NCBI RefSeq assembly: GCF_023544465.1
Contig: NZ_JALPVL010000005.1
Coordinates: 372,001-436,000 of the forward strand
From: Paractinoplanes maris
Lineage (GTDB): Bacteria > Actinomycetota > Actinomycetes > Mycobacteriales > Micromonosporaceae
Length of the DNA: 64,000 bases
Direction of reading: 5' to 3'
In this document: positions 1-64,000 of the stretch, in pieces
Numbering within the stretch: position 1 is the first letter of the stretch
Layout of the letters: the number at the start of each line of letters is the position of its first letter
The notes under the pieces: generated by a model
Seen by the model: the letters and a program-made list of their open reading frames with translations, nothing else
Databases searched by the model: none
Told to the model about the DNA's origin: nothing
Made by a program: the position numbers and the translations under genes

Positions 1-1
1 G

Positions 2-1213
2 GCCGTGCACCGCTGCACCGGCGTCGGCAAGTGCCGGGCCGACAACTCGGCACTGCACGGCGTCATGTGCCCGTCGTATCTGGCCACCCGCGAGGAGAAG
101 GACTCGACCCGCGGCCGGGCCCGGGTGCTGCAGGAGGTGGTCCGGGGTGAGTTGTCGTGGTCGGACCCGTCCGTGCACGACTCGCTCGACCTGTGCCTGT
201 CGTGCAAGGGCTGCGCGTCGGACTGCCCGACCGGCATCGACATGGCCACCTACAAATCCGAGGTGCTGCACCAGACCTATCGCGGGCGGTTGCGGCCACG
301 GTCGCACTACACGCTGGGGAAGCTGCCGTTCTGGGCCCGCCTCGCCGGGTGGACGCCGCGGCTGGCCAACCTCGGCACCCGGCTGCCGGGCATCCGCAGC
401 CTGGCCCTGTGGCTGGCCGGTGTCGACAAGCGACGGTCGGTCCCGGCTTTCGCGCGCCGCCCGTTCCGCCGCACGTTCCGGCCCCGTCCGAGCTCGGCGC
501 GACCCGTGATCCTGTTCGCCGACTCGTTCTCCGACGCGTTCTCACCCGAGGTGGCCGAGGCCACCGTACGCGTGTTGCGCGCGGCCGGATACGAGCCGCG
601 ACTCCCGTCCGGCTCGGTCTGCTGCGGCCTCACCTGGATCACGACCGGTCAGCTCGACCCGGCCAAGAAGATCCTTTCCCGTACGGTGGCCACGCTGGCG
701 CCCGACGCGCGCAACGGCATTCCGATCGTCGGCATCGAGCCCTCGTGCACCGCGGTGCTCCGCTCGGACGTGCACGAGCTGCTCCCCGGCTCCGACGACG
801 CGGCCGTGGTCGCCTCGTCGGTGCGCACGCTGGCCGAACTGCTGGCCGAGACCCCCGGCTGGACCCCACCCGACCTGTCCGGCGTCTCGGTGATCGCCCA
901 GCCGCACTGCCACCACCACGCCGTACTGGGCTGGAAGGCCGACGCCGACCTGCTCGCCTCGACCGGCGCCCAGGTCGAGCGGCTCGCGGGCTGCTGCGGC
1001 CTGGCCGGCAACTTCGGCGTCGAGATCGGCCACTACGACGTCTCGGTGGCGGTGGCCGGGCAGAACCTGTTGCCCGCGCTGGACTCGGCCCCCGACGCGG
1101 TGGTCCTGGCCGACGGCTTCTCCTGCCGGACCCAGGTGGCCGATCTGCGCGACCGCCCGGCTGTGCACCTGGCCCAGTTGCTGGACGGCATGCCCGGCCG
1201 CGCATCCGGGTAG
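2..1213 (+). CDS. FAD/FeS oxidoreductase, C-terminal part (5' end outside window)
   Basis: This is the C-terminal 404 or so residues of a larger protein, open at the left edge. It begins within a cysteine stretch (CTGVGKC...MCPSY) and has a ferredoxin-type motif CLSCKGCASDCP near residue 65. Two CCG-domain cysteine pairs follow (SVCCGL and AGCCGLAGNFG), typical of heterodisulfide-reductase or GlpC-like subunits. In actinobacteria this sequence type forms the FeS half of long proteins whose N-terminal half is an FAD-binding (GlcD/D-2-hydroxyglutarate dehydrogenase-like) domain, so the flavin half should lie upstream. It probably oxidises a 2-hydroxyacid and passes electrons through FeS clusters. 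The substrate cannot be told from this part. Confidence 0.85.
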   Translation, partial: AVHRCTGVGKCRADNSALHGVMCPSYLATREEKDSTRGRARVLQEVVRGELSWSDPSVHDSLDLCLSCKGCASDCPTGIDMATYKSEVLHQTYRGRLRPRSHYTLGKLPFWARLAGWTPRLANLGTRLPGIRSLALWLAGVDKRRSVPAFARRPFRRTFRPRPSSARPVILFADSFSDAFSPEVAEATVRVLRAAGYEPRLPSGSVCCGLTWITTGQLDPAKKILSRTVATLAPDARNGIPIVGIEPSCTAVLRSDVHELLPGSDDAAVVASSVRTLAELLAETPGWTPPDLSGVSVIAQPHCHHHAVLGWKADADLLASTGAQVERLAGCCGLAGNFGVEIGHYDVSVAVAGQNLLPALDSAPDAVVLADGFSCRTQVADLRDRPAVHLAQLLDGMPGRASG

Positions 1214-1223
1214 ACCTACCGCC

Positions 1224-1529
1224 ATGGGCTTCCTCTTCTGGCTACGCCTGGCCGTGCTGCTCGCCGGCGCCGGCGTGGCGGTCCACGGCTGCTACGTGCT
1301 CGCGACCGGCCGCCTGTCGGGCCGGTCGCGGGCCGCGTTCCGGTCGACCCGGGACGCCGGGATGTATTCGCTGTGCAGCGGGCTGGGTCTGATCTTCCTG
1401 GCCCTCGGGCAATCGGTCCCCGACGACTGGGATCTCTCGATCGTGCTCATCCTGATCGCGTTGGCCCTGACCCTGACCTTCATGGGGCTGGCCTTCCTCC
1501 GATACCGGCCGCGGAAGCGGAGCCGCTGA
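1224..1529 (+). CDS. small three-helix membrane protein, unknown function
   Basis: A 101-residue protein with three hydrophobic segments (about 5-27, 48-63 and 71-92) and a basic C-terminal tail (RYRPRKRSR) that should lie in the cytoplasm. It starts 10 nt after the oxidoreductase stop and is probably co-transcribed with it. I recognise no family. It is followed at once by a strong hairpin. Confidence 0.6.
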   Translation: MGFLFWLRLAVLLAGAGVAVHGCYVLATGRLSGRSRAAFRSTRDAGMYSLCSGLGLIFLALGQSVPDDWDLSIVLILIALALTLTFMGLAFLRYRPRKRSR

Positions 1530-1545
1530 GGCCTACCGCTTCCGC
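1511..1545. terminator. hairpin between convergent genes
   Basis: A perfect 10-bp stem (GCGGAAGCGG, 1511-1520, paired with CCGCTTCCGC, 1536-1545) encloses a 15-nt loop. It overlaps the end of the upstream gene and lies between converging stops, so it could serve both strands. There is no T-tract, as is common in high-GC actinomycetes. Confidence 0.6.
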
Positions 1546-1552
1546 CGGTCGC

Positions 1553-2443
1553 TCACCCGAGCAGGGCCCGGGCGACGGCGCGGCCGGAGAGCCAGGCGGT
1601 CTCCACGCGCGGGCGTCCGAAAGCGTCGCCGCACAGCCAGATCCGGCCGTCGGCCGCGTACGGGGCGTCGACCGGCTCGGGCTGAGCGTAGGTCCAGCGG
1701 TGCACGTGCACCTCGGGCTGCGCGGAGAGGGCGAGCACCTCACCGACGGCATCGGCCAGGAGCGGCCCGGCGGTCGCCGGGTCGTCGAGGTGCCGGGCGG
1801 CCAGCTCGGGGGTGGAATGCGCGACCAGGACCGGGGCGCCGTCGCCGCGGCGGTCGCCGTCGTCGCAGACGGTGGCCAGCGCCGGGTGGCCGTTGACGAA
1901 GGCGCCGCGCAGGTCGCCCCACTCGCGGGCCGGGTAGGTCAGGACGGCGGCGATCACCGGCTTCCAGGTCTGCGCCGTGGCCGCCGCCTCGACGGCCGGC
2001 GGCGGAGCAAGACGCAGCGCCTGCGGACCGGGCATGGCGAGCACCACGGCGTCCGCGTCCGCCGGCAACTCGCCGAGCTCGGTCGAAAGTCGCACGTCGA
2101 GCCCGTCCGCGAGGTCGGTGGCGAGCGACCGCAACCCCCCGGGAGCCGCCCATCGCATCGGCCCGGTCGTCGTCTCGCCGCCGGGATAGACCCGCAAGGT
2201 GTCGGTCCACCGCCGAGCCATCCCCCGCGACTCCCAGTCCTGGGCCTGCGCCGCGAACCCCGGATCGTCGGCCACGAAATAGGCGGCCCCGATGTCCGCA
2301 TAGCGACCGTCGTAGCGCTTGCTGGCCAGCCGGCCACCGACCACCCGGCCCCGCTCGAGCACCCGGACCCGGGCCCCGTCCTCGGTCAGAGCCCGCGCAC
2401 ACGACAGCCCGGCGATCCCGGCTCCCACCACGACAACGTCCAT
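1553..2443 (-). CDS. renalase-like FAD-dependent amine oxidase/oxidoreductase
   Basis: A 296-residue flavoprotein. The N terminus has the Rossmann dinucleotide motif VVGAGIAGLSCARAL, followed by ERGRVVGGRLASKRYDG (the GGR motif of NAD(P)-binding flavin amine oxidases). The C terminus has the second FAD contact IWLCGDAFGRPRVETAWLSG. Length and layout fit the NAD(P)/FAD-dependent renalase-like family. The substrate is unknown. The start ATG lies 6 nt behind a TAGGTT box, and the stop of the HTH gene at 2453 falls within that box, so promoter and upstream gene overlap. Confidence 0.8.
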   Translation of the reverse strand: MDVVVVGAGIAGLSCARALTEDGARVRVLERGRVVGGRLASKRYDGRYADIGAAYFVADDPGFAAQAQDWESRGMARRWTDTLRVYPGGETTTGPMRWAAPGGLRSLATDLADGLDVRLSTELGELPADADAVVLAMPGPQALRLAPPPAVEAAATAQTWKPVIAAVLTYPAREWGDLRGAFVNGHPALATVCDDGDRRGDGAPVLVAHSTPELAARHLDDPATAGPLLADAVGEVLALSAQPEVHVHRWTYAQPEPVDAPYAADGRIWLCGDAFGRPRVETAWLSGRAVARALLG

Positions 2444-2449
2444 GACCGG

Positions 2450-2455
2450 AACCTA
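2450..2455 (-). promoter_or_regulatory. putative leaderless -10 box (TAGGTT) for the renalase-like gene
   Basis: TAGGTT on the minus strand sits 6 nt before the ATG at 2443, the spacing expected when transcription starts at the start codon. It overlaps the stop codon of the upstream gene. Confidence 0.4.
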
Positions 2456-3292
2456 CCCAGTTCCCCGTCCGGCATCCCGCTGCGACGCGGCGAGCAGGCG
2501 CAATCCGTCGTGGGCGGCGCTGCCGGGCGCGGCGGTCAGGGCGATGAGCTGCTGCTCGGGGTCGGCCGCGTCGGTCAGGGTCGACCAGTCGAGGTCGAGG
2601 TCGCCGGCGATCGGATGACGCAAGGCCTTGGTGCCCGCGGTCCGGACGGCCACCCGGTGGTCACCCCACCACCGGCGGAAATCTCGATCCCGTACCGACA
2701 GCTCACCCACCAGCGTGATCAGGCGCGGATCGTCCGGGTCGCGCGCCGCCTCCATCCGGAGCTGGGCCACGCAGGCCCGGGCCGCGTACTCCCAGTCGAG
2801 ATACATGGCCCGCACCCCGGGGTCGCAGAACACCAGGCGGACGAAGTTGCGCTCGGTCGCGGGCAACCGGGCGAAATCGGTGAACAGCGCGGCACCGAGC
2901 GGGTTCCAGGCCAGGATGTCGGTGCACCGGCCCAGGACGAAGGCCGGAGTGCCGGTGAGATCGTCGAGCAGTCGCCGCAGCTGCGGTTGCACCCGCTGAA
3001 CCCGGCGCGGACGCGGACGACCGGCATCCTTGCCGGACAGCTCGAAGAGATAGGCCCGCTCGTCCGGGTCCAGCCGCAGGACCCGGGCCAGGGCGTCGAG
3101 GACCGGCTCCCCGGCCCGGCGCCGGCCCTGTTCCAGGCGGGTGTAGTAATCCGGGCTGATCGACGCCAGCTGCGCGACCTCCTCCCGGCGCAGGCCCGGG
3201 ACCCGGCGCCGGCCGTCGTCGGGAAGCCCGGCGGCGGCCGGGCTCAGCTCCCTGCGGCGGGCCTTGAGGAAGTCGCCCAGTTCGGTGCCCAT
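2453..3292 (-). CDS. HTH regulator with MmyB-like ligand-binding domain
   Basis: A 279-residue protein starting MGTELGDFLKARR. The N-terminal XRE-type helix-turn-helix includes GLRREEVAQLASISPDYYTRLEQGR. The C-terminal two thirds match the MmyB-like PAS-type ligand-binding domain (DILAWNPLGAALF, DPDDPRLITLVGELSVRDRDFRRWW). Proteins of this type usually control an adjacent divergent enzyme gene, here the hydrolase at 3380. The direct repeats GTGTCAC at 3301 and 3364 in the shared intergenic region are candidate binding sites. The window holds a second protein of this family at 48567, also divergent from an enzyme gene. Confidence 0.85.
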   Translation of the reverse strand: MGTELGDFLKARRRELSPAAAGLPDDGRRRVPGLRREEVAQLASISPDYYTRLEQGRRRAGEPVLDALARVLRLDPDERAYLFELSGKDAGRPRPRRVQRVQPQLRRLLDDLTGTPAFVLGRCTDILAWNPLGAALFTDFARLPATERNFVRLVFCDPGVRAMYLDWEYAARACVAQLRMEAARDPDDPRLITLVGELSVRDRDFRRWWGDHRVAVRTAGTKALRHPIAGDLDLDWSTLTDAADPEQQLIALTAAPGSAAHDGLRLLAASQRDAGRGTG

Positions 3293-3379
3293 ACGATCAA
3301 GTGTCACACCGCGGGACCGCCGCTGAGGGGGCCAGTTCTGTCCCTGTTCGCACCGGGCCTCGCGTGTCACCGTCGGGGC

Positions 3380-4267
3380 ATGAAGATCGACGTCACGTTC
3401 CCCAGCAGCAACCTCTCGCTCGCCGGCATCCTGTTCCTGCCCGACGCGGCCACCGCGGGCCGGCTCCCGGCGGTGGTCGTCGGCCATCCCGGCGGCGGGG
3501 TCAAGGAGCAGACGGCGAGCATCTATGCCGAGCGGCTGGCCCGTGAGGGGTTCGCGGCACTGGTCTTCGACGCCGCGTATCAGGGTGAGAGCGAGGGCGA
3601 ACCGCGAGGTCTGGAGAATCCCGTGCAGCGGGCCGAGGACGTCAAGTCGGCGGTGAGCTTCCTGACCACCCGCGACGAGATCGACGCGGATCGGATCGGC
3701 GGGCTGGGCATCTGCGCCTCCGGTGGTTACCTGTCCTTCGCCGCCCAGACCGACCTGCGGATGAAGGCCGTCGCCACGGTCAGCGGGACGGATCTGGGCA
3801 CGGTGATGCGGGACGGTCTCGGCCACACCCAGAGCCCGGCGGCCACCCGTGCGCTCCTCGAGCTGTCCAACGCCGCGCGCACGGCGGAGGCCCGTGGCGA
3901 GGGTGTCGCCCGGCAGGAGTGGATCACCGATGCCGTCGACGCGGAGACCTTCGAGTACTACCGCACGCCCCGCGGCCAGCATCCCCGTGCGGTCCAGCCG
4001 TGGCCGGTGCGCAGCCTCGACATGATCGTCCAGTACGACTCGTTCGCCCTGATCCACCTCATCGCGCCCCGCCCGCTGCTGATGATCATCGGCTCGGACG
4101 CGAACACGGCGTACATGAGCCGCGAGGCCATCGCCCGCGCGGTCGAGCCCAAGGAGCTGTTCGTGATCGACGGCGGCACCCACATCTCGCTCTACGACAC
4201 CGACGAGCACGTCACCCAGGCCGTCACCCGGCTCGCCGCGTTCTACAGCCGGCATCTCGCCGCCTGA
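3380..4267 (+). CDS. alpha/beta hydrolase, YcjY/dienelactone-hydrolase-like
   Basis: A 295-residue alpha/beta hydrolase. The oxyanion region is VVVGHPGGGVKEQ. The nucleophile elbow reads G-I-C-A-S-G-G, which places Cys, not Ser, in the canonical third position of G-x-Nuc-x-G. A late His lies in GGTHISLYD and an acid in IIGSDANT. A Cys nucleophile is known in dienelactone hydrolases and in the YcjY-like family, so this is not necessarily a defect. The gene is divergent from the HTH regulator ending at 2453, which probably controls it. The ATG was chosen because the protein aligns to family length from there. Confidence 0.8.
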   Translation: MKIDVTFPSSNLSLAGILFLPDAATAGRLPAVVVGHPGGGVKEQTASIYAERLAREGFAALVFDAAYQGESEGEPRGLENPVQRAEDVKSAVSFLTTRDEIDADRIGGLGICASGGYLSFAAQTDLRMKAVATVSGTDLGTVMRDGLGHTQSPAATRALLELSNAARTAEARGEGVARQEWITDAVDAETFEYYRTPRGQHPRAVQPWPVRSLDMIVQYDSFALIHLIAPRPLLMIIGSDANTAYMSREAIARAVEPKELFVIDGGTHISLYDTDEHVTQAVTRLAAFYSRHLAA

Positions 4268-4290
4268 ACCGGCCTGGGCACAATGGGCCC

Positions 4291-4605
4291 ATGACGAGCT
4301 CGGGTTCGGTGCGCACCTTCGACGCGGACGAGGGCTGGGGCGTCATCGACGGTCCCGATGTGCCCGGCGGTTGCTGGGTGTCCTTCTCGGTCATCGCGAT
4401 GGAGGGCTATCGGGCCCTGGAGCCGGGGCAACAGGTGTCCTTCCGGGCCGAGTCGGCCAGTCAGGACGGATACGCCTATCGGGCCACGAAGGTGTGGACT
4501 GAAGCGACCGAGCCACCCGACCAGCCGCAGACCTGGGGCAACTCCCAGGCCTACCACAGCACGCTGACGCTGACTTTCGACAGCCCCGATCAAGAGAACG
4601 GGTAG
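4291..4605 (+). CDS. cold-shock-domain-like small protein
   Basis: A 104-residue protein. Residues 1-70 resemble a cold-shock (OB-fold) domain: GSVRTFDADEGWGVIDGPDVPGGCWVSFSVI aligns with the usual G-x-V-x-x-F-x-x-x-x-G-x-G-F-I start. The aromatic RNA-binding motif 1 is only partly kept, since GWGVI replaces GFGFI. The C-terminal 30 residues are polar and unmatched. A role in nucleic-acid binding is inferred. It begins 23 nt after the hydrolase stop. Confidence 0.65.
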   Translation: MTSSGSVRTFDADEGWGVIDGPDVPGGCWVSFSVIAMEGYRALEPGQQVSFRAESASQDGYAYRATKVWTEATEPPDQPQTWGNSQAYHSTLTLTFDSPDQENG

Positions 4606-4684
4606 GGCTGGGCGTCGCGGCCGTAACCGCCGCCCGGGGTCACTCGTTGGTGGAGTTACCCCTCGCACTGATTCGGACGATTGT

Positions 4685-7237
4685 ATGGAAGGTGTGGTCG
4701 CCGGTCTGCTGGCCGGCTGCTCCGGCGTCATCGCCGTGCTGATGGCCCGCACTGCCTGGGAAGGACAGGCGGCCGGGCCCCGCCGGCGCGCCCTCGCCCT
4801 GGCCGGCGGCGTCGCGCTCACCGCGCTGGCCGGAGCGGCGAGCGGCCTGGCCGATCTGCTGGCGCCCGGGGCGCAGGTCGACGGCGTCCCGCTGGCGGCC
4901 GAGATCCCGCTGGTCTGCGTCTTCCTGGTGACGGCGCTCTATCTCCCCGCGCTGCTGCGCCCGCCCCAGCGGCGGGAGGCGCTGGCCCGGCTGCGGGTCG
5001 GGCTGGACACGCTAGGTGTGTGGGCGAGCCTGGTGTACGCGGTGTGGATGCTGCTGTTCGCCGACGGCGGCGAGCGGCGTGGCGCCACGATCACCGCAAT
5101 CATCTTCGGCGGCGGCGCGATCGCCGTCGCCGCGGTCACCGGCGTGCACGCGCTGCGCCACCGGGCCGCGCTGCAGTGGTGCGGGACGGCCGCGGCGCTC
5201 TCCCTGACCGGGCTGACGGCCCTCGTCATCGCCCGCGACTTCCCCGGTCAGGCCAACGCCGCCATCGCCGGTCTGGCCGCGGCGGCCGCGATCAACGTGG
5301 CCGCGGCCGGGCTGTGGCACGGCTCGGTGCGGATCTCGCCCGACACCCGGCCGGTGCCGCCGCCGGGCAGCGAGTCGGTCGCCAGCTTCCCGCTGCTCGG
5401 CCTGCTGATCCTCTCCTCGGCCCTGGCCACCGTCTACCACCTGATCGACGGCGGCCGCCTCGACGCCGTCTCGATCATGCTGGGGGCTCTCGCGATCACC
5501 GCCGTGGCAACCCGGGAATGGGTGTCGGCGACCGTGCTGCGCCGCCAGGCCCGGCACCTCATCGATCAGGGCAACCGGCTGCGCGGCCTGATGTTCGGCT
5601 CGGCCGAGGTGGCGATGATCCTGGACGCCAACCTGGCCGTGCGCTGGCAGTCGCCGGCCGCTGCCCGTCAGTTCGGGCTGTCCGATCAGGAGGTTCTCGG
5701 CCGCGCGGTGTCGGTGCTGGTCGACCCGGAGCAGGTCGAGACGGTGCACGCCTTCCTGACCGAGCGCCTCGAGCGTCCGCAGGCGAGCGCGCTGGCGGTG
5801 CGGCTGCGCGACGGCTTCGGCCGGTGGCGCGAGACCGAGTGGACCACGAACGGCGCCGACCCGGCCGAGCCCGGCCACACGCTGGTCGTGCACATCCGCG
5901 ACGTCACCCGCACCCACGACCTCGAACAGACGCTCCGCCGGACGACCCACCTCGACCCGCAGACCGGCCTGACCAACGCGGCCGGCCTGCTGCGGGCGGC
6001 CGAGCTGGTCCCCGACGCGGCCGCGATGATCGTCGTCGAGCTGAGCGGGCTGACCGCGGTCGGCGATGTGCACGGGCGCGACCTGGCCGAGGTGGTGCTG
6101 GTCGAGGCCGCGCGCCGGTTGCGCTCCCGGGTCGCCGACGCCGACATCCCGGCCCGGCTGAGCGAGACCCGGTTCGCGGTGCTGACCCACTGCGGCGCCG
6201 TGCGGGCCCAGCTGCTCGCGGGTCAACTGGTCAACGCGCTGTCCGCGCCCTACACGACGGCGGAGACGGTCGCCCACCTGTCGGCCTGGGCCGGGCTGGC
6301 CGACCTGACCGGCGACGACACCACCGACGAGGTCGTGCGCCGGGCGTCGCTCGCGCTGCGATCCGTACGGTCCGGGCCGCCGGGCGCGGTGGAGTGGTAC
6401 GAGGCGGAGATGGAGGCGCGGCTGCTGCGCCGATCGACGCTCGAGCAGGATCTGCCGGGGGCGGTGGCGCGCGGCCAGATCGACGTCAGCTATCAGCCGA
6501 TCCTCGAGCTGCCGGGCCGCCGTCCGGCCGGGGTCGAGGCCGTGCCGGCCTGGCGGCATCCGGTGCTGGGTGTGGTGGCGGCGGACGAGCTGCTGTCGCT
6601 GGCCGAGGATCTGGGGCTGCTGGTCACGATCGGGCACGGCGTGCTGCACCACTCGTGCCGCCGGCTCGCTGGGTGGCGGCGGCGGCACCGCGACCTCTGG
6701 CTGGCCGTCGACATCCGGCCCCGGGAGCTGGTCGACCCGGCCTTCCCGGCCCATCTGCAGCGGGCCCTGGAGGAGCACGACCTGCCCCACTCGGCCCTGG
6801 TCCTCGAGATCGCCGAGCACCACCTTTCCGACGTACGCGATGAGGCGCACCAGCCGCCGGTCGAGGACGTCGCGGCCGCACTCGGCCGCCTGCGGGCGCA
6901 GGGCGTGCGGACAGCCGTCGACAACTTCGGCACCGGTCCGACCACCCTGAGCCGCCTGCGCATCCTCCCGATCGACCTGCTGAAGATCGACCGCGAGGTG
7001 TTCGACCCGGCCCTGTCGTTCCGCCGGCCCGGCGCGGTGATGGACGTGGCGGTGACGCTGGGCCGCCGCCTCGGCCTCGAGGTGATCGCCCAGGGCATCG
7101 AGGACGACGCCGACCTCGACGCCGCCCGGACCGCCGGCTGCCGGCTGGGCCAGGGCAGCCTGCTGGGCCGCCCGATGCCCGCCGAACGCCTGGAGGCCCT
7201 GCTGGACCAGCTCCACGACGCCGGGCGCCGACCTTAG
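4685..7237 (+). CDS. membrane PAS-GGDEF-EAL protein with degenerate catalytic sites
   Basis: An 850-residue c-di-GMP-type protein. Residues 1-285 hold about eight hydrophobic helices, a PAS domain follows at about 300-415, a GGDEF domain at about 422-575 (opening DPQTGLTN) and an EAL domain at about 600-845. The GGDEF signature is replaced by SETRF (about 491), so cyclase activity is unlikely. In the EAL domain the first Glu (VEAVPAW), the LEIAE Glu and the LKID Lys are present. However, the metal-ligand Asn is Asp (VDIRPREL), DDFGTG is DNFGTG, and the general-base Glu of AEGVE is Gln (AQGIE). It is more likely a c-di-GMP receptor or scaffold than an enzyme. Confidence 0.85.
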   Translation: MEGVVAGLLAGCSGVIAVLMARTAWEGQAAGPRRRALALAGGVALTALAGAASGLADLLAPGAQVDGVPLAAEIPLVCVFLVTALYLPALLRPPQRREALARLRVGLDTLGVWASLVYAVWMLLFADGGERRGATITAIIFGGGAIAVAAVTGVHALRHRAALQWCGTAAALSLTGLTALVIARDFPGQANAAIAGLAAAAAINVAAAGLWHGSVRISPDTRPVPPPGSESVASFPLLGLLILSSALATVYHLIDGGRLDAVSIMLGALAITAVATREWVSATVLRRQARHLIDQGNRLRGLMFGSAEVAMILDANLAVRWQSPAAARQFGLSDQEVLGRAVSVLVDPEQVETVHAFLTERLERPQASALAVRLRDGFGRWRETEWTTNGADPAEPGHTLVVHIRDVTRTHDLEQTLRRTTHLDPQTGLTNAAGLLRAAELVPDAAAMIVVELSGLTAVGDVHGRDLAEVVLVEAARRLRSRVADADIPARLSETRFAVLTHCGAVRAQLLAGQLVNALSAPYTTAETVAHLSAWAGLADLTGDDTTDEVVRRASLALRSVRSGPPGAVEWYEAEMEARLLRRSTLEQDLPGAVARGQIDVSYQPILELPGRRPAGVEAVPAWRHPVLGVVAADELLSLAEDLGLLVTIGHGVLHHSCRRLAGWRRRHRDLWLAVDIRPRELVDPAFPAHLQRALEEHDLPHSALVLEIAEHHLSDVRDEAHQPPVEDVAAALGRLRAQGVRTAVDNFGTGPTTLSRLRILPIDLLKIDREVFDPALSFRRPGAVMDVAVTLGRRLGLEVIAQGIEDDADLDAARTAGCRLGQGSLLGRPMPAERLEALLDQLHDAGRRP

Positions 7238-8994
7238 CGCCGGACGAACTCGCGCAGGTTGACCAGCAGCACCGCGGCCGAGGCGACCAGCAGGGTGAAG
7301 GTGACGACGTAGCGGCCGTCGAACCACAGCACCACCAGCAGGACGATCGCGGCGACGGCCAGGATCAGGCGCAGCAGGACGGCCAGCAGTTTGCCGCGGA
7401 AGAGCCCCTCGACGCAGAGCAGGCCCAGCAGCCAGATGGCGGCGATGTCGAGGCCGGAGCGGCCCAGCGGTGAGACCGCCACGGCGATGGCCCAGAGCAG
7501 CAGCGGGGTGCTCAGCACGGCCCACCACGACATCAGCCGGCCACGCAGGCCGGTGGCCGCCTCCATCGGCAGGCGCCGGTGCATCAGGTGGGCGTGCGGG
7601 TGCTGGGCGACGGTCTCGGCCGTGACGGTGCGGGACTGCTCGTCGGCCAGCCGGGTCCGTTCCATCCGCAGAGCCAGCAGCCGGCGCTCCACCGGGTGCA
7701 GCGCCCGGACCTCGGGCGAGGCCACCGGCAGGCCGGCGGCGGCCCGGACGAGCTGGCGGCGCAGCGTCGCGATCTCGGCGTCGAGCGCCGTCAGCCGGTC
7801 GTCGTTCTCCCGGGTACGGAGCTCGACCAGCGCCCGCTCGGCGCCGGGGTTCGGGGCGACCTTGGCCAGACCGGCCCAGCCGACCGGGTCGGCCCACGAC
7901 TGCCGGGCGGTGCCGTCGCGCCCGTATCGGGGACCGGCCGGGCCGCGCTCACCACCGAGCCGGTCCCGGGTGTCGCGCCCCCACAGGCCGCGGTAGTCGC
8001 GCACCCATGGGGTGTCGTCACCGATCACCACCGGGTGCCAGGCTTCCGGCTGCCCGGGGCCGACCGCCCGGCCGTCGCCGCGGGCGTAGTCGACGTACGG
8101 GATGCCGACCGCCTGCTGTCCCTCGGCCGCCCAGGGTGCGAACAGCCGGGCCGACCAGCGCAGGACGCTGACCAGCCCGCGGAGCCGCGGCGGGCGTACG
8201 GTGATCAGATAGTCGCCGGGCAGATAGGCGCCCGAGTGGGAGCCCGCCCCGACGTGCACGACCGGGTGCCGCCCGCCGACCAGCGTGAGATCCGGGTCGT
8301 CCCAGCGCCGCCGCAGGTCGTCACCGGTCTCGTCGTGCGCCGAGAAGACCACCCAGCGCGGCTCGGGCAACCCGTCGGGCCCGGTCTCGCCGGTGCCGTC
8401 CAGATAGACGGTGACGTGCTCCCAGTCGGCCTCGTGCTCGTTGACCCCGCCGAACGCCGACCGCCAGTTGTTGAAGCTGTAGAAATACCAGTACTGGCAG
8501 ACGATCCACGGGTCGTCGCGCAGCACCCGGCCGTAATAGGTGAGCTTGTCCGGCTTCAGGTGGTCGCGCTGGAGCAGGAACGAGTGGGCCGCGCTGCCGC
8601 CGGGCACGCTGCCGCGGAAAAGCAGCGAGATCCGGTTGGCCGTGTCGATCAGCCGCGCGGTGATGCCGACCGACGCCAACCGGCTCGACCGGCGCAGGTG
8701 CGGGGGCCGCTCGCGCAACGGGATGTGCGACGCCCCGAGCCGCTGGTCGGCCCCGGCCACCAGCGACAGCGAGAGCGAGAGGCCCTGCTCGGCGCCGGCC
8801 GCCACGTCCAGCCCGTCGAGCGTCAGCATGCCCGGCGGCACCTGCTGCACGGGGCTCTCGCCGGGCTCGGCCCGCCAGAGCCCGGCCCGGCTCACATACC
8901 GCTCGGCCGAGACGGGAAAGAAGTATTCCCCCTGCGTGAACCGGGCCACCGGCTCGTAGGCGCGCAGCAGAAACAGCTCGTCCTCGTTCCCCAC
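7234..8994 (-). CDS. Vps62-like protein with C-terminal membrane helices
   Basis: A 586-residue protein. The middle part (about 170-270) carries a Vps62-type signature: QYWYFYSFNNW, then NEHEADWEHVTVYL, then GAGSHSGAYLPGDY. A helical, charged stretch (about 390-470) precedes three or four hydrophobic segments in the last 100 residues. No signal peptide is visible, so the main domain is probably cytoplasmic and membrane-tethered. Function is unknown. It starts at GTG 8994, 6 nt after a TAGCGT box. Its stop overlaps the stop of the convergent GGDEF/EAL gene by 3 nt, leaving no room for a terminator. Confidence 0.65.
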   Translation of the reverse strand: MGNEDELFLLRAYEPVARFTQGEYFFPVSAERYVSRAGLWRAEPGESPVQQVPPGMLTLDGLDVAAGAEQGLSLSLSLVAGADQRLGASHIPLRERPPHLRRSSRLASVGITARLIDTANRISLLFRGSVPGGSAAHSFLLQRDHLKPDKLTYYGRVLRDDPWIVCQYWYFYSFNNWRSAFGGVNEHEADWEHVTVYLDGTGETGPDGLPEPRWVVFSAHDETGDDLRRRWDDPDLTLVGGRHPVVHVGAGSHSGAYLPGDYLITVRPPRLRGLVSVLRWSARLFAPWAAEGQQAVGIPYVDYARGDGRAVGPGQPEAWHPVVIGDDTPWVRDYRGLWGRDTRDRLGGERGPAGPRYGRDGTARQSWADPVGWAGLAKVAPNPGAERALVELRTRENDDRLTALDAEIATLRRQLVRAAAGLPVASPEVRALHPVERRLLALRMERTRLADEQSRTVTAETVAQHPHAHLMHRRLPMEAATGLRGRLMSWWAVLSTPLLLWAIAVAVSPLGRSGLDIAAIWLLGLLCVEGLFRGKLLAVLLRLILAVAAIVLLVVLWFDGRYVVTFTLLVASAAVLLVNLREFVRR

Positions 8995-9000
8995 GTCGGC

Positions 9001-9006
9001 ACGCTA
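9001..9006 (-). promoter_or_regulatory. putative leaderless -10 box (TAGCGT), minus strand
   Basis: TAGCGT lies 6 nt before the GTG at 8994. The same hexamer precedes the starts at 9063, 34851 and 62189. Confidence 0.4.
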
Positions 9007-9048
9007 CCGCCCGCGGGGCCGGGACATCACCTTTCCCCAGCGTCGCGA

Positions 9049-9054
9049 TAGCGT
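9049..9054 (+). promoter_or_regulatory. putative leaderless -10 box (TAGCGT), plus strand
   Basis: TAGCGT within GATAGCGT lies 8 nt before the ATG at 9063. With the box at 9001-9006 it forms a compact divergent promoter of about 55 bp. Confidence 0.45.
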
Positions 9055-9062
9055 GGCCGACC

Positions 9063-10412
9063 ATGACGACCACTCCGGGAGCCGGGCTCAGCCGGCTGAA
9101 CGCGATCTACCGGCAGGGCGTGCTCGGACGCCGGCCGGCCGTGCCGGCGGATTTCGGGGAACTCGAGCGGCGGGCCCGGCGGGCCAGCAGTGCCACCGCT
9201 TGGGCGTACGTGGCCGGTGGCGCCGGGGAAGGCCGGACGATGCGCCGCAACCGGGCCGCCTTCGACCGCTGGGCGATCGTGCCCCGGATGGCGTCGGCCG
9301 CCGTCGACCGCGACCTCTCTGTCGAGCTGCTCGGCTCCCGGCACGCCACTCCGGTGCTGCTGGCCCCGATCGGGGCCGGGGCGCTGATGGGTGACGACAG
9401 CGACCTGCACATCGCCCGGGCCGCTGCCGCGACCGGCACGACATACGTCTTCTCCAACCAGGGCTGCACCCCGATGGAGGACTGCGCGGCGGCGATGGGT
9501 GACGCCTCCCGGTGGTTCCAGCTCTATTGGAGCAAGGACGACGGGCTCGTGGACAGCCTCATCGCGCGGGCCGAGGCGGCCGGGGCGGGTGCCCTGGTCG
9601 TCACGCTCGACACCACCGTGCTGGGCTGGCGGCCACAGGACCTCAATCTCGGTTCGCTGCCGTTCAGCCGGGGGCAGGGCATCGCGCAGTACACGTCGGA
9701 TCCGCGTTTCCGGCAGATCGTCGCCGAGCGGATCGCCCGGCCGGCCCGGCGCGAGGCCACCCCGGTCACGCCGGGCGCGATCCGGACCCTGCTCGCCATG
9801 AGCCGCAACCATCCCGGCCGGTTCTGGGCCAACCTGCGCTCACCGGAGCCGCGAGCATCGGTCGAGACGTTCCTCGACATCTATTCCAATCCGGGGCTGA
9901 GCTGGGATCATCTGGCCACCCTGCGCGATCGGACGAAGCTTCCGGTGGTTCTGAAGGGAATCCTGCATCCGGACGACGCCCGGCGCGCGTTCGAACTCGG
10001 CGCGAGCGCGGTCGTGGTGTCCAACCACGGCGGTCGTCAGGTCGACAACGCCGTCGCGTCACTGGACGCCCTCGTCGCCATCCGCGAGGAGCTCGGCCCG
10101 GAGCCGACGCTGCTGCTCGACAGCGGCATCCGGTCGGGCGCGGACGTCTTCACCGCGCTGGCCCTCGGCGCCGACGCGGTCCTGCTGGGCCGGCCCTACA
10201 TGTACGGCTTGGCGCTGGCCGGGCAGAGCGGCGTCGAGGACGTCGTCCGCAACGTCGTCGCCGAGCTCGACCTGACGATGGCCCTGACCGGCACCCGCGA
10301 CATCCCGGCGATCGGCCGGGAGCTGGTGATCGCACAAACACGCCAGGTGGGCGGGAAGACGCTCCAACCGACGGGGAAAGAAGGCACAACAGCGGCGGAG
10401 CTCTTCTCTTGA
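9063..10412 (+). CDS. FMN-dependent alpha-hydroxy-acid dehydrogenase (lactate 2-monooxygenase type)
   Basis: A 449-residue TIM-barrel flavoenzyme. It has the hydroxyacid-oxidase-family features LLAPIGAGAL near residue 100, FQLYWSKD, a catalytic His-Arg in VVSNHGGRQVDN, and the FMN phosphate site LLDSGIRSGADVFTALALGADAVLLGRP. Length and the active-site loop with SNPGLSWDHLATLR are closest to lactate 2-monooxygenase and related L-lactate oxidases. It should oxidise a small 2-hydroxyacid to the oxo acid or its decarboxylation product, in the cytoplasm. The downstream membrane-anchored gene overlaps its stop. Confidence 0.85.
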   Translation: MTTTPGAGLSRLNAIYRQGVLGRRPAVPADFGELERRARRASSATAWAYVAGGAGEGRTMRRNRAAFDRWAIVPRMASAAVDRDLSVELLGSRHATPVLLAPIGAGALMGDDSDLHIARAAAATGTTYVFSNQGCTPMEDCAAAMGDASRWFQLYWSKDDGLVDSLIARAEAAGAGALVVTLDTTVLGWRPQDLNLGSLPFSRGQGIAQYTSDPRFRQIVAERIARPARREATPVTPGAIRTLLAMSRNHPGRFWANLRSPEPRASVETFLDIYSNPGLSWDHLATLRDRTKLPVVLKGILHPDDARRAFELGASAVVVSNHGGRQVDNAVASLDALVAIREELGPEPTLLLDSGIRSGADVFTALALGADAVLLGRPYMYGLALAGQSGVEDVVRNVVAELDLTMALTGTRDIPAIGRELVIAQTRQVGGKTLQPTGKEGTTAAELFS

Positions 10413-11134
10413 CGGTCCTGGGCAAGCTGCCCCAGCCCATGCGGAAGCGTTTCCTGGTAGCGGCCGCTGCGGCCCTGGGAGTGATCCTCCTGGCGGTCGC
10501 CGCAGTGACGGTGAACCGTCGCTCGGCAAGCGACATACCCGCGGCCGCGCCGCAGCTGACCGCCAGCGCCGACTATCCGATCATCTGGCCGCAGGCGCTG
10601 GTGGGTGGGAAGACCGCATCGGGACCGGCGACCGATGATCCGGGACCGGCTGCCGAGCAGTTCCTCAGCGAACTCGGCGTCCCCACGTCCGACCTGACCT
10701 TCTCGGTCGAGCGGGACAGCGGGGATGAAGCGCGGTTGGTCGAGGTGACGACCCGGAACGGGAGCGTGCTCGGCACGGTCAGCCTGCGCTGGGACGCCGG
10801 CGGCCAGACGTGGGGCGTGCAGGCCATGCAGTCACCGCGCACCACCGTGCGCAACCCCGAGCCGAACGGTGCGGTCAACCCGCCGCTGTCGGTCAACTTC
10901 CGGACCGATACCGGTGGCACGGCGCGGGTACGTCTGCTGGACGCCCGCAACTCCCAGGAGTTGACCAACTGGTCGGAGAGGATCGACGCGGACGAGGACT
11001 GGCAGGCGAACGCCAACTTCACGAGGGACGCGAACCCGTTCCCCGGATACCTGGTGCTGACCGTGCAGGACGGCGATGGACGGTTCACCAGTGTTGTCGT
11101 GATGCCGCTGACGGTGCGTATCCCCGGCACGTAA
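10409..11134 (+). CDS. membrane-anchored exported protein, unknown function
   Basis: I chose a TTG start overlapping the previous stop (TTGA) because GGAG sits 8 nt upstream. The alternative ATG at 10439 has no ribosome site. The 241-residue product has a short basic N terminus and one hydrophobic helix (about 16-35), followed by an extracytoplasmic region with the ordered motifs DYPIIWPQALVGG and TVRNPEPNGAVNPPLSVNF. The late part may be an immunoglobulin-like fold (inference from the beta-rich pattern). The overlap with the flavoenzyme gene suggests co-expression. Confidence 0.6.
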   Translation: MTVLGKLPQPMRKRFLVAAAAALGVILLAVAAVTVNRRSASDIPAAAPQLTASADYPIIWPQALVGGKTASGPATDDPGPAAEQFLSELGVPTSDLTFSVERDSGDEARLVEVTTRNGSVLGTVSLRWDAGGQTWGVQAMQSPRTTVRNPEPNGAVNPPLSVNFRTDTGGTARVRLLDARNSQELTNWSERIDADEDWQANANFTRDANPFPGYLVLTVQDGDGRFTSVVVMPLTVRIPGT

Positions 11135-11152
11135 TCAACCGATGGCTCGACC

Positions 11153-11173
11153 AGCCGGCCATTCGGGCCGGTT
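11153..11173. terminator. hairpin between convergent genes
   Basis: AGCCGGCC (11153-11160) pairs with GGCCGGTT (11166-11173) with one G-U pair and a 5-nt loop. It lies between the converging stops at 11134 and 11197. Confidence 0.55.
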
Positions 11174-11196
11174 GCACACAGCTTGAGCCGCCCGCG

Positions 11197-12018
11197 TCAG
11201 AGGAGCCGGGTCACCGCCTCGACGAAGGCGTCCGGCTCCTCGATCTGCGCGAAGTGGCCACTGTTCTCGAGGATCGCCAGCTGCGCACCGGCGATGCCCT
11301 CGTGCAGCATCCCGGCCCAGACCGGCCCGCAGATGAAGTCGTGCCGGCCGGTCACGACGACCGTGGGGGCGGCGATCCGCGGCAGGTCCGGGCGGTAGTC
11401 GATGGTTGTGGAGCCGAAATCCGTGACCCAGGAACGAATGTCGCGTCGCAGGGGCTCGAATTCGGCGCGCCGGCCCCAGAAGTCGGCGAAATAGATGGGC
11501 AGCGCGGCCCGGAGCACGGCCGACTTCTCCTCGGCGGTCCGCACCGCCTCGAAACCGCTGAGCGCCGCCACCACCCCGGCCACCTCGGGGAGGCCGGCGT
11601 GCCGTTGCCCGTACGCCTCGGCAGCGGCCTGCTCGGCCGCCCAGAAAGTCGCGTCCGTGGTCGGCGAGGTGCTGTAGAGGGCCAGTCCCGCCGTACGGTC
11701 CGGGTATCGGATCGCGAAGCGCTGGGCCACGAAGCCGCCGTGCGAATGGCCCAGCACGTGCACCCGCGGCACGCCCAGCTGCTCGACGGTGGCGTGCAGG
11801 AAATCGACGTACGTGTCCACATAGGTCGCATCGGGCGGCAGCGGCCCGGAGTCCCCGGTCCCGATGGGCTCGAGATAGACCATCGTGAAATGCTCCTCGA
11901 GGCGCTCGGAGCGCAGGTAGGAGTACTCGACGCCGGGCCCGCCGGAGTGGGCGACCATCACCGGGCCCCGGCCGGCCACGTGGTAGGCCTGCCTGGTGCC
12001 CCGAAAGACGAAGTTCAT
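11197..12018 (-). CDS. alpha/beta hydrolase (proline iminopeptidase-like)
   Basis: A 273-residue hydrolase with oxyanion motif HSGGPGVE, nucleophile elbow GHSHGG (Ser near 95), acid VVTGRHDFICG and late His in NSGHFAQIEEPDAF. The HSGGPG motif and the cap domain resemble proline iminopeptidases. Its ATG overlaps the stop of the preceding hydrolase (ATGA), so the two are translationally coupled. The substrate is unknown. Confidence 0.8.
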   Translation of the reverse strand: MNFVFRGTRQAYHVAGRGPVMVAHSGGPGVEYSYLRSERLEEHFTMVYLEPIGTGDSGPLPPDATYVDTYVDFLHATVEQLGVPRVHVLGHSHGGFVAQRFAIRYPDRTAGLALYSTSPTTDATFWAAEQAAAEAYGQRHAGLPEVAGVVAALSGFEAVRTAEEKSAVLRAALPIYFADFWGRRAEFEPLRRDIRSWVTDFGSTTIDYRPDLPRIAAPTVVVTGRHDFICGPVWAGMLHEGIAGAQLAILENSGHFAQIEEPDAFVEAVTRLL

Positions 12019-12803
12019 GCCGTGTGCGCACCGATCCAGGAAAGCGTCGTGTCGGCCAGCTCGCGCCAGCCGTGGTCGAGCGGCGCGCTGTGGCCGCGGT
12101 CGGGGAAGGTGACGAGGTCGGTGCGGGCCCGTGAGCCGGCATAGAGGCGGTGCGCACCGCGGACCACGACCTCGGGGACGGTGTGGTCCCGGCCGTTGGC
12201 GATCATCAGCAGCGGGCCCCGGTCGGCGCGGGCGGTGTCGACCGTCGAGGCCGCGTCGCGGGTGAAGGCGGCCGTCGACACCTCGAAGAGCGGACGGCCC
12301 GGGCCCGGGATGGTCACCCGCCGATGGAGCTCGGCCGACTCGTCCGCGGTCAGCGTGTTGCCGAAGGAGTAGGCGAACTGTTTCTCGGTCAGGGCGACCG
12401 TCCGGTGCTTGTTGCCGGGCCGTGACAACACCGGGAACGCCGACCGCAGCAGGCTGAACGGCACCGCCCGGACGCCCTTGACCGGAGCCGGCGAGATCGC
12501 CACCCCGGCCGCGCCCAGCCCCCGGCTGAGCAGCTTCTGGACGATCAGGCCGCCGAAGGAGTGCCCGATGAGGATCGGCGGCCGATCCATGGCCGCCAGG
12601 ACCTTGGCGTACGCGTCGGTGATGTCCTCGACGCCGACGCCGTTCAGGCCGGTCGGGTCGGCGCGGGTGGCCGCGACGGTTTCCCGGTCACCCGGCCAGC
12701 CCGGCGCGAACGTCTCGTGACCACGCCCGGCGAACAGCTCGCGCCAGGGCTGCCAGGAGTCGGAATGGATCCACAGACCGTGGAGGAAGACGACCGGGTT
12801 CAT
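12015..12803 (-). CDS. alpha/beta hydrolase
   Basis: A 262-residue hydrolase beginning MNPVVFLHGLWIHSDSW, with nucleophile elbow GHSFGG, acid in ANGRDHTVP and His in FPDRGHSAPLDHGW. A GAGG site 6 nt before the ATG supports the start. It is the middle gene of a minus-strand operon: TPR protein, this hydrolase, then the overlapping hydrolase at 11197. The pairing suggests the two hydrolases act on related substrates. Confidence 0.8.
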   Translation of the reverse strand: MNPVVFLHGLWIHSDSWQPWRELFAGRGHETFAPGWPGDRETVAATRADPTGLNGVGVEDITDAYAKVLAAMDRPPILIGHSFGGLIVQKLLSRGLGAAGVAISPAPVKGVRAVPFSLLRSAFPVLSRPGNKHRTVALTEKQFAYSFGNTLTADESAELHRRVTIPGPGRPLFEVSTAAFTRDAASTVDTARADRGPLLMIANGRDHTVPEVVVRGAHRLYAGSRARTDLVTFPDRGHSAPLDHGWRELADTTLSWIGAHTA

Positions 12804-12864
12804 GGGTGACCTCGTTCTCGCGGAGGAGGCCGACCGTATTCGCCGCCACTTGACGACGACTTGA

Positions 12865-13593
12865 TCAGCGGTCGAGGGGCGAGAACGCGGCTCGCGGGTC
12901 GAGGAGCCGGCCGGCGGCGTACTCGGCGGCGAAGGCGGGCGGCCCGAGCGCCTCCAGGGCGGCCGAGCGGACGGCGGCCAGGTCGGCGGCGTCGTCCGGA
13001 TCCGGTACCTGGCCCAGTTCGGCGAAGGCGGCATCGGTGACGCCGACCAGGCGGGCCGCCCGGGCCGGGTCGTTCCCGGCCGAGGCGAGGGCGGCGGCGG
13101 CCAGGCACACGTACGGCACGAAGTCGTTCCAGCCGTGGCCGAACACCCGCTCGCGCCCCTGGGCGAACAGCCGGCGCGCCTCGTCGACCCGGCCCAGCTT
13201 CAGCTCGACGAACGCCAGGTTGTGATACTCCGCATTGACCTGCCGGGACTGCCCGAGCTCCTCGTTGAGCGCGATGCTCGCGCGATAGAGGTCGCGCGCC
13301 CGCTCCAGGTCGCCGGACATCCGCGCGACGGCGGCCAGCACGTGCCGCGGCCGCTCCTCCAGGCGCCGGTCGCCGGAGAGCTCGGCCACCTCCAGCGCCT
13401 TGCGCGCGCGGGCCTCGCCCTCGGCCAGGTCGCCGCCGCGGATCGCCACCCGGGCCAGGCTGTAACGGGCCTCGACCTCGCCCGCCGCGTCCCCCGCGGC
13501 CCGGGCCCGCGCTGTCTCGGCCTCGCTCAGGGACACCACGGTGTCGGTCTCGCCGCGCCGGAAGGCCGACCGCACCCGGTCACTGAAATTCAT
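12865..13593 (-). CDS. TPR-repeat protein
   Basis: A 242-residue all-helical protein with about five tetratricopeptide-like units, for example EARYSLARVAIRGGDLAEGEARARKA and the stretch with YHNLAFVELKLGRVDEARRLF. I placed the start at ATG 13593 because a GGAGGG site lies about 5 nt upstream. It has no signal peptide, DNA-binding or ATPase domain, so it is probably a cytoplasmic adaptor. It sits 61 nt upstream of the two coupled hydrolases and divergently from the SARP gene. Similar TPR domains form the C terminus of SARP/LuxR regulators. Confidence 0.7.
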   Translation of the reverse strand: MNFSDRVRSAFRRGETDTVVSLSEAETARARAAGDAAGEVEARYSLARVAIRGGDLAEGEARARKALEVAELSGDRRLEERPRHVLAAVARMSGDLERARDLYRASIALNEELGQSRQVNAEYHNLAFVELKLGRVDEARRLFAQGRERVFGHGWNDFVPYVCLAAAALASAGNDPARAARLVGVTDAAFAELGQVPDPDDAADLAAVRSAALEALGPPAFAAEYAAGRLLDPRAAFSPLDR

Positions 13594-13739
13594 GATCCCT
13601 CCATCGTCTCGAGCGTCCGGTGGTTGGCAGGCACCGTAGCCAGGCCCAGTTGACGAGTACTTCATCGGTTCAGCCGGCGTCATTACGTCATCCGACGTAG
13701 TCAGAGCACCATCCCTGCTGACTACCGTCGATCCCGGGG

Positions 13740-15200
13740 GTGGTTGTCGTGGGGGAAGCGATATATCTGCAGGTCCTCGGCCCGTTGCGGCTGTGGCGGG
13801 GGGACACCGAGGTGGATCCGGGGCCACATCAGCAGCGCGCGGTGCTGGCGCTGCTGGCCGCCCGCGGCGGGCAGCCGGTCGGCATGAGCGAGCTGATCGA
13901 CCTGATCTGGGGTCATCAGGCGCCGCCGAGCGCCGTCAACGTCATCCACAAGTACGTCGGGGCGCTGCGCCGCGTCTTCGAGCCCGGCCTGCCGCCCCGG
14001 GTGGCCGGGACCTACGTGGCCCGGCTGGGCAACGGTTACCGCTTCCGGGCCGGACCGGAGAACCTCGACCTCATCGCCTTCCGCGGGCTCGTGGCCGAGG
14101 CGCGGGCGCATGCCGCCCGCGACGAGGCGGGTCCGGCGCTCGACCGCTACACCGAGGCTCTGCGGCTCGGCCACGGGCCGGCCGGCGACGGGGTCACCGG
14201 CGCGACCCCGGCCCGGGCCGTCTTCGCCGGTCTGGACAACGAGCTCTCCGACGCCCTCGTCGCGGCCGCCGCGGTGGCGATCCGGCTGCGCCGGCCGGCG
14301 CTGCTGCTGACGCCGCTGCGGCAAGCCGCCGAGCGCGACCCGCTGAACGAGGACGTGCAGGCCGGCCTGGTGTCCGCCCTCGCCGCAGCCGGTCATCAGG
14401 CCGAGGCGGTGGCCACCTACCGCTCGGTCGCCGCCCGGCTGGCCGACGAGCTCGGCATCGACCCCGGGCCGGGCCTGCGGGAGGCCTACCGGCGGGTGCT
14501 GACCCAGACCGTGTTGCCGCCGGCCGAGTGGGCACCCGGGCCGATCCATCCGGCGCAGTTGCCGCCGGACCGGCCGCTGTTCGCCGGGCGCGAGGGTGAG
14601 CTGGCCGCGCTGCACCGGCTGGCCGACCGGCTGCGCGATCCGGGGCGGGCCGGTCCGCTGGTGGTGGCGGTCGACGGCGCGGCCGGCACGGGCAAGTCGA
14701 CGCTCGCTGTGCGCTTTGCCCACCTGGTCGCCGCGGGGTTCTCCGACGGTCAGCTCTATCTCGATCTGCGGGGTGACCACCGGGCCGGCGTGGACGAGTC
14801 GCTCCGATCGATGCTGCTCGGCCTGGGTGTCCGCCCACCGGACATGCCCGACACGTTCGACGCGCGGGTGGGGGCGTACCGCAGCCTGACCGCCGGCCGG
14901 CGGATGCTGGTGCTGCTGGACAACGTGTGCGACGCCGCGCAGGTCCGCCCGTTGCTGCCCAGCTCCGCCCGCGGTCTCGTGCTGCTCACCAGCCGGCGGC
15001 CGCTGCTGCCCCTGGCCGCCCGGGACGGCGCGCACCTGGTGCGCCTCGACCGGCCCGGCCAGCACGCGCGGGAGCCCGTCGAGCGACGACGGCCCGCGCT
15101 GCCGGGCGAGCCCTGCGGCCGCCGGCCGGTGGCTCTGGCACTGCTCGCGGCCCGGCTCACCGCACGACCCGAAGTGGCAGGCATGACCGCCGCGGGATGA
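13740..15200 (+). pseudogene. SARP/BTAD-NB-ARC regulator, truncated before its TPR region
   Basis: The 486-residue product has an OmpR-like DNA-binding domain (about 1-95, GGQPVGMSELIDLIWG), a BTAD domain (about 100-250) and the start of an NB-ARC ATPase (Walker A GAAGTGKST about 318-326, LVLLDN near 395). AfsR-type regulators normally run on for 300-500 more residues. Here the ATPase loses its central part after HLVRLDR, resumes briefly at RRPVALALLAARLTARP and stops beside a decayed transposase. The remaining BTAD half could still bind DNA, so a functional short regulator is possible. The GTG start is uncertain; a TACCGT box lies 11 nt upstream. Confidence 0.65.
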
Positions 15201-15224
15201 AGTGTCCGTCAACAATGGACACTT
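15200..15224. repeat. 8-bp inverted repeat at the SARP/transposase junction
   Basis: AAGTGTCC (15200-15207) and GGACACTT (15217-15224) are perfect inverted repeats around a 9-nt spacer. They begin on the last base of the SARP stop codon and end just before the transposase start. This could be an operator or an insertion-sequence end. Confidence 0.5.
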
Positions 15225-15235
15225 ACGCTGCCCGG

Positions 15236-15964
15236 ATGACTCCCACGGCGGAGCTCGACCGGCTGCACGCCCGGCTGGCCGGCCGGTTCACCCGGTCGGA
15301 GCCGCGGCGGCGCGTCCGGCACTATCTCGCCGGGCTGACCGAGGGTCCGCGGCGCAAGAACGGCTGGACGCTGGCCCGCCAGGGCGGCGACGCCTCCCCG
15401 GACGGCATGCAGCGGTTGCTGCGCTCGGCCGACTGGGACGTCGAGGCGGTCCGCGACGACGTCCGTGATTACGTGCTCGACCACCTGCGGGCCCCGGACG
15501 CGGTGCTGATCGTGGCCGGACTGGCCTTCCCGAAGAGGGGCACGCGGTCGGCCGGGGTCGCCCGCCAGCCGGTCGGCACCGCCGGGCACGTGGAGAACTG
15601 CCAGCTCGGCGTGTTCCTGGCCTACCGCTCCAGCCGCGGGGAGGCGCTCATCGACCGCCGGCTCCACCTGCCGCGCTCCTGGACCGACGACCGGGTCCGG
15701 TGCCGGGCCGCGGGCATTCCCGACGACATCGCGTACGCCCGGCCGGATCGGCTCGCCGAGCAGATGATCGAACGGGCGCTCGCGGACGGAGCCGGACCGG
15801 CCCGGGTGCACACGAATGAGCCCTTCGGTCTCGAGCGGTGCTTCCGGCAGGCCCGGGAACGGGCCGGTCTCGACAGCTATCAGGTCCGCGACTGGCGGGC
15901 GTGGCACGCCCACACCACCCTGTCGATGGCCGCACTGGCCGCGGTCGTGGTCTCCGACCTTTGA
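15236..15964 (+). pseudogene. decayed IS701-family transposase (internal deletion, first catalytic Asp lost)
   Basis: The 242-residue frame matches the N-terminal half of IS701-type DDE transposases (KNGWTLARQGGD, SPDGMQRLLRSADWD, GTAGHVENCQLGVFLAY, PRSWTDDRVRCRAAGIP) and then jumps to the C-terminal end (DSYQVRDWRAWHAHTTLSM). About 150 residues are missing between the two. The strand carrying the first catalytic Asp, normally VVDETGF, reads VAGLAFPKRG, so the Asp is gone. The product cannot be an active transposase, yet no frameshift has entered it. An alternative in-frame ATG lies at 15215 within the palindrome. Confidence 0.75.
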
Positions 15965-16027
15965 TCGGGTCCGAGAAAATGCATTTCGCCTGGGAGATCG
16001 ACCTAAGTGCCGTTGCAGTATTAAGGC

Positions 16028-18676
16028 ATGACAGAGATCGTCGGCCGGGACGGGCCGATCAGCGTCCTCGAGGCGCTGCTCGGCGACGCGGCCGACGGGC
16101 GCGGTGCGGCTCTCGTGCTGCGCGGCGAGGCCGGCATCGGCAAGACGGTGCTGCTCGAGCACGCGATCCGGGCCGGGCGGGAGCGGGGCCTGCGCGTGCT
16201 GAGTGTCACCGGCGTGCAGGCCGAGGGCCAGATCCCGTACGCGGGTCTCGACCACCTGCTGCGCCCGGTGCGCCCGGCCCCGGCTGCCGACGCCGAGTCT
16301 CCGTATCGTCTCGCGGTCGAGGTTTTGCGGCTTCTGGGTGAGTCCGGCGAGCCGGTCCTGCTCGCGATCGAGGACGCGCACTGGCTGGACGCCGAGACCT
16401 GGCTGACCCTGACCTTCCTCAGCCGGCGGGTCGAGTCGGACCGGATCGCCGTCCTGATGGCCGTCCGCGAGGGCGAGGACATCGACCGGCGGCTGGCCGC
16501 GGCCGGACTGCCCGAGCTTCGCCTCGAACCACTTTCCGACGCGGAGGCCGGCGCCCTGCTCGACTCGGCGGCGCCCGGCCTGATCTCCCCGCTGCGGGCC
16601 CGGGTGCTCGAGGAGGCGGCCGGCAACCCGCTCGGCCTGGTCGAACTGGGCACCGCGGTGGCCCGGTCCGGCTCGTCCGCCCTGCTGCCGTCGTCGCTGC
16701 CGCTGAGCACCCGGGTCGAGCAGACCTTCGCCGGGCTGGTCGCCGAGTTGCCGCCGCCGGCCCGGACCCTGTTGCTGATCGCGGCGCTCAACGACGGCAG
16801 CCACCTGGACGAGATCCGGGCCGCGGCCGCGATCGTGACCGGGGCCGAGGTGCTCACCGAGGCGATCCAGCCCGCCGTGACGGCCCGGCTGGTGAGCGTC
16901 GACGAGCTGTACGACCTGCGGTTCCGGCACCCGCTGCTGCGGTCGGCCCTGCGCCAGCAGGCCCCGCCCGGGGATCGCCGCCGGGCCCACGCCGCACTGG
17001 CCGAGGTGCTGTCCGGCAGCCCCGAACGCCGGCTCTGGCACCGGGCCTCGGCCGTGCCCGGACCGGACGAGCAGATGGCCCGGGAACTGACCACCATCGC
17101 CATCGAGGCCATCGGGCACGAGGCCGCCGCCTCCGCGCTGGCCCTGCTGAGCCGGGCGGTGCAGCTCAGTGCGGATCCCGCCGAGCGGGCGCGGAGACAG
17201 ATCTGGGCCGTGCACGCCGCGCACGAGCAGGGCGACTCGCACACCGCCCGCCGCATCCTCACCGAGATCGACGAGCGCCCGTTGCGGCCGGTCGACCGGG
17301 TGCGGGTGGTCTACATGCGGGAGCACTACTTCCCGAGCCCGGCGGTCGGGCCGGCCCGGCTGCTCGCCTACGCCGACATGATCGAGACCATGCGGCTCGG
17401 CGGTGACACCGAGATCGCCGTCCAGGCCATGTGCGACATCGCGCTGAGCGTCTATTACAGCAGCGCTCCGGCGCCCGTCCGCAGCCGGTTCGTCGAGGTC
17501 GCCTTCGCGCTCGGCCTGGACGACGACGATCCCCGCCTGACCGGGATCCTCGGGCAGATCGCGCCGATCGAGCACGGCGCGGTGGTGCTGGAGCAGCTGC
17601 AACGGTTCGTGCTCCGGACCGACCTTCCCCCGACCTGGCGCACCGACCTGACTCTGGCCGCCTGGGCCGTGGGCGCGTTCGAGATCGCCGCCACCCTCGG
17701 TCTGTCCAGCACCGCCGAGCTGCGCCGCCAGGGCCGGATCGGCACGTTGTCGGTGTCGCTCAACGCGGCGGCCGCGGCGCACGCCTCGCTCGGTGATGCC
17801 CGGGCCGCCCTGCCGCTGGCCGCCGAGTGCATCGCGCTCGCCACGGAGATCGGGCAGCCGACCTGGGCCCTGGGCGGTGGCCTGATCACGGCGCAGGCCG
17901 AGGCACTGCGCGGGGACGTGGCCTCGGCCCGCCGCCGGGCCGACCAGGCGGAGCAGGTGCTGTCCACCGCGCGACGGTTCCCCATGCTCTCGCTCGTGCA
18001 GCGCGCGCGGGGCCTCGCGTCGCTGGCCGAGGGGCATGCCGACGACGCGTTCCGCCAGCTGATGCGGGTCTTCGATCCGGCCGACGCCGCCTGCTTCCCG
18101 CACCAGCAGCTGCACCTGCTCGGCCACCTGGCCGAGGCCGCCGTGCTGGGCGGGTTCCTGGACGAGCTGCGCCCGATCGTCGCCGGGCTCGAGCCGGTCG
18201 CCGAGCGAAGCCAGTCACCGGCCCTGCGCGTGGGCCTCGGCTTCGCCCGGGCCGTGCTCAGCGGCGACTACGAGAAGGCTCTGGCCGACGACCTGACCGG
18301 CTGGCCGTTCGACCGGGCCCGCCTTCAGCTCACCTATGGCTCGGCGCTGCGCCGGGCTTTCCGGATCACCGAGAGCCGGCCCCTGTTGCGCGAGGCCGCG
18401 ACCACTTTCGACTCGGTCGGCGCCACCCCGTGGGCCGACCGGGCCCGGGCCGAGCTGCGCGCCACCGGCGAGACCCGGCGCCGCCCGACGGACGCCCTGG
18501 ACGCGCTGACCCCGCAGGAGCAGCAGATCGCCCGGCTGGCCGCGGAGGGTCTGAGCAACCGCGAGATCGGCGAGCGCCTGTTCCTCTCCCCGCGCACGGT
18601 CAGCACCCACCTTTACCGCATCTATCCGAAGGTCAACGTCCGGTCCCGGGCCGAGCTGGCCCGGATCATCCCGTGA
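16028..18676 (+). CDS. LuxR-family ATP-binding regulator (LAL/MalT type)
   Basis: An 882-residue regulator. The N-terminal AAA/STAND ATPase has Walker A GEAGIGKT (about 36-43) and Walker B LLAIEDAHWLD. A long helical TPR-like sensor follows, and the last 60 residues are a LuxR helix-turn-helix (LTPQEQQIARLAAEGLSNREIGERLFLSPRTVSTHL). Length is normal for the LAL family. Such proteins activate antibiotic or sugar-use genes. Its targets here are unknown, though the iron-transport operon begins about 70 nt downstream. Confidence 0.85.
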   Translation: MTEIVGRDGPISVLEALLGDAADGRGAALVLRGEAGIGKTVLLEHAIRAGRERGLRVLSVTGVQAEGQIPYAGLDHLLRPVRPAPAADAESPYRLAVEVLRLLGESGEPVLLAIEDAHWLDAETWLTLTFLSRRVESDRIAVLMAVREGEDIDRRLAAAGLPELRLEPLSDAEAGALLDSAAPGLISPLRARVLEEAAGNPLGLVELGTAVARSGSSALLPSSLPLSTRVEQTFAGLVAELPPPARTLLLIAALNDGSHLDEIRAAAAIVTGAEVLTEAIQPAVTARLVSVDELYDLRFRHPLLRSALRQQAPPGDRRRAHAALAEVLSGSPERRLWHRASAVPGPDEQMARELTTIAIEAIGHEAAASALALLSRAVQLSADPAERARRQIWAVHAAHEQGDSHTARRILTEIDERPLRPVDRVRVVYMREHYFPSPAVGPARLLAYADMIETMRLGGDTEIAVQAMCDIALSVYYSSAPAPVRSRFVEVAFALGLDDDDPRLTGILGQIAPIEHGAVVLEQLQRFVLRTDLPPTWRTDLTLAAWAVGAFEIAATLGLSSTAELRRQGRIGTLSVSLNAAAAAHASLGDARAALPLAAECIALATEIGQPTWALGGGLITAQAEALRGDVASARRRADQAEQVLSTARRFPMLSLVQRARGLASLAEGHADDAFRQLMRVFDPADAACFPHQQLHLLGHLAEAAVLGGFLDELRPIVAGLEPVAERSQSPALRVGLGFARAVLSGDYEKALADDLTGWPFDRARLQLTYGSALRRAFRITESRPLLREAATTFDSVGATPWADRARAELRATGETRRRPTDALDALTPQEQQIARLAAEGLSNREIGERLFLSPRTVSTHLYRIYPKVNVRSRAELARIIP

Positions 18677-18713
18677 GCCCGCCTTTCGCTTGATCGATAC
18701 CACTGTTAGGTTG

Positions 18714-18730
18714 TTGCCAGTTATTGGCAA
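18714..18730. promoter_or_regulatory. inverted repeat, possible operator of the iron ABC operon
   Basis: TTGCCA (18714-18719) and TGGCAA (18725-18730) form perfect arms around 5 nt, 16 nt before the permease start. A preceding TTAGGTT resembles half of an IdeR/DmdR iron box, but the second half does not match. Confidence 0.4.
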
Positions 18731-18746
18731 TAGCAAAGGCAGGGCC

Positions 18747-19805
18747 GTGGTCGACATCCTCGGGATCGGTGCGCAACGCCGCCGCACCGCCCTCTGGCTG
18801 GTCGCGCTGACCGCCGGCCTGCTCGGCACGGGAGTGTTCGCGGTCGGCACGGGGGCGATCGCGATCCCTCCGGCCACCGTGGCCCGGATCATCGCCCACC
18901 AGCTGTCCGGCCTGGGCGAGGTGACCTGGGCACCGCCGCACGAGGCGATCGTCTGGTCGGTCCGGCTCCCCCGCGTCCTGCTCGGCATGCTGGTCGGCGC
19001 AGGCCTGGCCGTGTGTGGCGTCGCGCTGCAGGCGATGGTGCGCAACGTCCTCGCCGACCCCTACCTGCTGGGCATCAACTCCGGCGCCTCCAGCGGTGCC
19101 GCCGCAGCCATCCTGTTCGGAGTCGGGGCCGGCTTCGGGCAGTACGCCCTGTCGGCCAGCGCCTTCCTCGGTGCGCTGGCCGCGTCGCTGCTGGTCTTCC
19201 TGATCGCCCGCGGCGGCGGCCGGATCACCTCGATCCGCCTGCTGCTGGCCGGTGTCGCCGTCGGTTACGCGCTCTACGCCACCACCAGCTTCCTGATCTT
19301 CGCCTCGGGCTCGGCCGAGGGTGCCCGGTCTGTCATGTTCTGGCTGCTCGGCTCGCTGGGACTGGCCCGCTGGGACGCGTTGCTGGCCGTGGCCGCGGTC
19401 GTGGTCGGCGGCACCACGCTCTTCCTGACCGTCGCCGGTCGCCGGCTCGACGCCCTGGCCGTGGGTGACGAGACCGCGCACACACTGGGCATAGCGCCCG
19501 ACCGGTTCCGCCTGCGCCTGCTCGTGGTGGTCTCGCTGGGCGTCGGGGTGCTGGTCTCGGCGGCCGGCAGCATCGGCTTCGTCGGCCTGGTCGTCCCGCA
19601 CCTGGCCCGCCGCCTGGTCGGCGCGCCGCACGTCCGGGTCGTCCCGGTCGCCGCCCTGCTCGGGGCGATCCTGCTGGTCGCGGCGGACGTGATCGCCCGG
19701 GTGCTGCTCGCCCCGCAGGAGATCCCGATCGGCATCATCACCGCGCTGCTGGGCGCCCCGTTCCTGTTGCTCCTGATCCGCCGACTGCACGGAGGCACCG
19801 CGTGA
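18747..19805 (+). CDS. iron(III)-siderophore/cobalamin-type ABC permease (FecCD family)
   Basis: A 352-residue integral membrane protein with nine or ten helices and FecCD landmarks: RLPRVLLGMLVGAGLAVCGVALQ near residue 75, DPYLLGINSGASSGA, and IGFVGLVVPHLARRLVG near 275 for the coupling region. GTG 18747 was chosen as the start because it gives the usual family length. The frame itself opens further upstream at a TTG without a ribosome site. It is the first gene of a three-gene importer operon and overlaps the next gene by 4 nt. Confidence 0.85.
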   Translation: MVDILGIGAQRRRTALWLVALTAGLLGTGVFAVGTGAIAIPPATVARIIAHQLSGLGEVTWAPPHEAIVWSVRLPRVLLGMLVGAGLAVCGVALQAMVRNVLADPYLLGINSGASSGAAAAILFGVGAGFGQYALSASAFLGALAASLLVFLIARGGGRITSIRLLLAGVAVGYALYATTSFLIFASGSAEGARSVMFWLLGSLGLARWDALLAVAAVVVGGTTLFLTVAGRRLDALAVGDETAHTLGIAPDRFRLRLLVVVSLGVGVLVSAAGSIGFVGLVVPHLARRLVGAPHVRVVPVAALLGAILLVAADVIARVLLAPQEIPIGIITALLGAPFLLLLIRRLHGGTA

Positions 19806-20746
19806 AGAAGATCGCCGCCTTGTCCGCCGCCCTGCTCCTGACCGCCGGCTGCGGGGCCACCCGGGCCACCGGCGCCGGCGCCCCGATCACGGTGCGCAAC
19901 TGCGGTGTCGACGTCACCTTCGACCAGGCACCGGAACGCGTCGTGCTGCTCAAGAGCGCCGCCGTCCCGTACCTGCGGGACCTCGGTGTGCTGGACCGGG
20001 TGACCGCGCGCGCCGGGCAGTATCCGCAGGAGTACTACGACGACGCCACGCTGGCCGCGCTCGAGACGATCCCGCTGCTGACCGACAAGACCGACACCAG
20101 TGGCCACCTGCGGATCTCGAAGGAGGTGGTGATCAGCCAGCAGCCCGATCTGGTGCTGGGCGAGGTCGACAACCTGTCCCGCGACACCCTCTCGGCGGTG
20201 GACATCCCGCTGCTGGAGGAGCCCGCGATGTGCCCGGGGAACGTCACGAGCGCGCGCTTCGACGACATCTTCGCGCAGCTCACGACGTACGGGAAAGTCT
20301 TTGACCGGCCCCGCGAAGCGACCGCCGCGGTCACCGCACTGAAGGATCGCCTGGCCGAGATCAAGTCTCCGCGGAGCGGGCGTACGGCGGCCGTGCTCTA
20401 CCCGACGGTCGGCGGCGGAGTCACGTACGCCTACGGGTCGGCCGGCATGGCCCAGCCTCAGCTGGAGGCGGCCGGGTTCGAGAACGTCTTCGCCGGGAGC
20501 AAGGAGCGGGTCTTCGAGGTGACGCTCGAGGAACTGCTCGGGCGCAACCCCGACGTGCTGATCCTGCTGCACGGCGACGGGGATCCCCGGGCGGTCGAGA
20601 AGGCGGTGACCGGCCTGCCCGGCGCGGAGAAGCTCAACGCCGTCCGCTCCGGGAACGTGATGACCCAGCTGTTCAACTTCACCGAGCCGCCGTCGCCGCT
20701 GTCGGTCGACGGTCTCGAACGGATCGTCGCCCGGTTCCCGGCATGA
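19802..20746 (+). CDS. siderophore-type ABC substrate-binding lipoprotein
   Basis: A 314-residue protein with a lipoprotein signal (MKKIAALSAALLLTAGCG; lipobox LTAGC, Cys near 17) and a periplasmic-binding domain of the FepB/FhuD class (APERVVLLKSAAVPYLRDLGVLDRV, QQPDLVLGEVDNLS, RNPDVLILLHGDGDP). It should sit on the outer face of the membrane and deliver an iron chelate or similar ligand to the permease. The GTG start overlaps the permease stop (GTGA). Confidence 0.85.
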   Translation: MKKIAALSAALLLTAGCGATRATGAGAPITVRNCGVDVTFDQAPERVVLLKSAAVPYLRDLGVLDRVTARAGQYPQEYYDDATLAALETIPLLTDKTDTSGHLRISKEVVISQQPDLVLGEVDNLSRDTLSAVDIPLLEEPAMCPGNVTSARFDDIFAQLTTYGKVFDRPREATAAVTALKDRLAEIKSPRSGRTAAVLYPTVGGGVTYAYGSAGMAQPQLEAAGFENVFAGSKERVFEVTLEELLGRNPDVLILLHGDGDPRAVEKAVTGLPGAEKLNAVRSGNVMTQLFNFTEPPSPLSVDGLERIVARFPA

Positions 20747-21513
20747 TCCAGGCCTCCGGGGTGTCCTGGCGCTACGGAGCCCACCCGGTGATCGACGGCG
20801 TCGGCGTGACCGCGCTGCCGGGCCGCGTGCTCGGGCTGATCGGGCCCAACGGCTCCGGCAAGACCACGCTGCTGCGACTGCTCCACGGCGCGCTGCGCAG
20901 CCCATCCGGTCAGGTCACTGTGGACGGCCGGCCGCTGCCTTCGTTGTCCCCGCGCGAGGCCGCGTTGCGGATGGCCGTGGTGGTACAGGAGAACGGCGGG
21001 GAGACCGCGTTGACGGTGGCCGAGATGGTGCTGCTCGGACGCGGGCCACACCTGTCGGCCTTTCAACGCCTCGGTTCGGCCGACCACGAGATCGCCGCCC
21101 ACTGCCTGGCCCGCGTCGGCGCCGCCCACCTCGGGCCGCGCCCGTTCAGCGGGTTGTCGGGCGGTGAGCGGCAGCGGGTGCTGATCGCCCGGGCGCTGGC
21201 CCAGCAGGCGACCCATCTGCTGCTCGACGAGCCGACCAACCACCTGGACATCCGGTACCAGCACGAGGTTCTGGGCCTGGTCCGCGGGCTCGGCACCTGC
21301 TCGGTGGTGGTGCTGCACGACCTCAACCTGGCCGCCCGCTACTGCGACGACCTGGTGCTGCTCGGCGACGGCGGCGTGGTCGCGGCCGGGCCGGTCGGCG
21401 AGGTGCTTGACCCCCTGCTGCTCGAGCCGGTCTACGGCATCGGCATCAAGCGCCTGGAGGTCGACGGCTTCCTGCATCTGCTGTTCCACCCACGCCAGGA
21501 GGCCACGACCTGA
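20743..21513 (+). CDS. siderophore-type ABC transporter ATPase
   Basis: A 256-residue ATPase with Walker A GPNGSGKTT, Q-loop VVQENGG, signature LSGGERQRV, Walker B LLLDEPTNHLD and H-loop VVLHDLN. It belongs with the two preceding genes as the energy-coupling subunit and overlaps the binding-protein stop by ATGA. The three subunits form a complete importer without a siderophore synthetase nearby, so it may use a siderophore made elsewhere. Confidence 0.9.
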   Translation: MIQASGVSWRYGAHPVIDGVGVTALPGRVLGLIGPNGSGKTTLLRLLHGALRSPSGQVTVDGRPLPSLSPREAALRMAVVVQENGGETALTVAEMVLLGRGPHLSAFQRLGSADHEIAAHCLARVGAAHLGPRPFSGLSGGERQRVLIARALAQQATHLLLDEPTNHLDIRYQHEVLGLVRGLGTCSVVVLHDLNLAARYCDDLVLLGDGGVVAAGPVGEVLDPLLLEPVYGIGIKRLEVDGFLHLLFHPRQEATT

Positions 21514-21755
21514 TCAGCGCCTCCTGGAGGCTGCGCGCGCCCGGCTACGCCGCCTACCAGCGGAGGCCGGATCGGCTGGCCGACGACACCGCGGTGTGGT
21601 GGCGAGTCGGGTCCGGCGTGCTCGACGTCGGGCACCGGAAGCGGTCAGGCGGCGCAGGTGAGCCGGTGCCCTCCGACGCGGCGCCTGTTCGGCCTCGCAG
21701 CGCCGGCGTCATGGCCGTAGCACCGGCCGAGCTCGGGTGCTGGCTGGGAGCGTGA
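21510..21755 (+). pseudogene. short open frame, possibly a remnant of a fourth operon gene
   Basis: An 81-codon frame overlaps the ATPase stop as CTGA. A GGAGG site stands 7 nt before that CTG, exactly where a coupled fourth gene would start. The product (ISASWRLRAPGYAAYQRRPDRLADD...) matches nothing I can name and ends early. It may be a real CTG-started gene or the stub of a deleted one. Confidence 0.25.
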
Positions 21756-22067
21756 ACTCACCACGGTCACGCGCGACCATTGGGCACCGGCTGATCCAGA
21801 TGTCGGACCGAAGGCGAAGCCTCTCGAACGCACGCCTTACCGGTGGCCGCTGCTGCTGACCACCCATGCCGAGCCCGCCCCATTTCGCCCGTCAGCCGCG
21901 TCGACGACCTCCCGGGTCGGTGCATCTAGACGTTTGTCGAGATAATGGCTCGAAGGCCACCCGAGAAGGGTGACCCCGGCACGGTAACGATCTTGAAGTG
22001 AGCGCAGCGATGCGCTCTGGGCGAGAATGAGCCCGCACGACGATGACCAACTGAGGAAGGACCTGTC
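21756..22067. other. intergenic stretch with no gene seen
   Basis: I see no convincing coding frame here. It should hold the promoter of the DUF808 gene, but no clean -35/-10 pair stands out. The ribosome site AGGAAGG lies at about 22053-22059. Confidence 0.4.
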
Positions 22068-23447
22068 TTGGCCGGTGGACTCGTAGCCCTGCTGGATGAC
22101 GTGGCGGTACTGGCTCGCGCCGCCGCCGCGTCGGTCGACGACATCGGGGCGGCCGCGGCGAAGGCCGGTGCCAAGGCCGCCGGCGTTGTCATCGACGACG
22201 CCGCGGTCACGCCACAGTACGTACGCAATCTGGCGGCCGAACGGGAGATCCCGATCATCAAGCGCATCGCGCTGGGGTCGCTCCGCAACAAGTTCCTGAT
22301 CATCCTGCCTGCCATCCTGCTGCTCAGCCAGTTCGTGCCCTGGCTGCTCACGCCGATCCTGATGCTCGGCGGCGCCTACCTCTGCTACGAGGGCGCCGAA
22401 AAGGTCTGGGCCAAGATCGCGCACCACGACGCCCATGGTGCGGGCGACGACAAGGCGCCGGATGAGAAGACCCTGGTCTCCGGGGCGGTGCGCACCGACC
22501 TGATCCTGTCGGCCGAGATCATGGTCATCACGCTGAACGAGGTGATCGACGAGCCGTTCTGGTCACGCCTGGCCATCCTGGCCGTGGTCGCCCTGATCAT
22601 GACGGTCGTCGTGTACGGCGCGGTGGGCCTGATCGTGAAGATGGACGACGCCGGCCTCAAGTTGTCGCAGGTCTCCGGGGGCGCGGTCGCCGCCTTCGGC
22701 CGCGGCCTGGTCAAGGCGATGCCCAAGGTGCTGACGGTGCTGACCGTGATCGGCACCGCCGCCATGCTCTGGGTCGGCGGGCACATCCTGCTGGTCGGCA
22801 CCGACGAGCTGGGCTGGCATTTCCTGTACGAGCAGGTGCACCACCTGGAGGAGGCGGCACACGACGCCACCGGCGCGCTCGGCGGACTGATCGGCTGGCT
22901 GGTCAACACGATCGCCAGCGCCATCCTGGGCCTGATCGTGGGTGCCCTGGTGGTCGTAGTGATCACCCAGACCCTGCACCGCCGCAAGCCCGGCGCCGAC
23001 CACTCCCCCGCCGCCGACCACGCAGCCACCGCCGACCACGCGGCGGCCACCGATCACGCGCCCGCCGGCCCGGCCGGCAACAGGCCTGCCGCCGACACCG
23101 CCCCGGCGAACGGTGCCAAGCCGGCCAGCGCTCACCCGGCCAGCGCTCACCCGACCAGCGCTCAGCCGACCAGCGCTCAGCCGACCAGCGCTCAGCCGAC
23201 CAGCGCTCAGCCCACGGGTGCTCAGCCGGCGGGTGCTCAGCCGGCGGGTGCTCAGCCGGCGGGTGCTCAGCCGGCGGGTGCTCAGCCGGCGGCAACCAAC
23301 TCCGTCGGCGACGCCGAGCCGGCGACAGGCCCCGCAGCGGCGACCGACGCCGGGTCTACGGCACACTCGGCGCCCCTGAGCGGCACCGAACCGGCCGCTG
23401 CCGACCGGCCCGTGGCCGACGCCGAGCCGGGCTCCGAGCCGCGCTGA
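22068..23447 (+). CDS. DUF808 (YedI-like) membrane protein with pentapeptide-repeat tail
   Basis: A 459-residue protein. Residues 1-300 are a DUF808 domain: MAGGLVALLDDVAVLARAAA, TPQYVRNLAAEREIPIIKRIALGSLRNK, then five or six membrane helices with MLGGAYLCYEGAEK. From about 310 to the end it is a low-complexity Ala/Pro tail containing eleven tandem five-residue units (PASAH, PTSAQ, PTGAQ, PAGAQ). The TTG start is supported by AGGAAGG about 8 nt upstream. The core family is widespread but of unknown function. The tail is an addition and may span or decorate the envelope. Confidence 0.85.
   Translation: MAGGLVALLDDVAVLARAAAASVDDIGAAAAKAGAKAAGVVIDDAAVTPQYVRNLAAEREIPIIKRIALGSLRNKFLIILPAILLLSQFVPWLLTPILMLGGAYLCYEGAEKVWAKIAHHDAHGAGDDKAPDEKTLVSGAVRTDLILSAEIMVITLNEVIDEPFWSRLAILAVVALIMTVVVYGAVGLIVKMDDAGLKLSQVSGGAVAAFGRGLVKAMPKVLTVLTVIGTAAMLWVGGHILLVGTDELGWHFLYEQVHHLEEAAHDATGALGGLIGWLVNTIASAILGLIVGALVVVVITQTLHRRKPGADHSPAADHAATADHAAATDHAPAGPAGNRPAADTAPANGAKPASAHPASAHPTSAQPTSAQPTSAQPTSAQPTGAQPAGAQPAGAQPAGAQPAGAQPAATNSVGDAEPATGPAAATDAGSTAHSAPLSGTEPAAADRPVADAEPGSEPR
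23121..23285 (+). repeat. 15-bp tandem repeat coding for a pentapeptide tail (11 units)
   Basis: Eleven exact-length 15-bp units encode P-[AT]-[SG]-A-[HQ]. The first six units have Ser in the third position and the last five have Gly, so two blocks appear to have been amplified separately. It lies within the DUF808 gene. Confidence 0.9.
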
Positions 23448-23454
23448 CGAGCAA

Positions 23455-23484
23455 GGACCGCCGAGCCCTCGGGCCCGGCGGTCC
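23455..23484. terminator. strong bidirectional hairpin
   Basis: GGACCGCCG (23455-23463) pairs perfectly with CGGCGGTCC (23476-23484). Inside it GCCC pairs with GGGC around a 2-nt loop, with one A/C mismatch between the stems. It lies between the DUF808 gene and the convergent small gene. Confidence 0.8.
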
Positions 23485-23491
23485 GGTACGG

Positions 23492-23746
23492 TCACTGCTG
23501 CGGGCGGCCGCCCTCCTCGACGAGCTGGAAACCGTCGCCCAGGCAAGCGCCGCGGAACTCTTCGATCCAGCGGTGACCCGCCGCCGGGTCGTCCCCCCAG
23601 TGCGGGATCGTGTCGGCGATGACGCGTCCGCCACGCTCACGAACGACCCGGATCTCGGCTCCGTCGTCGTCGATGGAGGCCATCACCGTGACCGTGTCGG
23701 GACCCTGAGGCGTGTCTCGTCGATAGACCTCTGTCTTGATGGGCAC
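23492..23746 (-). CDS. small hydrophilic protein, unknown function
   Basis: An 84-residue protein from GTG 23746 (VPIKTEVYRRDTPQGPDTVTVMASIDDDG...). It looks like a small beta-rich soluble domain, with HWGDDPAAGHRWIEEF near the C terminus. An upstream GTG at 23812 would add 22 residues. Neither start has a clear ribosome site. I recognise no family. Confidence 0.5.
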   Translation of the reverse strand: MPIKTEVYRRDTPQGPDTVTVMASIDDDGAEIRVVRERGGRVIADTIPHWGDDPAAGHRWIEEFRGACLGDGFQLVEEGGRPQQ

Positions 23747-24083
23747 GGACGCATCATGACACCGGGACAGCTCGCGCGGTGACCTGGTCGAGCCGCCCGC
23801 CCGAAGCGACACCCACGGTGATCAGCGCCTCACACCGACCCGCGATCTCGGCGACGAGTTCACCGTGTTCAGGATGTCCCGACACCCTTGCGCCCCGGTG
23901 CTGCAGCCTGAGGCCCCGGCCGCCATGGCGCTGAATGCCGTGCCGATTGCTGCCCGCCGGGCTGCGCGCGCCCGGTGACGGCGGGAAATACACCTTCGGT
24001 TGAGCCGTGGCGAAAGGGACGTTTGGCCGGGACCTTGTAGGGTATCGGGGCCCAGTTCCGGTCCCGAGATCCCTGAGGTAGCG
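23747..24083. other. intergenic region, promoter of the STAS gene only
   Basis: Apart from the sigmaB-like promoter at 24021-24045 I see nothing supported here. Minus-strand frames are shadows without a domain. Confidence 0.4.
24021..24045 (+). promoter_or_regulatory. sigmaB-like promoter of the STAS gene
   Basis: GTTT (24021-24024), a 15-nt spacer and GGGTAT (24040-24045) match the general-stress sigma consensus. The expected start lies about 30 nt before the ATG, leaving room for the GAGG ribosome site. Confidence 0.55.
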
Positions 24084-24404
24084 ATGTCTTTGGAATACCG
24101 CATCGAGCGTGACGGCGACCGCGTGACCGTGATCCCCGACGGCGACATCAGCCTCGAGACGGTCGACGTGCTGCGGAAAGTGCTGCGCGGCATCGTCGAC
24201 AGTCAGAACGCCGCGTTCATCGACGTGGATATGCAGGCTGTGACGTTCCTCGACTCCAGCGGCCTCGGCGTGCTGGTCGCGGCGCAGCGCATGGCCGCGG
24301 GCAAGGGCGCCACCCTGATGCTGCGCCAACCCACCGCCATGGTGCGCATGGTGCTGCAGATCGCCAACCTCGACGGCCTGCTGGTCGCGGACGCCACCGC
24401 GTGA
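24084..24404 (+). CDS. STAS-domain anti-sigma factor antagonist
   Basis: A 106-residue RsbV/SpoIIAA-like protein. The phosphorylatable Ser lies in VTFLDSSGLGVLVAAQ, and the N-terminal beta strands (RVTVIPDGDISLETVDVLRKVL) fit the fold. Unphosphorylated, such proteins bind an anti-sigma kinase and free a stress sigma factor. No cognate kinase or sigma gene lies nearby, so the partner is elsewhere. The promoter resembles those read by sigmaB-type factors, which would give positive feedback. Confidence 0.85.
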   Translation: MSLEYRIERDGDRVTVIPDGDISLETVDVLRKVLRGIVDSQNAAFIDVDMQAVTFLDSSGLGVLVAAQRMAAGKGATLMLRQPTAMVRMVLQIANLDGLLVADATA

Positions 24405-24427
24405 ATGCTCGGGCGATCATCGGGTAA
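24403..24427 (+). promoter_or_regulatory. possible sigmaB-like promoter of the small acidic protein gene
   Basis: GAAT, a 15-nt spacer and GGGTAA (24422-24427) fit the looser GNNT-N14-16-GGGTA form. It begins on the stop codon of the STAS gene. Confidence 0.35.
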
Positions 24428-24463
24428 TCCCTGGTGGCAGCACACCACGGACAGGGAGGCACC

Positions 24464-24598
24464 ATGAGCGACCAGAACCTCGAGCGCGAACCCGTCGAGG
24501 AGACCGGGGAAGCGCCGGCCGACACCGAGGCGCCCAACGAGGACCAGCCCCTCCCCGAGCACGACGAGGCCGACTCGGCCAGCGGCACCGACGTCTAG
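24464..24598 (+). CDS. 44-residue acidic disordered protein
   Basis: A short frame from ATG 24464, 4 nt after a strong GGGAGG ribosome site. The product (MSDQNLEREPVEETGEAPAD...DSASGTDV) has about 16 Asp/Glu and one Arg, no hydrophobic core and no Cys. It is likely disordered. It lies 60 nt behind the STAS gene and may be stress-induced with it. Function is unknown. Confidence 0.6.
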   Translation: MSDQNLEREPVEETGEAPADTEAPNEDQPLPEHDEADSASGTDV

Positions 24599-24608
24599 TC
24601 AGCCGCGG

Positions 24609-24635
24609 CCGGGCCGGCGGTCATCCCCGGCCCGG
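24609..24635. terminator. hairpin between convergent genes
   Basis: CCGGGCCGG (24609-24617) pairs with CCGGCCCGG (24627-24635) across a 9-nt loop, between the acidic-protein gene and the end of the mannonate dehydratase gene. Confidence 0.65.
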
Positions 24636-24669
24636 TCGCGCGGGACGACGTCACGGTGCGGCAATCCCC

Positions 24670-25878
24670 TCACCAGTCGTGCATGGAGCCGTCGAGCCGG
24701 CGCGCGATGGGCAGATACCTCGGCTCGTACGGGAAACGGGCGGCCGCCTCGTCGTCGTACTCGATGCCGAGGCCGGGCTCGTCCGACGGGTACAGCATGC
24801 CGTTCTCCAGCCGGGGTGTGCCGCGGAAGACCTCGTACGTCTCGGGGGTGTGACCCATGTGCTCCTGGATCCCGAAGTTCGGCACCGAGATGTCGACGGC
24901 CACCGCGGCGGCGGTCGTCACCGGCGAGAGGTCGGTGGCGCCGTGCGAACCGGTGCGCACGTGGTAGAGCGCGGCCAGGTCGAAGATCCGGCGCAGGTGC
25001 GTGATGCCCCCGGCGTGCACGACAGTCGTCCGGACGTAATCGATCAGCTGCTCGGTGATGAGCCGCCGCACGTCCCAGATCGAGTTGAGCACCTCACCGG
25101 TGGCGATCGGGGTGGTGGTGTGCTGCCGGATCAGCCGGAACGCCTCCTGATTCTCGGCCGGGGTCGGATCCTCCATCCAGAACAGACGCAGTTCCTCGAC
25201 GCTCCTGCCGAAGCGGGCGGCCTCGATCGGCGTGAGCCGGTGGTGCACGTCGTGCAGCAGGTGCATCCCGAAGCCGAACCTCTCGCGCACCTTGGCCAGG
25301 TAGCCCGGGGCGAAGTCGAGGTAAGCCTCGGTGCTCCACGCCTGCTCGTCGGGCAACGAGGTGGCGGCCGGCTCGTAGAAAGCGCCCTTGCGCACCCCGT
25401 AGCTGCCACTCAGCCCCGGCACCGCGGCCTGCGCCCGGATCGCCTGGAAACCCCGTTCCCGGTACGCCGCCACGTCGTCCAGCAACGACTCGACATCACG
25501 GCCGCTGGCGTGGCAATAGACGAGCACCCCGTCGCGCGAGCGCCCGCCGAGCAACTGGTAGACCGGCAGCCCGGCAACCTTGCCCTTGATGTCCCAGAGC
25601 GCGACGTCGACCGCGGCGATGGCCGTCATGGTGACCGGCCCGCGCCGCCAGTAGGCCCCTTTGTAGAGGTATTGCCAGGTGTCCTCGATGCGAGCCGGGT
25701 CGCGCCCGATCAGCAACGGCGCCAGGTGCTCCTCGAGGTAGGCGGCGACGGCGAGCTCACGCCCGTTGAGGGTCGCGTCGCCCAGCCCGGTGACACCGTC
25801 CGAGGTGCTGATCCGCAACGTCACAAAGTTCCGCCCCGGCGACGTCACCAGAACCTCGACGCGATCGATCGTCGCCAT
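24670..25878 (-). CDS. manD: D-mannonate dehydratase (enolase superfamily)
   Basis: A 402-residue member of the mandelate racemase/enolase superfamily with close ManD landmarks: [49 protein letters not shown], metal ligands in [20 protein letters not shown] and IATGEV, and the C-terminal [10 protein letters not shown]. It should dehydrate D-mannonate (or D-gluconate) to 2-keto-3-deoxygluconate with Mg2+. ATG 25878 gives the exact family length and has GGAG 7 nt upstream. No uxu/kdg genes sit beside it. Confidence 0.85.
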
Positions 25879-25958
25879 CGGATCACTCCACATCGGCGGT
25901 AGAACTGGTGTGCGTTCGCTGGTGTACAAGCTAGCCGCGTTGTCGTCCGGACCGGGGC

Positions 25959-27392
25959 TCAGACCCGCCGCAGACGCCGGGCCGCGGCCGCGGTGATCGT
26001 GGTGGCGAAGAGCAGTCCCGCGAGGATGAGGAAGTAGGCGAGCCACGCGGTGGCACCCCGAGCCAGGTAGGCGGACTGCTGCCCGAGGTCGACGACGGGC
26101 AGGATCAGGTCGGCGGCATAGGCGAACGCGATGAACTCGGGCGCCTTCGGCGCCTCAGCGGCGCGGGGTGGATAAGCCGAGAAGACGATCGTGCCCAACG
26201 CCAGCAGCGCGGCGAGCCAGACGACGGCCCGCGTCGGCCGGTAGCCGTATCCCACCGTGTAGTCCTGGATGAGCCCCCAGATCCGGCCCGGCCGCCTCAG
26301 CGTGCGGCGCCGGTGACGCTCGCCGGCCAACTGCACCTCCCGTGCGTCGTCGTCGCGGCCCGCGCCACGATAGGCCGCCGCGAGCTGCGAGTAGGTCTGC
26401 GGCCGAAACTCCCCGGAGTCCCGCCGCAGCCAGTCGAGCCGATCGCCGCCGTCGCTCAGAGCCTCGTAGGTCAGACCGTCCAACCGAAGCTCACGAGCCC
26501 AGGTCGACGGGCTGTCCCGCAACAGCCCCACGCGCGCGTGCCTGAGGTCGACCGCGCCCGGCGGCGCCACGGCCGGCAGCAGTACGAGCTCACGACTTTG
26601 CACATGTCGCAGGTCCACCGACATCTCCCCGGAGCCACGAAGGACGGCGTTCTCGAAGCACAGACGGCTGGTGATCTGGGCGTACGGCAAGGCTACGGAT
26701 CCGTCGGCCACGAAGCCGTCGCAGAGATTCGCAATCGCCCCCACCCGCAGGTCGGCGGCGGACAGCGCGACTCCGTCCGGGTGCTCCAGGGTCGCTCCGG
26801 ACCACCGCAGCGAGCCACTGATCTCGGCATTGGTCAGCCGGAATTCTCCCACGCATCGAAACCCTGACAGCGCGACGACGTCCGCACCGACCCGAAGCCG
26901 GGTGCCGTCGAAGGCCGGCCCCGCGTTCTCATCAGCCGGCGGAGTGAGCGTTGTCTCGTCGAGAAACAGCGCGTTGGCGATGGTTGAGCCGGCCAGCTGG
27001 AGATTTCCGGCGCAGCGGCAGTTGACCAGGCGCAGGCTGCCGGCAAAGGTCGCGTTCGAGGCGAGGATCCCTGGAAAAGAGCATCCGTGGAGGGTGACCA
27101 CCTGCAGATGCGCGCCGTAGAGGTCGATGCGCTGGTCGAACCGGCAATCACGCAGGCTGATCACTGCCTGAACCTCGGCGTAGGCCAGCTGAATCTGTCC
27201 GGTGACGTGGGCCCCGGTGAGCCGCAGGGCCGGAAGTTGCCCGCCTTCCGCCGGAAAGCCGCCTAGCAGCAGGAAGCGCAGCACACCGGCTCGGACGACC
27301 CGGTCGGTCGCCCTGGTGAGATCCAGCCGCCTGCCGGTGCGGAACGCCTTGCGCACTGCCTGCTCGGTCTCGCTCAAGTCTTCGATGGACAC
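25959..27392 (-). CDS. beta-helix (pentapeptide-like repeat) protein with C-terminal membrane helices
   Basis: A 477-residue protein. Residues 40-290 are built of short repeats of the form [L/V]-x-[L/A]-x-x-[C/A]-x-F (for example [31 protein letters not shown]), as expected for a right-handed beta-helix. A charged linker follows (about 310-365). Two or three hydrophobic segments then occur ([21 protein letters not shown] and the C-terminal [14 protein letters not shown]). The repeat domain is therefore cytoplasmic and membrane-anchored. Related actinomycete proteins are often called membrane-associated oxidoreductases, but no cofactor motif is visible. The start is GTG 27392. Confidence 0.65.
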
Positions 27393-27499
27393 CCGACGAT
27401 GCTTTCACCCCGGTTCGCAGGTCGCCGACCGGGGCGGCACGCACACGCCGCTGAGCCGCCGTCGATGTGGAGGTCGACGACGGCCTTTCCAGGGGCAGA

Positions 27500-27985
27500 T
27501 CAGTAGTTGACCTTCACGCCCGCGGCCTTGCAGGCGGCGGTGAGGTCCTTGCCGGACTTCTCCAACGCGGGGTCGTCGGCCGCGGTCACCGGGTCGGCCG
27601 CCTTGGCCGCCTTGGTGGCCAGGGCGGCGAAGTCCTTGATGGCCGTGCCGACCGGGCTGTCGCTGCCCGCGGCGGCCGTGCTCAGCTGGTCGGCCAGGCC
27701 GCCGAGCACCTTGCTCATCTCGGCGTTGGGCATCTCGCCCTTGGACTCCTGCAGGGCCTTGATGAGCTCGGCCTTCATGGCCTTGTCGGCCTTGTTGGCC
27801 GACTCGCAGAGGGCCTTGTCGCCCGGCGCCGCGGCACCGGCCGGCTCGGCCGCGGCGGTTGTCGCGGCGGGGGCCGTCGTCGTGGCGGACGCCGCGGTCG
27901 GGGCGTCGTCACCACCGCAGGCGGCCAGGGTCGTCATCAGGAAAGCGCCGATCAGGACGGCGGGAGCAAGTCTCATACGGGTCAC
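27500..27985 (-). CDS. putative lipoprotein, unknown function
   Basis: A 161-residue protein with a lipoprotein signal (lipobox TLAAC, Cys near 23) followed by an Ala/Thr-rich linker. A helical domain with two cysteines (KALCESANKADKAMKAEL and LTAACKAAGVKVNY) could be closed by a disulfide. It starts at GTG 27985 or ATG 27976. It is divergent from the next lipoprotein gene. Confidence 0.65.
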   Translation of the reverse strand: MTRMRLAPAVLIGAFLMTTLAACGGDDAPTAASATTTAPAATTAAAEPAGAAAPGDKALCESANKADKAMKAELIKALQESKGEMPNAEMSKVLGGLADQLSTAAAGSDSPVGTAIKDFAALATKAAKAADPVTAADDPALEKSGKDLTAACKAAGVKVNY

Positions 27986-28062
27986 GGGCGGAGACAGTAA
28001 TCAAAGCAGTCAAGCAAGATCAAATTCGATGGTACGGGGTCACGCGAGCCCGCGACGAGCCG

Positions 28063-28068
28063 TACACT
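28063..28068 (+). promoter_or_regulatory. putative leaderless -10 box (TACACT)
   Basis: TACACT lies 9 nt before the GTG at 28078. There is no purine-rich ribosome site upstream of that GTG. Confidence 0.4.
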
Positions 28069-28077
28069 CTCGACCTC

Positions 28078-28698
28078 GTGAGACCTCCAGCCACCGCTTC
28101 CGCCCTTGTTCTCGCTGCCGCGTTCGCCCTCAGTGCCTGCCAGAACAGCGACGGGACCGAGTCACCGGCCGCCCCCGCCCCGTCCCAGCCCGCCCAGTCC
28201 CCCGCCGTGCCGGAGGCCGCCCGGATCGGGGCCGCGGGCAGCGCCTGCGAGCTTCCCGTGACCTTCGGCATCGCCGAGTCGTGGAAGCCCAAGGCGGTGG
28301 AGAAGATGGCGGACGACGACCCCTTCGCCGAACTGGCCCGCCGCGGCCCGCTGACGATGGCCTGCGAGGTCGACGCCAAACCGGCCGGCTCGATCGGCTT
28401 CCTCCGGGTCTACACCGGGTCGACGGGTGAGCCGCGCGCGACGCTGACCGCCTTCATCGGCAAGAGAGCGCTGAAGCCGGCCTTCACCGAGCTGCAGATC
28501 GGCGGCCGCCCCGGTCTCGAAGTCGTCTACCAGCAGAAGAACCAGCTCGACGACGAGATCGACCAGGAGCGCGCGTTCGTGGTCCAGACCGGACAGGAGC
28601 TGGTCGCCGTCTCCCTGGACAGCTTCGACAGCGGCGAGCACGAGGACATGCTCCCCGCCTACGAATTGGCCAAGAGCACGCTCACGGTCGTGAGCTGA
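28078..28698 (+). CDS. putative lipoprotein with LpqN/LpqT-like layout
   Basis: A 206-residue protein with a lipoprotein signal (lipobox ALSAC, Cys near 21) and a Pro/Ala/Ser-rich linker. An alpha/beta domain follows (LPVTFGIAESWKPKAV, GRPGLEVVYQQKNQ, ERAFVVQTGQELVAVSLDSF). The pattern resembles small actinobacterial lipoproteins of the LpqN kind, but I cannot assign a function. It is anchored outside the membrane. Confidence 0.65.
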   Translation: MRPPATASALVLAAAFALSACQNSDGTESPAAPAPSQPAQSPAVPEAARIGAAGSACELPVTFGIAESWKPKAVEKMADDDPFAELARRGPLTMACEVDAKPAGSIGFLRVYTGSTGEPRATLTAFIGKRALKPAFTELQIGGRPGLEVVYQQKNQLDDEIDQERAFVVQTGQELVAVSLDSFDSGEHEDMLPAYELAKSTLTVVS

Positions 28699-28704
28699 TC
28701 CTGG

Positions 28705-29064
28705 CTAATTCCACTTCGTCAGGTTGAGCATGTTGCCGTCGGGGTCGAGGACGTGCGCGACCCGCTGGCCCCACGGCATGTCGTTGGCCGGCCCCGGCAC
28801 GGTGCCACCGGCCGACTCGACCGTGGGGAGCAGCGCGTCGACGTCCTCGACGTCGGCGCTGAGGATGATCCGCACCGGTGCGCCGATCTGGGTCTTCTCC
28901 TCCTGCACGAGTCCGAGCGTGGTCGCGCCGATCCGCAGCTCGACATAGAACTCGGGGCCGTCCTCGGGCACGCGCAGGGTCTGCGTCGCACCGAGCACCG
29001 TCTCGTAGAAGGCGCGCAGCCGGGGCAGGTCGGGCGTGCCGACGATGGGCTGGATCGAAGTCAT
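28705..29064 (-). CDS. VOC (glyoxalase/bleomycin-resistance) family protein
   Basis: A 119-residue single VOC domain (QPIVGTPDLPRLRAFYETVLGATQ, HVLDPDGNMLNL). Start ATG 29064 has an AGGAGG site 4 nt upstream. VOC proteins are metal-dependent lyases, dioxygenases or binding proteins. Nothing narrows the substrate. It converges on the lipoprotein gene with 6 nt between them. Confidence 0.8.
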   Translation of the reverse strand: MTSIQPIVGTPDLPRLRAFYETVLGATQTLRVPEDGPEFYVELRIGATTLGLVQEEKTQIGAPVRIILSADVEDVDALLPTVESAGGTVPGPANDMPWGQRVAHVLDPDGNMLNLTKWN

Positions 29065-29142
29065 GGGTCCTCCTGGCAGTCGGGTCTCACCGAGTGGACC
29101 GAGCGACCGCCGGAAACTCATCGGAGCCGGACGAACCGATGG

Positions 29143-30309
29143 TCAGAGACTGCCCCCGGTGGCGACCAGGATCTCGCGGACCCGTTGTTTGGCCAGCTCG
29201 CAGTATTCGACGGCGCCGCGGCGGGCGGCCTCGGGGTCACGCCCGGCCACGCCGTCGACCAGGTGGCGCTGGGCCTCGACGAACTTCTGCGACGTCTCGG
29301 GGGTCACGCCGAACGAGCGGGTCATCACGTTCTTGATCCCGAGGCGGCCGAACGTCGAGGTGAGCAACGGGTTCCGGGCCAGCGAGACCAGATACTCGTG
29401 CATGGCGTAGTTGGCGTCCAGGTAGCCGTGGAAGTCGACGAAGCGTTCGCCGACCAGCAGCGCGGCCATGGCGTCGAAGCGGCGGCGCAACTCGTCCACC
29501 TCGTCGTCGGTGACCCGGTCGAGCGACAGCGACAGGACTCCCAGCTCGACCGCGAGCCGGGCGTCGAACGTCTCGTCGGAGGTGCGCACGTCCAGCGGTG
29601 CGACCACATACCCGCGGCCGGCGTCGCGGCGCACCAGGCCGTCCGAGGAGAGCCGGGTCAGCGCGTAGAAGGCGGCCGCCTGATCGACACCGAGCCGATC
29701 AGCCAGGTCCTCCAGCGGCAGCGCCTGGTCGGCGGCGTAGGCGCGGCTCAGGACCAGTTCGCGGGCGCGGCCGTAGACCTCGTCGTCCTTGGCGAAGGCG
29801 AAACGGCCGAAGCCGCCGCGGAAGTAGGTCAGGGGCTGGCCGTTGCCGGCGGTCGCGGTGACCACGCGGCCCAGGAAGATGGTGTGGGTGCCCCCGGTGA
29901 CCTGCTCGACCACCTCGCATTCGAGGTGGGCCAGCGCGTCGCTGAGCAGCGGCAGGCCGAGCGTCCCGTCGTGGACGGCCACGCCGCGGAACTTGTCGTC
30001 GGCCGCGGTGGCGAACTGGCGGGCCAGCTCGCCCTGGCCGTCGCCGAGCACGTTGACCGCGTACCGCCCGGAGGCCGCCACCGCGGCCGCCGTCGGGACC
30101 TTGTTGTTGATGCAGGCCAGCATCATCGGCGGGTCGGCCGACAACGAGGTGACCGAGCTGGCGGTCATGCCGTGCCGGTGGTCTCCCGTGTCGGTCGTGA
30201 TGACGGTGACCCCGCTGGCGAGGTGACCGGCCACATGCCGGAAGTGTGCTGCGTCCATGCCGCCATCGAACAACGGGGCGGTGCGGGGCGGAGTGGCCGG
30301 GCCCGTCAC
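29143..30309 (-). CDS. flavin reductase fused to GntR/FCD-type regulator domains
   Basis: A 388-residue fusion. Residues 18-175 are an HpaC-like flavin reductase (FMN-binding split barrel: FRHVAGHLASGVTVITT, MTASSVTSLSADPPMMLACIN, TYFRGGFGRF). Residues 185-240 look like a winged helix (LPLEDLADRLGVDQAAAFYALTRLSSDGLV). Residues 250-385 form a helical FCD-like domain with YLDANYAMHEYLVSLARNPLL and a later His (EAQRHLVDGV). The usual third FCD ligand is replaced near EYCELAK. It may supply reduced flavin to a monooxygenase such as that at 33612 and also sense ligand. The start is GTG 30309, or ATG 30258. Confidence 0.75.
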   Translation of the reverse strand: MTGPATPPRTAPLFDGGMDAAHFRHVAGHLASGVTVITTDTGDHRHGMTASSVTSLSADPPMMLACINNKVPTAAAVAASGRYAVNVLGDGQGELARQFATAADDKFRGVAVHDGTLGLPLLSDALAHLECEVVEQVTGGTHTIFLGRVVTATAGNGQPLTYFRGGFGRFAFAKDDEVYGRARELVLSRAYAADQALPLEDLADRLGVDQAAAFYALTRLSSDGLVRRDAGRGYVVAPLDVRTSDETFDARLAVELGVLSLSLDRVTDDEVDELRRRFDAMAALLVGERFVDFHGYLDANYAMHEYLVSLARNPLLTSTFGRLGIKNVMTRSFGVTPETSQKFVEAQRHLVDGVAGRDPEAARRGAVEYCELAKQRVREILVATGGSL

Positions 30310-30374
30310 TGTCGCGGCGGTTGGTGACGGCTCACGTCAGTGCTCCGGCGTACCGGAAGGGCTTGACTGCGAGG

Positions 30375-31361
30375 GTGATCAACGCAGCCGTGGTGGGCCT
30401 CGGATGGTGGGGCCAGAAGATCGTCGCCGACCTCGCCGGGAGCGAACACCTCGCCGTGGTGCTGGGCGTGGACCCGTCCGAGGCCGCCCGCGAGCGGGTG
30501 ACCGGGGTCCGGGCCGTGCCGACGTTCGGTGAGGCGCTGGCCGACGACACTGTCGAGGCGGTCATCCTGTGCACCCCGCACGGCAAGCACGCCGGGCAGA
30601 TCGTCGCGGCGGCCGAGGCCGGCAAGCACGTCTTCTGCGAGAAGCCGCTCACCACCGACGGCCAGGAGGCGCGCGCCGCGATAGCCGCCGTCGAGAAGGC
30701 GGGCGTCCAGCTCGGGATCGGGCACGAGCGGCGCTTCGAACCGGCCGTGCAACGGCTGCGAGCGATGTGCGGTGACGGCGAGCTCGGCACGCCGCTGGTC
30801 TTCGAGGGCAACTTCAGCCAGGACAAGTTCCTCGCGCTGCCCCCGGACAACTGGCGGCTCTCCGCGACCGCCGCGCCGGTGGGCCCGCTGTCGGCCACCG
30901 GCATCCACCTGGTGGACCTGGCGATCGCCGTGTTCGGGCGGCCGGTGGAGGTGTGGGCCCGGCTCGGCACGCTCGCGACGGGGTTCGCGAACGGTGACAC
31001 GCTCACCGTCACGCTGGGCTTCGAGGGCGGCCGCACCGCCCTGATCACGGCCGTGCTGACCACGCCGTTCGCCGGGCGCGTGACCGTGCTCGGCTCGCGG
31101 GGCTGGATGGAGATCCGCGATCGCAACCATCCCGAAAACCCGCGCGGGTGGGACGTCACGACCGTGTTCCGGGGTGGCGAGCCGGCCACCGAGTTCAGTC
31201 CGCCGCATCCGTCGGTGCGGGCCAATCTCGAGGCCTTCGCCCAGGCCGCCGCGGGCGGCGCCGCCTACCCCGTCACGTACGACGAGATGCTGGCCAACGC
31301 CGACACCTTCGAAGCGATCACCCGCTCCGCCCGCAGCGGCCGGATCGAACGGCTGGGCTGA
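30375..31361 (+). CDS. Gfo/Idh/MocA-family NAD(P)-dependent dehydrogenase
   Basis: A 328-residue oxidoreductase with Rossmann motif VVGLGWWGQKIV, the family motif FCEKPLTTDGQEA and the substrate-domain region SATGIHLVDLAIAVFG. It probably oxidises or reduces a polyol, sugar acid or cyclic ketone with NAD(P). GTG 30375 gives the normal N terminus. It is divergent from the flavin reductase-regulator fusion and converges on the quinone reductase with a 2-nt gap. Confidence 0.8.
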   Translation: MINAAVVGLGWWGQKIVADLAGSEHLAVVLGVDPSEAARERVTGVRAVPTFGEALADDTVEAVILCTPHGKHAGQIVAAAEAGKHVFCEKPLTTDGQEARAAIAAVEKAGVQLGIGHERRFEPAVQRLRAMCGDGELGTPLVFEGNFSQDKFLALPPDNWRLSATAAPVGPLSATGIHLVDLAIAVFGRPVEVWARLGTLATGFANGDTLTVTLGFEGGRTALITAVLTTPFAGRVTVLGSRGWMEIRDRNHPENPRGWDVTTVFRGGEPATEFSPPHPSVRANLEAFAQAAAGGAAYPVTYDEMLANADTFEAITRSARSGRIERLG

Positions 31362-31363
31362 GG

Positions 31364-32383
31364 TCAGGACGCGACGTCGACCAGGACCTTGCCGACCGTG
31401 CCGTCCTCGACCGCCCGGTGCGCGCCCGCGGTGTCAGCCAGCGGGAAACGCAGCAGCGGCAGGCCGTGCTCCTCGCCGACCGGCATCGCGCCGTCCTCGA
31501 CCGCGGCGGCCACGTCCTCGGCGGCGGCAGTGAGCGCCTCGGCGCCGACCGTGTAGAGCACCAGGAACTGGAAGCGCGAGTTGAGCATCATGTTCTGCCG
31601 GACGTCCAGCTCGACCGGCTTGCCACCGTCGTTGGCGTAGGTCGCGATCGTCCCGCGGGTGCGCAGCACGGCCAGGTCGAGCGCGAGGTTGGCTCCCAGC
31701 GCCACCTCGGCGATGATGTCGACGCCGTCCGGAGCGAGGTCACGGATCGCCTCGGCCGCCCCGGTCTCGCGATAGTTGACGACGTGATGGGCGCCGGCCG
31801 CGGTGGCCAGTCGCGCCTTCTCAGGTCCGCTGATCGTGCTGATCACGGTGGCACCGGCCCAGCGGGCGAGCTGGATGACCGCGTGGCCGACCGCCCCGGC
31901 CCCGCCCGCGGCGAGCACCACCCGGCCGTCGAGGGCGCCGGGGGCGAGGCGGCTCGGCCCGTCCTCGGCGACGGTAAGTGCGCGATGGGCGGTGAGCGCG
32001 GGGACACCGAGCGAGGCGCCGATGTCGAAGCTTGCCCCGTCGGGCAACGGGACGGCCTGGCCGGCATCGACGACGGTGAACTCGGCCGCGGTGCCGGTGG
32101 GTCGCCCGGCCGTGGCCATGTAGAGCCACACCCGCTGACCGACCCGGCCCGGGTCGACTCCCGCGCCGACCGCGTCGATCGTCCCCGACCCGTCGAGGTG
32201 CGGATTCACCTCGGGAAACTGCTTGGGGTTGGTGGCGCCGGCGCGGGTCTTCCAGTCCGTCGGGTTGACCCCGGACACAGCAATCCGGACGCGGACTTCA
32301 CCGGGTCCGGGCTCGGGCACCTCCCGGTCGACCAGCTGCAGGACCTCGGGACCGCCGTTGTCGCGGTAGATGATGGCCTTCAT
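31364..32383 (-). CDS. NADPH:quinone reductase-like MDR oxidoreductase
   Basis: A 339-residue zinc-free medium-chain reductase: MKAIIYRDNGGPEVLQL start, VSGVNPTDWKTR, nucleotide site GGAGAVGHAVIQLARWAGATVI. It should reduce a quinone or enone with NADPH. It is the last gene of a minus-strand run (LLM oxidoreductase, CMD protein, hydrolase, reductase), 15 nt after the hydrolase stop, and so belongs to that catabolic operon. Confidence 0.85.
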   Translation of the reverse strand: MKAIIYRDNGGPEVLQLVDREVPEPGPGEVRVRIAVSGVNPTDWKTRAGATNPKQFPEVNPHLDGSGTIDAVGAGVDPGRVGQRVWLYMATAGRPTGTAAEFTVVDAGQAVPLPDGASFDIGASLGVPALTAHRALTVAEDGPSRLAPGALDGRVVLAAGGAGAVGHAVIQLARWAGATVISTISGPEKARLATAAGAHHVVNYRETGAAEAIRDLAPDGVDIIAEVALGANLALDLAVLRTRGTIATYANDGGKPVELDVRQNMMLNSRFQFLVLYTVGAEALTAAAEDVAAAVEDGAMPVGEEHGLPLLRFPLADTAGAHRAVEDGTVGKVLVDVAS

Positions 32384-32398
32384 GGCCCGATTCTTGCC

Positions 32399-33061
32399 TC
32401 ATCCGAGGAAACCCGCCACGGCGTCGGCGAAAGCGTGCGGGTTCTCGTAGGCGGTGCCGTGCCCACCCGGCAGCCAGGTGACTGTGGCGTCGGGCAGCGT
32501 CGCGGCGAACCAGTCGACCGCCTCGCGGAACGGCGGCGCGTCGTATTTGCCGCAGGCCACCAGGGTCGGGGCCTTGATGGACGGGACCAGCGTGGTGGTG
32601 TCGGCGGCGGCCAGCGCCTCGCAGGTCTGCGCGTAGCGCTCGGCGTCCCCGGACAGCAGGAGGGCGCGCACCCTGGACACGGCTTCGGGCGGAGCCGCCT
32701 CGGTGAACCACAGCTTCTCGGTGGGCGCCAGAATCGGCGGAAGACCTTCCCGGCGTACGAGAGAAGCCCGCTGCCGCCACATGTCGCGCATCCCCTCGGG
32801 ATAGACCGGGACGGTGTCGACGAGAACGAGCTTGCGCACCAGATCGGGGCGGCGCGCGGCCAGCACCTGGGCGACCAGGCCGCCGAGCGAGACACCGGCC
32901 AGATCGACCGGCTCGGTGAGGGCCAGCGCCTCGGCCATCTCCTCGACGGTCGCGCCGCTCAGATCGGGCGTGATGAGGTCGGGCTCGAGGAACGGCCGCA
33001 CCGGATCCCAGAACCGGTGGTCGACGCCGAGCGGGTGCAGCAGCACCAGGGGGACTGTCAT
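32399..33061 (-). CDS. alpha/beta hydrolase, enol-lactone-hydrolase (PcaD)-like
   Basis: A 220-residue hydrolase: VLLHPLGVDHRFWDPV, nucleophile elbow GVSLGG, acid in CGKYDAPP, His in GGHGTAYENP. It resembles 3-oxoadipate enol-lactonases but is shorter. Its ATG overlaps the stop of the carboxymuconolactone-decarboxylase-like gene (ATGA). PcaD and PcaC domains are often adjacent or fused, which supports a ring-cleavage pathway role. Confidence 0.75.
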   Translation of the reverse strand: MTVPLVLLHPLGVDHRFWDPVRPFLEPDLITPDLSGATVEEMAEALALTEPVDLAGVSLGGLVAQVLAARRPDLVRKLVLVDTVPVYPEGMRDMWRQRASLVRREGLPPILAPTEKLWFTEAAPPEAVSRVRALLLSGDAERYAQTCEALAAADTTTLVPSIKAPTLVACGKYDAPPFREAVDWFAATLPDATVTWLPGGHGTAYENPHAFADAVAGFLG

Positions 33062-33615
33062 GTGCTCTCCCGGGCGGGCAGGCGGGGCGCGCCCTCCGGC
33101 GGCGGCGTCCGCGCGACGTTCATGGTCATGGCCAGGGTCGTGTAATAGCCGGCCGTGCCGACGACCTCGACGACGCGGGCCTCGCCCAGGAGGCCGACTG
33201 CTTTCGCGTACGTGTCGTCGCCCACCTGCCGCGTGCGGTGCAACTCGTCGAGCAGATCCCACACGACGACGATCCGCTCCGAGGCGACCGGCCGGGCGCC
33301 GCGGGCCACCGCATCGACGACCGGCGCGGGCAATCCGGCCTTCAACGCCAGGGGCTGATGGAACCCGTACTCGAAATCCTGGTCCCACCGGCGGGCCACG
33401 ATGAGAATCACGAGCTCGACCAGGTCGTCGTCGAGGAGGCTGTCGAAGCGCAGGTACTCCCCCACCAGCTGGAGCCGGGTCATCAGCTCGGGGCTGCGCA
33501 GCAGCGGCACGAACGGTCCGAACAGTGCGCCGCGCGGACCGTTGGTGAGGCGTGCGGCGGCTTGCTTCTGACCGACCGTCATCTCGTCGGGCAGGGGCAT
33601 CCGATCGGTGCTCAC
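33058..33615 (-). CDS. carboxymuconolactone decarboxylase-family protein
   Basis: A 185-residue CMD/AhpD-fold protein (LFGPFVPLLRSPELMTRLQLVGEYLRF, ELVILIVARRWDQDFEYGFHQPLALKAGLP). It lacks the CxxC of AhpD-type peroxidases, so it is closer to the decarboxylase side of the family. GTG 33615 overlaps the upstream stop (GTGA). It is the second gene of the catabolic operon. Confidence 0.8.
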   Translation of the reverse strand: MSTDRMPLPDEMTVGQKQAAARLTNGPRGALFGPFVPLLRSPELMTRLQLVGEYLRFDSLLDDDLVELVILIVARRWDQDFEYGFHQPLALKAGLPAPVVDAVARGARPVASERIVVVWDLLDELHRTRQVGDDTYAKAVGLLGEARVVEVVGTAGYYTTLAMTMNVARTPPPEGAPRLPAREST

Positions 33616-34706
33616 CCGAGGGCCGCGTTGACGTCCGGCATCACCTTCTGGGCCATCAGCTCCATCGAGCGGCGGGCCAGGCGCGGGTCGACCCAGTCGA
33701 GGCCGGCGTAGACCAGCTCGCCGAAGTCACCGACCTCCTCGCGCAGGGCCAGGATCTGCTCGGTCACCGACTCCGGCGTACCGGTGATGACCAGCTTGTC
33801 GAGGATGCCGTCGAGGGTGACCTCGTCGTCGGGCTGATCGCGCCGGGTCTTGAACAGCTCCAGCCGGCCCAGCTTGCGCATCTTCTTGAACATCTGGGAG
33901 TAGTAGAAGCGGTAGGGGCTGTCCTCGTTCGCGCGCCCGTAGGCCTCGGCCGTCGCGGGGTCGTCGGCGACGAAGACCGTGCGGGCCACCCGCCAGTCGG
34001 CGGGATCGGCGGTCTGGCCGGCCTCCTGCTTGCCCTGCACGTAGTTGGGCCAGTGCGTGGCGACCCACTGCGGCAGCAGGAAGTTGGCCGACAGCGGGTG
34101 GAAGTCGCGGCGGCCCATCGCGATGACGCCCTTGGAGAACGGGGCCACGACCGTGCCGACGATCTCGGGGCGTGGCTGCTGCAACGGCTTGGGCAGATAG
34201 CCGACGCCGAAGTCGGCGTCCATGGTGGACGCGGTGGTGACCGTGAACCGGTTGTCCGGCAGGTCGATCGCGTACGGGGCCTCGGATTCCCAGATCGCCG
34301 TGATGACGTCGATGGCCTCGGCGAACATCTTGTTGCGGTCCTCGCCCAGGATGCCCAGGGCCTCGGCGTCCGAGGTCAGCGCGCCCGGGCTGATGCCGAG
34401 GATGAACCGGCCGCCGGACAAGTGGTCGAACATCGCCGAGTTGGCCGCGACGAGCACGGGATGCTGCTGCGACAGATTGGTGGTGCCGGTGCCCAGTTTG
34501 ATCTGCTGGGTGTCCGAGATCAGCGTGGCCAGGAACAGCAGGCTGTTGGTGATGTTCTCGTGCCGGTCGGTCAGGTGCTCACCGATGAACGCGTCGTGGA
34601 AGCCCAGCGAGTCGGCCAGGATGACGGCCTCGCGGTCCTCCCGGAGGGTCTCGGCCCAGGTGCGGCCGAGCGGGTGCAGCGGCATCGAGAAGTAACCCAG
34701 TCTCAC
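33612..34706 (-). CDS. LLM-class (luciferase-like) flavin-dependent monooxygenase
   Basis: A 364-residue bacterial-luciferase-like protein (MRLGYFSMPLHPLGRTW, FHDAFIGEHLTDR, LGTGTTNLSQQHPVLVAA, LSGGRFILGISPGAL). It should oxygenate a substrate using FMNH2 or F420H2. A neighbouring flavin reductase domain (29143) could supply reduced flavin. It is the first gene of the minus-strand catabolic operon, with GAGG upstream of GTG 34706, and is divergent from the aldehyde dehydrogenase. Confidence 0.85.
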   Translation of the reverse strand: MRLGYFSMPLHPLGRTWAETLREDREAVILADSLGFHDAFIGEHLTDRHENITNSLLFLATLISDTQQIKLGTGTTNLSQQHPVLVAANSAMFDHLSGGRFILGISPGALTSDAEALGILGEDRNKMFAEAIDVITAIWESEAPYAIDLPDNRFTVTTASTMDADFGVGYLPKPLQQPRPEIVGTVVAPFSKGVIAMGRRDFHPLSANFLLPQWVATHWPNYVQGKQEAGQTADPADWRVARTVFVADDPATAEAYGRANEDSPYRFYYSQMFKKMRKLGRLELFKTRRDQPDDEVTLDGILDKLVITGTPESVTEQILALREEVGDFGELVYAGLDWVDPRLARRSMELMAQKVMPDVNAALG

Positions 34707-34814
34707 GGCTTGGCCTCGCTTCCTGTCGGTCTCTCCCCGCAGCCTGGTCGGCATCGCCGGATCGCACACTGGCGTGACCTGTGAGTCCGGCCGTGGCCGA
34801 TGACGTCCGGCGTC

Positions 34815-34844
34815 AGTGACCCCGCCCGCCGGGCTGGATAGCGT
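34815..34844 (+). promoter_or_regulatory. putative leaderless promoter (AGTGAC / TAGCGT)
   Basis: AGTGAC (34815-34820), an 18-nt spacer and TAGCGT (34839-34844) stand 6 nt before the ATG at 34851. No ribosome site is present. Confidence 0.5.
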
Positions 34845-34850
34845 CCGGAC

Positions 34851-36353
34851 ATGACCGAGGTGAAGATCCCCACCGGCCTGCGCATCGGCGGCCGGGTCGT
34901 GGCCGGCCGCGGCCCCCAGCTGGACGTCGTCAACCCCACCACGGGCGGTGTGCTGGCGGTGGCCGACAGCGCGAGCCCGGCCGACGTGGAGGAGGCCGTC
35001 CGGGTCGCGCAGCAGACCTTCGACTCCGGCGTGTGGAGCCGGATGCCGATCCATGAGCGCTCGCGCGTCCTGCACCGGTTCGCCGACGGGATCGCCGATC
35101 GGATGGACGACCTCTACCGCCTCGAGACGGCCAACAACGGCCGGCCGCTGACCGAGACGAAGGCGCAGATCACCCGGTTGCCCGAGTGGTACCGCTACAA
35201 CGCCTCCCTGCTGCTGGCCGACCGCGACGCGGTGGTGCCGATGCCCGGGCCGTACCACTCCTACACGAGCCGGCTGCCGCTCGGCGTGGTGACGATCCTG
35301 GCGTCGTTCAACCACCCGATGATGATCGCGTCCAAGTCGCTCGCGCCCGCCCTGGCCACCGGCAACTCGGTGGTGCTCAAGCCGTCCGAGCAGACGCCGC
35401 TGACCGCGATGCTGCTGGCCGACATCGCCCACGAGGCCGGCCTGCCCGACGGCGTCCTGAACGTCCTCAACGGGCTGGGACCGGTCGTCGGCGCCGCCCT
35501 GTGCGAGCACCCGCTGGTCAAGAAAGTGGTGTTCACCGGCGGCACCGAGCCCGGCCGGTCCATCGCGGTGGCGGCGGCCCAGCGCTTCGCCAAGACGACG
35601 CTCGAGCTGGGCGGCAAGTCGCCGGTGCTGTTCTTCGACGACACACCGGTGGAGGTGGCCGCGCGCGGGGCCGCCTTCGGCGGGTTCATCGGGGCCGGGC
35701 AGACCTGCATCGCCGGCAGCCGACTGATCGTCCAGCGCGGCATCCACGACGAGTTCGTGGAGACGCTGGCCAAGATCGCCGAGGGCATCCGGATCGGCGA
35801 CCCGGCCGACCCGGCCACCCAGCTCGGCCCGGTCATCTCGGCCAAGGCCCGCGACCGCATCCTGGGCCGCGTCGCCGACGGCGTCGACGCCGGGGCGCGG
35901 GTCGTGACGGGCGGCGGGGCGGCGACCGTGCCCGGCTTCGAGAACGGCTTCTTCGTGCAGCCGACCGTGCTCGCGGGTGTCACCAACAACATGACCGTGG
36001 CCCGCGAGGAGATCTTCGGCCCGGTGGTCGTGGTGATCCCGTTCGACGACGAGGACGAGGGCGTGGCAATCGCCAACGACTCGCCCTTCGCGCTCGGATC
36101 GGCGATCTGGACCCGCGACATCGCCCGCGCCCACCGGGTGGCGTCACGGCTGGAGGCCGGGATGGTGTGGGTCAACGACCACCACCGCCTCGACCCGTCG
36201 TCGCCCTGGGGTGGCCTCAAGGAGAGCGGCATCGGCCGGGAGGGCGGCTGGGAGTCGTTCCACGACTTCACCCACGTGCGCGCGGTGACGGTCCGGACCG
36301 CCTCCGACGACGTGGACTGGTATGGCGGAATCGCGACCGGAAGGCTGAACTGA
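34851..36353 (+). CDS. NAD(P)-dependent aldehyde dehydrogenase
   Basis: A 500-residue ALDH with all core motifs: FNHPMMIASKSLAPALATGN, VLKPSEQTP, TLELGGKSP with the general-base Glu, catalytic Cys in GAGQTCIAGSR, and EIFGPVV. It oxidises an aldehyde to an acid, as 2-hydroxymuconic semialdehyde dehydrogenase does in meta-cleavage, though the substrate is not shown. It is divergent from the LLM gene and overlaps the enoyl-CoA hydratase gene by 1 nt (TGATG). Confidence 0.9.
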   Translation: MTEVKIPTGLRIGGRVVAGRGPQLDVVNPTTGGVLAVADSASPADVEEAVRVAQQTFDSGVWSRMPIHERSRVLHRFADGIADRMDDLYRLETANNGRPLTETKAQITRLPEWYRYNASLLLADRDAVVPMPGPYHSYTSRLPLGVVTILASFNHPMMIASKSLAPALATGNSVVLKPSEQTPLTAMLLADIAHEAGLPDGVLNVLNGLGPVVGAALCEHPLVKKVVFTGGTEPGRSIAVAAAQRFAKTTLELGGKSPVLFFDDTPVEVAARGAAFGGFIGAGQTCIAGSRLIVQRGIHDEFVETLAKIAEGIRIGDPADPATQLGPVISAKARDRILGRVADGVDAGARVVTGGGAATVPGFENGFFVQPTVLAGVTNNMTVAREEIFGPVVVVIPFDDEDEGVAIANDSPFALGSAIWTRDIARAHRVASRLEAGMVWVNDHHRLDPSSPWGGLKESGIGREGGWESFHDFTHVRAVTVRTASDDVDWYGGIATGRLN

Positions 36354-37048
36354 TGCGTTTCGAGACGACCGACGGCGTGATCCTGGCCGAGCTCGACCGG
36401 CCGCCCCAGAACCTCTTCAGCATCGACCTGTGCGACCGGCTGACCGCCCTCCTGACCGACCCGCCGGCCGGTTCGCACGTCCTGCGGTTGCGCGCCACCG
36501 GCGACGTCTTCTGCCTGGGCCGCGACCGCGGTGGGTCAACCCCGTCCGACGTACGGGCGGAGGCCGAGGCCCTGGCCCGGCTGACCCGAGCCGCACGCCG
36601 CACCCGGCTGGTCACGGTGGCCGAGGTGCAAGGTGACGCGGCCGGTTTCGGGGTCGGCCTGGTGGCCGTCTTCGACGTCGCGGTGGCCGTGCGGTCGGCG
36701 ACCTTCCGCTTCCCCGAGGTCGGCATCGGCCTGGCCCCGGCGCTGGTGCTGGCCTGGCTGCCCCGCGTCGTCGGCCGCCGCGAGGCGTTCTGGCTGACCG
36801 CCACCGGCGAGCCCCTGCCCGCCCCCCGAGCCGCCGAGCTGGGCCTGCTCAACGAGCTGGTCGACACCCGCGACGACCTGACCAAGCGCGTCGACGAGAT
36901 GGTCACTCTGCTGCGGGCCCGCAGCCCCCGCGTCCACGCCGACATCAAGGACATGCTCCGAGCCTTCGCCGAACTGGGCGACGACAGCGCCCTCGACGCC
37001 AGCGTCGACCGCCTGGTGGTCGGCTCCCTCCGCCGCGCCGAGCCCTGA
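36353..37048 (+). CDS. enoyl-CoA hydratase/isomerase-family protein
   Basis: A 231-residue crotonase-fold protein, shorter than the usual 255-265 (AELDRPPQNLFSIDLCDRL, GDVFCLGRDRGG, AEVQGDAAGFGVGLVAVFDVAVA, FRFPEVGIGLAP). The oxyanion-hole loop keeps G-x-A-x-G-F-G-V-G. One catalytic Glu (PEVGIG) is present; the other position (GFGVGLV) is Gly/Val, so the exact reaction is open. It is coupled to the aldehyde dehydrogenase. Confidence 0.8.
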   Translation: MRFETTDGVILAELDRPPQNLFSIDLCDRLTALLTDPPAGSHVLRLRATGDVFCLGRDRGGSTPSDVRAEAEALARLTRAARRTRLVTVAEVQGDAAGFGVGLVAVFDVAVAVRSATFRFPEVGIGLAPALVLAWLPRVVGRREAFWLTATGEPLPAPRAAELGLLNELVDTRDDLTKRVDEMVTLLRARSPRVHADIKDMLRAFAELGDDSALDASVDRLVVGSLRRAEP

Positions 37049-37063
37049 CCGACCCCACCAGCT

Positions 37064-37093
37064 GCCGGCCGGGCGGCCCCCAGCCCGGCCGGC
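37064..37093. terminator. strong bidirectional hairpin
   Basis: GCCGGCCGGGC (37064-37074) pairs perfectly with GCCCGGCCGGC (37083-37093) over an 8-nt loop, between the converging hydratase and DUF262 genes. Confidence 0.8.
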
Positions 37094-37099
37094 TTCCGT

Positions 37100-38776
37100 T
37101 CAGTCGGTCAGCCACGCTTTCCGCAGCACTTGCAGCAGTGCCTTCTGCCGCTCCTGCAGGACCTGCGGCGTCCAGCGGTTGTGGCCGAGCACCTGGCTCG
37201 TCAGGGCGAACGTGGAGACGCCGTTGCGGGCGGCGAAATACGCCGTCTTCTTCTGAGCGAACTCGTAGTTTCCGGCCTGCGAGTTCTTCGTCCGGTTGAG
37301 CAGCACCAGATTACTGATCCGGTGCGTCCAGAACTCTCGCTGCGCGTCGGTGAAATTGACCTTCCACAGGGAGGCCGGCGCCGGATTCTGCGGTAACACG
37401 TGCTCGATCGTGATCCTCGCGTGCTCATAGGTCGCGCCCGATCCCTCGGCCAGAAGCTCGTCGAGGCGGAGCAGCACGTAACGCCGGACCTTCTCCTGCC
37501 GGTAGAGGTCGCCGTTCAGCTTCTGATCGACCTCGGCCTTCTCGGCATCGGACAGCACCAGCGAGGGTGCCGCCAGGCCTTGCCCGTCCGCCAGGTCGCG
37601 CAGAAGGCCGGCGTAACGCTGGGCTCGAGGAGTCGCGTAGACCCGGCGGATGAGCATGCTCGCCGCCAGGCGCTCGAGGCCCCGGAAGAAATCGTTCAGC
37701 CAGGCCGGGTCGTCCTCGTGATGACACATCGCCCACAGAGCCGGCGGCAACCAGTCGCTGTTGTCGATCTGCGCGAGTCGACGGAACCAACTGTTGACCT
37801 TCTCCGCACCAGCGGGGGCGGAGTAGGTGTACTCGCGGATCTGGCTGAAAGCGTCCGCGTAGGGAGTGAGGACATTGTCGATGAACTCGGCTCCCTTGCC
37901 GGGCGGATACTCGTTGAGCACCTGCTCCGGAAACTCTTTCAACAATTCCTTCTCCGGACGTCTCTTGGCAAAAATCATCCGGATGTGCTGGAAGAGCTCG
38001 GCGAAGAGTTCCCGCCCCACCCGCTCCTCAGCGATCTCCCACTTGTCTGCGTAGAGCTCCGAACTCGCCGCCGGCAGATTCCCGATGATCGTCGACTTGA
38101 AGATGTCGGTCGGCGACAGATCGAGCCCCCGGGCGTTCATGACGCTGAAGATCCGATGGGCACTGGCAAGGTTCGGAGTGCTGACAACGACCAGATAGGT
38201 GCGATCGCTCAGCATGAGCATGAGCTTGTCGCGCCGTTCCGCCGACCACGCCGAGAACCGCTTGTGCAGCGCCACCGCGTTTTCCCGGATGGCCGCCTGG
38301 GCCTCGTTCTTCGCAGCGCTCGGCTTCAGGTCGAGCAGCTCGGTGACCCCACCAGTGCGCTGGATGTGCTGCAGAAAGAAAGGTTGGTCGCGCTTGCGCA
38401 ACTCGAGCCGGGGTCGAGGCAGGAGATTGCGCACTTTGTTGCCCGGCTCCGAGATCATCTGGCCCAGGTCGGATCGAACCTCCGCGTCGTCGGCCAGGTC
38501 TCGCAGGACTGCCAGCAAGATCGTCAAGGTGGTGAGCCGCTGCTGGCCGTCGATGACTTCCGCCGCTCGATGCTGCGTCTCCTTGACCAACACCACGGAA
38601 CCCAGGAAATAGGGTTCGTCGGCGTCACGGTCGAGAGCCTCCGCCAGGTCCTCCAACAACTGAGTCGCCTGCTCCTCGCGCCAGGCGTAGGGACGCTGAT
38701 AGTCGGGAATGGTGAAGCTGTAGTCGCTGCAGAAGACCTTGTGGAGCGGCATCTCATGCGCTTCGAGCGGTTGCAT
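37100..38776 (-). CDS. DUF262/DUF1524 protein, GmrSD-type defence nuclease candidate
   Basis: A 558-residue protein. The N-terminal DUF262 (ParB-like nucleotide-binding) domain has IPDYQRPYAW (23-32) and VIDGQQRLTTLTIL (about 76). The C-terminal DUF1524 His-Me finger nuclease has IEHVLPQN (about 457) and ISNLVLLNRTKNSQAGN. This domain pair occurs in GmrS/GmrD-type restriction of modified phage DNA and related single-protein systems. The start ATG has GGAG 9 nt upstream. Its base composition is visibly less GC-rich than its neighbours, which suggests transfer. No methylase or partner gene adjoins it. Confidence 0.85.
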   Translation of the reverse strand: MQPLEAHEMPLHKVFCSDYSFTIPDYQRPYAWREEQATQLLEDLAEALDRDADEPYFLGSVVLVKETQHRAAEVIDGQQRLTTLTILLAVLRDLADDAEVRSDLGQMISEPGNKVRNLLPRPRLELRKRDQPFFLQHIQRTGGVTELLDLKPSAAKNEAQAAIRENAVALHKRFSAWSAERRDKLMLMLSDRTYLVVVSTPNLASAHRIFSVMNARGLDLSPTDIFKSTIIGNLPAASSELYADKWEIAEERVGRELFAELFQHIRMIFAKRRPEKELLKEFPEQVLNEYPPGKGAEFIDNVLTPYADAFSQIREYTYSAPAGAEKVNSWFRRLAQIDNSDWLPPALWAMCHHEDDPAWLNDFFRGLERLAASMLIRRVYATPRAQRYAGLLRDLADGQGLAAPSLVLSDAEKAEVDQKLNGDLYRQEKVRRYVLLRLDELLAEGSGATYEHARITIEHVLPQNPAPASLWKVNFTDAQREFWTHRISNLVLLNRTKNSQAGNYEFAQKKTAYFAARNGVSTFALTSQVLGHNRWTPQVLQERQKALLQVLRKAWLTD

Positions 38777-39135
38777 GGAGGCATTCTCCACAGACGACCG
38801 GGCGCCTTCACTCCACCGGATGGTTCTCCGGCGCCGAGCGAAACGTCCACATGATCGAACCGTTGGTCGCACAGCCCGGGCCGTTCACGCCCGAGAGCGC
38901 GGCAGCCGCCCTGCCCACCGTCCTGGAAGCCCACTCGCGGCTCCCGCAGCAGATCACTGAGAAGGGTGGACGGATTGTTTCGACCATGCCGCCCGGATCG
39001 GCCGCATGATCCCCGTCGCCGACGGCTGGACCGAGATCCGCCCCGTCCTCGGCCCCTGATCGAGTTGCTCTGCGTAGTGAGTGAATAACCCTGAATTGAT
39101 TGTCGTATGGCGATCTATCGATAGCGGCTCCTACC
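38777..39135. other. spacer with short frames, possibly gene debris
   Basis: A plus-strand frame from ATG 38851 to 39009 could encode 52 residues (MIEPLVAQPGPFTPESAAAA...). It is followed by an overlapping 17-residue frame (ATGA). Together they look like the frameshifted remains of a gene, but I cannot name it. The last 35 nt hold the promoter of the glycosidase gene. Confidence 0.3.
39100..39127 (+). promoter_or_regulatory. putative promoter with overlapping palindrome
   Basis: TTGTCG (39100-39105) and TAGCGG (39122-39127) are 16 nt apart, 8 nt before GTG 39136. The perfect palindrome CTATCGATAG (39115-39124) overlaps the -10 box and could bind a repressor. Confidence 0.4.
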
Positions 39136-40098
39136 GTGAGGGGCATGCTGGGAGCCTTGTACCGACCTTTTGTCGTTGCTGCGACGATTTTGCTCGTCGT
39201 TGCGGCCGGACCTCCGCCGGCTCAGGCGGCCCTGCCCACGCTGGCGGTCGGGGCGACCACGTCGGCCGCGGACACCGTGGGTAGCGGCAACACCTGTGCC
39301 GGCTTCCTCGATGAGCGGGCCCACCTGGGCAATCTGGGGATTCGCCGGGTGTTCGCGTCGGCCGGGCAACTGCCGCCGGCGGATGCGCTGAGCTGCCACA
39401 GCACCTATGGCGCGACGCTGTGGTTCTCGTTCAAGACCTCCTGTACGGCGGTGGCTGTGGCAGCCGGCAGCTGTGACACCGAGATCGTCAACATCGCGGC
39501 CGCCATGCCCGCCAACAGCTACCTCACGTACAACCACGAGCCCGAGAACGACATGACCGGCGTGCAGTTCGTGGCCGCCTTCCAGCGCGTCTACACCCTG
39601 GCCAAGCTGACCAACCCGGCCGTGAACGTCGTCCCGATCTACATGTCGTACCAGTGGCGTTCCGGCTCGACCCGGGTCACCAACAACGGCACCGGTGGCG
39701 ACAACGAGGTCCGGGACTGGATCGTGCCGGCCACATCGGTCGACGCCTACGGGTTCGATCTGTACTGGCAGGCCAGCACCCGTGGCAGTGAGCCGGACGA
39801 CCCGATCAGCGTCGGCGCCGACCCGCGGATGATCCGGTGGTACAACGCCGTCTCCGGCCTCGGCAAGCCGCTCACCCTGCCCGAGTGGGGCATCGACGAC
39901 GACCAGGGCACGCGGGCGTCCCGCGGGCCGGCCATCCGAGCCTCGCGGACCTGGCTGACCACCCATGGCTTCCGCATCATCAGCTACTGGCAGCTCGACA
40001 ACTGGTACCTGGGCACGACGACGGTCCCCGCGGGCGGATACGCGGACCCCGACGGCGTCGCCGCCTACCAGGAGCTGGTCGCCGCGGCGATCCCGTGA
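39136..40098 (+). CDS. secreted glycoside hydrolase-like protein
   Basis: A 320-residue protein with a signal peptide (hydrophobic PFVVAATILLVVAAG, cleavage after AQA near 34) and a TIM-barrel-like body. LTYNHEPENDM carries a candidate acid/base Glu, and TLPEWGIDDDQG a candidate nucleophile Glu at a strand end, as in clan GH-A enzymes such as GH26. It probably cleaves a polysaccharide outside the cell. The start is GTG 39136; ATG 39145 is possible, though its AGGGG lies only 1 nt away. Confidence 0.7.
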   Translation: MRGMLGALYRPFVVAATILLVVAAGPPPAQAALPTLAVGATTSAADTVGSGNTCAGFLDERAHLGNLGIRRVFASAGQLPPADALSCHSTYGATLWFSFKTSCTAVAVAAGSCDTEIVNIAAAMPANSYLTYNHEPENDMTGVQFVAAFQRVYTLAKLTNPAVNVVPIYMSYQWRSGSTRVTNNGTGGDNEVRDWIVPATSVDAYGFDLYWQASTRGSEPDDPISVGADPRMIRWYNAVSGLGKPLTLPEWGIDDDQGTRASRGPAIRASRTWLTTHGFRIISYWQLDNWYLGTTTVPAGGYADPDGVAAYQELVAAAIP

Positions 40099-40117
40099 CG
40101 GTCGGGCCGCAGCCGGG

Positions 40118-40522
40118 TCAGCCCAGCGCGGCCAGGGCGCACGTCTCGTCGACGTCGGAGGTGTCACCGCTGACGCCGATGGCGCCGATCACGACGCCCT
40201 CGGGATCGCGGAGCAGGATGCCGCCGGCGGCGGGGGCCAGGCGGCCGGCGCTGACCGCGGCGAGGGATGTGAAGAAGGCGGGATAGCGGTCGGCCCGCTC
40301 CCCGATCTCGCGGGACGACAGGCCCATGCCCAGAGCCCCGTACGCCTTGGCCGTGGCGATGTCGACGCGGAGGATCCCGGCGCCGTCCTCCCGCTTGACG
40401 ACCACCGGATGACCACCGGCATCCAGCACCACCACGGCCAGGGGCGCGGCCTCGATCGAGCGGGCGTGCCGGAGCACGCCGTCGGCCAGGGCGTCGGCCT
40501 GAGCCAGGGTCAGCGGGGTCAT
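40118..40522 (-). CDS. GlcG/HbpS-family (DUF336) protein
   Basis: A 134-residue protein with the DUF336 pattern (PLAVVVLDAGGHPVVVKREDGAG, TAKAYGALGMG, GGILLRDPEGVVIGAIGVSGDTSDVDE). Members bind haem or other small ligands or act as accessory proteins in catabolic operons. The ATG overlaps the stop of the dehydrogenase gene upstream and has a GGAGGAG site, so the two are coupled. Confidence 0.8.
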   Translation of the reverse strand: MTPLTLAQADALADGVLRHARSIEAAPLAVVVLDAGGHPVVVKREDGAGILRVDIATAKAYGALGMGLSSREIGERADRYPAFFTSLAAVSAGRLAPAAGGILLRDPEGVVIGAIGVSGDTSDVDETCALAALG

Positions 40523-41397
40523 CGTTTCTCCTCCAGAACCTCGAGCAGCGCCGCCGCGTCGGCGTCGGCCCAGCCCGTGTCGGCGGCGCGCTCGTAGAGC
40601 GGCAGCGTCGCATCGAGCACCGGCGTGGAAATGCCGACCGACTGGGCCAGCTCCCGGACCAAGGTGACGTCCTTGATGAACATGGACACCTTAGCGGTGG
40701 CGGGTCGATAGGAACGTTCCACCATGAGCGGGCCGCGCTTGTCGAAGATGACCGAGCCGCCGGCGCCGTCGCGGACGGTCTCGTAGAGGACGGCCGGATC
40801 GAGCCCGGCGGCCACACCGAGCGCGAACGCCTCGGCGGTGGACGCGTTGTGAATCGACACCAGCAGATTGGCCACCAGCTTCATCCGGGTGCCGTCGCCG
40901 AACGGGCCCAGGTGGCGGACTGAGCGGGCGAACGCCTCGAGCGCCGGCCGGGCGGTCTCGAACGCCGCCTCGTCACCGCTGCCGAGCACCACGAGGTCGC
41001 GCACCTTGGCCTGGGCGCCGGTGCCGCTGATCGGGCAGTCGAGCAGTTCGACACCCGCGGCCGCCAGCAAGGACCGGCATTCCTGCTTCACCGCGAGCGA
41101 CAGCGTGGACGTGTCGACCACGACGGGATCCCGCCCGGTGCCGAGGGCGGTGGCCAGCTCGGCGCAGACCTGCCGGGCGGCCTCGGCGGAGGGCAGAGAG
41201 GTGATCACGACGGTGGACTCGCGGGCGAGCGTCGCCAGATCGGCGGCCGGGCGGCCACCGCGGGCGGCCAGTGCCTTCACCGCCTCGGGGGAAACGTCGG
41301 TGCCGGTCACGTCGTAGCCGGCATCCAGCAGGTGGCCCGCGATCGCCGAGCCCATGATGCCGAGGCCGACCACCCCGACCGTCGTCACTGTCGTCAT
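40519..41397 (-). CDS. 3-hydroxyisobutyrate dehydrogenase-like NAD(P) enzyme
   Basis: A 292-residue beta-hydroxyacid dehydrogenase: VGVVGLGIMGSAIAGHLLDAG, VVDTSTLS, DCPISGTGAQAKVRDLVVLG, catalytic Lys in GTRMKLVANLL. It oxidises a 3-hydroxyacid or reduces a semialdehyde. It lies 140 nt from the divergent cyclase operon, and both seem part of one pathway. Confidence 0.85.
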   Translation of the reverse strand: MTTVTTVGVVGLGIMGSAIAGHLLDAGYDVTGTDVSPEAVKALAARGGRPAADLATLARESTVVITSLPSAEAARQVCAELATALGTGRDPVVVDTSTLSLAVKQECRSLLAAAGVELLDCPISGTGAQAKVRDLVVLGSGDEAAFETARPALEAFARSVRHLGPFGDGTRMKLVANLLVSIHNASTAEAFALGVAAGLDPAVLYETVRDGAGGSVIFDKRGPLMVERSYRPATAKVSMFIKDVTLVRELAQSVGISTPVLDATLPLYERAADTGWADADAAALLEVLEEKR

Positions 41398-41403
41398 CCG
41401 GCC

Positions 41404-41409
41404 ACCGTA
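41404..41409 (-). promoter_or_regulatory. putative leaderless -10 box (TACGGT)
   Basis: TACGGT lies 6 nt before the ATG at 41397. The same hexamer precedes the minus-strand starts at 46566 and 51218. Confidence 0.4.
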
Positions 41410-41537
41410 GGGCGGGCGGGATCCCGTACGGGTGTCGTCCGCCGTCAGTGCCGGGGCGAAGGACTGCTGGCCGCGGAGAGTCCCTGCGGCGTACGGCGGT
41501 CATACAGTCGGCGGACCCGAGCGGAAGGAGGGTCGCC

Positions 41538-42233
41538 GTGCGTCTCGTCGACCTGTCACAGGACATCTACCAGGGCATGCAGGTCTACCCCGGGCATCTG
41601 AAGACGGTGGTGTTCGACCACGCGTCGCACGAGGAGACGGCGCTGCGCTTCGTGGGCGGCTTCTCGTTCCAGACCAAGGGATTCATGATGAACGACAACG
41701 GGCCGACCCACGTCGACTCGTTCTCGCATCTCGACCCCGACCCGTCGGCCCAGACCATCGACCAGATGTCGCTCGACCTCTTCTACGGCCCGGCCGTCTG
41801 CCTCGACGTGTCGCACGTCGAAGCGCACCAGGACATCACGGCCGAGCACCTCGACGCGGCGCAGGAGGCGCACGGGGTGACCGTCGAGCCCGGCGACATC
41901 CTGTTGCTGCACACCGGTACGCACGGCCGGTACGCGGGACAGGCCAAGTATCTGACCGACTTCCCGGGTCTGGGCGAGACCGGCAGCGAGTGGATCGTCG
42001 AGCACGGCGTGAAGACGTTCGGCGTGGACAGCCCGACCCCCGACAACCCGGTCAGCAAGTCGTACCCGTGCCACATGATGTGCCGGCGCCACCACATCAC
42101 CCACTACGAGAACCTGACGAACCTGGACCAGCTGATCGGCAAGCGGTTCACCTTCGCCGGCTTTCCGCTCAAGGTGATCGGCGCCCACGGCGGCCCGACC
42201 CGCGCGGTGGCCATGCTCGACGAGACGGCATGA
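41538..42233 (+). CDS. cyclase-family (kynurenine formamidase-like) metal hydrolase
   Basis: A 231-residue cyclase-family protein with metal motif GPTHVDSFSHLDP, LLLHTGTHGRY and GVDSPTPDN. Members hydrolyse cyclic amides, lactones or formamides. GTG 41538 has a strong AGGAGGG site 5 nt upstream. It heads a plus-strand operon in which each gene overlaps the next: cyclase, SDR, acetoacetate-CoA ligase. Confidence 0.85.
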   Translation: MRLVDLSQDIYQGMQVYPGHLKTVVFDHASHEETALRFVGGFSFQTKGFMMNDNGPTHVDSFSHLDPDPSAQTIDQMSLDLFYGPAVCLDVSHVEAHQDITAEHLDAAQEAHGVTVEPGDILLLHTGTHGRYAGQAKYLTDFPGLGETGSEWIVEHGVKTFGVDSPTPDNPVSKSYPCHMMCRRHHITHYENLTNLDQLIGKRFTFAGFPLKVIGAHGGPTRAVAMLDETA

Positions 42234-43033
42234 GCGCGGCCTCTTCCCACGGCCGGACGGCGGCTGATCGGGTCGCGGGCCGGACGGCCGTCGTGACCGG
42301 TGCGGGCAACGGGCTGGGGCGGGCGATCACGCTCGCCCTGGCCGGCCGGGGTGCCCATGTGGTGGCGGTGGGACGCACCGTCGAACGGCTGGAAACCGTG
42401 GTGACGGAGGCGAAGGAGCTCGCCGGCAGCGTCCGGGCCCTCGCGGCCGACGTCGCCGACGCGGCGAGCGTCGGGGCGCTGGCCGGGGAACTGGCCGGCG
42501 AGACGGTGTCGATCCTGGTCAACAACGCGGGAGTGCCCGGACCGGTGGCTTCGCTGGTCGACATCGAGCCAGATGAGTGGGACGACGTCTTCGCGGTCAA
42601 CGTGCGAGGCACCTACCTGATGTGCCGGGCCTTCCTGCCCGGCATGGTGGAGCGCGGCGCGGGCGACGTCATCAACGTGGCCTCGGTGAGCGGCAAACGC
42701 CCGCTGATCCGGCGTACGCCGTACACGGCGAGCAAGATGGCCGTCATCGGGCTGACCCGGACCCTGGCCTACGAGGTCGGCCCGGCCGGGGTGTCGGTCA
42801 ACTCGCTCTCCCCCGGGCCAGTCGACGGGCCACGGATGACCCGCAACTTCACGCTGGAGGCCGAGCGCACCGGTGTCTCCTACGAGCAGGCCGAGGAGGC
42901 GTTCGTGTCCCGGGCGGCTCTGCACCGGATGCTCACCGAGGACGAGGTGGCGGCCGCCGTCATCGCCATGCTGCACATGCCTGGCCTGTGCGCGGCCGAC
43001 ATCGACCTGTCAGCCGGGATGGTCGCCCCTTGA
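42230..43033 (+). CDS. short-chain dehydrogenase/reductase
   Basis: A 267-residue classical SDR: TGAGNGLGRAI, NNAGVPGP, catalytic Ser in INVASVSGK, and YTASK (Tyr/Lys). It probably interconverts a secondary alcohol and a ketone in the pathway. ATGA overlap with the cyclase gene and TTGA overlap with the ligase gene show tight coupling. Confidence 0.9.
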   Translation: MSAASSHGRTAADRVAGRTAVVTGAGNGLGRAITLALAGRGAHVVAVGRTVERLETVVTEAKELAGSVRALAADVADAASVGALAGELAGETVSILVNNAGVPGPVASLVDIEPDEWDDVFAVNVRGTYLMCRAFLPGMVERGAGDVINVASVSGKRPLIRRTPYTASKMAVIGLTRTLAYEVGPAGVSVNSLSPGPVDGPRMTRNFTLEAERTGVSYEQAEEAFVSRAALHRMLTEDEVAAAVIAMLHMPGLCAADIDLSAGMVAP

Positions 43034-44970
43034 CCCCGCCGGTGAGCGGTTCGCGGGCTCTGTGGGAGCCGCCGGGCGACATCCGGGAGACGTCCCGGAT
43101 CGGGCACTATCTGTCCTGGCTGGGCAAGGACTTCGCCGGCTACGCGGATCTGTGGCAGTGGTCGGTCGACGACCTGCCCGGCTTCTGGCAGTCGATCTGG
43201 GACTACTTCGAGGTCATCGCGCACGACCGGCCGACCGCCGTGCTGGCCGACACGTCGATGCCCGGCGCGAAATGGTTCCCCGGCGCCACCCTCAACTACG
43301 CCGAGCACGTGCTGCGCATGCCCGGCCTGGCCGACGACGACCCGGTTGTCCTCGCCTACAGCCAGACCCGCGAACCGGTGACCCTGACCAAGGCGCAGCT
43401 ACGGGAAAAAGTCCGGCTCGTCCGCGCCGGCCTGCGCGCGAAAGGCATCGGCCCCGGCGATCGGGTGGCCGCTTACGCCCCGAACATCCCCGAGACGTAC
43501 GTCCTGATGCTCGCCACCGCCAGCCTCGGCGCCACCTTCTCCTCCTGCGCACCCGAGTTCGGCGTCCGCAGCGTCATCGACCGCTGGCAACAAATCGAAC
43601 CGACCCTGCTCGTCGCGGTCGACGGCTACCGCTACGGCGACAAAGCCATCGACCGCCGCGACGAGGTCACCGCCATCACCGCCGCCCTGCCCTCCCTCCA
43701 GCACGTCGTCACCATCGGTTACCTGGAACCTTCCAGAGACACCTTCGCCGAACTCACCGGCGACGAACCCCTGACCTACACACCGGTGCCGTTCGACCAC
43801 CCGCTCTACGTGCTCTACAGCTCCGGCACCACCGGCCTGCCCAAACCCATCGTCCACGGCCACGGCGGCATCCTGCTCGAACACCTCAAAATGCTCGCCC
43901 TGCACCACGACCTGGGCCCCGGCGACCGGTTCTTCTGGTTCACCACCACCGGCTGGATGATGTGGAACTTCCTGGCCAGCGGCCCCGCCGTCGGCGCCGG
44001 AATCGTCCTGTTCGACGGCAACCCGGCCCACCCCGGCCTGGAAACCCTGTGGAACCTCGTCGACCAGGCCGGCATCACCTACTTCGGCACCTCAGCCCCC
44101 TTCCTCATGGCCTGCCGCAAAGCCGGCCTCACCCCGCACAAGCCGCAGCTGAAGGGCGTCGGCTCGACCGGCTCACCCCTGCCTTCCGAGGGCTTCCACT
44201 GGGTCTACGAGACGATCGGCGACCGCCTGCAGCTGCAGTCCCTGTCGGGCGGCACCGACGTCTGCACCGGCTTCGTCGGCGGGGTACCGCTCCGGCCCAT
44301 CCGCGAGGGTGAGATCGCCTGCCGGGCCCTGGGCGCCAAGGTTGAGGCCTACGACCCCGAGGGCCGCCCGGTCGTCGATCAACTCGGCGAGCTGGTCATC
44401 ACCGCGCCCATGCCGAGCATGCCGGTCGGCTTCTGGAACGATCCAGACGGCAAGCGCTACCGCGAGGCCTACTTCGACGTCTTCCCGGGCGCGTGGCGGC
44501 ACGGCGATTGGATCACCGTGCACGCCGACGGCTCGTGCGTGATCACCGGCCGCTCCGACGCCACGCTGAACCGTGGCGGCGTACGTCTGGGGACCTCCGA
44601 GTTCTACGCCGTGGTCGAGGCGCTGCCCGAGATCGCCGACTCGCTCGTCGTCCATCTGGAGCCCGACACGCTTCTGCTGTTCGTCGTGCCCGCCGGCGAT
44701 CAAGAGCTCGACGACGCGCTGCGCAGCCGGATCCGCCGCGAGCTGCGCGAGGCCCTGTCGCCGCGCCATCTGCCGGACGAGATCCACGCCGTACGAGCGG
44801 TGCCGCGCACCCTGTCGGCCAAAAAACTCGAGGTGCCCGTCAAGCGAATCCTCACCGGCACCCCGGTCGAGGAGGCGGCCGCACTGGGCGCCCTGGCCAA
44901 CCCCGAGTCCCTGCAGGCCTTCGCCACGCTCGACCGGCAACAAGCCAACGGCCACCGCAACCCACCGTGA
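43030..44970 (+). CDS. acetoacetate-CoA ligase (acyl-CoA synthetase)
   Basis: A 646-residue adenylate-forming enzyme with YSSGTTGLPKPIVHGHGG, GSTGSPLP, LSGGTDVC and the C-terminal acetoacetyl-CoA synthetase-type region SAKKLEVPVKRILTG. It turns acetoacetate or a similar 3-oxoacid into its CoA thioester using ATP. The TTG start overlaps the SDR stop and gives the usual N terminus. The last eight codons and the stop are duplicated downstream as a 26-27 bp tandem repeat. Confidence 0.85.
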   Translation: MTPPVSGSRALWEPPGDIRETSRIGHYLSWLGKDFAGYADLWQWSVDDLPGFWQSIWDYFEVIAHDRPTAVLADTSMPGAKWFPGATLNYAEHVLRMPGLADDDPVVLAYSQTREPVTLTKAQLREKVRLVRAGLRAKGIGPGDRVAAYAPNIPETYVLMLATASLGATFSSCAPEFGVRSVIDRWQQIEPTLLVAVDGYRYGDKAIDRRDEVTAITAALPSLQHVVTIGYLEPSRDTFAELTGDEPLTYTPVPFDHPLYVLYSSGTTGLPKPIVHGHGGILLEHLKMLALHHDLGPGDRFFWFTTTGWMMWNFLASGPAVGAGIVLFDGNPAHPGLETLWNLVDQAGITYFGTSAPFLMACRKAGLTPHKPQLKGVGSTGSPLPSEGFHWVYETIGDRLQLQSLSGGTDVCTGFVGGVPLRPIREGEIACRALGAKVEAYDPEGRPVVDQLGELVITAPMPSMPVGFWNDPDGKRYREAYFDVFPGAWRHGDWITVHADGSCVITGRSDATLNRGGVRLGTSEFYAVVEALPEIADSLVVHLEPDTLLLFVVPAGDQELDDALRSRIRRELREALSPRHLPDEIHAVRAVPRTLSAKKLEVPVKRILTGTPVEEAAALGALANPESLQAFATLDRQQANGHRNPP

Positions 44971-45010
44971 GCCAACGGCCGCCGCATCCACCGTGAGCCA
45001 GCAGCGGCCG
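44944..45010 (+). repeat. 27-bp tandem duplication of the ligase gene's 3' end
   Basis: Unit 1 (44944-44970) is the last eight codons plus TGA of the ligase gene. Unit 2 (44971-44996) repeats it with a few changes and one base fewer, again ending in CCACCGTGA. A decayed third unit begins at 44997. Confidence 0.8.
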
Positions 45011-45026
45011 CGGAGCGGAGTGCGGG

Positions 45027-45067
45027 TTGACCGGAGGCCGGAATGGTGCTGATAATGCTAGCACTAT
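45027..45067 (+). promoter_or_regulatory. promoter and overlapping operator of the GntR gene
   Basis: TTGACC (45027-45032), an 18-nt spacer and GATAAT (45051-45056) lie 9 nt before ATG 45066, with no ribosome site. The 16-bp near-palindrome ATAATGCTAGCACTAT (45052-45067) covers the -10 box and start codon, as expected for autorepression. Confidence 0.65.
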
Positions 45068-45413
45068 GAGGTGGACGGTGGATCATTCGTCGCGGGAGCT
45101 GCTGCAGCATCAGATAGCCGGCTGCGTGCGCCAAGGGGTAGCGTCGGGCGAGCTGGCGGTGGGTGAGCAGTTGCCGCCGGCGGCCGAGCTGGCCGAGGCG
45201 CTGTCGGTCGATCGCAACACGGTGCTGGCCGCCTATCGGCAGTTGCGGGACGAGAGCCTGCTGGAGTTCCGCCGTGGTCGCGGGGCGCGGGTGGCCTCCA
45301 CGGTCACCGAGCCCGCTCCGGTGACCGAGGCGGCGCAGAGCCTCGTGACCGTGGCGCGGCAGCACGGGCTCGGGCGCACCGACCTGATCCGCCTCATCGA
45401 GAAGCTGACGTGA
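45066..45413 (+). CDS. GntR-family regulator, YtrA-like (no effector domain)
   Basis: A 115-residue protein: winged helix (LLQHQIAGCVRQGVASGELAVGEQLPPAAELAEALSVDRNTVLAAYRQL) followed by only about 40 helical residues. This is the YtrA-type layout, which usually represses its own operon encoding membrane proteins. The next gene, 19 nt downstream, encodes a membrane protein. The palindrome over its own promoter supports autoregulation. Confidence 0.8.
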   Translation: MRWTVDHSSRELLQHQIAGCVRQGVASGELAVGEQLPPAAELAEALSVDRNTVLAAYRQLRDESLLEFRRGRGARVASTVTEPAPVTEAAQSLVTVARQHGLGRTDLIRLIEKLT

Positions 45414-45432
45414 TCCGGGAAGGGCGGCACCC

Positions 45433-45885
45433 ATGACAGCATCCGCGTACTCGATCTATACCGGGCGGGCCACCAACTGGCCGATGGTGGTGCTGACCAC
45501 GGCGTTCGCGGTGCCACTGCTGGCCCTGTCCCAGGCCGGCCTGGTCATCCCGGTGCTGCTGGCGCTCGTCGTCGTGTCGGCCAACCTGCTGACGGCCACC
45601 AGCATCCGCACGGCGGCCGGCCCCAACGGGGTGACTGTCCGATGGGGAGTGGCGGGCTGGCCGCGATGCACCTACCGCCTCGAGCAGATCGAGCGGGTCG
45701 AGGTGGTCGACCTGCCGCTCTGGCGGGTGTCCTACGGATTCTGGTGGACCCCGGGCAGCACCAACTGCACGGTGCGCCCCGGGCCGGCGTTGCGCTTGAC
45801 CCTGCGTACGGGAAGGACGGTGACCATCACCGTGCCGGACGCCGCCGCGGCCGTCACCGCCCTCACCGACGCCCGGTCAGCGTGA
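45433..45885 (+). CDS. small membrane protein co-transcribed with the GntR gene
   Basis: A 150-residue protein with two N-terminal hydrophobic helices (about 18-55), then a beta-rich cytoplasmic domain (TYRLEQIERVEVVDLPLWRVSYGFW...LRLTLRTGRTVTITVPD). That domain resembles bacterial PH-like domains of membrane-associated DUF proteins. Function is unknown. Its stop overlaps the convergent dehydratase-VOC gene by 9 nt. Confidence 0.65.
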   Translation: MTASAYSIYTGRATNWPMVVLTTAFAVPLLALSQAGLVIPVLLALVVVSANLLTATSIRTAAGPNGVTVRWGVAGWPRCTYRLEQIERVEVVDLPLWRVSYGFWWTPGSTNCTVRPGPALRLTLRTGRTVTITVPDAAAAVTALTDARSA

Positions 45886-46566
45886 GCTCGTGCAGACGCA
45901 AGCCTTGTTGCCGTCCTGATCGGCGATGACCGTGAACGAAGGCGCCTGGCTGTCGTCGACGATGACGCCACCGGCGGCCACGGCGGCGGCGATGCGCTGA
46001 TCGGCCACCTCGGGCGCCACCCAGACGTCGAGATGGAAGCGCTGCCGCGGGGTCTCGTGCTCGTCGGTGTCCTGGAACCACAGGATCGGCACCCGGCCGG
46101 TGACATCGCGGACGTCGTCGCCGGTCGTGCCGCGGCCGTGGGCCTCGGTACCGCCGGTCAGCAGGGCTGCCCACATCGGCGCGATCGCCTTGGCGTGCGC
46201 GGTGTCGAGGGCGAGCTCGATCGTCGTGATCGAGCCCGGATCGGCGGCCACGCCCTGGCCGGCGGCAATCTCGGTGATGCGCCGGGCGAGGTCGACATCC
46301 TGCTGGGTCACCCATTCGACGACGTGCTCGGCCCCCTCGTGGCGATAGATCGCGTCGTCACTGATCAGCTTGAGATCGACGTAGCCGTCCCCCATCGCCA
46401 CCCGCGGGTGGTGCCCGAGCGTGTCACCGGCCTCGGCCACCTCCGCCAGGAACCGCACGCCCGCCGCGAAACCGTCGATGACATAGCGCGCGTGCAGCCC
46501 CTGACCCAGCTTGCGCCAGTCGGCCGGCGCGGCCTCGGTGATCTGCTCATCGGTCAACATGTCCAT
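45877..46566 (-). CDS. pterin-4a-carbinolamine dehydratase fused to a VOC domain
   Basis: A 229-residue fusion. Residues 1-100 are a PCD/DCoH domain (LTDEQITEAAPADWRKLG, GHHPRVAMGDGYVDLKLI with the HHP motif). Residues 105-229 are a VOC domain (TTIELALDTAHAKAIAPMWAALLTGG, FQDTDEHETPRQRFHLDVWVAPE). The dehydratase recycles 4a-hydroxytetrahydropterin after aromatic amino-acid hydroxylation. The role of the VOC half is unknown. ATG 46566 follows a TACGGT box by 7 nt. Confidence 0.8.
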   Translation of the reverse strand: MDMLTDEQITEAAPADWRKLGQGLHARYVIDGFAAGVRFLAEVAEAGDTLGHHPRVAMGDGYVDLKLISDDAIYRHEGAEHVVEWVTQQDVDLARRITEIAAGQGVAADPGSITTIELALDTAHAKAIAPMWAALLTGGTEAHGRGTTGDDVRDVTGRVPILWFQDTDEHETPRQRFHLDVWVAPEVADQRIAAAVAAGGVIVDDSQAPSFTVIADQDGNKACVCTSSR

Positions 46567-46573
46567 GACGGCC

Positions 46574-46579
46574 ACCGTA
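46574..46579 (-). promoter_or_regulatory. putative leaderless -10 box (TACGGT)
   Basis: TACGGT on the minus strand, 7 nt before ATG 46566. It faces the TACCAT box of the divergent gene 33 nt away. Confidence 0.4.
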
Positions 46580-46611
46580 GGACGGTTTCCGGACGATCGG
46601 CTTCCGGTACG

Positions 46612-46617
46612 TACCAT
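46612..46617 (+). promoter_or_regulatory. putative leaderless -10 box (TACCAT)
   Basis: TACCAT lies 8 nt before ATG 46626 with no ribosome site between. Confidence 0.35.
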
Positions 46618-46625
46618 GCTTTCCC

Positions 46626-46883
46626 ATGAGCGAACCCGAGGCCGGCGAGGTGCACCGGGCCGTCGTGGCCCTCACCCCTTTCGTACGGCGGTGGGACCTC
46701 CCGCTCAACCCCGAGGACATGGAGGAGCTGGCGTACGCCCTGCTGTTCCATGCCCGATCGCCGCTCCCGCTCGACGAGATCCCGGCCGCCGTCGACCGGC
46801 AGATCGACCAGCACGAGGAGCGGGCCCGGCAACTCTTCGAGGCCATGGGCCGGGCTCACACCGCCGATCCGCCGACGTCGTAG
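46626..46883 (+). CDS. small helical protein, unknown function
   Basis: An 85-residue soluble protein with predicted helices and an acidic-amphipathic pattern (LNPEDMEELAYALLFHARSPLPLDEIPAAVDRQIDQHEERARQLFEAM). I recognise no family. It converges with the RarA-C-like gene with only 9 nt between stops. Confidence 0.5.
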   Translation: MSEPEAGEVHRAVVALTPFVRRWDLPLNPEDMEELAYALLFHARSPLPLDEIPAAVDRQIDQHEERARQLFEAMGRAHTADPPTS

Positions 46884-46892
46884 CCCGGCCGG

Positions 46893-47447
46893 TCAGCGCG
46901 TCCCGCGGTGGATGGCGATCAGCTCCTCGCGGTACGAATGGTCGGCGCTCTCGCTCTCGTTGGTGACCCGCGCGCCGTTGGCCCACCACTGCGGCAGGCC
47001 ACGACCCATCTCCTGGCCCGCCTTGGTGTGCACGCAAAGCGCGTAATCGGGCACCTCGACCACGAGGTCGCCGCGCTCGACCCGGGTGGCCACCAGGTCG
47101 GCGTGCTCGGAACTGCTGCGATCCTTCCGGGCCAGCGCGAGATAGCGGACGGCGTGCACGGCCATCATGGTGTCCCCGCCGGGAGTGGCGTCGAAGTTGC
47201 GCTCGAGGCACTCCACCAGCAGCGGGGCCATCGGCTCACCCAAGCCGATGTCCTCGACCGCGATCAGCTTGAGGCGGCGCCAGAGGTGCTCGGCCACCTC
47301 GGCCGAGGTCGACAGCATCTCGTACGCGGCGAGGACCGCGTTGTCCACGTGACAACGACGGATTTCCTTCTGCAGAACGGAGACGAGCTGATCGACCGGA
47401 ATGCCGCGTGGCGACACCATGGCGGCGTAGGGATCCTCGTGAGTCAT
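46893..47447 (-). CDS. stand-alone RarA/MgsA C-terminal-domain-like protein
   Basis: A 184-residue all-helical protein resembling the C-terminal oligomerisation region of RarA/MgsA ATPases (VSVLQKEIRRCHVDNAVLAAYEMLSTS, WRRLKLIAVEDIGLGEPMAP, AVHAVRYLALARKD). It has no ATPase domain, Walker motifs or signal peptide. It might bind full-length RarA or stalled-fork DNA; that is inference. ATG 47447 has AGGA 6 nt upstream. Confidence 0.65.
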   Translation of the reverse strand: MTHEDPYAAMVSPRGIPVDQLVSVLQKEIRRCHVDNAVLAAYEMLSTSAEVAEHLWRRLKLIAVEDIGLGEPMAPLLVECLERNFDATPGGDTMMAVHAVRYLALARKDRSSSEHADLVATRVERGDLVVEVPDYALCVHTKAGQEMGRGLPQWWANGARVTNESESADHSYREELIAIHRGTR

Positions 47448-47546
47448 GGCTGTCCTGCCTTCCGTGTCGCGTTGATGGCGCGTCCGGGATCCGGAAGGGG
47501 CCTGACCAACGGCATCACAACACACCGCGCCCCGCGCCCGCAACCG

Positions 47547-48443
47547 TCAGAACGCGAAGCGGACGCCGGTCAGCTCCTCGGCCGCGGCCCACAACCGGCG
47601 GCCGACGGCCGGGTCGGCGGCCTCGCGGCTCAGCCGGGCCTCGGCCACCCGGCCCCGCATCTCCCACGGCCCGGACGGGCCGAAGAACTGACCGCCGCGC
47701 ACGGTCGGATCGGTCGCGGCCCGCAGCTGCGGCAGCGCTCCCTGCTCGACCGGCTGGGTCATCAGCAGCCCCACCCGGGCGATCACCCGCCCCAGCCGTC
47801 CGCGGTGCTCCCAGGCTCGTGGGGTCAGGTTGGTGCGGCTGATGCCGGGGTGGGCCAGCGTGCTGACGATCGGTGACCCGGCGGCGCGCAGCCGGCGGTC
47901 CAGCTCGACCCCGAAGATCGTGGTGGCGAGCTTGGACCGGCCGTAGGCGGGTGCGGCCTTGAAGTCGCGCTCGAACATCAGGTCGTCGAAATCCAGGTGG
48001 GCGTTCCGGTGGGTGATCGAGCTCAGGCTGACCACCCGGGGCTCCTTGGCCTCGGCCAGCTTGCCCAGCAGCAGGCCGGTCAGCGCGAAATGGCCCAGCA
48101 TGTTGGTGCCGATCTGCAGTTCGAAGCCGTCGGCGGTGGTCCGGCGCGGGCCGAGCAGGACCAGGCCGGCGTTGTTGACGAGCAGGTCGACGGCCGGCAG
48201 TTGCGCGGCGAAGGCCCGTACCGAAGCCAGCGAAGCCAGATCGAGCTCGCGCACCTCCACATCGCCGCCGATCCGGCGGGCGGCGGCCTGGCCGGCTTCG
48301 GTGTTGCGGACGGCCAGCACGACGTGCGCGCCGTGCCGGGCCAGCTGGGTCGCGGTGATCAGGCCGAGGCCCGAGTTGGCGCCGGTCACGACGGCGACCC
48401 GGCCGTTCTGGGCGGGGATCCGGTCGGCGGTCCAGGCGTTCAT
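47547..48443 (-). CDS. short-chain dehydrogenase (retinol-dehydrogenase-like)
   Basis: A 298-residue SDR: VVTGANSGLGLITATQLARHGAHVV, NNAGLV, SLSSITH with the catalytic Ser, and YGRSK for Tyr/Lys. This length and the C-terminal region are typical of actinobacterial SDRs annotated as retinol or protochlorophyllide-type reductases. AGGAG lies 6 nt before ATG 48443. It is divergent, over 123 bp, from an MmyB-type HTH regulator that probably controls it. Confidence 0.85.
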   Translation of the reverse strand: MNAWTADRIPAQNGRVAVVTGANSGLGLITATQLARHGAHVVLAVRNTEAGQAAARRIGGDVEVRELDLASLASVRAFAAQLPAVDLLVNNAGLVLLGPRRTTADGFELQIGTNMLGHFALTGLLLGKLAEAKEPRVVSLSSITHRNAHLDFDDLMFERDFKAAPAYGRSKLATTIFGVELDRRLRAAGSPIVSTLAHPGISRTNLTPRAWEHRGRLGRVIARVGLLMTQPVEQGALPQLRAATDPTVRGGQFFGPSGPWEMRGRVAEARLSREAADPAVGRRLWAAAEELTGVRFAF

Positions 48444-48566
48444 GTGCGGCTCCTGAGGTCGAGGTGAGGACGACGCTAGGAGCGATCCGGGCGGGTTCGG
48501 TCGTGCCCGCCTGCCTAGGTTCAACAGTCCTACCCAGGTGGTCCGGCCAGGCGGCACACTTGCGGC

Positions 48567-49421
48567 ATGACCCATCCGTACGCTCGTGAGCTCGGCGATT
48601 TCCTGCGGGCGCGCCGCAGCCGCCTCCACCCGCGCGACGTCGGGCTCGAGCCGGGCGGCCGGCGCAAGGTCACCGGGCTGCGCCGTGAGGAGCTGGCCCT
48701 GCTGGCCGGGCTGAGCACCGATTACTACCAGCGGATGGAGCAGGGCCGCGAGGTCCGCCCGTCCGACGACGTGCTCGATGCGATCGCCGGCGCGCTCGTG
48801 CTCGACGAGGAGGAACGCCGGCACCTGTTCGCGCTGGCCCAGGCCGCCCGGCGCCCGGTGCCGGTGCGGCCGCCCGTCGCGGAGAGGGTGCCCGAGAGCA
48901 CCCGGCGGCTGCTGCAGGTGATGGACACCCCCGCGGTGGTGCTCGGCCGGCACCTCGACCTGCTGGCGTGGAACCCGATGGCCCAGGCTCTGCTGGGCGA
49001 TCCGGCGGGCCTGCCGGCCGAGCGGCTCAACATGCTCCTGCTGATGTTCGACGACACGATGACCGGCGACCGCAGCTGCCCCGACTGGGAGCAGCAGGCC
49101 CTCGACTACATCGGCATGATGCGCGCCGCCGTCGCCACCGACCCGGCTCACCCCCGGGCCACCGCGATCGTGGGTGAGCTGAGCATTCGCAGCGCCGAGT
49201 TCCGCCGGCTGTGGGCCCGGCACGACGTCCGCCGGTCGGTCAGCGGCAGCAAGACGTTCCGCAATCCCGAGGTGGGCGAGCTCGACCTCGACTGGGACAC
49301 CTATCCCCTGCCCGGCGATCCCGGGCCCGTGATGCTGGTCTGGACGGCCGAGCCGGGCAGCGCCCACGCCGACCGGTTGCGGCTGCTGGCGTCCCTGCAG
49401 GCGACGAGGACCAGCACTTAA
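48567..49421 (+). CDS. HTH regulator with MmyB-like ligand-binding domain
   Basis: A 284-residue protein of the same family as that at 2453: XRE helix-turn-helix (GLRREELALLAGLSTDYYQRMEQGR) and MmyB-type domain (DLLAWNPMAQALLG, AHPRATAIVGELSIRSAEFRRLW). The divergent SDR gene is the likely target. In the intergenic region the near-repeats CTAGGT and CCAGGT (about 48516-48540) are candidate sites. Confidence 0.85.
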   Translation: MTHPYARELGDFLRARRSRLHPRDVGLEPGGRRKVTGLRREELALLAGLSTDYYQRMEQGREVRPSDDVLDAIAGALVLDEEERRHLFALAQAARRPVPVRPPVAERVPESTRRLLQVMDTPAVVLGRHLDLLAWNPMAQALLGDPAGLPAERLNMLLLMFDDTMTGDRSCPDWEQQALDYIGMMRAAVATDPAHPRATAIVGELSIRSAEFRRLWARHDVRRSVSGSKTFRNPEVGELDLDWDTYPLPGDPGPVMLVWTAEPGSAHADRLRLLASLQATRTST

Positions 49422-49463
49422 GATGCCCACAACGATCATGCTCGATGCGGTGGGAGATGTGGG

Positions 49464-49967
49464 ATGTCGTACGGGGGTACGCCTGTCGATCAGGTGAGAA
49501 GGAGACCGACGATCCTGGAGGTCGGCGCGAGTCTGCTGGCGGTCGTCGGCGTGCTGAGCGTGGGCCGGGTGGCATACGGCGTGGTGGTGAACCTGGGCCA
49601 GGATCAGTGGAGCTCCGGCGCCCGCGCGGTGTTCCTGTTCCTCAACTCGATCGTGCTGATCTTCGCGCTGTTTCTCCTGGTGCTCGCCCACCAGGTGCGG
49701 CGGGGCCGGCAGTGGGCCTGGATCGTCAGCATGATCATGCTGCCGTTCACGACGCTGGTCGGCGGCCTGATGCTGCTCCTCACCGCGCTGAGCGGTGCCA
49801 TCCCCTTCGCCGGCATCGCTGTCGTGGCGACGTCGCTGGCCGCCCTGCTGGTGCTGACCCTCCCCCGCGCGGTCCGCGACTTCTTCCTGCGCAACCCACC
49901 CCCGGCGCCGCCCCAGCACCAGCCGTGGGCCGCCGCTCAGGGCCAGCCGTGGGGGCCGGGCCGATAG
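49464..49967 (+). CDS. four-helix membrane protein, unknown function
   Basis: A 167-residue protein with four hydrophobic segments (about 18-40, 53-75, 82-107 and 110-132) and a Pro/Gln-rich cytoplasmic tail (PPPAPPQHQPWAAAQGQPWG). GGGAG lies 8 nt before ATG 49464. It resembles many small actinobacterial membrane proteins with proline-rich ends, but I cannot name it. A 54-bp repeat array begins at or just after its stop. Confidence 0.6.
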   Translation: MSYGGTPVDQVRRRPTILEVGASLLAVVGVLSVGRVAYGVVVNLGQDQWSSGARAVFLFLNSIVLIFALFLLVLAHQVRRGRQWAWIVSMIMLPFTTLVGGLMLLLTALSGAIPFAGIAVVATSLAALLVLTLPRAVRDFFLRNPPPAPPQHQPWAAAQGQPWGPGR

Positions 49968-50214
49968 CGACCGCGTACTCCAGCCGGGCGGGCCGGCAAC
50001 GCCCCGACCTGCTACAACCGCGCACTCAGCCGGGGTGACGCCCGGCCGGAAAGGCGTCGTCCAGCTGCGACCGCGTACTCGAGCCGGGTCGACGCCGCGC
50101 CCGTAACGCCACAACCGGCTACGACCTCGCAGTCCGGCCGGATCGACGCCGGGCCGGCAAAGCCACAGCCGGCTACAACCGGCGTACTCGAGTTGGGTGG
50201 ACGCCGGGTGCTGG
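49962..50214. repeat. 54-bp imperfect tandem repeat array
   Basis: Four full units begin at 49971 (47 bp), 50018 (53), 50071 (54) and 50125 (54), with a fifth partial unit at 50179. Each begins near CCGCGTACTC and ends near GGCTACAA or GGCTACGA. The 3' end of the preceding gene (GGCCGATAGCGA) resembles the end of a unit. A unit of 18 codons leaves minus-strand frames open, but no protein family is visible there. Confidence 0.75.
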
Positions 50215-50343
50215 AGCTGGAGTGCGAACACGGGTGCGGAGGGCGGCCGCTTAGAACTGAGCTGGCCGACAACAACAACCGAGGGCCGGACACTGCCCGG
50301 AACAGAACAGAGCCAGATCCCGACTCGGGCCGCGCCAAATGCG

Positions 50344-50500
50344 GAGCCGAGCCGAGCCAACCGAGACGAGACGAGCCGCGCCGGGCCGAGCCGAGCCGGG
50401 CCGAGCCGGGCCGAGCCGGGCCGAGCCGGGCCGGGCCGAGCCGGGCCGAGCCGGGCCGGGCCGAGCCGGGCCGGGCCGGGCCGAGCCGGATTCGGGGCAG
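50344..50500. repeat. CCGAG/CCGGG pentanucleotide array
   Basis: About 150 bp is built almost wholly from 5-bp CCGAG and CCGGG units, clearest at 50380-50490, where they alternate as a 10-bp unit. It lies in the 622-bp gene-free stretch 49968-50589. The rest of that stretch (50215-50343 and 50501-50589) shows no gene. Confidence 0.8.
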
Positions 50501-50589
50501 AGCAAAGCCGGATTCGGCGGCGGGCGGCTGGATCGTGGGGCGGACCGAACTGGATCGCGCGGGAGCCGTTTGGTGGTGCGCTGGCTTGG

Positions 50590-51218
50590 TCAGGACAGAT
50601 GGTCTTCGGTGGTCGTCGAGTGCTCGAGGGCCGGGGCGGCGGGGCGGGTTGCGTATTGGTCGACGGCGCGGGCTACGAGGGTCAGGACCACGGCGTTGAG
50701 GCAGTGCCACAGCCAGTGGTGCCGGTGGGGATTGCGGCGCAGAGGGGGGTGTCGAGGGTGCGCAGGGTGAGGGAGACGGTGAAGACGGTGGCGGCTATGG
50801 CCAGCAAGCGGTCGCGCAGGGCGATGGCGAAGGCGGCCAACGTGAGCAAGGCCGGTAAGTAGCCGCCCAGGGCACCGCGCAGGAGCAGGGTGACCAGCAG
50901 CGCGAAGGCGACGAAGGCTGGGACGGCCAGCCACGCGTGGGAGCGGCGCACCTGTAGGCCGTGGCGGGTCAGCAGGACGATCGCGGTCAGGACGGAGGCC
51001 AGGATCGAGAGGGTGTCGAGGGCGGCGGTCGCGGTTGTCGCGAATGTGTGGAAGGCCAGGCTGCACAAGCCCACGACGGCGAGTAGGACCGGCAGCAGGA
51101 GTGAGCGTGGGCGGCGGGCGATCAGCAATGCGGCGGCCACTAGGAACGCCGCGTTGCTGAGGGCGTTGAGGGGTTCACCGAGCAGGCCGGGGGCGAGCCG
51201 CTCGCAATATCCGTCCAC
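50590..51218 (-). pseudogene. ceramidase-like membrane protein with a 1-nt frameshift
   Basis: From GTG 51218 the frame reads YCERLAPGLLGEPLNALSNAAFL, LAFHTFATTATAALDTL and about six helices, as in alkaline ceramidase/CREST-type hydrolases. At about 50718 the frame breaks. As given, it ends CAAIPTGTTGCGTASTPWS (stop 50682). One extra C restores THWLWHCLNAVVLTLVARAVDQ, including the family's metal-binding H-x-x-x-H, and then runs to a stop at 50590. It is either a recent mutation or an assembly error. The unshifted product would lack the metal site. Confidence 0.65.
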
Positions 51219-51224
51219 GCGACG

Positions 51225-51230
51225 ACCGTA
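51225..51230 (-). promoter_or_regulatory. putative leaderless -10 box (TACGGT)
   Basis: TACGGT lies 6 nt before GTG 51218. It favours that GTG over upstream in-frame starts. Confidence 0.4.
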
Positions 51231-51320
51231 GTGAGGCAACGTGAACAGCGCGGAACGGCGCCACGCCCGCCGAGTGGCGCCGTTGCCGGCTCGGCGGGCG
51301 TGGTGGTCGGTGTCCGGCGT

Positions 51321-51487
51321 CGAGCGCTGGAGAAGAGCGTCGAGCACGAGAGAAAGGCGTCGAGCACGAGAGGAGTGGATCGACCCCGAGAGAAGGGCGT
51401 CGAGCGCGAAACAAGAGCGTCGAGCGCGAAACAGAAGCGTCGAGCGCGAGGAAAGAGCGTCGAGCGGAAAAGCGTCAGGCGTCCAGC
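51321..51487 (-). repeat. 20-bp tandem repeat array at the amidohydrolase 3' end
   Basis: Seven units of exactly 20 bp start every 20 nt from 51321 to 51441, with an eighth partial. On the minus strand each contains GCTCGACGC followed by a pyrimidine-rich half. The last coding bases and stop of the amidohydrolase gene (GCTGGACGCCTGACGC, minus strand) look like the founding copy. Confidence 0.8.
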
Positions 51488-52467
51488 TTCAGCAGGCGGG
51501 CTGCTGTCTCGCCTCGGATGGAGTCGCGGACCTTTTCGTCGAGGCGGGCGGTGGCGATCTGGTCCAGGGGGTCGTAGTGGCCCATGTCGAACGGGTAGTC
51601 GGTGCCGATCACCACGTGGTCGGCGCCCATCTGCTGCACCAGGAACTCCAGGTGGGGGGCGTCGAAGACCAGGCAGTCCACGTAGATCTGCTTCAGGTAC
51701 TCCGACGGCGGGCGGCTGATGTGGTGGCGGCCTTCGGGGCGCAGCTCGTACGCGTGGTCCATGCGCGACGAATAGAACGGCAGGTAACCGCCGCCGTGCA
51801 CGGCCACCAGCTTGAGGCCGGGGAATTCCTCGAGCACGCCACCGTGAATGATCTTGGTCAGGGCGACCGTCGTGTCGAGCGGGTTGCCGATCACGTTGGT
51901 CAGGTAGTACTTGCGCAGGCGCTCGCCGCCGGTGAAACCGTTGGGGTGCAGCATCACGACGACGTCGAGCTCCTCCGCCTTGGCGAAGAACGGGCGGAAC
52001 CGCCGGTCGTCGAGGTCGAGCCCCATGACGTTCGTGTTGATCTCGACGCCGCGGAAGTCGTATTCGCGCACACACCGTTCCAGTTCGGCGACCGCGGCCG
52101 ACACGTCCTGCATCGGCACCGTCGCCAGGCCCACGAAGCGGTCCGGATGACCGGCCACGATCTTGGACAGGTTGTCGTTCTGCATCTGCGCCAGCGAAAG
52201 ACCGAGCGCCGGGTCGGTCCAGTAGAAGTAGCCGGCCGGCGCCACCGAGATGGCCTGCACGTCGATGCCCATCCGGTCGAGGTCGGCGATCCGGCGCTCG
52301 GGATCGGTCGCCTGCGGCATGATCTCGCGGACGTGCTCGACCTGATACGCGTTGGTCTCGTCCCCGCCGTAGTAGGTGAACGGGTCCATCTCGGGCGACA
52401 TCAGCCCGTTCACCAGCGGCAGCGTGTCGGGCAGGATGACGTGGCCGTGTATGTCGACGGTTCGCAC
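51475..52467 (-). CDS. amidohydrolase, ACMSD/decarboxylase-like
   Basis: A 330-residue TIM-barrel metal enzyme beginning VRTVDIHGHVILP (H-x-H), with VAVHGGGYLPFY and VIGTDYPFDMGHYDP (metal Asp). It resembles aminocarboxymuconate-semialdehyde-decarboxylase-type amidohydrolases (amidohydrolase-2). GTG 52467 has AAGG 6 nt upstream. It is the last gene of the ABC importer operon, 11 nt after the HisD-like gene, so it should act on the imported compound or its oxidation product. Confidence 0.8.
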   Translation of the reverse strand: MRTVDIHGHVILPDTLPLVNGLMSPEMDPFTYYGGDETNAYQVEHVREIMPQATDPERRIADLDRMGIDVQAISVAPAGYFYWTDPALGLSLAQMQNDNLSKIVAGHPDRFVGLATVPMQDVSAAVAELERCVREYDFRGVEINTNVMGLDLDDRRFRPFFAKAEELDVVVMLHPNGFTGGERLRKYYLTNVIGNPLDTTVALTKIIHGGVLEEFPGLKLVAVHGGGYLPFYSSRMDHAYELRPEGRHHISRPPSEYLKQIYVDCLVFDAPHLEFLVQQMGADHVVIGTDYPFDMGHYDPLDQIATARLDEKVRDSIRGETAARLLKLDA

Positions 52468-52478
52468 AAGAAGCCTTT

Positions 52479-53735
52479 CTAGGAGACGGGGGCCCACGGC
52501 AGTGGGGCATCGGCGTACTTCGCGGCCCGGACGTCGCCGGAACGGGCGTGGCCTTCGAACAGCTCGACCCGCGCCGCCCGCCCGCACAACTCGCCCAGTT
52601 CGGCTGAGGCGGACGGTGAGGTGACCTCCTGATAGGTCACCGTGCGCAGGTACTTCCCGACCCACAGCCCACCGGTGTAGCGGGCCGCGCCCCGGGTCGG
52701 CAGCACGTGGTTCGTGCCGATCACCTTGTCCCCGTACGAGACACAGGTGCCCTCACCGAGGAAGAGCGCGCCGTAGTGCTTCATCCGGTCGAGGGCTTCC
52801 CGGGGCTCGCGCGTCAGGATCTGCACGTGCTCACTGGCGAAGGTGTCGGCCAGCGCGTACGCCTCGTCGAGCGTGGCCACCACGTGGACCTCACCGTGGT
52901 CGCGCCACGCGGGCCCGGCCATGTCGTTGGTCGGCATGCCGGGCAGGATCGCCTCGATGTGCTCGACGACCCGTTGGGCCAGCGCGGACGAGGTGGTGAT
53001 GAGCACGGCCGGCGAGTCGGGCCCGTGCTCGGCCTGGCTGAGCAGGTCGACCGCGACCACGAACGGGTCGGCCTCGTCGTCGGCCACGATCAGGATCTCG
53101 GTCGGGCCGGCGAACAGGTCGATGCCGACCGTACCGAAGAGCTGTCGCTTCGCTTCGGCCACGTACGCGTTCCCCGGCCCCGCGATGAGGTCGACCCGCC
53201 CGATGGACGCGGTGCCCAGAGCCATCGCCGCCACCGCCTGCACCCCGCCGAGCAGGAGGATCTCGTCGGCGCCGGCCAGGTGCAGCGCGGCCACCGTGGC
53301 CGGCGGGATCTCCCCGCGCAGCGGCGGGGTGCAGGCGGTGACCCGCTCCACGCCCGCGACCTTGGCCGTCACCACCGTCATGTGCGCCGATGCCGTCAGC
53401 GGATAACGGCCACCCGGCACGTACGCGCCGGAGGCCACGATCGGCAGGTGCTTGTGCCCGAGGAAGACACCCGACTGGGTCTCGATCTCGACGTCCCGCA
53501 TGCTGTCGCGCTGCGCCTGGGCGAACTGCCGCACGTTGGCCTGCACGGTCTTGATGTCGTCGATGACCGTCGACGGCACCGCGGCCACGATCTTGTCGAT
53601 CTCGGCCGCCGACAGCTGGAACGACTCGGGCGACCAGTTGTCGAACTTCTGCGAGTAGCGGCGGACCGCGTCGTCGCCGTTCGCGCGGATGTCCTCGATG
53701 ACGTCGCGGACGACCGCCTCGACCGAAGAAGTCAT
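52479..53735 (-). CDS. histidinol-dehydrogenase-family enzyme, catabolic (HpsN-like candidate)
   Basis: A 418-residue HisD-fold NAD-dependent dehydrogenase with the zinc and catalytic sites intact: SQAEHGPDS, SEHVQI, YGDKVIGTNHVLPT and EGHARS. No other his gene is near; it sits in an ABC importer operon instead. HisD homologues outside histidine synthesis include HpsN, which oxidises (R)-2,3-dihydroxypropane-1-sulfonate to sulfolactate. That role would fit the NitT/TauT-type importer, but it is inference. The gene overlaps the ATPase stop by 1 nt. Confidence 0.8.
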   Translation of the reverse strand: MTSSVEAVVRDVIEDIRANGDDAVRRYSQKFDNWSPESFQLSAAEIDKIVAAVPSTVIDDIKTVQANVRQFAQAQRDSMRDVEIETQSGVFLGHKHLPIVASGAYVPGGRYPLTASAHMTVVTAKVAGVERVTACTPPLRGEIPPATVAALHLAGADEILLLGGVQAVAAMALGTASIGRVDLIAGPGNAYVAEAKRQLFGTVGIDLFAGPTEILIVADDEADPFVVAVDLLSQAEHGPDSPAVLITTSSALAQRVVEHIEAILPGMPTNDMAGPAWRDHGEVHVVATLDEAYALADTFASEHVQILTREPREALDRMKHYGALFLGEGTCVSYGDKVIGTNHVLPTRGAARYTGGLWVGKYLRTVTYQEVTSPSASAELGELCGRAARVELFEGHARSGDVRAAKYADAPLPWAPVS

Positions 53736-54499
53736 CAGGCGACCGCCGAAGCCGTACGGGACATGGCTTTCATGGTTTCGAGGCGCCCCAGCACCTCGGC
53801 CTGCAGCGTGGCCACGGTCGGGTCGGTCTGCCGGCGCGGCCGGGGCAGGTCGATGGTGATGTCCTCGTAGATCCGGCCGCCCGGTTGCAGGACGATGATG
53901 CGGTCGGACAGCTCGACCGCCTCGACCACGTCGTGGGTCACGAAGACGACGGTCTTCTTGGACTGGGCCCAGATGTCCTGCAACTGCGCCCGCAGGCCAC
54001 GGGCGGTGATCGCGTCGAGGTGGCTGAACGGCTCGTCCATCAGCAGCAGGTCGGGCTCGACGGCGAACGCGCGGGCGATGCCGACCCGCTGCTGCATGCC
54101 GCCGGAGAGCTGACCGGGGAAGAAGTCGGCGTTCTTGGCCAGGCCGACCATGTCGAGGTACTTCTTGGCCCGGGACACCGTGGCCTCACTGCGGTCGTCC
54201 TGCACGTACATCATGTTCTTCATGACGCTGCGCCACGGCAGCAGGCGCGGGTCCTGGAAGACGTAGCCCATCCGGGCCGGGCCGCCGGCGTCGCTGGTCA
54301 GGCTGATGTCGCCCGAGGTGTGCTCCTCGACGCCCGAGATGATGTTGAGCAGGGTGCTCTTGCCGCAGCCGGACGGGCCGACGATCGAGACAAACGTGCC
54401 GCCGCGGACGTCGAAGGAGATGTCGTCGAGCACCCGGCTGGCCTTCGGGGTGCCGACATTGAAGGTCTTGGCGAGGTTCTTGATGGTCAGGACAGCCAC
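53735..54499 (-). CDS. NitT/TauT-type ABC transporter ATPase
   Basis: A 254-residue ATPase of the nitrate/sulfonate/taurine class: Walker A GPSGCGKST, Q-loop YVFQDPRLLPW, signature LSGGMQQRV, Walker B LLLMDEPFSHLD and H-loop VTHD. It powers the two permeases encoded upstream, ending the transport part of the operon. Confidence 0.9.
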   Translation of the reverse strand: MAVLTIKNLAKTFNVGTPKASRVLDDISFDVRGGTFVSIVGPSGCGKSTLLNIISGVEEHTSGDISLTSDAGGPARMGYVFQDPRLLPWRSVMKNMMYVQDDRSEATVSRAKKYLDMVGLAKNADFFPGQLSGGMQQRVGIARAFAVEPDLLLMDEPFSHLDAITARGLRAQLQDIWAQSKKTVVFVTHDVVEAVELSDRIIVLQPGGRIYEDITIDLPRPRRQTDPTVATLQAEVLGRLETMKAMSRTASAVA

Positions 54500-54508
54500 A
54501 ATGTCTCC

Positions 54509-55336
54509 TTAAGCGGAAGCGTCGCGCCAGCGGAAGGCTCGTCGGATCGCGCGGTCGAGCACGAAGCGGTCGAGCAGGACGATGAAACCGACGAAGAGCA
54601 CGACCCAGGCGGCGAACCCGCCGAACCGGTTGGCGTCGTACCACCAGCGGGCCCGGTAGCCGACACCGCCGCCGCCGCCGAACCACTCGGCCAGCAGCAC
54701 GCCGTTCCAGCCGATGATGATGGCGAACCGGATGCCGGCCGCGACATAGCCGGTGACCGCGGGCAGGACCAGATCCTTGATCCGGCGCGACAGCGGCACC
54801 TTGTACGTCGTCGACATGTCCCGCAGATCGCGCGACACCCCCCGGACGCCCTGGGCGACGTTGACGATGACGAACGGCACCGAGGTCAGGAACGTCGTGA
54901 TGATCGGGCTGAGGTCGCCGAACCCGAACCACATCACGGTCAGGAACGACCAGATGATGGCCGGGATCGACAGGGCGACCAGCACCGGGCTCTCGAAGAA
55001 GGCCCGGCCGAGCTGGGACAGGCCCATGATGACGCCGATCGCGATGCCGACGACGGCGGCCAGGGCCACGCCGACGCCGAAGCGGTAGAGCGTCAGGCCG
55101 AAGTTGCCGAAGACCTCGCCGCGCGAGAACTCGTCGGCCAGCCGCTGCACCACCTCGACCGGCCCGGGGACCCGGGCGAACAGCGCCGACATCAGCACCC
55201 AGAAGACGAAGAACGACAGCAGTGCGGCGACGCGGGCGGCGCGGTCCGAGGTGAGCCGCTTCTGCCAGGCCGGTGTGGCCTTGTCCTTCTCGGTGGTCGA
55301 GCGGCGGGCTTTGACGGGAGCCATCGTGGTGCTCAC
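54509..55336 (-). CDS. NitT/TauT-type ABC permease (second subunit)
   Basis: A 275-residue membrane protein with six helices and a binding-protein-dependent transport region (PAIIWSFLTVMWFGFGDLSPII, QGVRGVSRDLRDMSTTYKVPLSRRIKDLVLPA, the EAA-like loop). The GTG start overlaps the first permease's stop (GTGA). Having two different permeases is less common in this class than a homodimer. Confidence 0.85.
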   Translation of the reverse strand: MSTTMAPVKARRSTTEKDKATPAWQKRLTSDRAARVAALLSFFVFWVLMSALFARVPGPVEVVQRLADEFSRGEVFGNFGLTLYRFGVGVALAAVVGIAIGVIMGLSQLGRAFFESPVLVALSIPAIIWSFLTVMWFGFGDLSPIITTFLTSVPFVIVNVAQGVRGVSRDLRDMSTTYKVPLSRRIKDLVLPAVTGYVAAGIRFAIIIGWNGVLLAEWFGGGGGVGYRARWWYDANRFGGFAAWVVLFVGFIVLLDRFVLDRAIRRAFRWRDASA

Positions 55337-56181
55337 AGCGCGGAGCTCCTCTCCTGCGGGCGCCACGCGAGCAGCCGGGCCTCGCTCTTGGCCAGGACCA
55401 GGCGCTCGATGATCAGCATGAACACGATGAACAAGAACATCCAGGCGAGCACGGCGGCGATGTCGTACAGCTGATATTCCGTACGGATCTGGAAGCCGAC
55501 GCCGTTGCGGCCGCCGAACACCTCGGTGAGCGCCTCGACCTTCCACGCCACCGCGAAGCACATCCGGATCGCGGCGAAGATGAACGGCACGATGGTCGGC
55601 AGCAGCACCTCCCGGCGGATCTGCTGGGACGACCGCCCGAAGGCCTCGCTCATCGTGATCAGCGACTTGTCGACCCCGCGGATGCCCTCGGCCACGTTGA
55701 GCGCGATGTACGGCGCCGAGACCAGCGCCACGGCGAGGATCGGGCCCAGGTTGGACAGGCCGAAGACGATCAGCGACATGACCGCGTAGACGATCGCGGG
55801 GATCGTGCCGGCGATCGTGACGCCGTCGTGGAAGAACGCGCGCCAGTAGTTGTAGCGGCCCATCAGGTAGCCGATCGGGGCGCCGACCGCGGCCGCGACC
55901 GCGAAACCGGCGAACGTCTTGAGCACGCTGGCCGAGAAGTCGGTGACGAAGTTGCCGCTCTCGACGATCTCGACGCCGGCCTGGAAGACCTCCAGCGGCC
56001 GGGGCAGCAGGCGCGAGCCGAACCACCAGGAGCCGTACTCCCACAGGGCGAACATCGCGACCCAGCCCAGCAGCACCAGTCCGGTGAGCCGCCATCGCCG
56101 CCGCCGGGCGGTGCGCTTGGCGCCGGCCTCGGGGTCCGCGGGTGGTGCGGCCGGAGCCGCACCCACCAGCTGATCCGTCAT
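55333..56181 (-). CDS. NitT/TauT-type ABC permease (first subunit)
   Basis: A 282-residue membrane protein with six helices. The cytoplasmic coupling loop reads EGIRGVDKSLITMSEAFGRSSQQIRREVLLPTIVPFI. Its paralogue follows directly, so the two probably pair as a heterodimer. The ATG at 56181 lies 9 nt behind the binding-protein gene's stop. Confidence 0.85.
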   Translation of the reverse strand: MTDQLVGAAPAAPPADPEAGAKRTARRRRWRLTGLVLLGWVAMFALWEYGSWWFGSRLLPRPLEVFQAGVEIVESGNFVTDFSASVLKTFAGFAVAAAVGAPIGYLMGRYNYWRAFFHDGVTIAGTIPAIVYAVMSLIVFGLSNLGPILAVALVSAPYIALNVAEGIRGVDKSLITMSEAFGRSSQQIRREVLLPTIVPFIFAAIRMCFAVAWKVEALTEVFGGRNGVGFQIRTEYQLYDIAAVLAWMFLFIVFMLIIERLVLAKSEARLLAWRPQERSSAL

Positions 56182-56190
56182 CGTGTCTCC

Positions 56191-57267
56191 TTAGGACTTC
56201 GGGAGGATCGTGAAGTCGGGGTCGGGCACGTCCTCGTCGACGTAGCCGGCTTCCTTCATGAGGTTGAACAGCTTGGTCTCGCTGTCCACCCAGGCCTGGT
56301 CGAGGTAGGTCGACTCGACGAACCAGTCGTACTTGTTGGCCAGCCAGTCACGGATGAACGCCTTGTCCTTGTCCGACTCGGCGGCGAAGTCCTCCGGGTA
56401 GGCCTCGATGATCTTGTCGCGGTTCTTGGCCCACTCCTGGACGCCGCGGTCCCACATCTTGATCAGGAACGCCGCCTCCTCCGGGTTCTTCTCGACCCAG
56501 GCCTTGCGGGCGACGAAGACGTTGTTCTGCGGGTGGGTCAGCTCGGTCTTGTTGTCGGAGAACTGCTCGGCGTAGATCTGCGAGACCGACTTCGAGTCGT
56601 ACAGGGGCTTGATCGCGCCGCTGGACAGCTGCGGGATGGAGAAGTCGGGCAGCAGCAGACCGGCGTCGGCGTCGCCTCGCTCGATCAGGCCGGCCGCGTT
56701 CTGCGGGTCGGTCACGACCAGCTCGTAGTCGCCGCCGCCGGCCCGCAGGTCGAGGTTGCACCACTTCTTGGCGAAGACGCCCCACATGATGGTGATCGAG
56801 ACCGCGCTGTGCGTGACGATCTTCTTGCCCTTGAGCTCGCAGATGTCCTTGGCCGTGCTGTTCTTGCCGACGGCCAGGATGCTGCGGTCGGAGTTGAACT
56901 TGCCGAAGATCGTGGTCTTCTCGCCGGTCTGCTTCTCGAGCTCGGGCACCTCGTAGGAGGCCGCGGAGACGACGTCGGCGTGCCCACCGGCATAGACCCC
57001 GAACTCGTCCCAGGACGACGAGGTCAGGACCTGGATCTTGGCCGCCTCCTCCATCTCCTGCTTGATGCCCTGCGACTCCATCCACTTCCAGACGGGGTCG
57101 GGGGCCATGACCATGTTCACGACGCCGTTGGCGTCCTTGGCCTCGGCGTTGGCGCCCGACTGGGCGGCCGGACGGGCACCGCATCCGGCCGTGGCGACCA
57201 GGGCGAGAGCGGTGGCGGAGGCTATGACTCGGCGGCGGTTCGGACGGACGATGCGTGATGCATTCAT
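56191..57267 (-). CDS. NitT/TauT-type ABC substrate-binding lipoprotein
   Basis: A 358-residue protein with an Arg-rich N terminus, hydrophobic signal and lipobox VATAGC (Cys near 29). A two-lobed binding domain follows (SSWDEFGVYAGGHADVVSAASYEVPELEKQTG, ADAGLLLPDFSIPQL, VFVARKAWVEKNPEEAAFLIKMW). It is the first gene of the operon and catches the substrate outside the membrane. The promoter region shared with the LacI gene holds two palindromic operator-like sites. Confidence 0.85.
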   Translation of the reverse strand: MNASRIVRPNRRRVIASATALALVATAGCGARPAAQSGANAEAKDANGVVNMVMAPDPVWKWMESQGIKQEMEEAAKIQVLTSSSWDEFGVYAGGHADVVSAASYEVPELEKQTGEKTTIFGKFNSDRSILAVGKNSTAKDICELKGKKIVTHSAVSITIMWGVFAKKWCNLDLRAGGGDYELVVTDPQNAAGLIERGDADAGLLLPDFSIPQLSSGAIKPLYDSKSVSQIYAEQFSDNKTELTHPQNNVFVARKAWVEKNPEEAAFLIKMWDRGVQEWAKNRDKIIEAYPEDFAAESDKDKAFIRDWLANKYDWFVESTYLDQAWVDSETKLFNLMKEAGYVDEDVPDPDFTILPKS

Positions 57268-57404
57268 GGGAGGTACCTCTCACGGGGGTGCGGCACTTCG
57301 TTGGGTGCGACCAGAGGCGAGGGGTTGCTGCGACTCATGTCGAGGATGTTTCGGGGTTGTGACGCCCGACACTGCCGTGGCAACCTGTGCAAGTCAAGCA
57401 TTTC

Positions 57405-57419
57405 TGCAAAATCTATGCA
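57405..57419. promoter_or_regulatory. secondary LacI-type operator (imperfect)
   Basis: TGCAAAATCTATGCA matches the perfect site at 57461 in 12 of 15 positions. A minus-strand TTGACT (57392-57397) just beyond it could be the -35 box of the transporter operon. Confidence 0.5.
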
Positions 57420-57460
57420 CGTGGATGTGCTTGTCAGCTGCGCTAACATGGCCGTCGTTG

Positions 57461-57475
57461 TGCATAATTTATGCA
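57461..57475. promoter_or_regulatory. primary LacI-type operator (perfect palindrome)
   Basis: TGCATAATTTATGCA is a perfect 15-bp palindrome 19 nt before the LacI start and 56 bp, centre to centre, from the second site. The spacing would allow looping or cooperative binding. Confidence 0.65.
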
Positions 57476-57494
57476 TTCGAGAACGGGGTACACC

Positions 57495-58535
57495 ATGGAC
57501 GGTCACCGGACGGAACGCCGGCGTGGGGCGACGAGCTCGACGGTCGCTGAGGCGGCCGGGGTGGCGCAGTCGACGGTGTCGCGGGCCCTGCGGGGTGACC
57601 CCCGGGTCCGCGACGACACCCGGCGGCTCATCGAGGAGACGGCCGAGCGGCTCGGCTACCGCCCCTCGTGGGCCGGCCTGACGCCGGCGGCGGCGCTTCC
57701 GGCGCGTACGAGATCGATCGGGGTCGTGGCCTCGGACCTGACCAATCCGTTCTTCCCGTCGCTGCTCAACCCGGTGCATGACGAGCTGCAGCTGATGGGC
57801 TACCGGTTCGTGCTGTTCGCCGAGCGCACCGACCTGCCCACCGGACAGGAGGCGTTGCTCAGCCTGCTCAACTCGTCGATCGACGGGGTGCTGATCACCA
57901 CGGCCACGCTCGACTCGCACCTGGGCGAGGCGCTGACCGCCCGGGAGCTGCCGATCGTGCTGCTCAACCGCTACGTCGACGGCATGGACGTCGACCGGGT
58001 GACGGCCGACAACCACCACGGCGGGCGGACGGCCGCGCGGCACCTGCTCGATCTGGGCCACCGCTCGATCGGTGTCATCCGCGGCCCGGCCAACACGTCG
58101 ACCAGCCGCGACCGGCACGCCGGCGTCCTCGAGGGCCTGGCCGGCTCCGGGGTGGTGCTCGAGGTCCGCGAGGGGCCGTACACCCACCAGAGCGGATATC
58201 AGAACGCCCGGGAGCTGTTGCGGCTGCCCGCTCCCCCGACCGCGCTGCTCTGCGGCAACGACATCATCGCGTTCGGCGCCCTCGACGCGGCCAAGTCGCT
58301 CGGCCTGGACGTGCCGGCCGACATCTCGGTGCTGGGCTTCGACGACGTGCCGATGGCCTCCTGGGAGGTCTTCCAGCTGACCACGGTCCACCAGCCGCTG
58401 AGCGAGATGGCCCGCACCGCCGCCCGCCTGCTGGTGGAGCGCATCGAGCACGACGGCGACATCGGCGCCGGCCGGGAGCGGCTCTTCGCCACCAGCCTGG
58501 TGCAGCGATCGACCACCCAACATGTCGGCTCCTAG
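57495..58535 (+). CDS. LacI-family regulator of the ABC/HisD operon
   Basis: A 346-residue LacI-type regulator: N-terminal HTH (STVAEAAGVAQSTVSRALRGDPRVRDDTR) and hinge, then a periplasmic-binding-like effector domain (IGVVASDLTNPFFPSLL, DGVLITTATLDSHL, LGFDDVPMASW). ATG 57495 gives the usual N terminus; an upstream ATG at 57471 lies inside the palindrome. It is divergent from the importer operon and probably represses both directions, with the transported compound as inducer. Confidence 0.9.
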   Translation: MDGHRTERRRGATSSTVAEAAGVAQSTVSRALRGDPRVRDDTRRLIEETAERLGYRPSWAGLTPAAALPARTRSIGVVASDLTNPFFPSLLNPVHDELQLMGYRFVLFAERTDLPTGQEALLSLLNSSIDGVLITTATLDSHLGEALTARELPIVLLNRYVDGMDVDRVTADNHHGGRTAARHLLDLGHRSIGVIRGPANTSTSRDRHAGVLEGLAGSGVVLEVREGPYTHQSGYQNARELLRLPAPPTALLCGNDIIAFGALDAAKSLGLDVPADISVLGFDDVPMASWEVFQLTTVHQPLSEMARTAARLLVERIEHDGDIGAGRERLFATSLVQRSTTQHVGS

Positions 58536-58542
58536 GTGTGAC

Positions 58543-58564
58543 GGCTGTGTTACAAGCCACAGCC
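58543..58564 (+). terminator. hairpin after the LacI gene
   Basis: GGCTGTG (58543-58549) pairs with CACAGCC (58558-58564) across an 8-nt loop, 8 nt after the LacI stop. Confidence 0.5.
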
Positions 58565-58670
58565 TCATGGCGCCACCCAGGCCGCCGCGATGTGTGGCCA
58601 ACCATTTCTGGACCGACAGTGTGTGGCCCGGCACATGGGTCCGGATCCGGGGCGGCGGCACCGTAAGGCC

Positions 58671-59900
58671 ATGACGACCATCGCTGTAGCCCCTCTGCCG
58701 CTCTGGGCGCGGGAAGCCGCCGACGCCGTCGACCTGCACGCCCTGGCCGATCGGGTGGTCGAGGCCGACCTCGCGGCCGCGTTCGACACGTTGCGCGACA
58801 ACGACGAGTTCGTGACCCGGCTGCGGGCCAGCGTGGTCGAGAACCTCCGCGCGCTGCGCCAGGTGCTGACCGGGCGGACGCCGCTGGCTGAGGTGTGTCT
58901 CACCGAGCCGTTCGCGCTGGCGGCGCTGCAGGCCCGCCTCCGCCTGCCGCAGACGGCGCTGCAACGCTCGTACCGGGTGGGTTTCCTGACCATGTGGCAG
59001 GAGTGGAGCGACCAGCTCGTGGCGCGGGCCGGCCTAGACGACGTGCCCCGCCGCGAGAGCCTGGAGGCGTTGCAGGCGCTGACCGAGCTCGTGCTGGCCT
59101 ACCAGCACCACGTGGGCTCGCAGGTCGCGGACACTTTCGCCCGGACCGACGACCAGCTCAGCCGCTCCCGCGAGCACGTCCGGGCCGGCCTGGTCCAGCA
59201 TCTGCTGCGCGACGACTCGACGCCGCTGCCGCCGTCCGACCTGGTGCTGCTCGACTACCCGCTGGACGCCGCCCATCTCGCCGTGCTGCTGCCCGACCTG
59301 CCCGAGAGCGCGGCCCGGCAGGTCCTGGACACCCTGCGCGAGAAGTGCCACGTGCGGGACACCCTCGTGCACCCGATCGACCTGACCAGCACGGTCGTCT
59401 GGCTGGCCCAGCCGCGGCAGGCGGGCTGGACGGCGACCCGGATCGCCGCACTCACCGACTGTCTGCGCGGCCACGCTTTGGAGGCGTCGGTGAGCGAGCC
59501 GCACGTCGGTGTCCAGGGAGTCCGCGACGGCTGGCGGCAGGTCCGCGACGTGCAGCGCGTCCGCGAGGCCTGGGGCCCGGGCGTGCTGACCTATCCCGAC
59601 GTGAGCCTGGAGATCCTGCTGATGGCCGATCCGGTGCGGGCCCGCGCGTTCGTCCGCACCGAGCTCGGCGAGCTGGGCGCCGACGACGAGAACGCGGCTC
59701 GCCTGCGCGAGACGGTCGAGGCCTCCCACCGGTACGGCAGTCACGTGACCACCGCGGCCCACCTTCACCTGCACGAGCACACCGTGCGCAACCGCCTGCA
59801 GAAGGCCGCCGAGCTGCTCGGCCGTCCCCTCACCGAACGCCGCACCGAGCTGCAGGTGGCGCTGCGCCTGTCCCGGCTGCTGATCTCCGTCGCCGAGTGA
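58671..59900 (+). CDS. PucR/CdaR-family regulator
   Basis: A 409-residue protein. The C-terminal 60 residues are the PucR helix-turn-helix (VTTAAHLHLHEHTVRNRLQKAAELLG), preceded by a GGDEF-like CdaR region (about 190-300) and an N-terminal helical domain. Such regulators activate purine or sugar-acid catabolism. ATG 58671 was chosen because the upstream in-frame ATGs have no ribosome site. Two copies of TGTGTGGCC, at 58591 and 58620, are candidate binding sites. It overlaps the MFS gene by 4 nt. Confidence 0.85.
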   Translation: MTTIAVAPLPLWAREAADAVDLHALADRVVEADLAAAFDTLRDNDEFVTRLRASVVENLRALRQVLTGRTPLAEVCLTEPFALAALQARLRLPQTALQRSYRVGFLTMWQEWSDQLVARAGLDDVPRRESLEALQALTELVLAYQHHVGSQVADTFARTDDQLSRSREHVRAGLVQHLLRDDSTPLPPSDLVLLDYPLDAAHLAVLLPDLPESAARQVLDTLREKCHVRDTLVHPIDLTSTVVWLAQPRQAGWTATRIAALTDCLRGHALEASVSEPHVGVQGVRDGWRQVRDVQRVREAWGPGVLTYPDVSLEILLMADPVRARAFVRTELGELGADDENAARLRETVEASHRYGSHVTTAAHLHLHEHTVRNRLQKAAELLGRPLTERRTELQVALRLSRLLISVAE

Positions 59901-61024
59901 AGCTCGTCCTGGCCTGCCTGCTCGGCGGCTCGGCGGGCTGGGCCATGACCGCTCCCGGGGCCGGGGCGGCGACCATGGCCGCCGGCTACGGCGCCGGACT
60001 GCTCTGGGTCGGCCTGCTCACGTCGGCGTTCGCCGCCCCGTACGCCGTGCTGCAGTTCCCCAGCGGCGTCGTCGTCGACCGCTTCGGGGTGCGAACCACC
60101 GCCGTCGCCGGGTTGTCCCTGGTGGTCGCGGCGCACCTGATCGCGCTGGCCGCTCCCCTGCCCGGACTGGCGATGACGGCCCGGGTGCTGTCCGGCACGG
60201 GTTTCGCCGTGTGCTTCGTCTGCGGTGCCGAGCTGGCCCGGGCCAGTGGCCGCGGCCCGCGGGGCATGGGCATCTTCGGCGGGGTCTCGCTGGCCGCGTC
60301 CGGGGTGGCCGTGCTGGTGGTGCCGTTCGCGGCGCTGGCTCTGCACTGGCGGGCGCCGTGGGTGACCACCCTGGCCGTGACGGTTCCGGCGCTGATTCTC
60401 GCGCTCCGGGCCGAGAGTCCCGCTTCCCGGCGTACGTCGTCCCGCGGTGCCTCCGTGCTCGACGCGCAGCTGTTCCGGCTGGCCGCCGTGCACGCCGTGA
60501 CGCTGGGCCTCGGCCTGGTGCTGTCGTCGTGGGCGACCACCCTGCTCGTGGCCGTGTGGTCGTTCAGCCCCGCCGTGGCCGCCGTCGTCGGGTCGGGGGT
60601 GCTCGGCCTGTCGGTGGTCAGCCGCCCGCTCGGTGGCCAGCTCGCCGAGCGGTGGCCCGGCCGCACCCGTACGGTCTGGTCGGTCGCGCTGGTGGCGTGC
60701 GCGGCAGCCACGGCGGCTCTGTCCTGGCGGAGCACACCGATCGTCGCCGTGCTGGCGGTGCTGACCCTGGGCATCTTCAGCGGCCTGCCCTTCGCCAGCG
60801 TGGTCGGCGCCGGCCAGGCCCGTCTCCCCGAGCGCCCGGCGGCGGCCGTCGGCCTGATGAACACGGCCGCCTTCGGCCTGGTGGTGGCCGCGACCCCGAT
60901 CGTCGGCTGGGCCGCCGACCACGGCTACGCCTCGTGGACCCTGGTCGCCGTCGCCGCCCTGTGGCTGCTGCCGCTGGCCGCCCTCCCGCGCGTCAGCACC
61001 CGGCCGGCCCTCGTCCCCGGTTAG
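59897..61024 (+). CDS. MFS transporter
   Basis: A 375-residue transporter with about twelve hydrophobic helices and an MFS loop motif (PSGVVVDRFGVRTTAV) between helices 2 and 3. The second half opens at LFRLAAVHAVTLGLGLVL. The GTG start overlaps the PucR stop (GTGA), so the regulator and transporter are co-expressed. The family includes nitrate/nitrite- and drug-type members. The substrate is not evident. Confidence 0.85.
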   Translation: MKLVLACLLGGSAGWAMTAPGAGAATMAAGYGAGLLWVGLLTSAFAAPYAVLQFPSGVVVDRFGVRTTAVAGLSLVVAAHLIALAAPLPGLAMTARVLSGTGFAVCFVCGAELARASGRGPRGMGIFGGVSLAASGVAVLVVPFAALALHWRAPWVTTLAVTVPALILALRAESPASRRTSSRGASVLDAQLFRLAAVHAVTLGLGLVLSSWATTLLVAVWSFSPAVAAVVGSGVLGLSVVSRPLGGQLAERWPGRTRTVWSVALVACAAATAALSWRSTPIVAVLAVLTLGIFSGLPFASVVGAGQARLPERPAAAVGLMNTAAFGLVVAATPIVGWAADHGYASWTLVAVAALWLLPLAALPRVSTRPALVPG

Positions 61025-61027
61025 GCT
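61022..61027 (+). promoter_or_regulatory. putative leaderless -10 box (TAGGCT)
   Basis: TAGGCT contains the stop codon of the MFS gene and lies 6 nt before GTG 61034. Confidence 0.35.
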
Positions 61028-61033
61028 GCGCCG

Positions 61034-61702
61034 GTGATCCGGGCCGTGATCGTTGACGTCGATGACACCCTGTGCCTGACCGAGGCCGCCTCCTTCGACC
61101 TGGAGAACGAGGTGCTCGCCCGGATGGGCCGGCCGCCGATGTCGCGGGCGGTGCACCGGTCGACGTGGGGCGAGGTCCTGCTGGACGCCATGCCGCGGCG
61201 GTCGCCGGGTCTCGACCTGGCCCGCTTCGCGGAGCTGTTCCCGTCGGTCCACCAGCAATACCTGGCCGACGGCCGCCTCGACGTGATCCCGCCGGAGAAC
61301 CTGGAAGCGCTCGACGAGTTCGTCCGGGCCGGTCGCACCGTGCTGCTGCTGACCTCCCGGGCCGAGGTGGAGGTGGAGCACATGCTGGCCGCCGACCACG
61401 TGCTGGCCGGTCGGGTCAGCGGCGCCTACCACCAGGGCAACACCCGATTCCGCAAGCCGGACCCGCGCGCCTTCGACGAGCTGCTGGCCGACACCGGCCT
61501 CGCGCCGGAGGACTGCGTCTACGTGGGCGACTCACCGGGCGACGCGGTGGCGGCGGGGGGTGCGGGGCTGCGGTTCATCGCCTGCCTGCAGAGCGGGGTG
61601 CGCCGGCTCGACGACTTCGCCCCGCGCTACGTCGACGCCGCCATCGACACCTTCCCCGAGGTGGTCGCCGCGGTGAAGCAGCTCGACCACCCTGCCGGCT
61701 GA
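61034..61702 (+). CDS. HAD-superfamily hydrolase
   Basis: A 222-residue phosphatase-like protein with HAD motif I VDVDDTLCLTE, motif II LLLTSR, motif III Lys in RFRKPDPRAF and motif IV VYVGDSPGDAVAA. It should be a Mg2+-dependent phosphatase with a C1 helical cap. Its last seven codons and stop form the first copy of a 36-bp tandem array. Confidence 0.85.
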   Translation: MIRAVIVDVDDTLCLTEAASFDLENEVLARMGRPPMSRAVHRSTWGEVLLDAMPRRSPGLDLARFAELFPSVHQQYLADGRLDVIPPENLEALDEFVRAGRTVLLLTSRAEVEVEHMLAADHVLAGRVSGAYHQGNTRFRKPDPRAFDELLADTGLAPEDCVYVGDSPGDAVAAGGAGLRFIACLQSGVRRLDDFAPRYVDAAIDTFPEVVAAVKQLDHPAG

Positions 61703-62015
61703 GCCGGCCCCCACCAGCCCGACCACCCTGCCGGTCGAACCGGCACCCAGCAGCCCGACCACCCTGCCCGCCGAACCAGCACCCCGCAGCCTCAAGCACT
61801 CCGCCCGCCGAACCAGCACCCCGCAGCCTCAAGCACTCCGCCCGCCGAACAGCACCCAGCACCCAGCAGCCTCACGTACTCCGCCCGCTGAGCCTGCGTC
61901 CGGCAGGACGACTACCTCGCACCGCTGAGCTGGCACACAGCAGCCCGACCACCCCGCCCGCCGAGCCTGCGCCCAGCAACGTGACCATTCTACGGGCTGA
62001 GCCGGCGTCCGCCGC
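61679..62015 (+). repeat. 36-37 bp tandem repeat array starting inside the HAD gene's 3' end
   Basis: Nine units start at 61679, 61715, 61751, 61787, 61824, 61866, 61904, 61941 and 61977. Each begins CAG or CAA, with a core like CCCGACCACCCTGCC. The first contains the stop codon of the HAD gene. It fills most of the gene-free stretch 61703-62188. I see no gene in the remainder. Confidence 0.85.
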
Positions 62016-62176
62016 CGGGCCGAAACGCCGCGGCCGCGCTCGTTCCCTCGGCATGTCGGCCGAACTGCTGCGCAGGGCGCTTGCCACCGCTACTTCCCCC
62101 GCGGCGGCGTCCGCAGGCTGTCGACCCGCACGGGTGATCGCTGCCCGAGACGACCTCGGACGGCGGCGGGCGACCT

Positions 62177-62182
62177 TAGCGT
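62177..62182 (+). promoter_or_regulatory. putative leaderless -10 box (TAGCGT)
   Basis: TAGCGT lies 6 nt before ATG 62189. Confidence 0.4.
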
Positions 62183-62188
62183 CCTTTC

Positions 62189-62566
62189 ATGATCAACCCC
62201 GGAACGGCCCCGATCGAGGACGCCCGGCCGGAACTCGCCCAAGCCAACCTGGAGGCCTTTCTGGACGCGGCGCGCCGGCGCGCCGCGGAGCTGGACGAGG
62301 TTCCGATCCGGCAGCGCGTCGCCTACCTCGACGGGGAGCCGGTGCGTGACCCGTCGGCCGACCGGGACGGCCGGTTCGGCTGGGACCTGCGGATGTCCGA
62401 CGGTCGTACGGTCCGGCTGCTCATGCCCGGGGTGGAGCTGGCCCGGCTGCGCGACGACATCACGGCCGAAGCACCGTGCCTGTATGTCAACGGCACGGCC
62501 TGGTGGTGGGACGGCGCGGTGGATTCGGTGGCCGGCGAGGGGCTGGTGCTACGCGGCGGTTCGTGA
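62189..62566 (+). CDS. small soluble protein, unknown function
   Basis: A 125-residue protein with a helical first half (ARPELAQANLEAFLDAARRRAAELDEV) and a beta-rich second half (RFGWDLRMSDGRTVRLLMPGVELARLRDD, CLYVNGTAWWWDGAVDSV). I recognise the type from other actinobacterial genomes only as a hypothetical protein. Its last seven codons and stop are the first copy of a 60-bp tandem repeat. Confidence 0.6.
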   Translation: MINPGTAPIEDARPELAQANLEAFLDAARRRAAELDEVPIRQRVAYLDGEPVRDPSADRDGRFGWDLRMSDGRTVRLLMPGVELARLRDDITAEAPCLYVNGTAWWWDGAVDSVAGEGLVLRGGS

Positions 62567-62820
62567 CGGTGCAAGGCAGCGGCATCAGGTTGCCCGCACT
62601 GACTGGTGCTACGCGACCGTTCGTGACAGTCCGGCGCAGCGGCATCAGGTTGCCCGCACTGGCTGGTGCTACGCGACCGTTCGTGACAGTCCGGCGCAGC
62701 GGCATCAGGTCGCCCGCACTGACTGGTGCTACGCGACCGTTCGGCACAGCGGCATTCGGTTGCCAGCGAGGACTGGTGCTACTTGGTCGTTCGTCACGGT
62801 CCGGGGCAGCGGCAGCGGAG
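62543..62820. repeat. 60-bp tandem repeat array bridging two converging genes
   Basis: Units start at 62543, 62603, 62663 and 62723 and, degraded, at 62773. Each opens CTGGTGCTACGC and the first three carry TTCGTGA. The first unit contains the last codons and stop of the plus-strand gene. Units 2 and 3 are nearly identical, while unit 4 has lost 10 bp. The far end runs into the 3' end of the minus-strand XRE gene. Confidence 0.9.
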
Positions 62821-63568
62821 CAGCGGGTCGAGCTGGTGGGCGCGTTCGTGCCGCAGGAGGTGGGCCCGTTCGTCGAGAAGTCCCAGCTGCTCGCGGGTGA
62901 GGCGATGGGCGTACCAGATGAGGGCCGCGGCCTCGAGGACGTCCGGGTGGACCGGCCGGTCGAGGGTGATCAGGTCGATTGCCGGTCAACGCGCTCAGGT
63001 CGCCGCCCGGGATGTCGATGACGGCGGCGAACCCGGTCAGCAGCTCCGGCGTCAGGGCTTTCCGGCCGTGCCCGATCGCGCCGATCGTCGACGCCGAGAG
63101 CATGGGGCCGCGTCCGAGGCCGAACAGGAAACGGGCCGCATCGGACCAGCTGAGACCGCGGTTGTGCAGCAGCCGGAGAAGTAGAGCGCCGGGGCCGTCC
63201 GGATACTGCTGATGAGACGGTGCCGGCCGGGGCGGACCGAGCGGGCGGCGCTGCTCCGGCAAGGACTTCGCGAGCTCGTGCAGCTCTGGGACGGCGCCCG
63301 GCAGATGAGTCATGGACCAGGCCAGCACGCCGACAGAGCTTCCGGGGTGCGTCGGGACGAGGTCGCCGGGCACGGCCTGGCCGGCGATCACGAAGAGGTC
63401 ACTGGCGTGCAGCCCCAGCACCGGGGCCAACTCGCGCAACATATCCGGGTCGGGCTCCGCACCGTCGAGCACCGCCTGGATACGGCTCTCTGCAACGGTT
63501 GTCCTTCGAGCAAGCGTGCCGGCATCAGCCCCACGTAGCTCGGCCAACCGTCCTAACTGCCCCTTCAC
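62794..63568 (-). pseudogene. XRE-family regulator with a 1-nt frameshift
   Basis: From GTG 63568 the frame encodes an XRE-like HTH (LAELRGADAGTLARRTTVAESRIQAVLDG) and a second HTH-like region (DAARFLFGLGRGPMLSASTIGAIGHG). At about 62980 one extra base breaks the frame after DLSALTG. Removing it restores IDLITLDRPVHPDVLEAAAL then IWYAHRLTREQLGLLDERAH and a stop at 62794, which is the expected family C terminus. As given, the frame continues with Arg/Pro-rich nonsense into the repeat array and stops at 62729. It is a real mutation or an assembly error. Confidence 0.65.
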
Positions 63569-63574
63569 GAACCC

Positions 63575-63580
63575 ACACTA
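63575..63580 (-). promoter_or_regulatory. putative leaderless -10 box (TAGTGT)
   Basis: TAGTGT on the minus strand lies 6 nt before GTG 63568. Confidence 0.4.
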
Positions 63581-63686
63581 AGGCGTTCTTGGAGGTGGGA
63601 TCGAACTCCGGTGAGGCCGCAGCCCGACTCCACTTCGAAGACACGACTCCGAAGTGACAGGGCCAAAAAGTGTCGTGGGGAGGCGC

Positions 63687-63692
63687 TAGCTT
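63687..63692 (+). promoter_or_regulatory. putative leaderless -10 box (TAGCTT)
   Basis: TAGCTT lies 7 nt before ATG 63700. Confidence 0.4.
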
Positions 63693-63699
63693 CACCGGC

Positions 63700-64000
63700 A
63701 TGAAGCTGCTGCTGACCGATTCCGGTATCACGAACGCGAGCATCCACGACGCGCTGGTCGATCTGCTGGGCAAGCCGATCGCCGAGTCCACCGCCCTGTT
63801 CGTCCCGACCGCGCTCCACGCGCAGCCGCGCGGCGCATTTCAGGCTTTTCGCGTGATCAGCGGGCAGGAGGATCGGGCGCCCATGGTTCAGCTGGGCTGG
63901 CAGTCGGTGGGGGTTCTCGAGCTCACCGCGCTGCGCAGCATCGGCGAGGATCTGTGGGGGCCGCTGGTGCGCGAGGCCGATGTGCTTCTGGTCGAGGGGG
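63700..64000 (+). CDS. peptidase S51/dipeptidase E-like protein (3' end outside window)
   Basis: The first 100 residues of a class-I-glutamine-amidotransferase-fold protein: MKLLLTDSGITNASIHDALVDLLGKP, FVPTAL, MVQLGWQSVGVLELTALRS and ADVLLVEGG at the cut edge. There the family continues to the nucleophile region. This pattern fits peptidase S51 (dipeptidase E, cyanophycinase). The catalytic Ser and His lie beyond the window. It is divergent from the XRE regulator, its possible controller. Confidence 0.75.
   Translation, partial: MKLLLTDSGITNASIHDALVDLLGKPIAESTALFVPTALHAQPRGAFQAFRVISGQEDRAPMVQLGWQSVGVLELTALRSIGEDLWGPLVREADVLLVEG

Follow-up and report, generated by a model that had tools for sequence, protein, structure and literature searches.

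A 60-bp tandem array between two converging genes of Paractinoplanes maris is seeded by the 3' end of one of them

A tandem array of 60-base units occupies positions 62543-62814 between two converging genes, near the end of the 64,000-nucleotide stretch of the Paractinoplanes maris genome analysed here (the window; contig NZ_JALPVL010000005.1), and its unit is made from the 3' end of the plus-strand gene. We consider it probable, at about four chances in five, that this is a local minisatellite born by slippage and tolerated because a duplication that spans a stop codon would leave the gene intact. The array is real, locally made, most likely neutral and of a known kind; a single array of this sort is ordinary, and the bias towards gene 3' ends described below mildly interesting. 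Taken together with arrays sampled from related genomes, this ordinary minisatellite suggests a rule for the genus, namely that non-coding arrays in Actinoplanes run into stop codons much more frequently than start codons and reach their greatest density where genes converge. Such a rule would bear on where bacterial minisatellites arise or are tolerated.

Anatomy of the array and origin of its unit

The array consists of five copies at a period of 60, read here on the plus strand: three full units (62543-62602, 62603-62662 and 62663-62722), a fourth of 50 bases (62723-62772) and a decayed fifth (62773-62814). It is about 270 bases long, and its units are imperfect and GC-rich. TRF reported 62543-62743 with a period of 60, 3.3 copies, 92% matches and a score of 339, followed by a copy at 50-base spacing (62685-62782). 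Across 100 dinucleotide shuffles of 62000-63600 the highest TRF score reached 60, and the head-to-tail repetition of a unit tens of bases long, as in a minisatellite, is therefore beyond chance. Identity is 58 of 60 positions between units 2 and 3 and 52 of 60 between units 1 and 2; unit 4 agrees with units 2 and 3 at 42 of 50 positions, with a 10-base gap, and unit 5 agrees with them at 41 of 60. The initial annotation had described a near-perfect array at 62543-62820. TRF and the pairwise identities recover it at 62543-62814, and units 2 and 3 do differ at just two positions as claimed, but "near-perfect" fits that pair only, since the pairwise identities of units 1, 4 and 5 are lower. A CRISPR array was considered and rejected because the units abut without unlike spacers.

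Two genes converge here, as had been noted: an uncharacterised gene of 125 aa on the plus strand (62189-62566; coding score +0.374 per codon) and, on the minus strand, an XRE/HTH_31 gene that spans 62729-63568 as a raw ORF. The plus protein has no match in Pfam, NCBIfam, PHROGs or PADLOC. Its gene is present in 19 of 67 genomes of the genus, this one included, and the homologues show 52-84% protein identity, the best being in the relative genome G026.

It is the 3' end of this plus gene that seeded the array. The segment 62512-62584, which comprises the plus gene's final 17 codons, its stop and the next 18 nt, aligns with 62742-62814 at a score of 64, against a maximum of 32 in 500 mononucleotide shuffles, and the unit is therefore made up of the end of the coding sequence, the stop and the bases that follow. 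Each full unit repeats the plus-strand stop, in agreement with the initial annotation (the translation ends in LVLRGGS in unit 1 and in LVLRDRS in units 2 and 3), and unit 4 is without a stop in the plus frame. Since the gene's own stop, at 62564-62566, already lies in unit 1, the plus protein is unaltered by copy number. At its far end the array overlaps the last codons of the XRE gene on the minus strand (unit 5 holds RCRCPGP and the stop). The plus gene's TGA, as carried by units 1-3, and the TGA with which the XRE gene ends in unit 5 occupy the same aligned trinucleotide on opposite strands (TGA versus TCA).

The most likely scenario is that replication slippage or unequal recombination produced tandem duplicates of a segment of roughly 60-75 bases, which took in the last codons of the plus gene, its stop and the first bases after it and overlapped the tail of the XRE gene. 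The inner copies would have been re-amplified or homogenised most recently, and the outer copies would have decayed. Such a duplication would persist because a copy that starts inside the gene end and passes the stop leaves the first copy and the protein intact, and between converging genes there is presumably no promoter for it to damage. A duplication at the start of a gene would instead risk the promoter and the ribosome site, and selection would be expected to filter it. We infer both slippage as the mechanism and the neutrality of the outcome.

Arrays at gene ends in Actinoplanes-type genomes

Our survey covered 800 kb from this genome and 400 kb from each of the genomes G026 (one contig only) and G016, with thresholds of at least 15 for the period and at least 80 for the score, and its genes were called by an uncurated codon-usage script that missed the XRE gene in the window. 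The 144 arrays found include 69 with at least 95% of their length in called genes, which were set aside; the period is divisible by 3 in 68 of these genic arrays and in 38 of the 75 non-genic ones, a share that exceeds one third, so some of the latter may lie in uncalled genes. Among the 75 non-genic arrays, 22 span a stop but no start, 1 spans a start but no stop, and the other 52 span neither. Broken down by genome, the stop-only and start-only counts are 14 and 1 in this genome, 6 and 0 in G026, and 2 and 0 in G016, where the bias is thin. Over the three genomes, the main setting and the loosest one gave a start-only count of 1, and the two stricter settings gave 0. A fourth genome, G022, was sampled after the pattern had been seen, and there 22 of 49 arrays were set aside as genic and the remaining 27 comprise 10 stop-only, 1 start-only and 16 with neither. 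The samples from the four Actinoplanes-type genomes together thus comprise 32 stop-only and 2 start-only non-coding arrays. In G047, which belongs to another family, 18 of 32 arrays were set aside, and 1 of the other 14 spans a stop, whilst 0 span a start.

The density of arrays per kb in converging versus diverging gaps was 1.02 versus 0.29 in this genome, 1.07 versus 0.07 in G026, 0.35 versus 0.10 in G016 and 1.39 versus 0.20 in G022, as compared with 0.27 versus 0.33 in G047; co-directional gaps gave 0.38, 0.16, 0.32, 0.50 and 0.26, respectively. Arrays at stretch edges have no gap type in these figures (4 in this genome, 6 in G016 and 2 in G047), and five of the "divergent" arrays of this genome share a single stretch, L087:4768-6557, in which we suspect missed genes. 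The stop bias is not solely a matter of converging genes, as 10 of the 14 stop-spanning arrays of this genome lie in co-directional gaps; its single start-spanning array lies in a diverging gap. One array of G026 (L134:10786-10951, period 57) spans both stops of a converging pair, the same layout as that of 62543-62814.

The window itself holds further arrays. One of 36 bp with 8.1 copies (61677-61978, plus strand) starts in the last 26 nt of a HAD-hydrolase ORF (61034-61702) and occupies the gap before the plus gene; its matched flanks are separated by 444 bases in this genome and by 6 in G026, and folding of its minus strand gave a z of -2.7. Two others, 49989-50208 (54 bp) and 50344-50489 (5/15/25 bp), lie between converging genes that end at 49967 and 50682, their matched flanks being separated by 1234 bases in this genome and by 29 in G026. 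This comparison of gaps with G026 worked for these three window arrays, in two gaps, only, and in 40 sampled stretches of this genome no array had both flanks matched in the sampled G026 stretches. A 20-bp array at 51317-51466 ends 9 bases from the stop of a minus gene (51475-52467), and a 26/27-bp array at 44943-45011 lies across the stop of a plus gene (43042-44970). There is also a block of almost 10 kb at 51237-61002, and the stretches that border it are separated in G026 by only some 40 bases.

The bias towards stops could reflect a function at gene 3' ends, or a mutational hotspot at gene tails, and not neutral tolerance. A speculative extension, which we hold to be rather unlikely, is that an active process in Actinoplanes-type genomes amplifies gene 3' ends together with their stops, perhaps in connection with converging transcription or with replication conflict. 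Gene tails would then be the birthplace of intergenic arrays, and where converging stops overlap, copying would leave each gene with a stop of its own to use, the plus gene with the TGA in unit 1 and the XRE gene with the same aligned trinucleotide on the other strand of unit 5. Among open-licence papers searched by title and the start of the abstract, we found no account of a 3'-end bias or of tandem arrays in Actinoplanes or Micromonosporaceae.

RNA structure and termination

We also considered that the array is a bidirectional terminator or a structured 3' UTR between the converging genes, copied because more copies strengthen termination. Its position between converging stops is what would be expected of such an element, and so is the fact that, in each of the four Actinoplanes-type genomes sampled, converging gaps show the greatest array density, a difference that is clear in three of them. 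However, the array folds no better than its shuffles on either strand (z +0.75 and +0.47), single units range from z -0.99 to +0.75, and neither a G+C-rich hairpin with a T run nor a fold beyond chance was detected. No terminator-like or sigma-70-like site was found in 61600-63800, and no Rfam match in 61600-63700.

Some arrays of the wider class do fold well. We compared arrays with a period of at least 20 and a length of 45-320 nt, drawn from this genome, G022 and G026 and joined by two arrays of the window, with a random quarter of the array-free gaps of 80-250 nt. A z below -2 was seen in 7 of 25 stop-spanning arrays and in 13 of 45 other non-genic arrays, as against 6 of 39 diverging gaps; the array-free co-directional gaps (22 of 58) and converging gaps (3 of 10), however, reached such values as well. 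Arrays therefore exceed only diverging gaps in folding and do not differ from co-directional or converging ones, and a class-wide role in RNA structure is not supported. On these grounds we judge the terminator reading to be improbable, and favor the tolerated minisatellite.

Reading frames of the array and the XRE gene

The initial annotation suggested that amplification could lengthen the reading frame of the XRE gene. A different possibility in line with this is that the units add to the C-terminal end of the XRE protein, the number of copies thereby altering the regulator. The protein matches HTH_31 at E 6.3e-5 (23.7 bits, under the Pfam cut-off of 27) and has two PHROGs regulator matches, a repressor at E 1.6e-5 and another at E 0.0096, and no PADLOC match. 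Its gene is frameshifted near 62978 on the minus strand relative to the homologues L026, L030 and L032, so that it is apparently either a pseudogene or affected by a sequencing error. Beyond the shift, the frame of the raw ORF scores -0.891 per codon and the relative-like frame +0.308. In the latter frame the match to L026 covers 53 aa of the C-terminal part at 49% (E 1e-13 when four loci were searched), the ending RCRCPGP corresponds to RCGCPGP, and the frame stops with a TGA at 62794-62796, in unit 5, where an in-frame TAG follows in the same copy. No such unit was seen by eye in the 400 bases beyond the XRE homologue in L026.

The raw ORF, in turn, meets no stop in unit 5 and reaches one in unit 4, at 62729-62731, because that unit is 10 bases short. 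Additional copies of units 1-3 would not lengthen the XRE frame, since they would lie beyond both stops, and the proposal that amplification could do so finds no support in the present sequence for either frame. A further copy of unit 5 would make the raw ORF longer, which speaks for the initial proposal, but it would add to a frame that scores -0.891 per codon after the shift. As the sequence stands, it looks like both proteins are unchanged by the array.

It had further been proposed that the minus strand stays open through units of 20 codons. One minus-strand frame is indeed open across the whole array, and a second meets two stops in unit 5 and then runs open across units 1-4; the third is interrupted by stops in units 1-4. 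The longest minus-strand ORF listed within the array (62487-62747, 86 aa) is not continuous with the XRE ORF, and both differences between units 2 and 3 alter its residues (V/A and D/N). All six frames of the array score between -0.24 and -0.52 per codon, versus +0.374 for the plus gene, and for this reason none of them looks coding: six frames yielded no coding signal of the kind expected of an amino-acid tandem repeat. That the period is divisible by 3 carries little weight, as half of the sampled non-genic arrays (38 of 75) share this property. Thus, while the period, the two minus-strand frames open through units 1-4, the 86-aa ORF and the stop-free passage of the raw XRE ORF through unit 5 up to the 10-base deletion would be in keeping with a coding array, we think it very unlikely given the frameshift, the relative-like stop in unit 5, the raw stop in unit 4, the negative scores and the residue changes.

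The array in its genome and in relatives

We found no second copy of the unit in this genome, the next match being one of 33 nt at E 0.0096. No such array was found in the 18 other genomes, among the 67 of the genus searched, that carry the plus gene; matches in these relatives end by query base 362, that is, 8 bases into unit 1, and the unit was found in none of the 66 other genus genomes. When the array alone was searched against 300 genomes of the family, two matched, this one and G202, whose 31-base match (E 9e-5) we take as chance. These searches score the best candidates only (8 per genome for the genus, 2 per genome for the family), so that a diverged array elsewhere could be missed. 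In 11 relatives there is no XRE homologue beside the plus gene within the neighbourhoods searched, and the junction as it was before the array is therefore not seen there. The identity of units 2 and 3 (58 of 60) would by itself point to a recent change in copy number, and together with the lack of an array in the 18 other plus-gene genomes it supports the recent local amplification put forward by the initial annotation.

An error of assembly, by which the copy number or the frameshift would be wrong, has to be weighed because the genome is in 31 contigs and tandem repeats are described as a cause of assembly errors (PMC6868369). We give this little credence: the array is only about 270 bases long, its units can be told apart because most of them differ, and decayed outer copies cannot arise from collapse or duplication in assembly. 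That the unit belongs to a MIRU-like family of dispersed, mobile repeats and was inserted at this site seems scarcely credible, for although 60 bp lies within the 40-100 bp range given for MIRUs (PMC2734929), homologous units were found at this locus only and not dispersed at many loci, the unit derives from the neighbouring gene's own end, and the array sits between two stops and not at a start codon, coupled to a downstream gene.

Comparison with known repeats

There is precedent for the enlargement of an actinobacterial gap by direct repeats beside conserved flanking genes. The rnc-fpg1 intergenic repeats of Mycobacterium tuberculosis, which correspond to ETR-F/VNTR3239, are reported to have enlarged the gap to about 280-360 bases in one lineage, as against 1 to 54 bases in other species, and longer arrays there are said to accompany higher expression of the downstream gene (PMC2734929). 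The likeness has its limits, as the rnc-fpg1 array begins 40 bp after the stop and ends at a start codon (PMC2734929), whereas the array at 62543-62814 includes the gene end and its stop and lies between converging genes. Arrays of this kind could offer strain-typing markers for Actinoplanes.

Other known systems resemble the array in part. A survey of satellites in prokaryotes describes many of them as coding (PMC6749651). For the tandem repeats of archaeal Borgs, it is reported that periods are divisible by 3 in ORFs and mostly not in intergenic arrays (PMC9879509); Borg units are described as perfect and A-rich, however, while those of the present array are imperfect, GC-rich and part of a bacterial chromosome. 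MIRUs share with the array the property of being short actinobacterial tandem units that meet gene ends, but they are described as dispersed and apparently mobile elements that insert at start codons (PMC12548453, PMC2734929), whereas the 60-base unit, which derives from the tail of the neighbouring gene, was found at a single locus.
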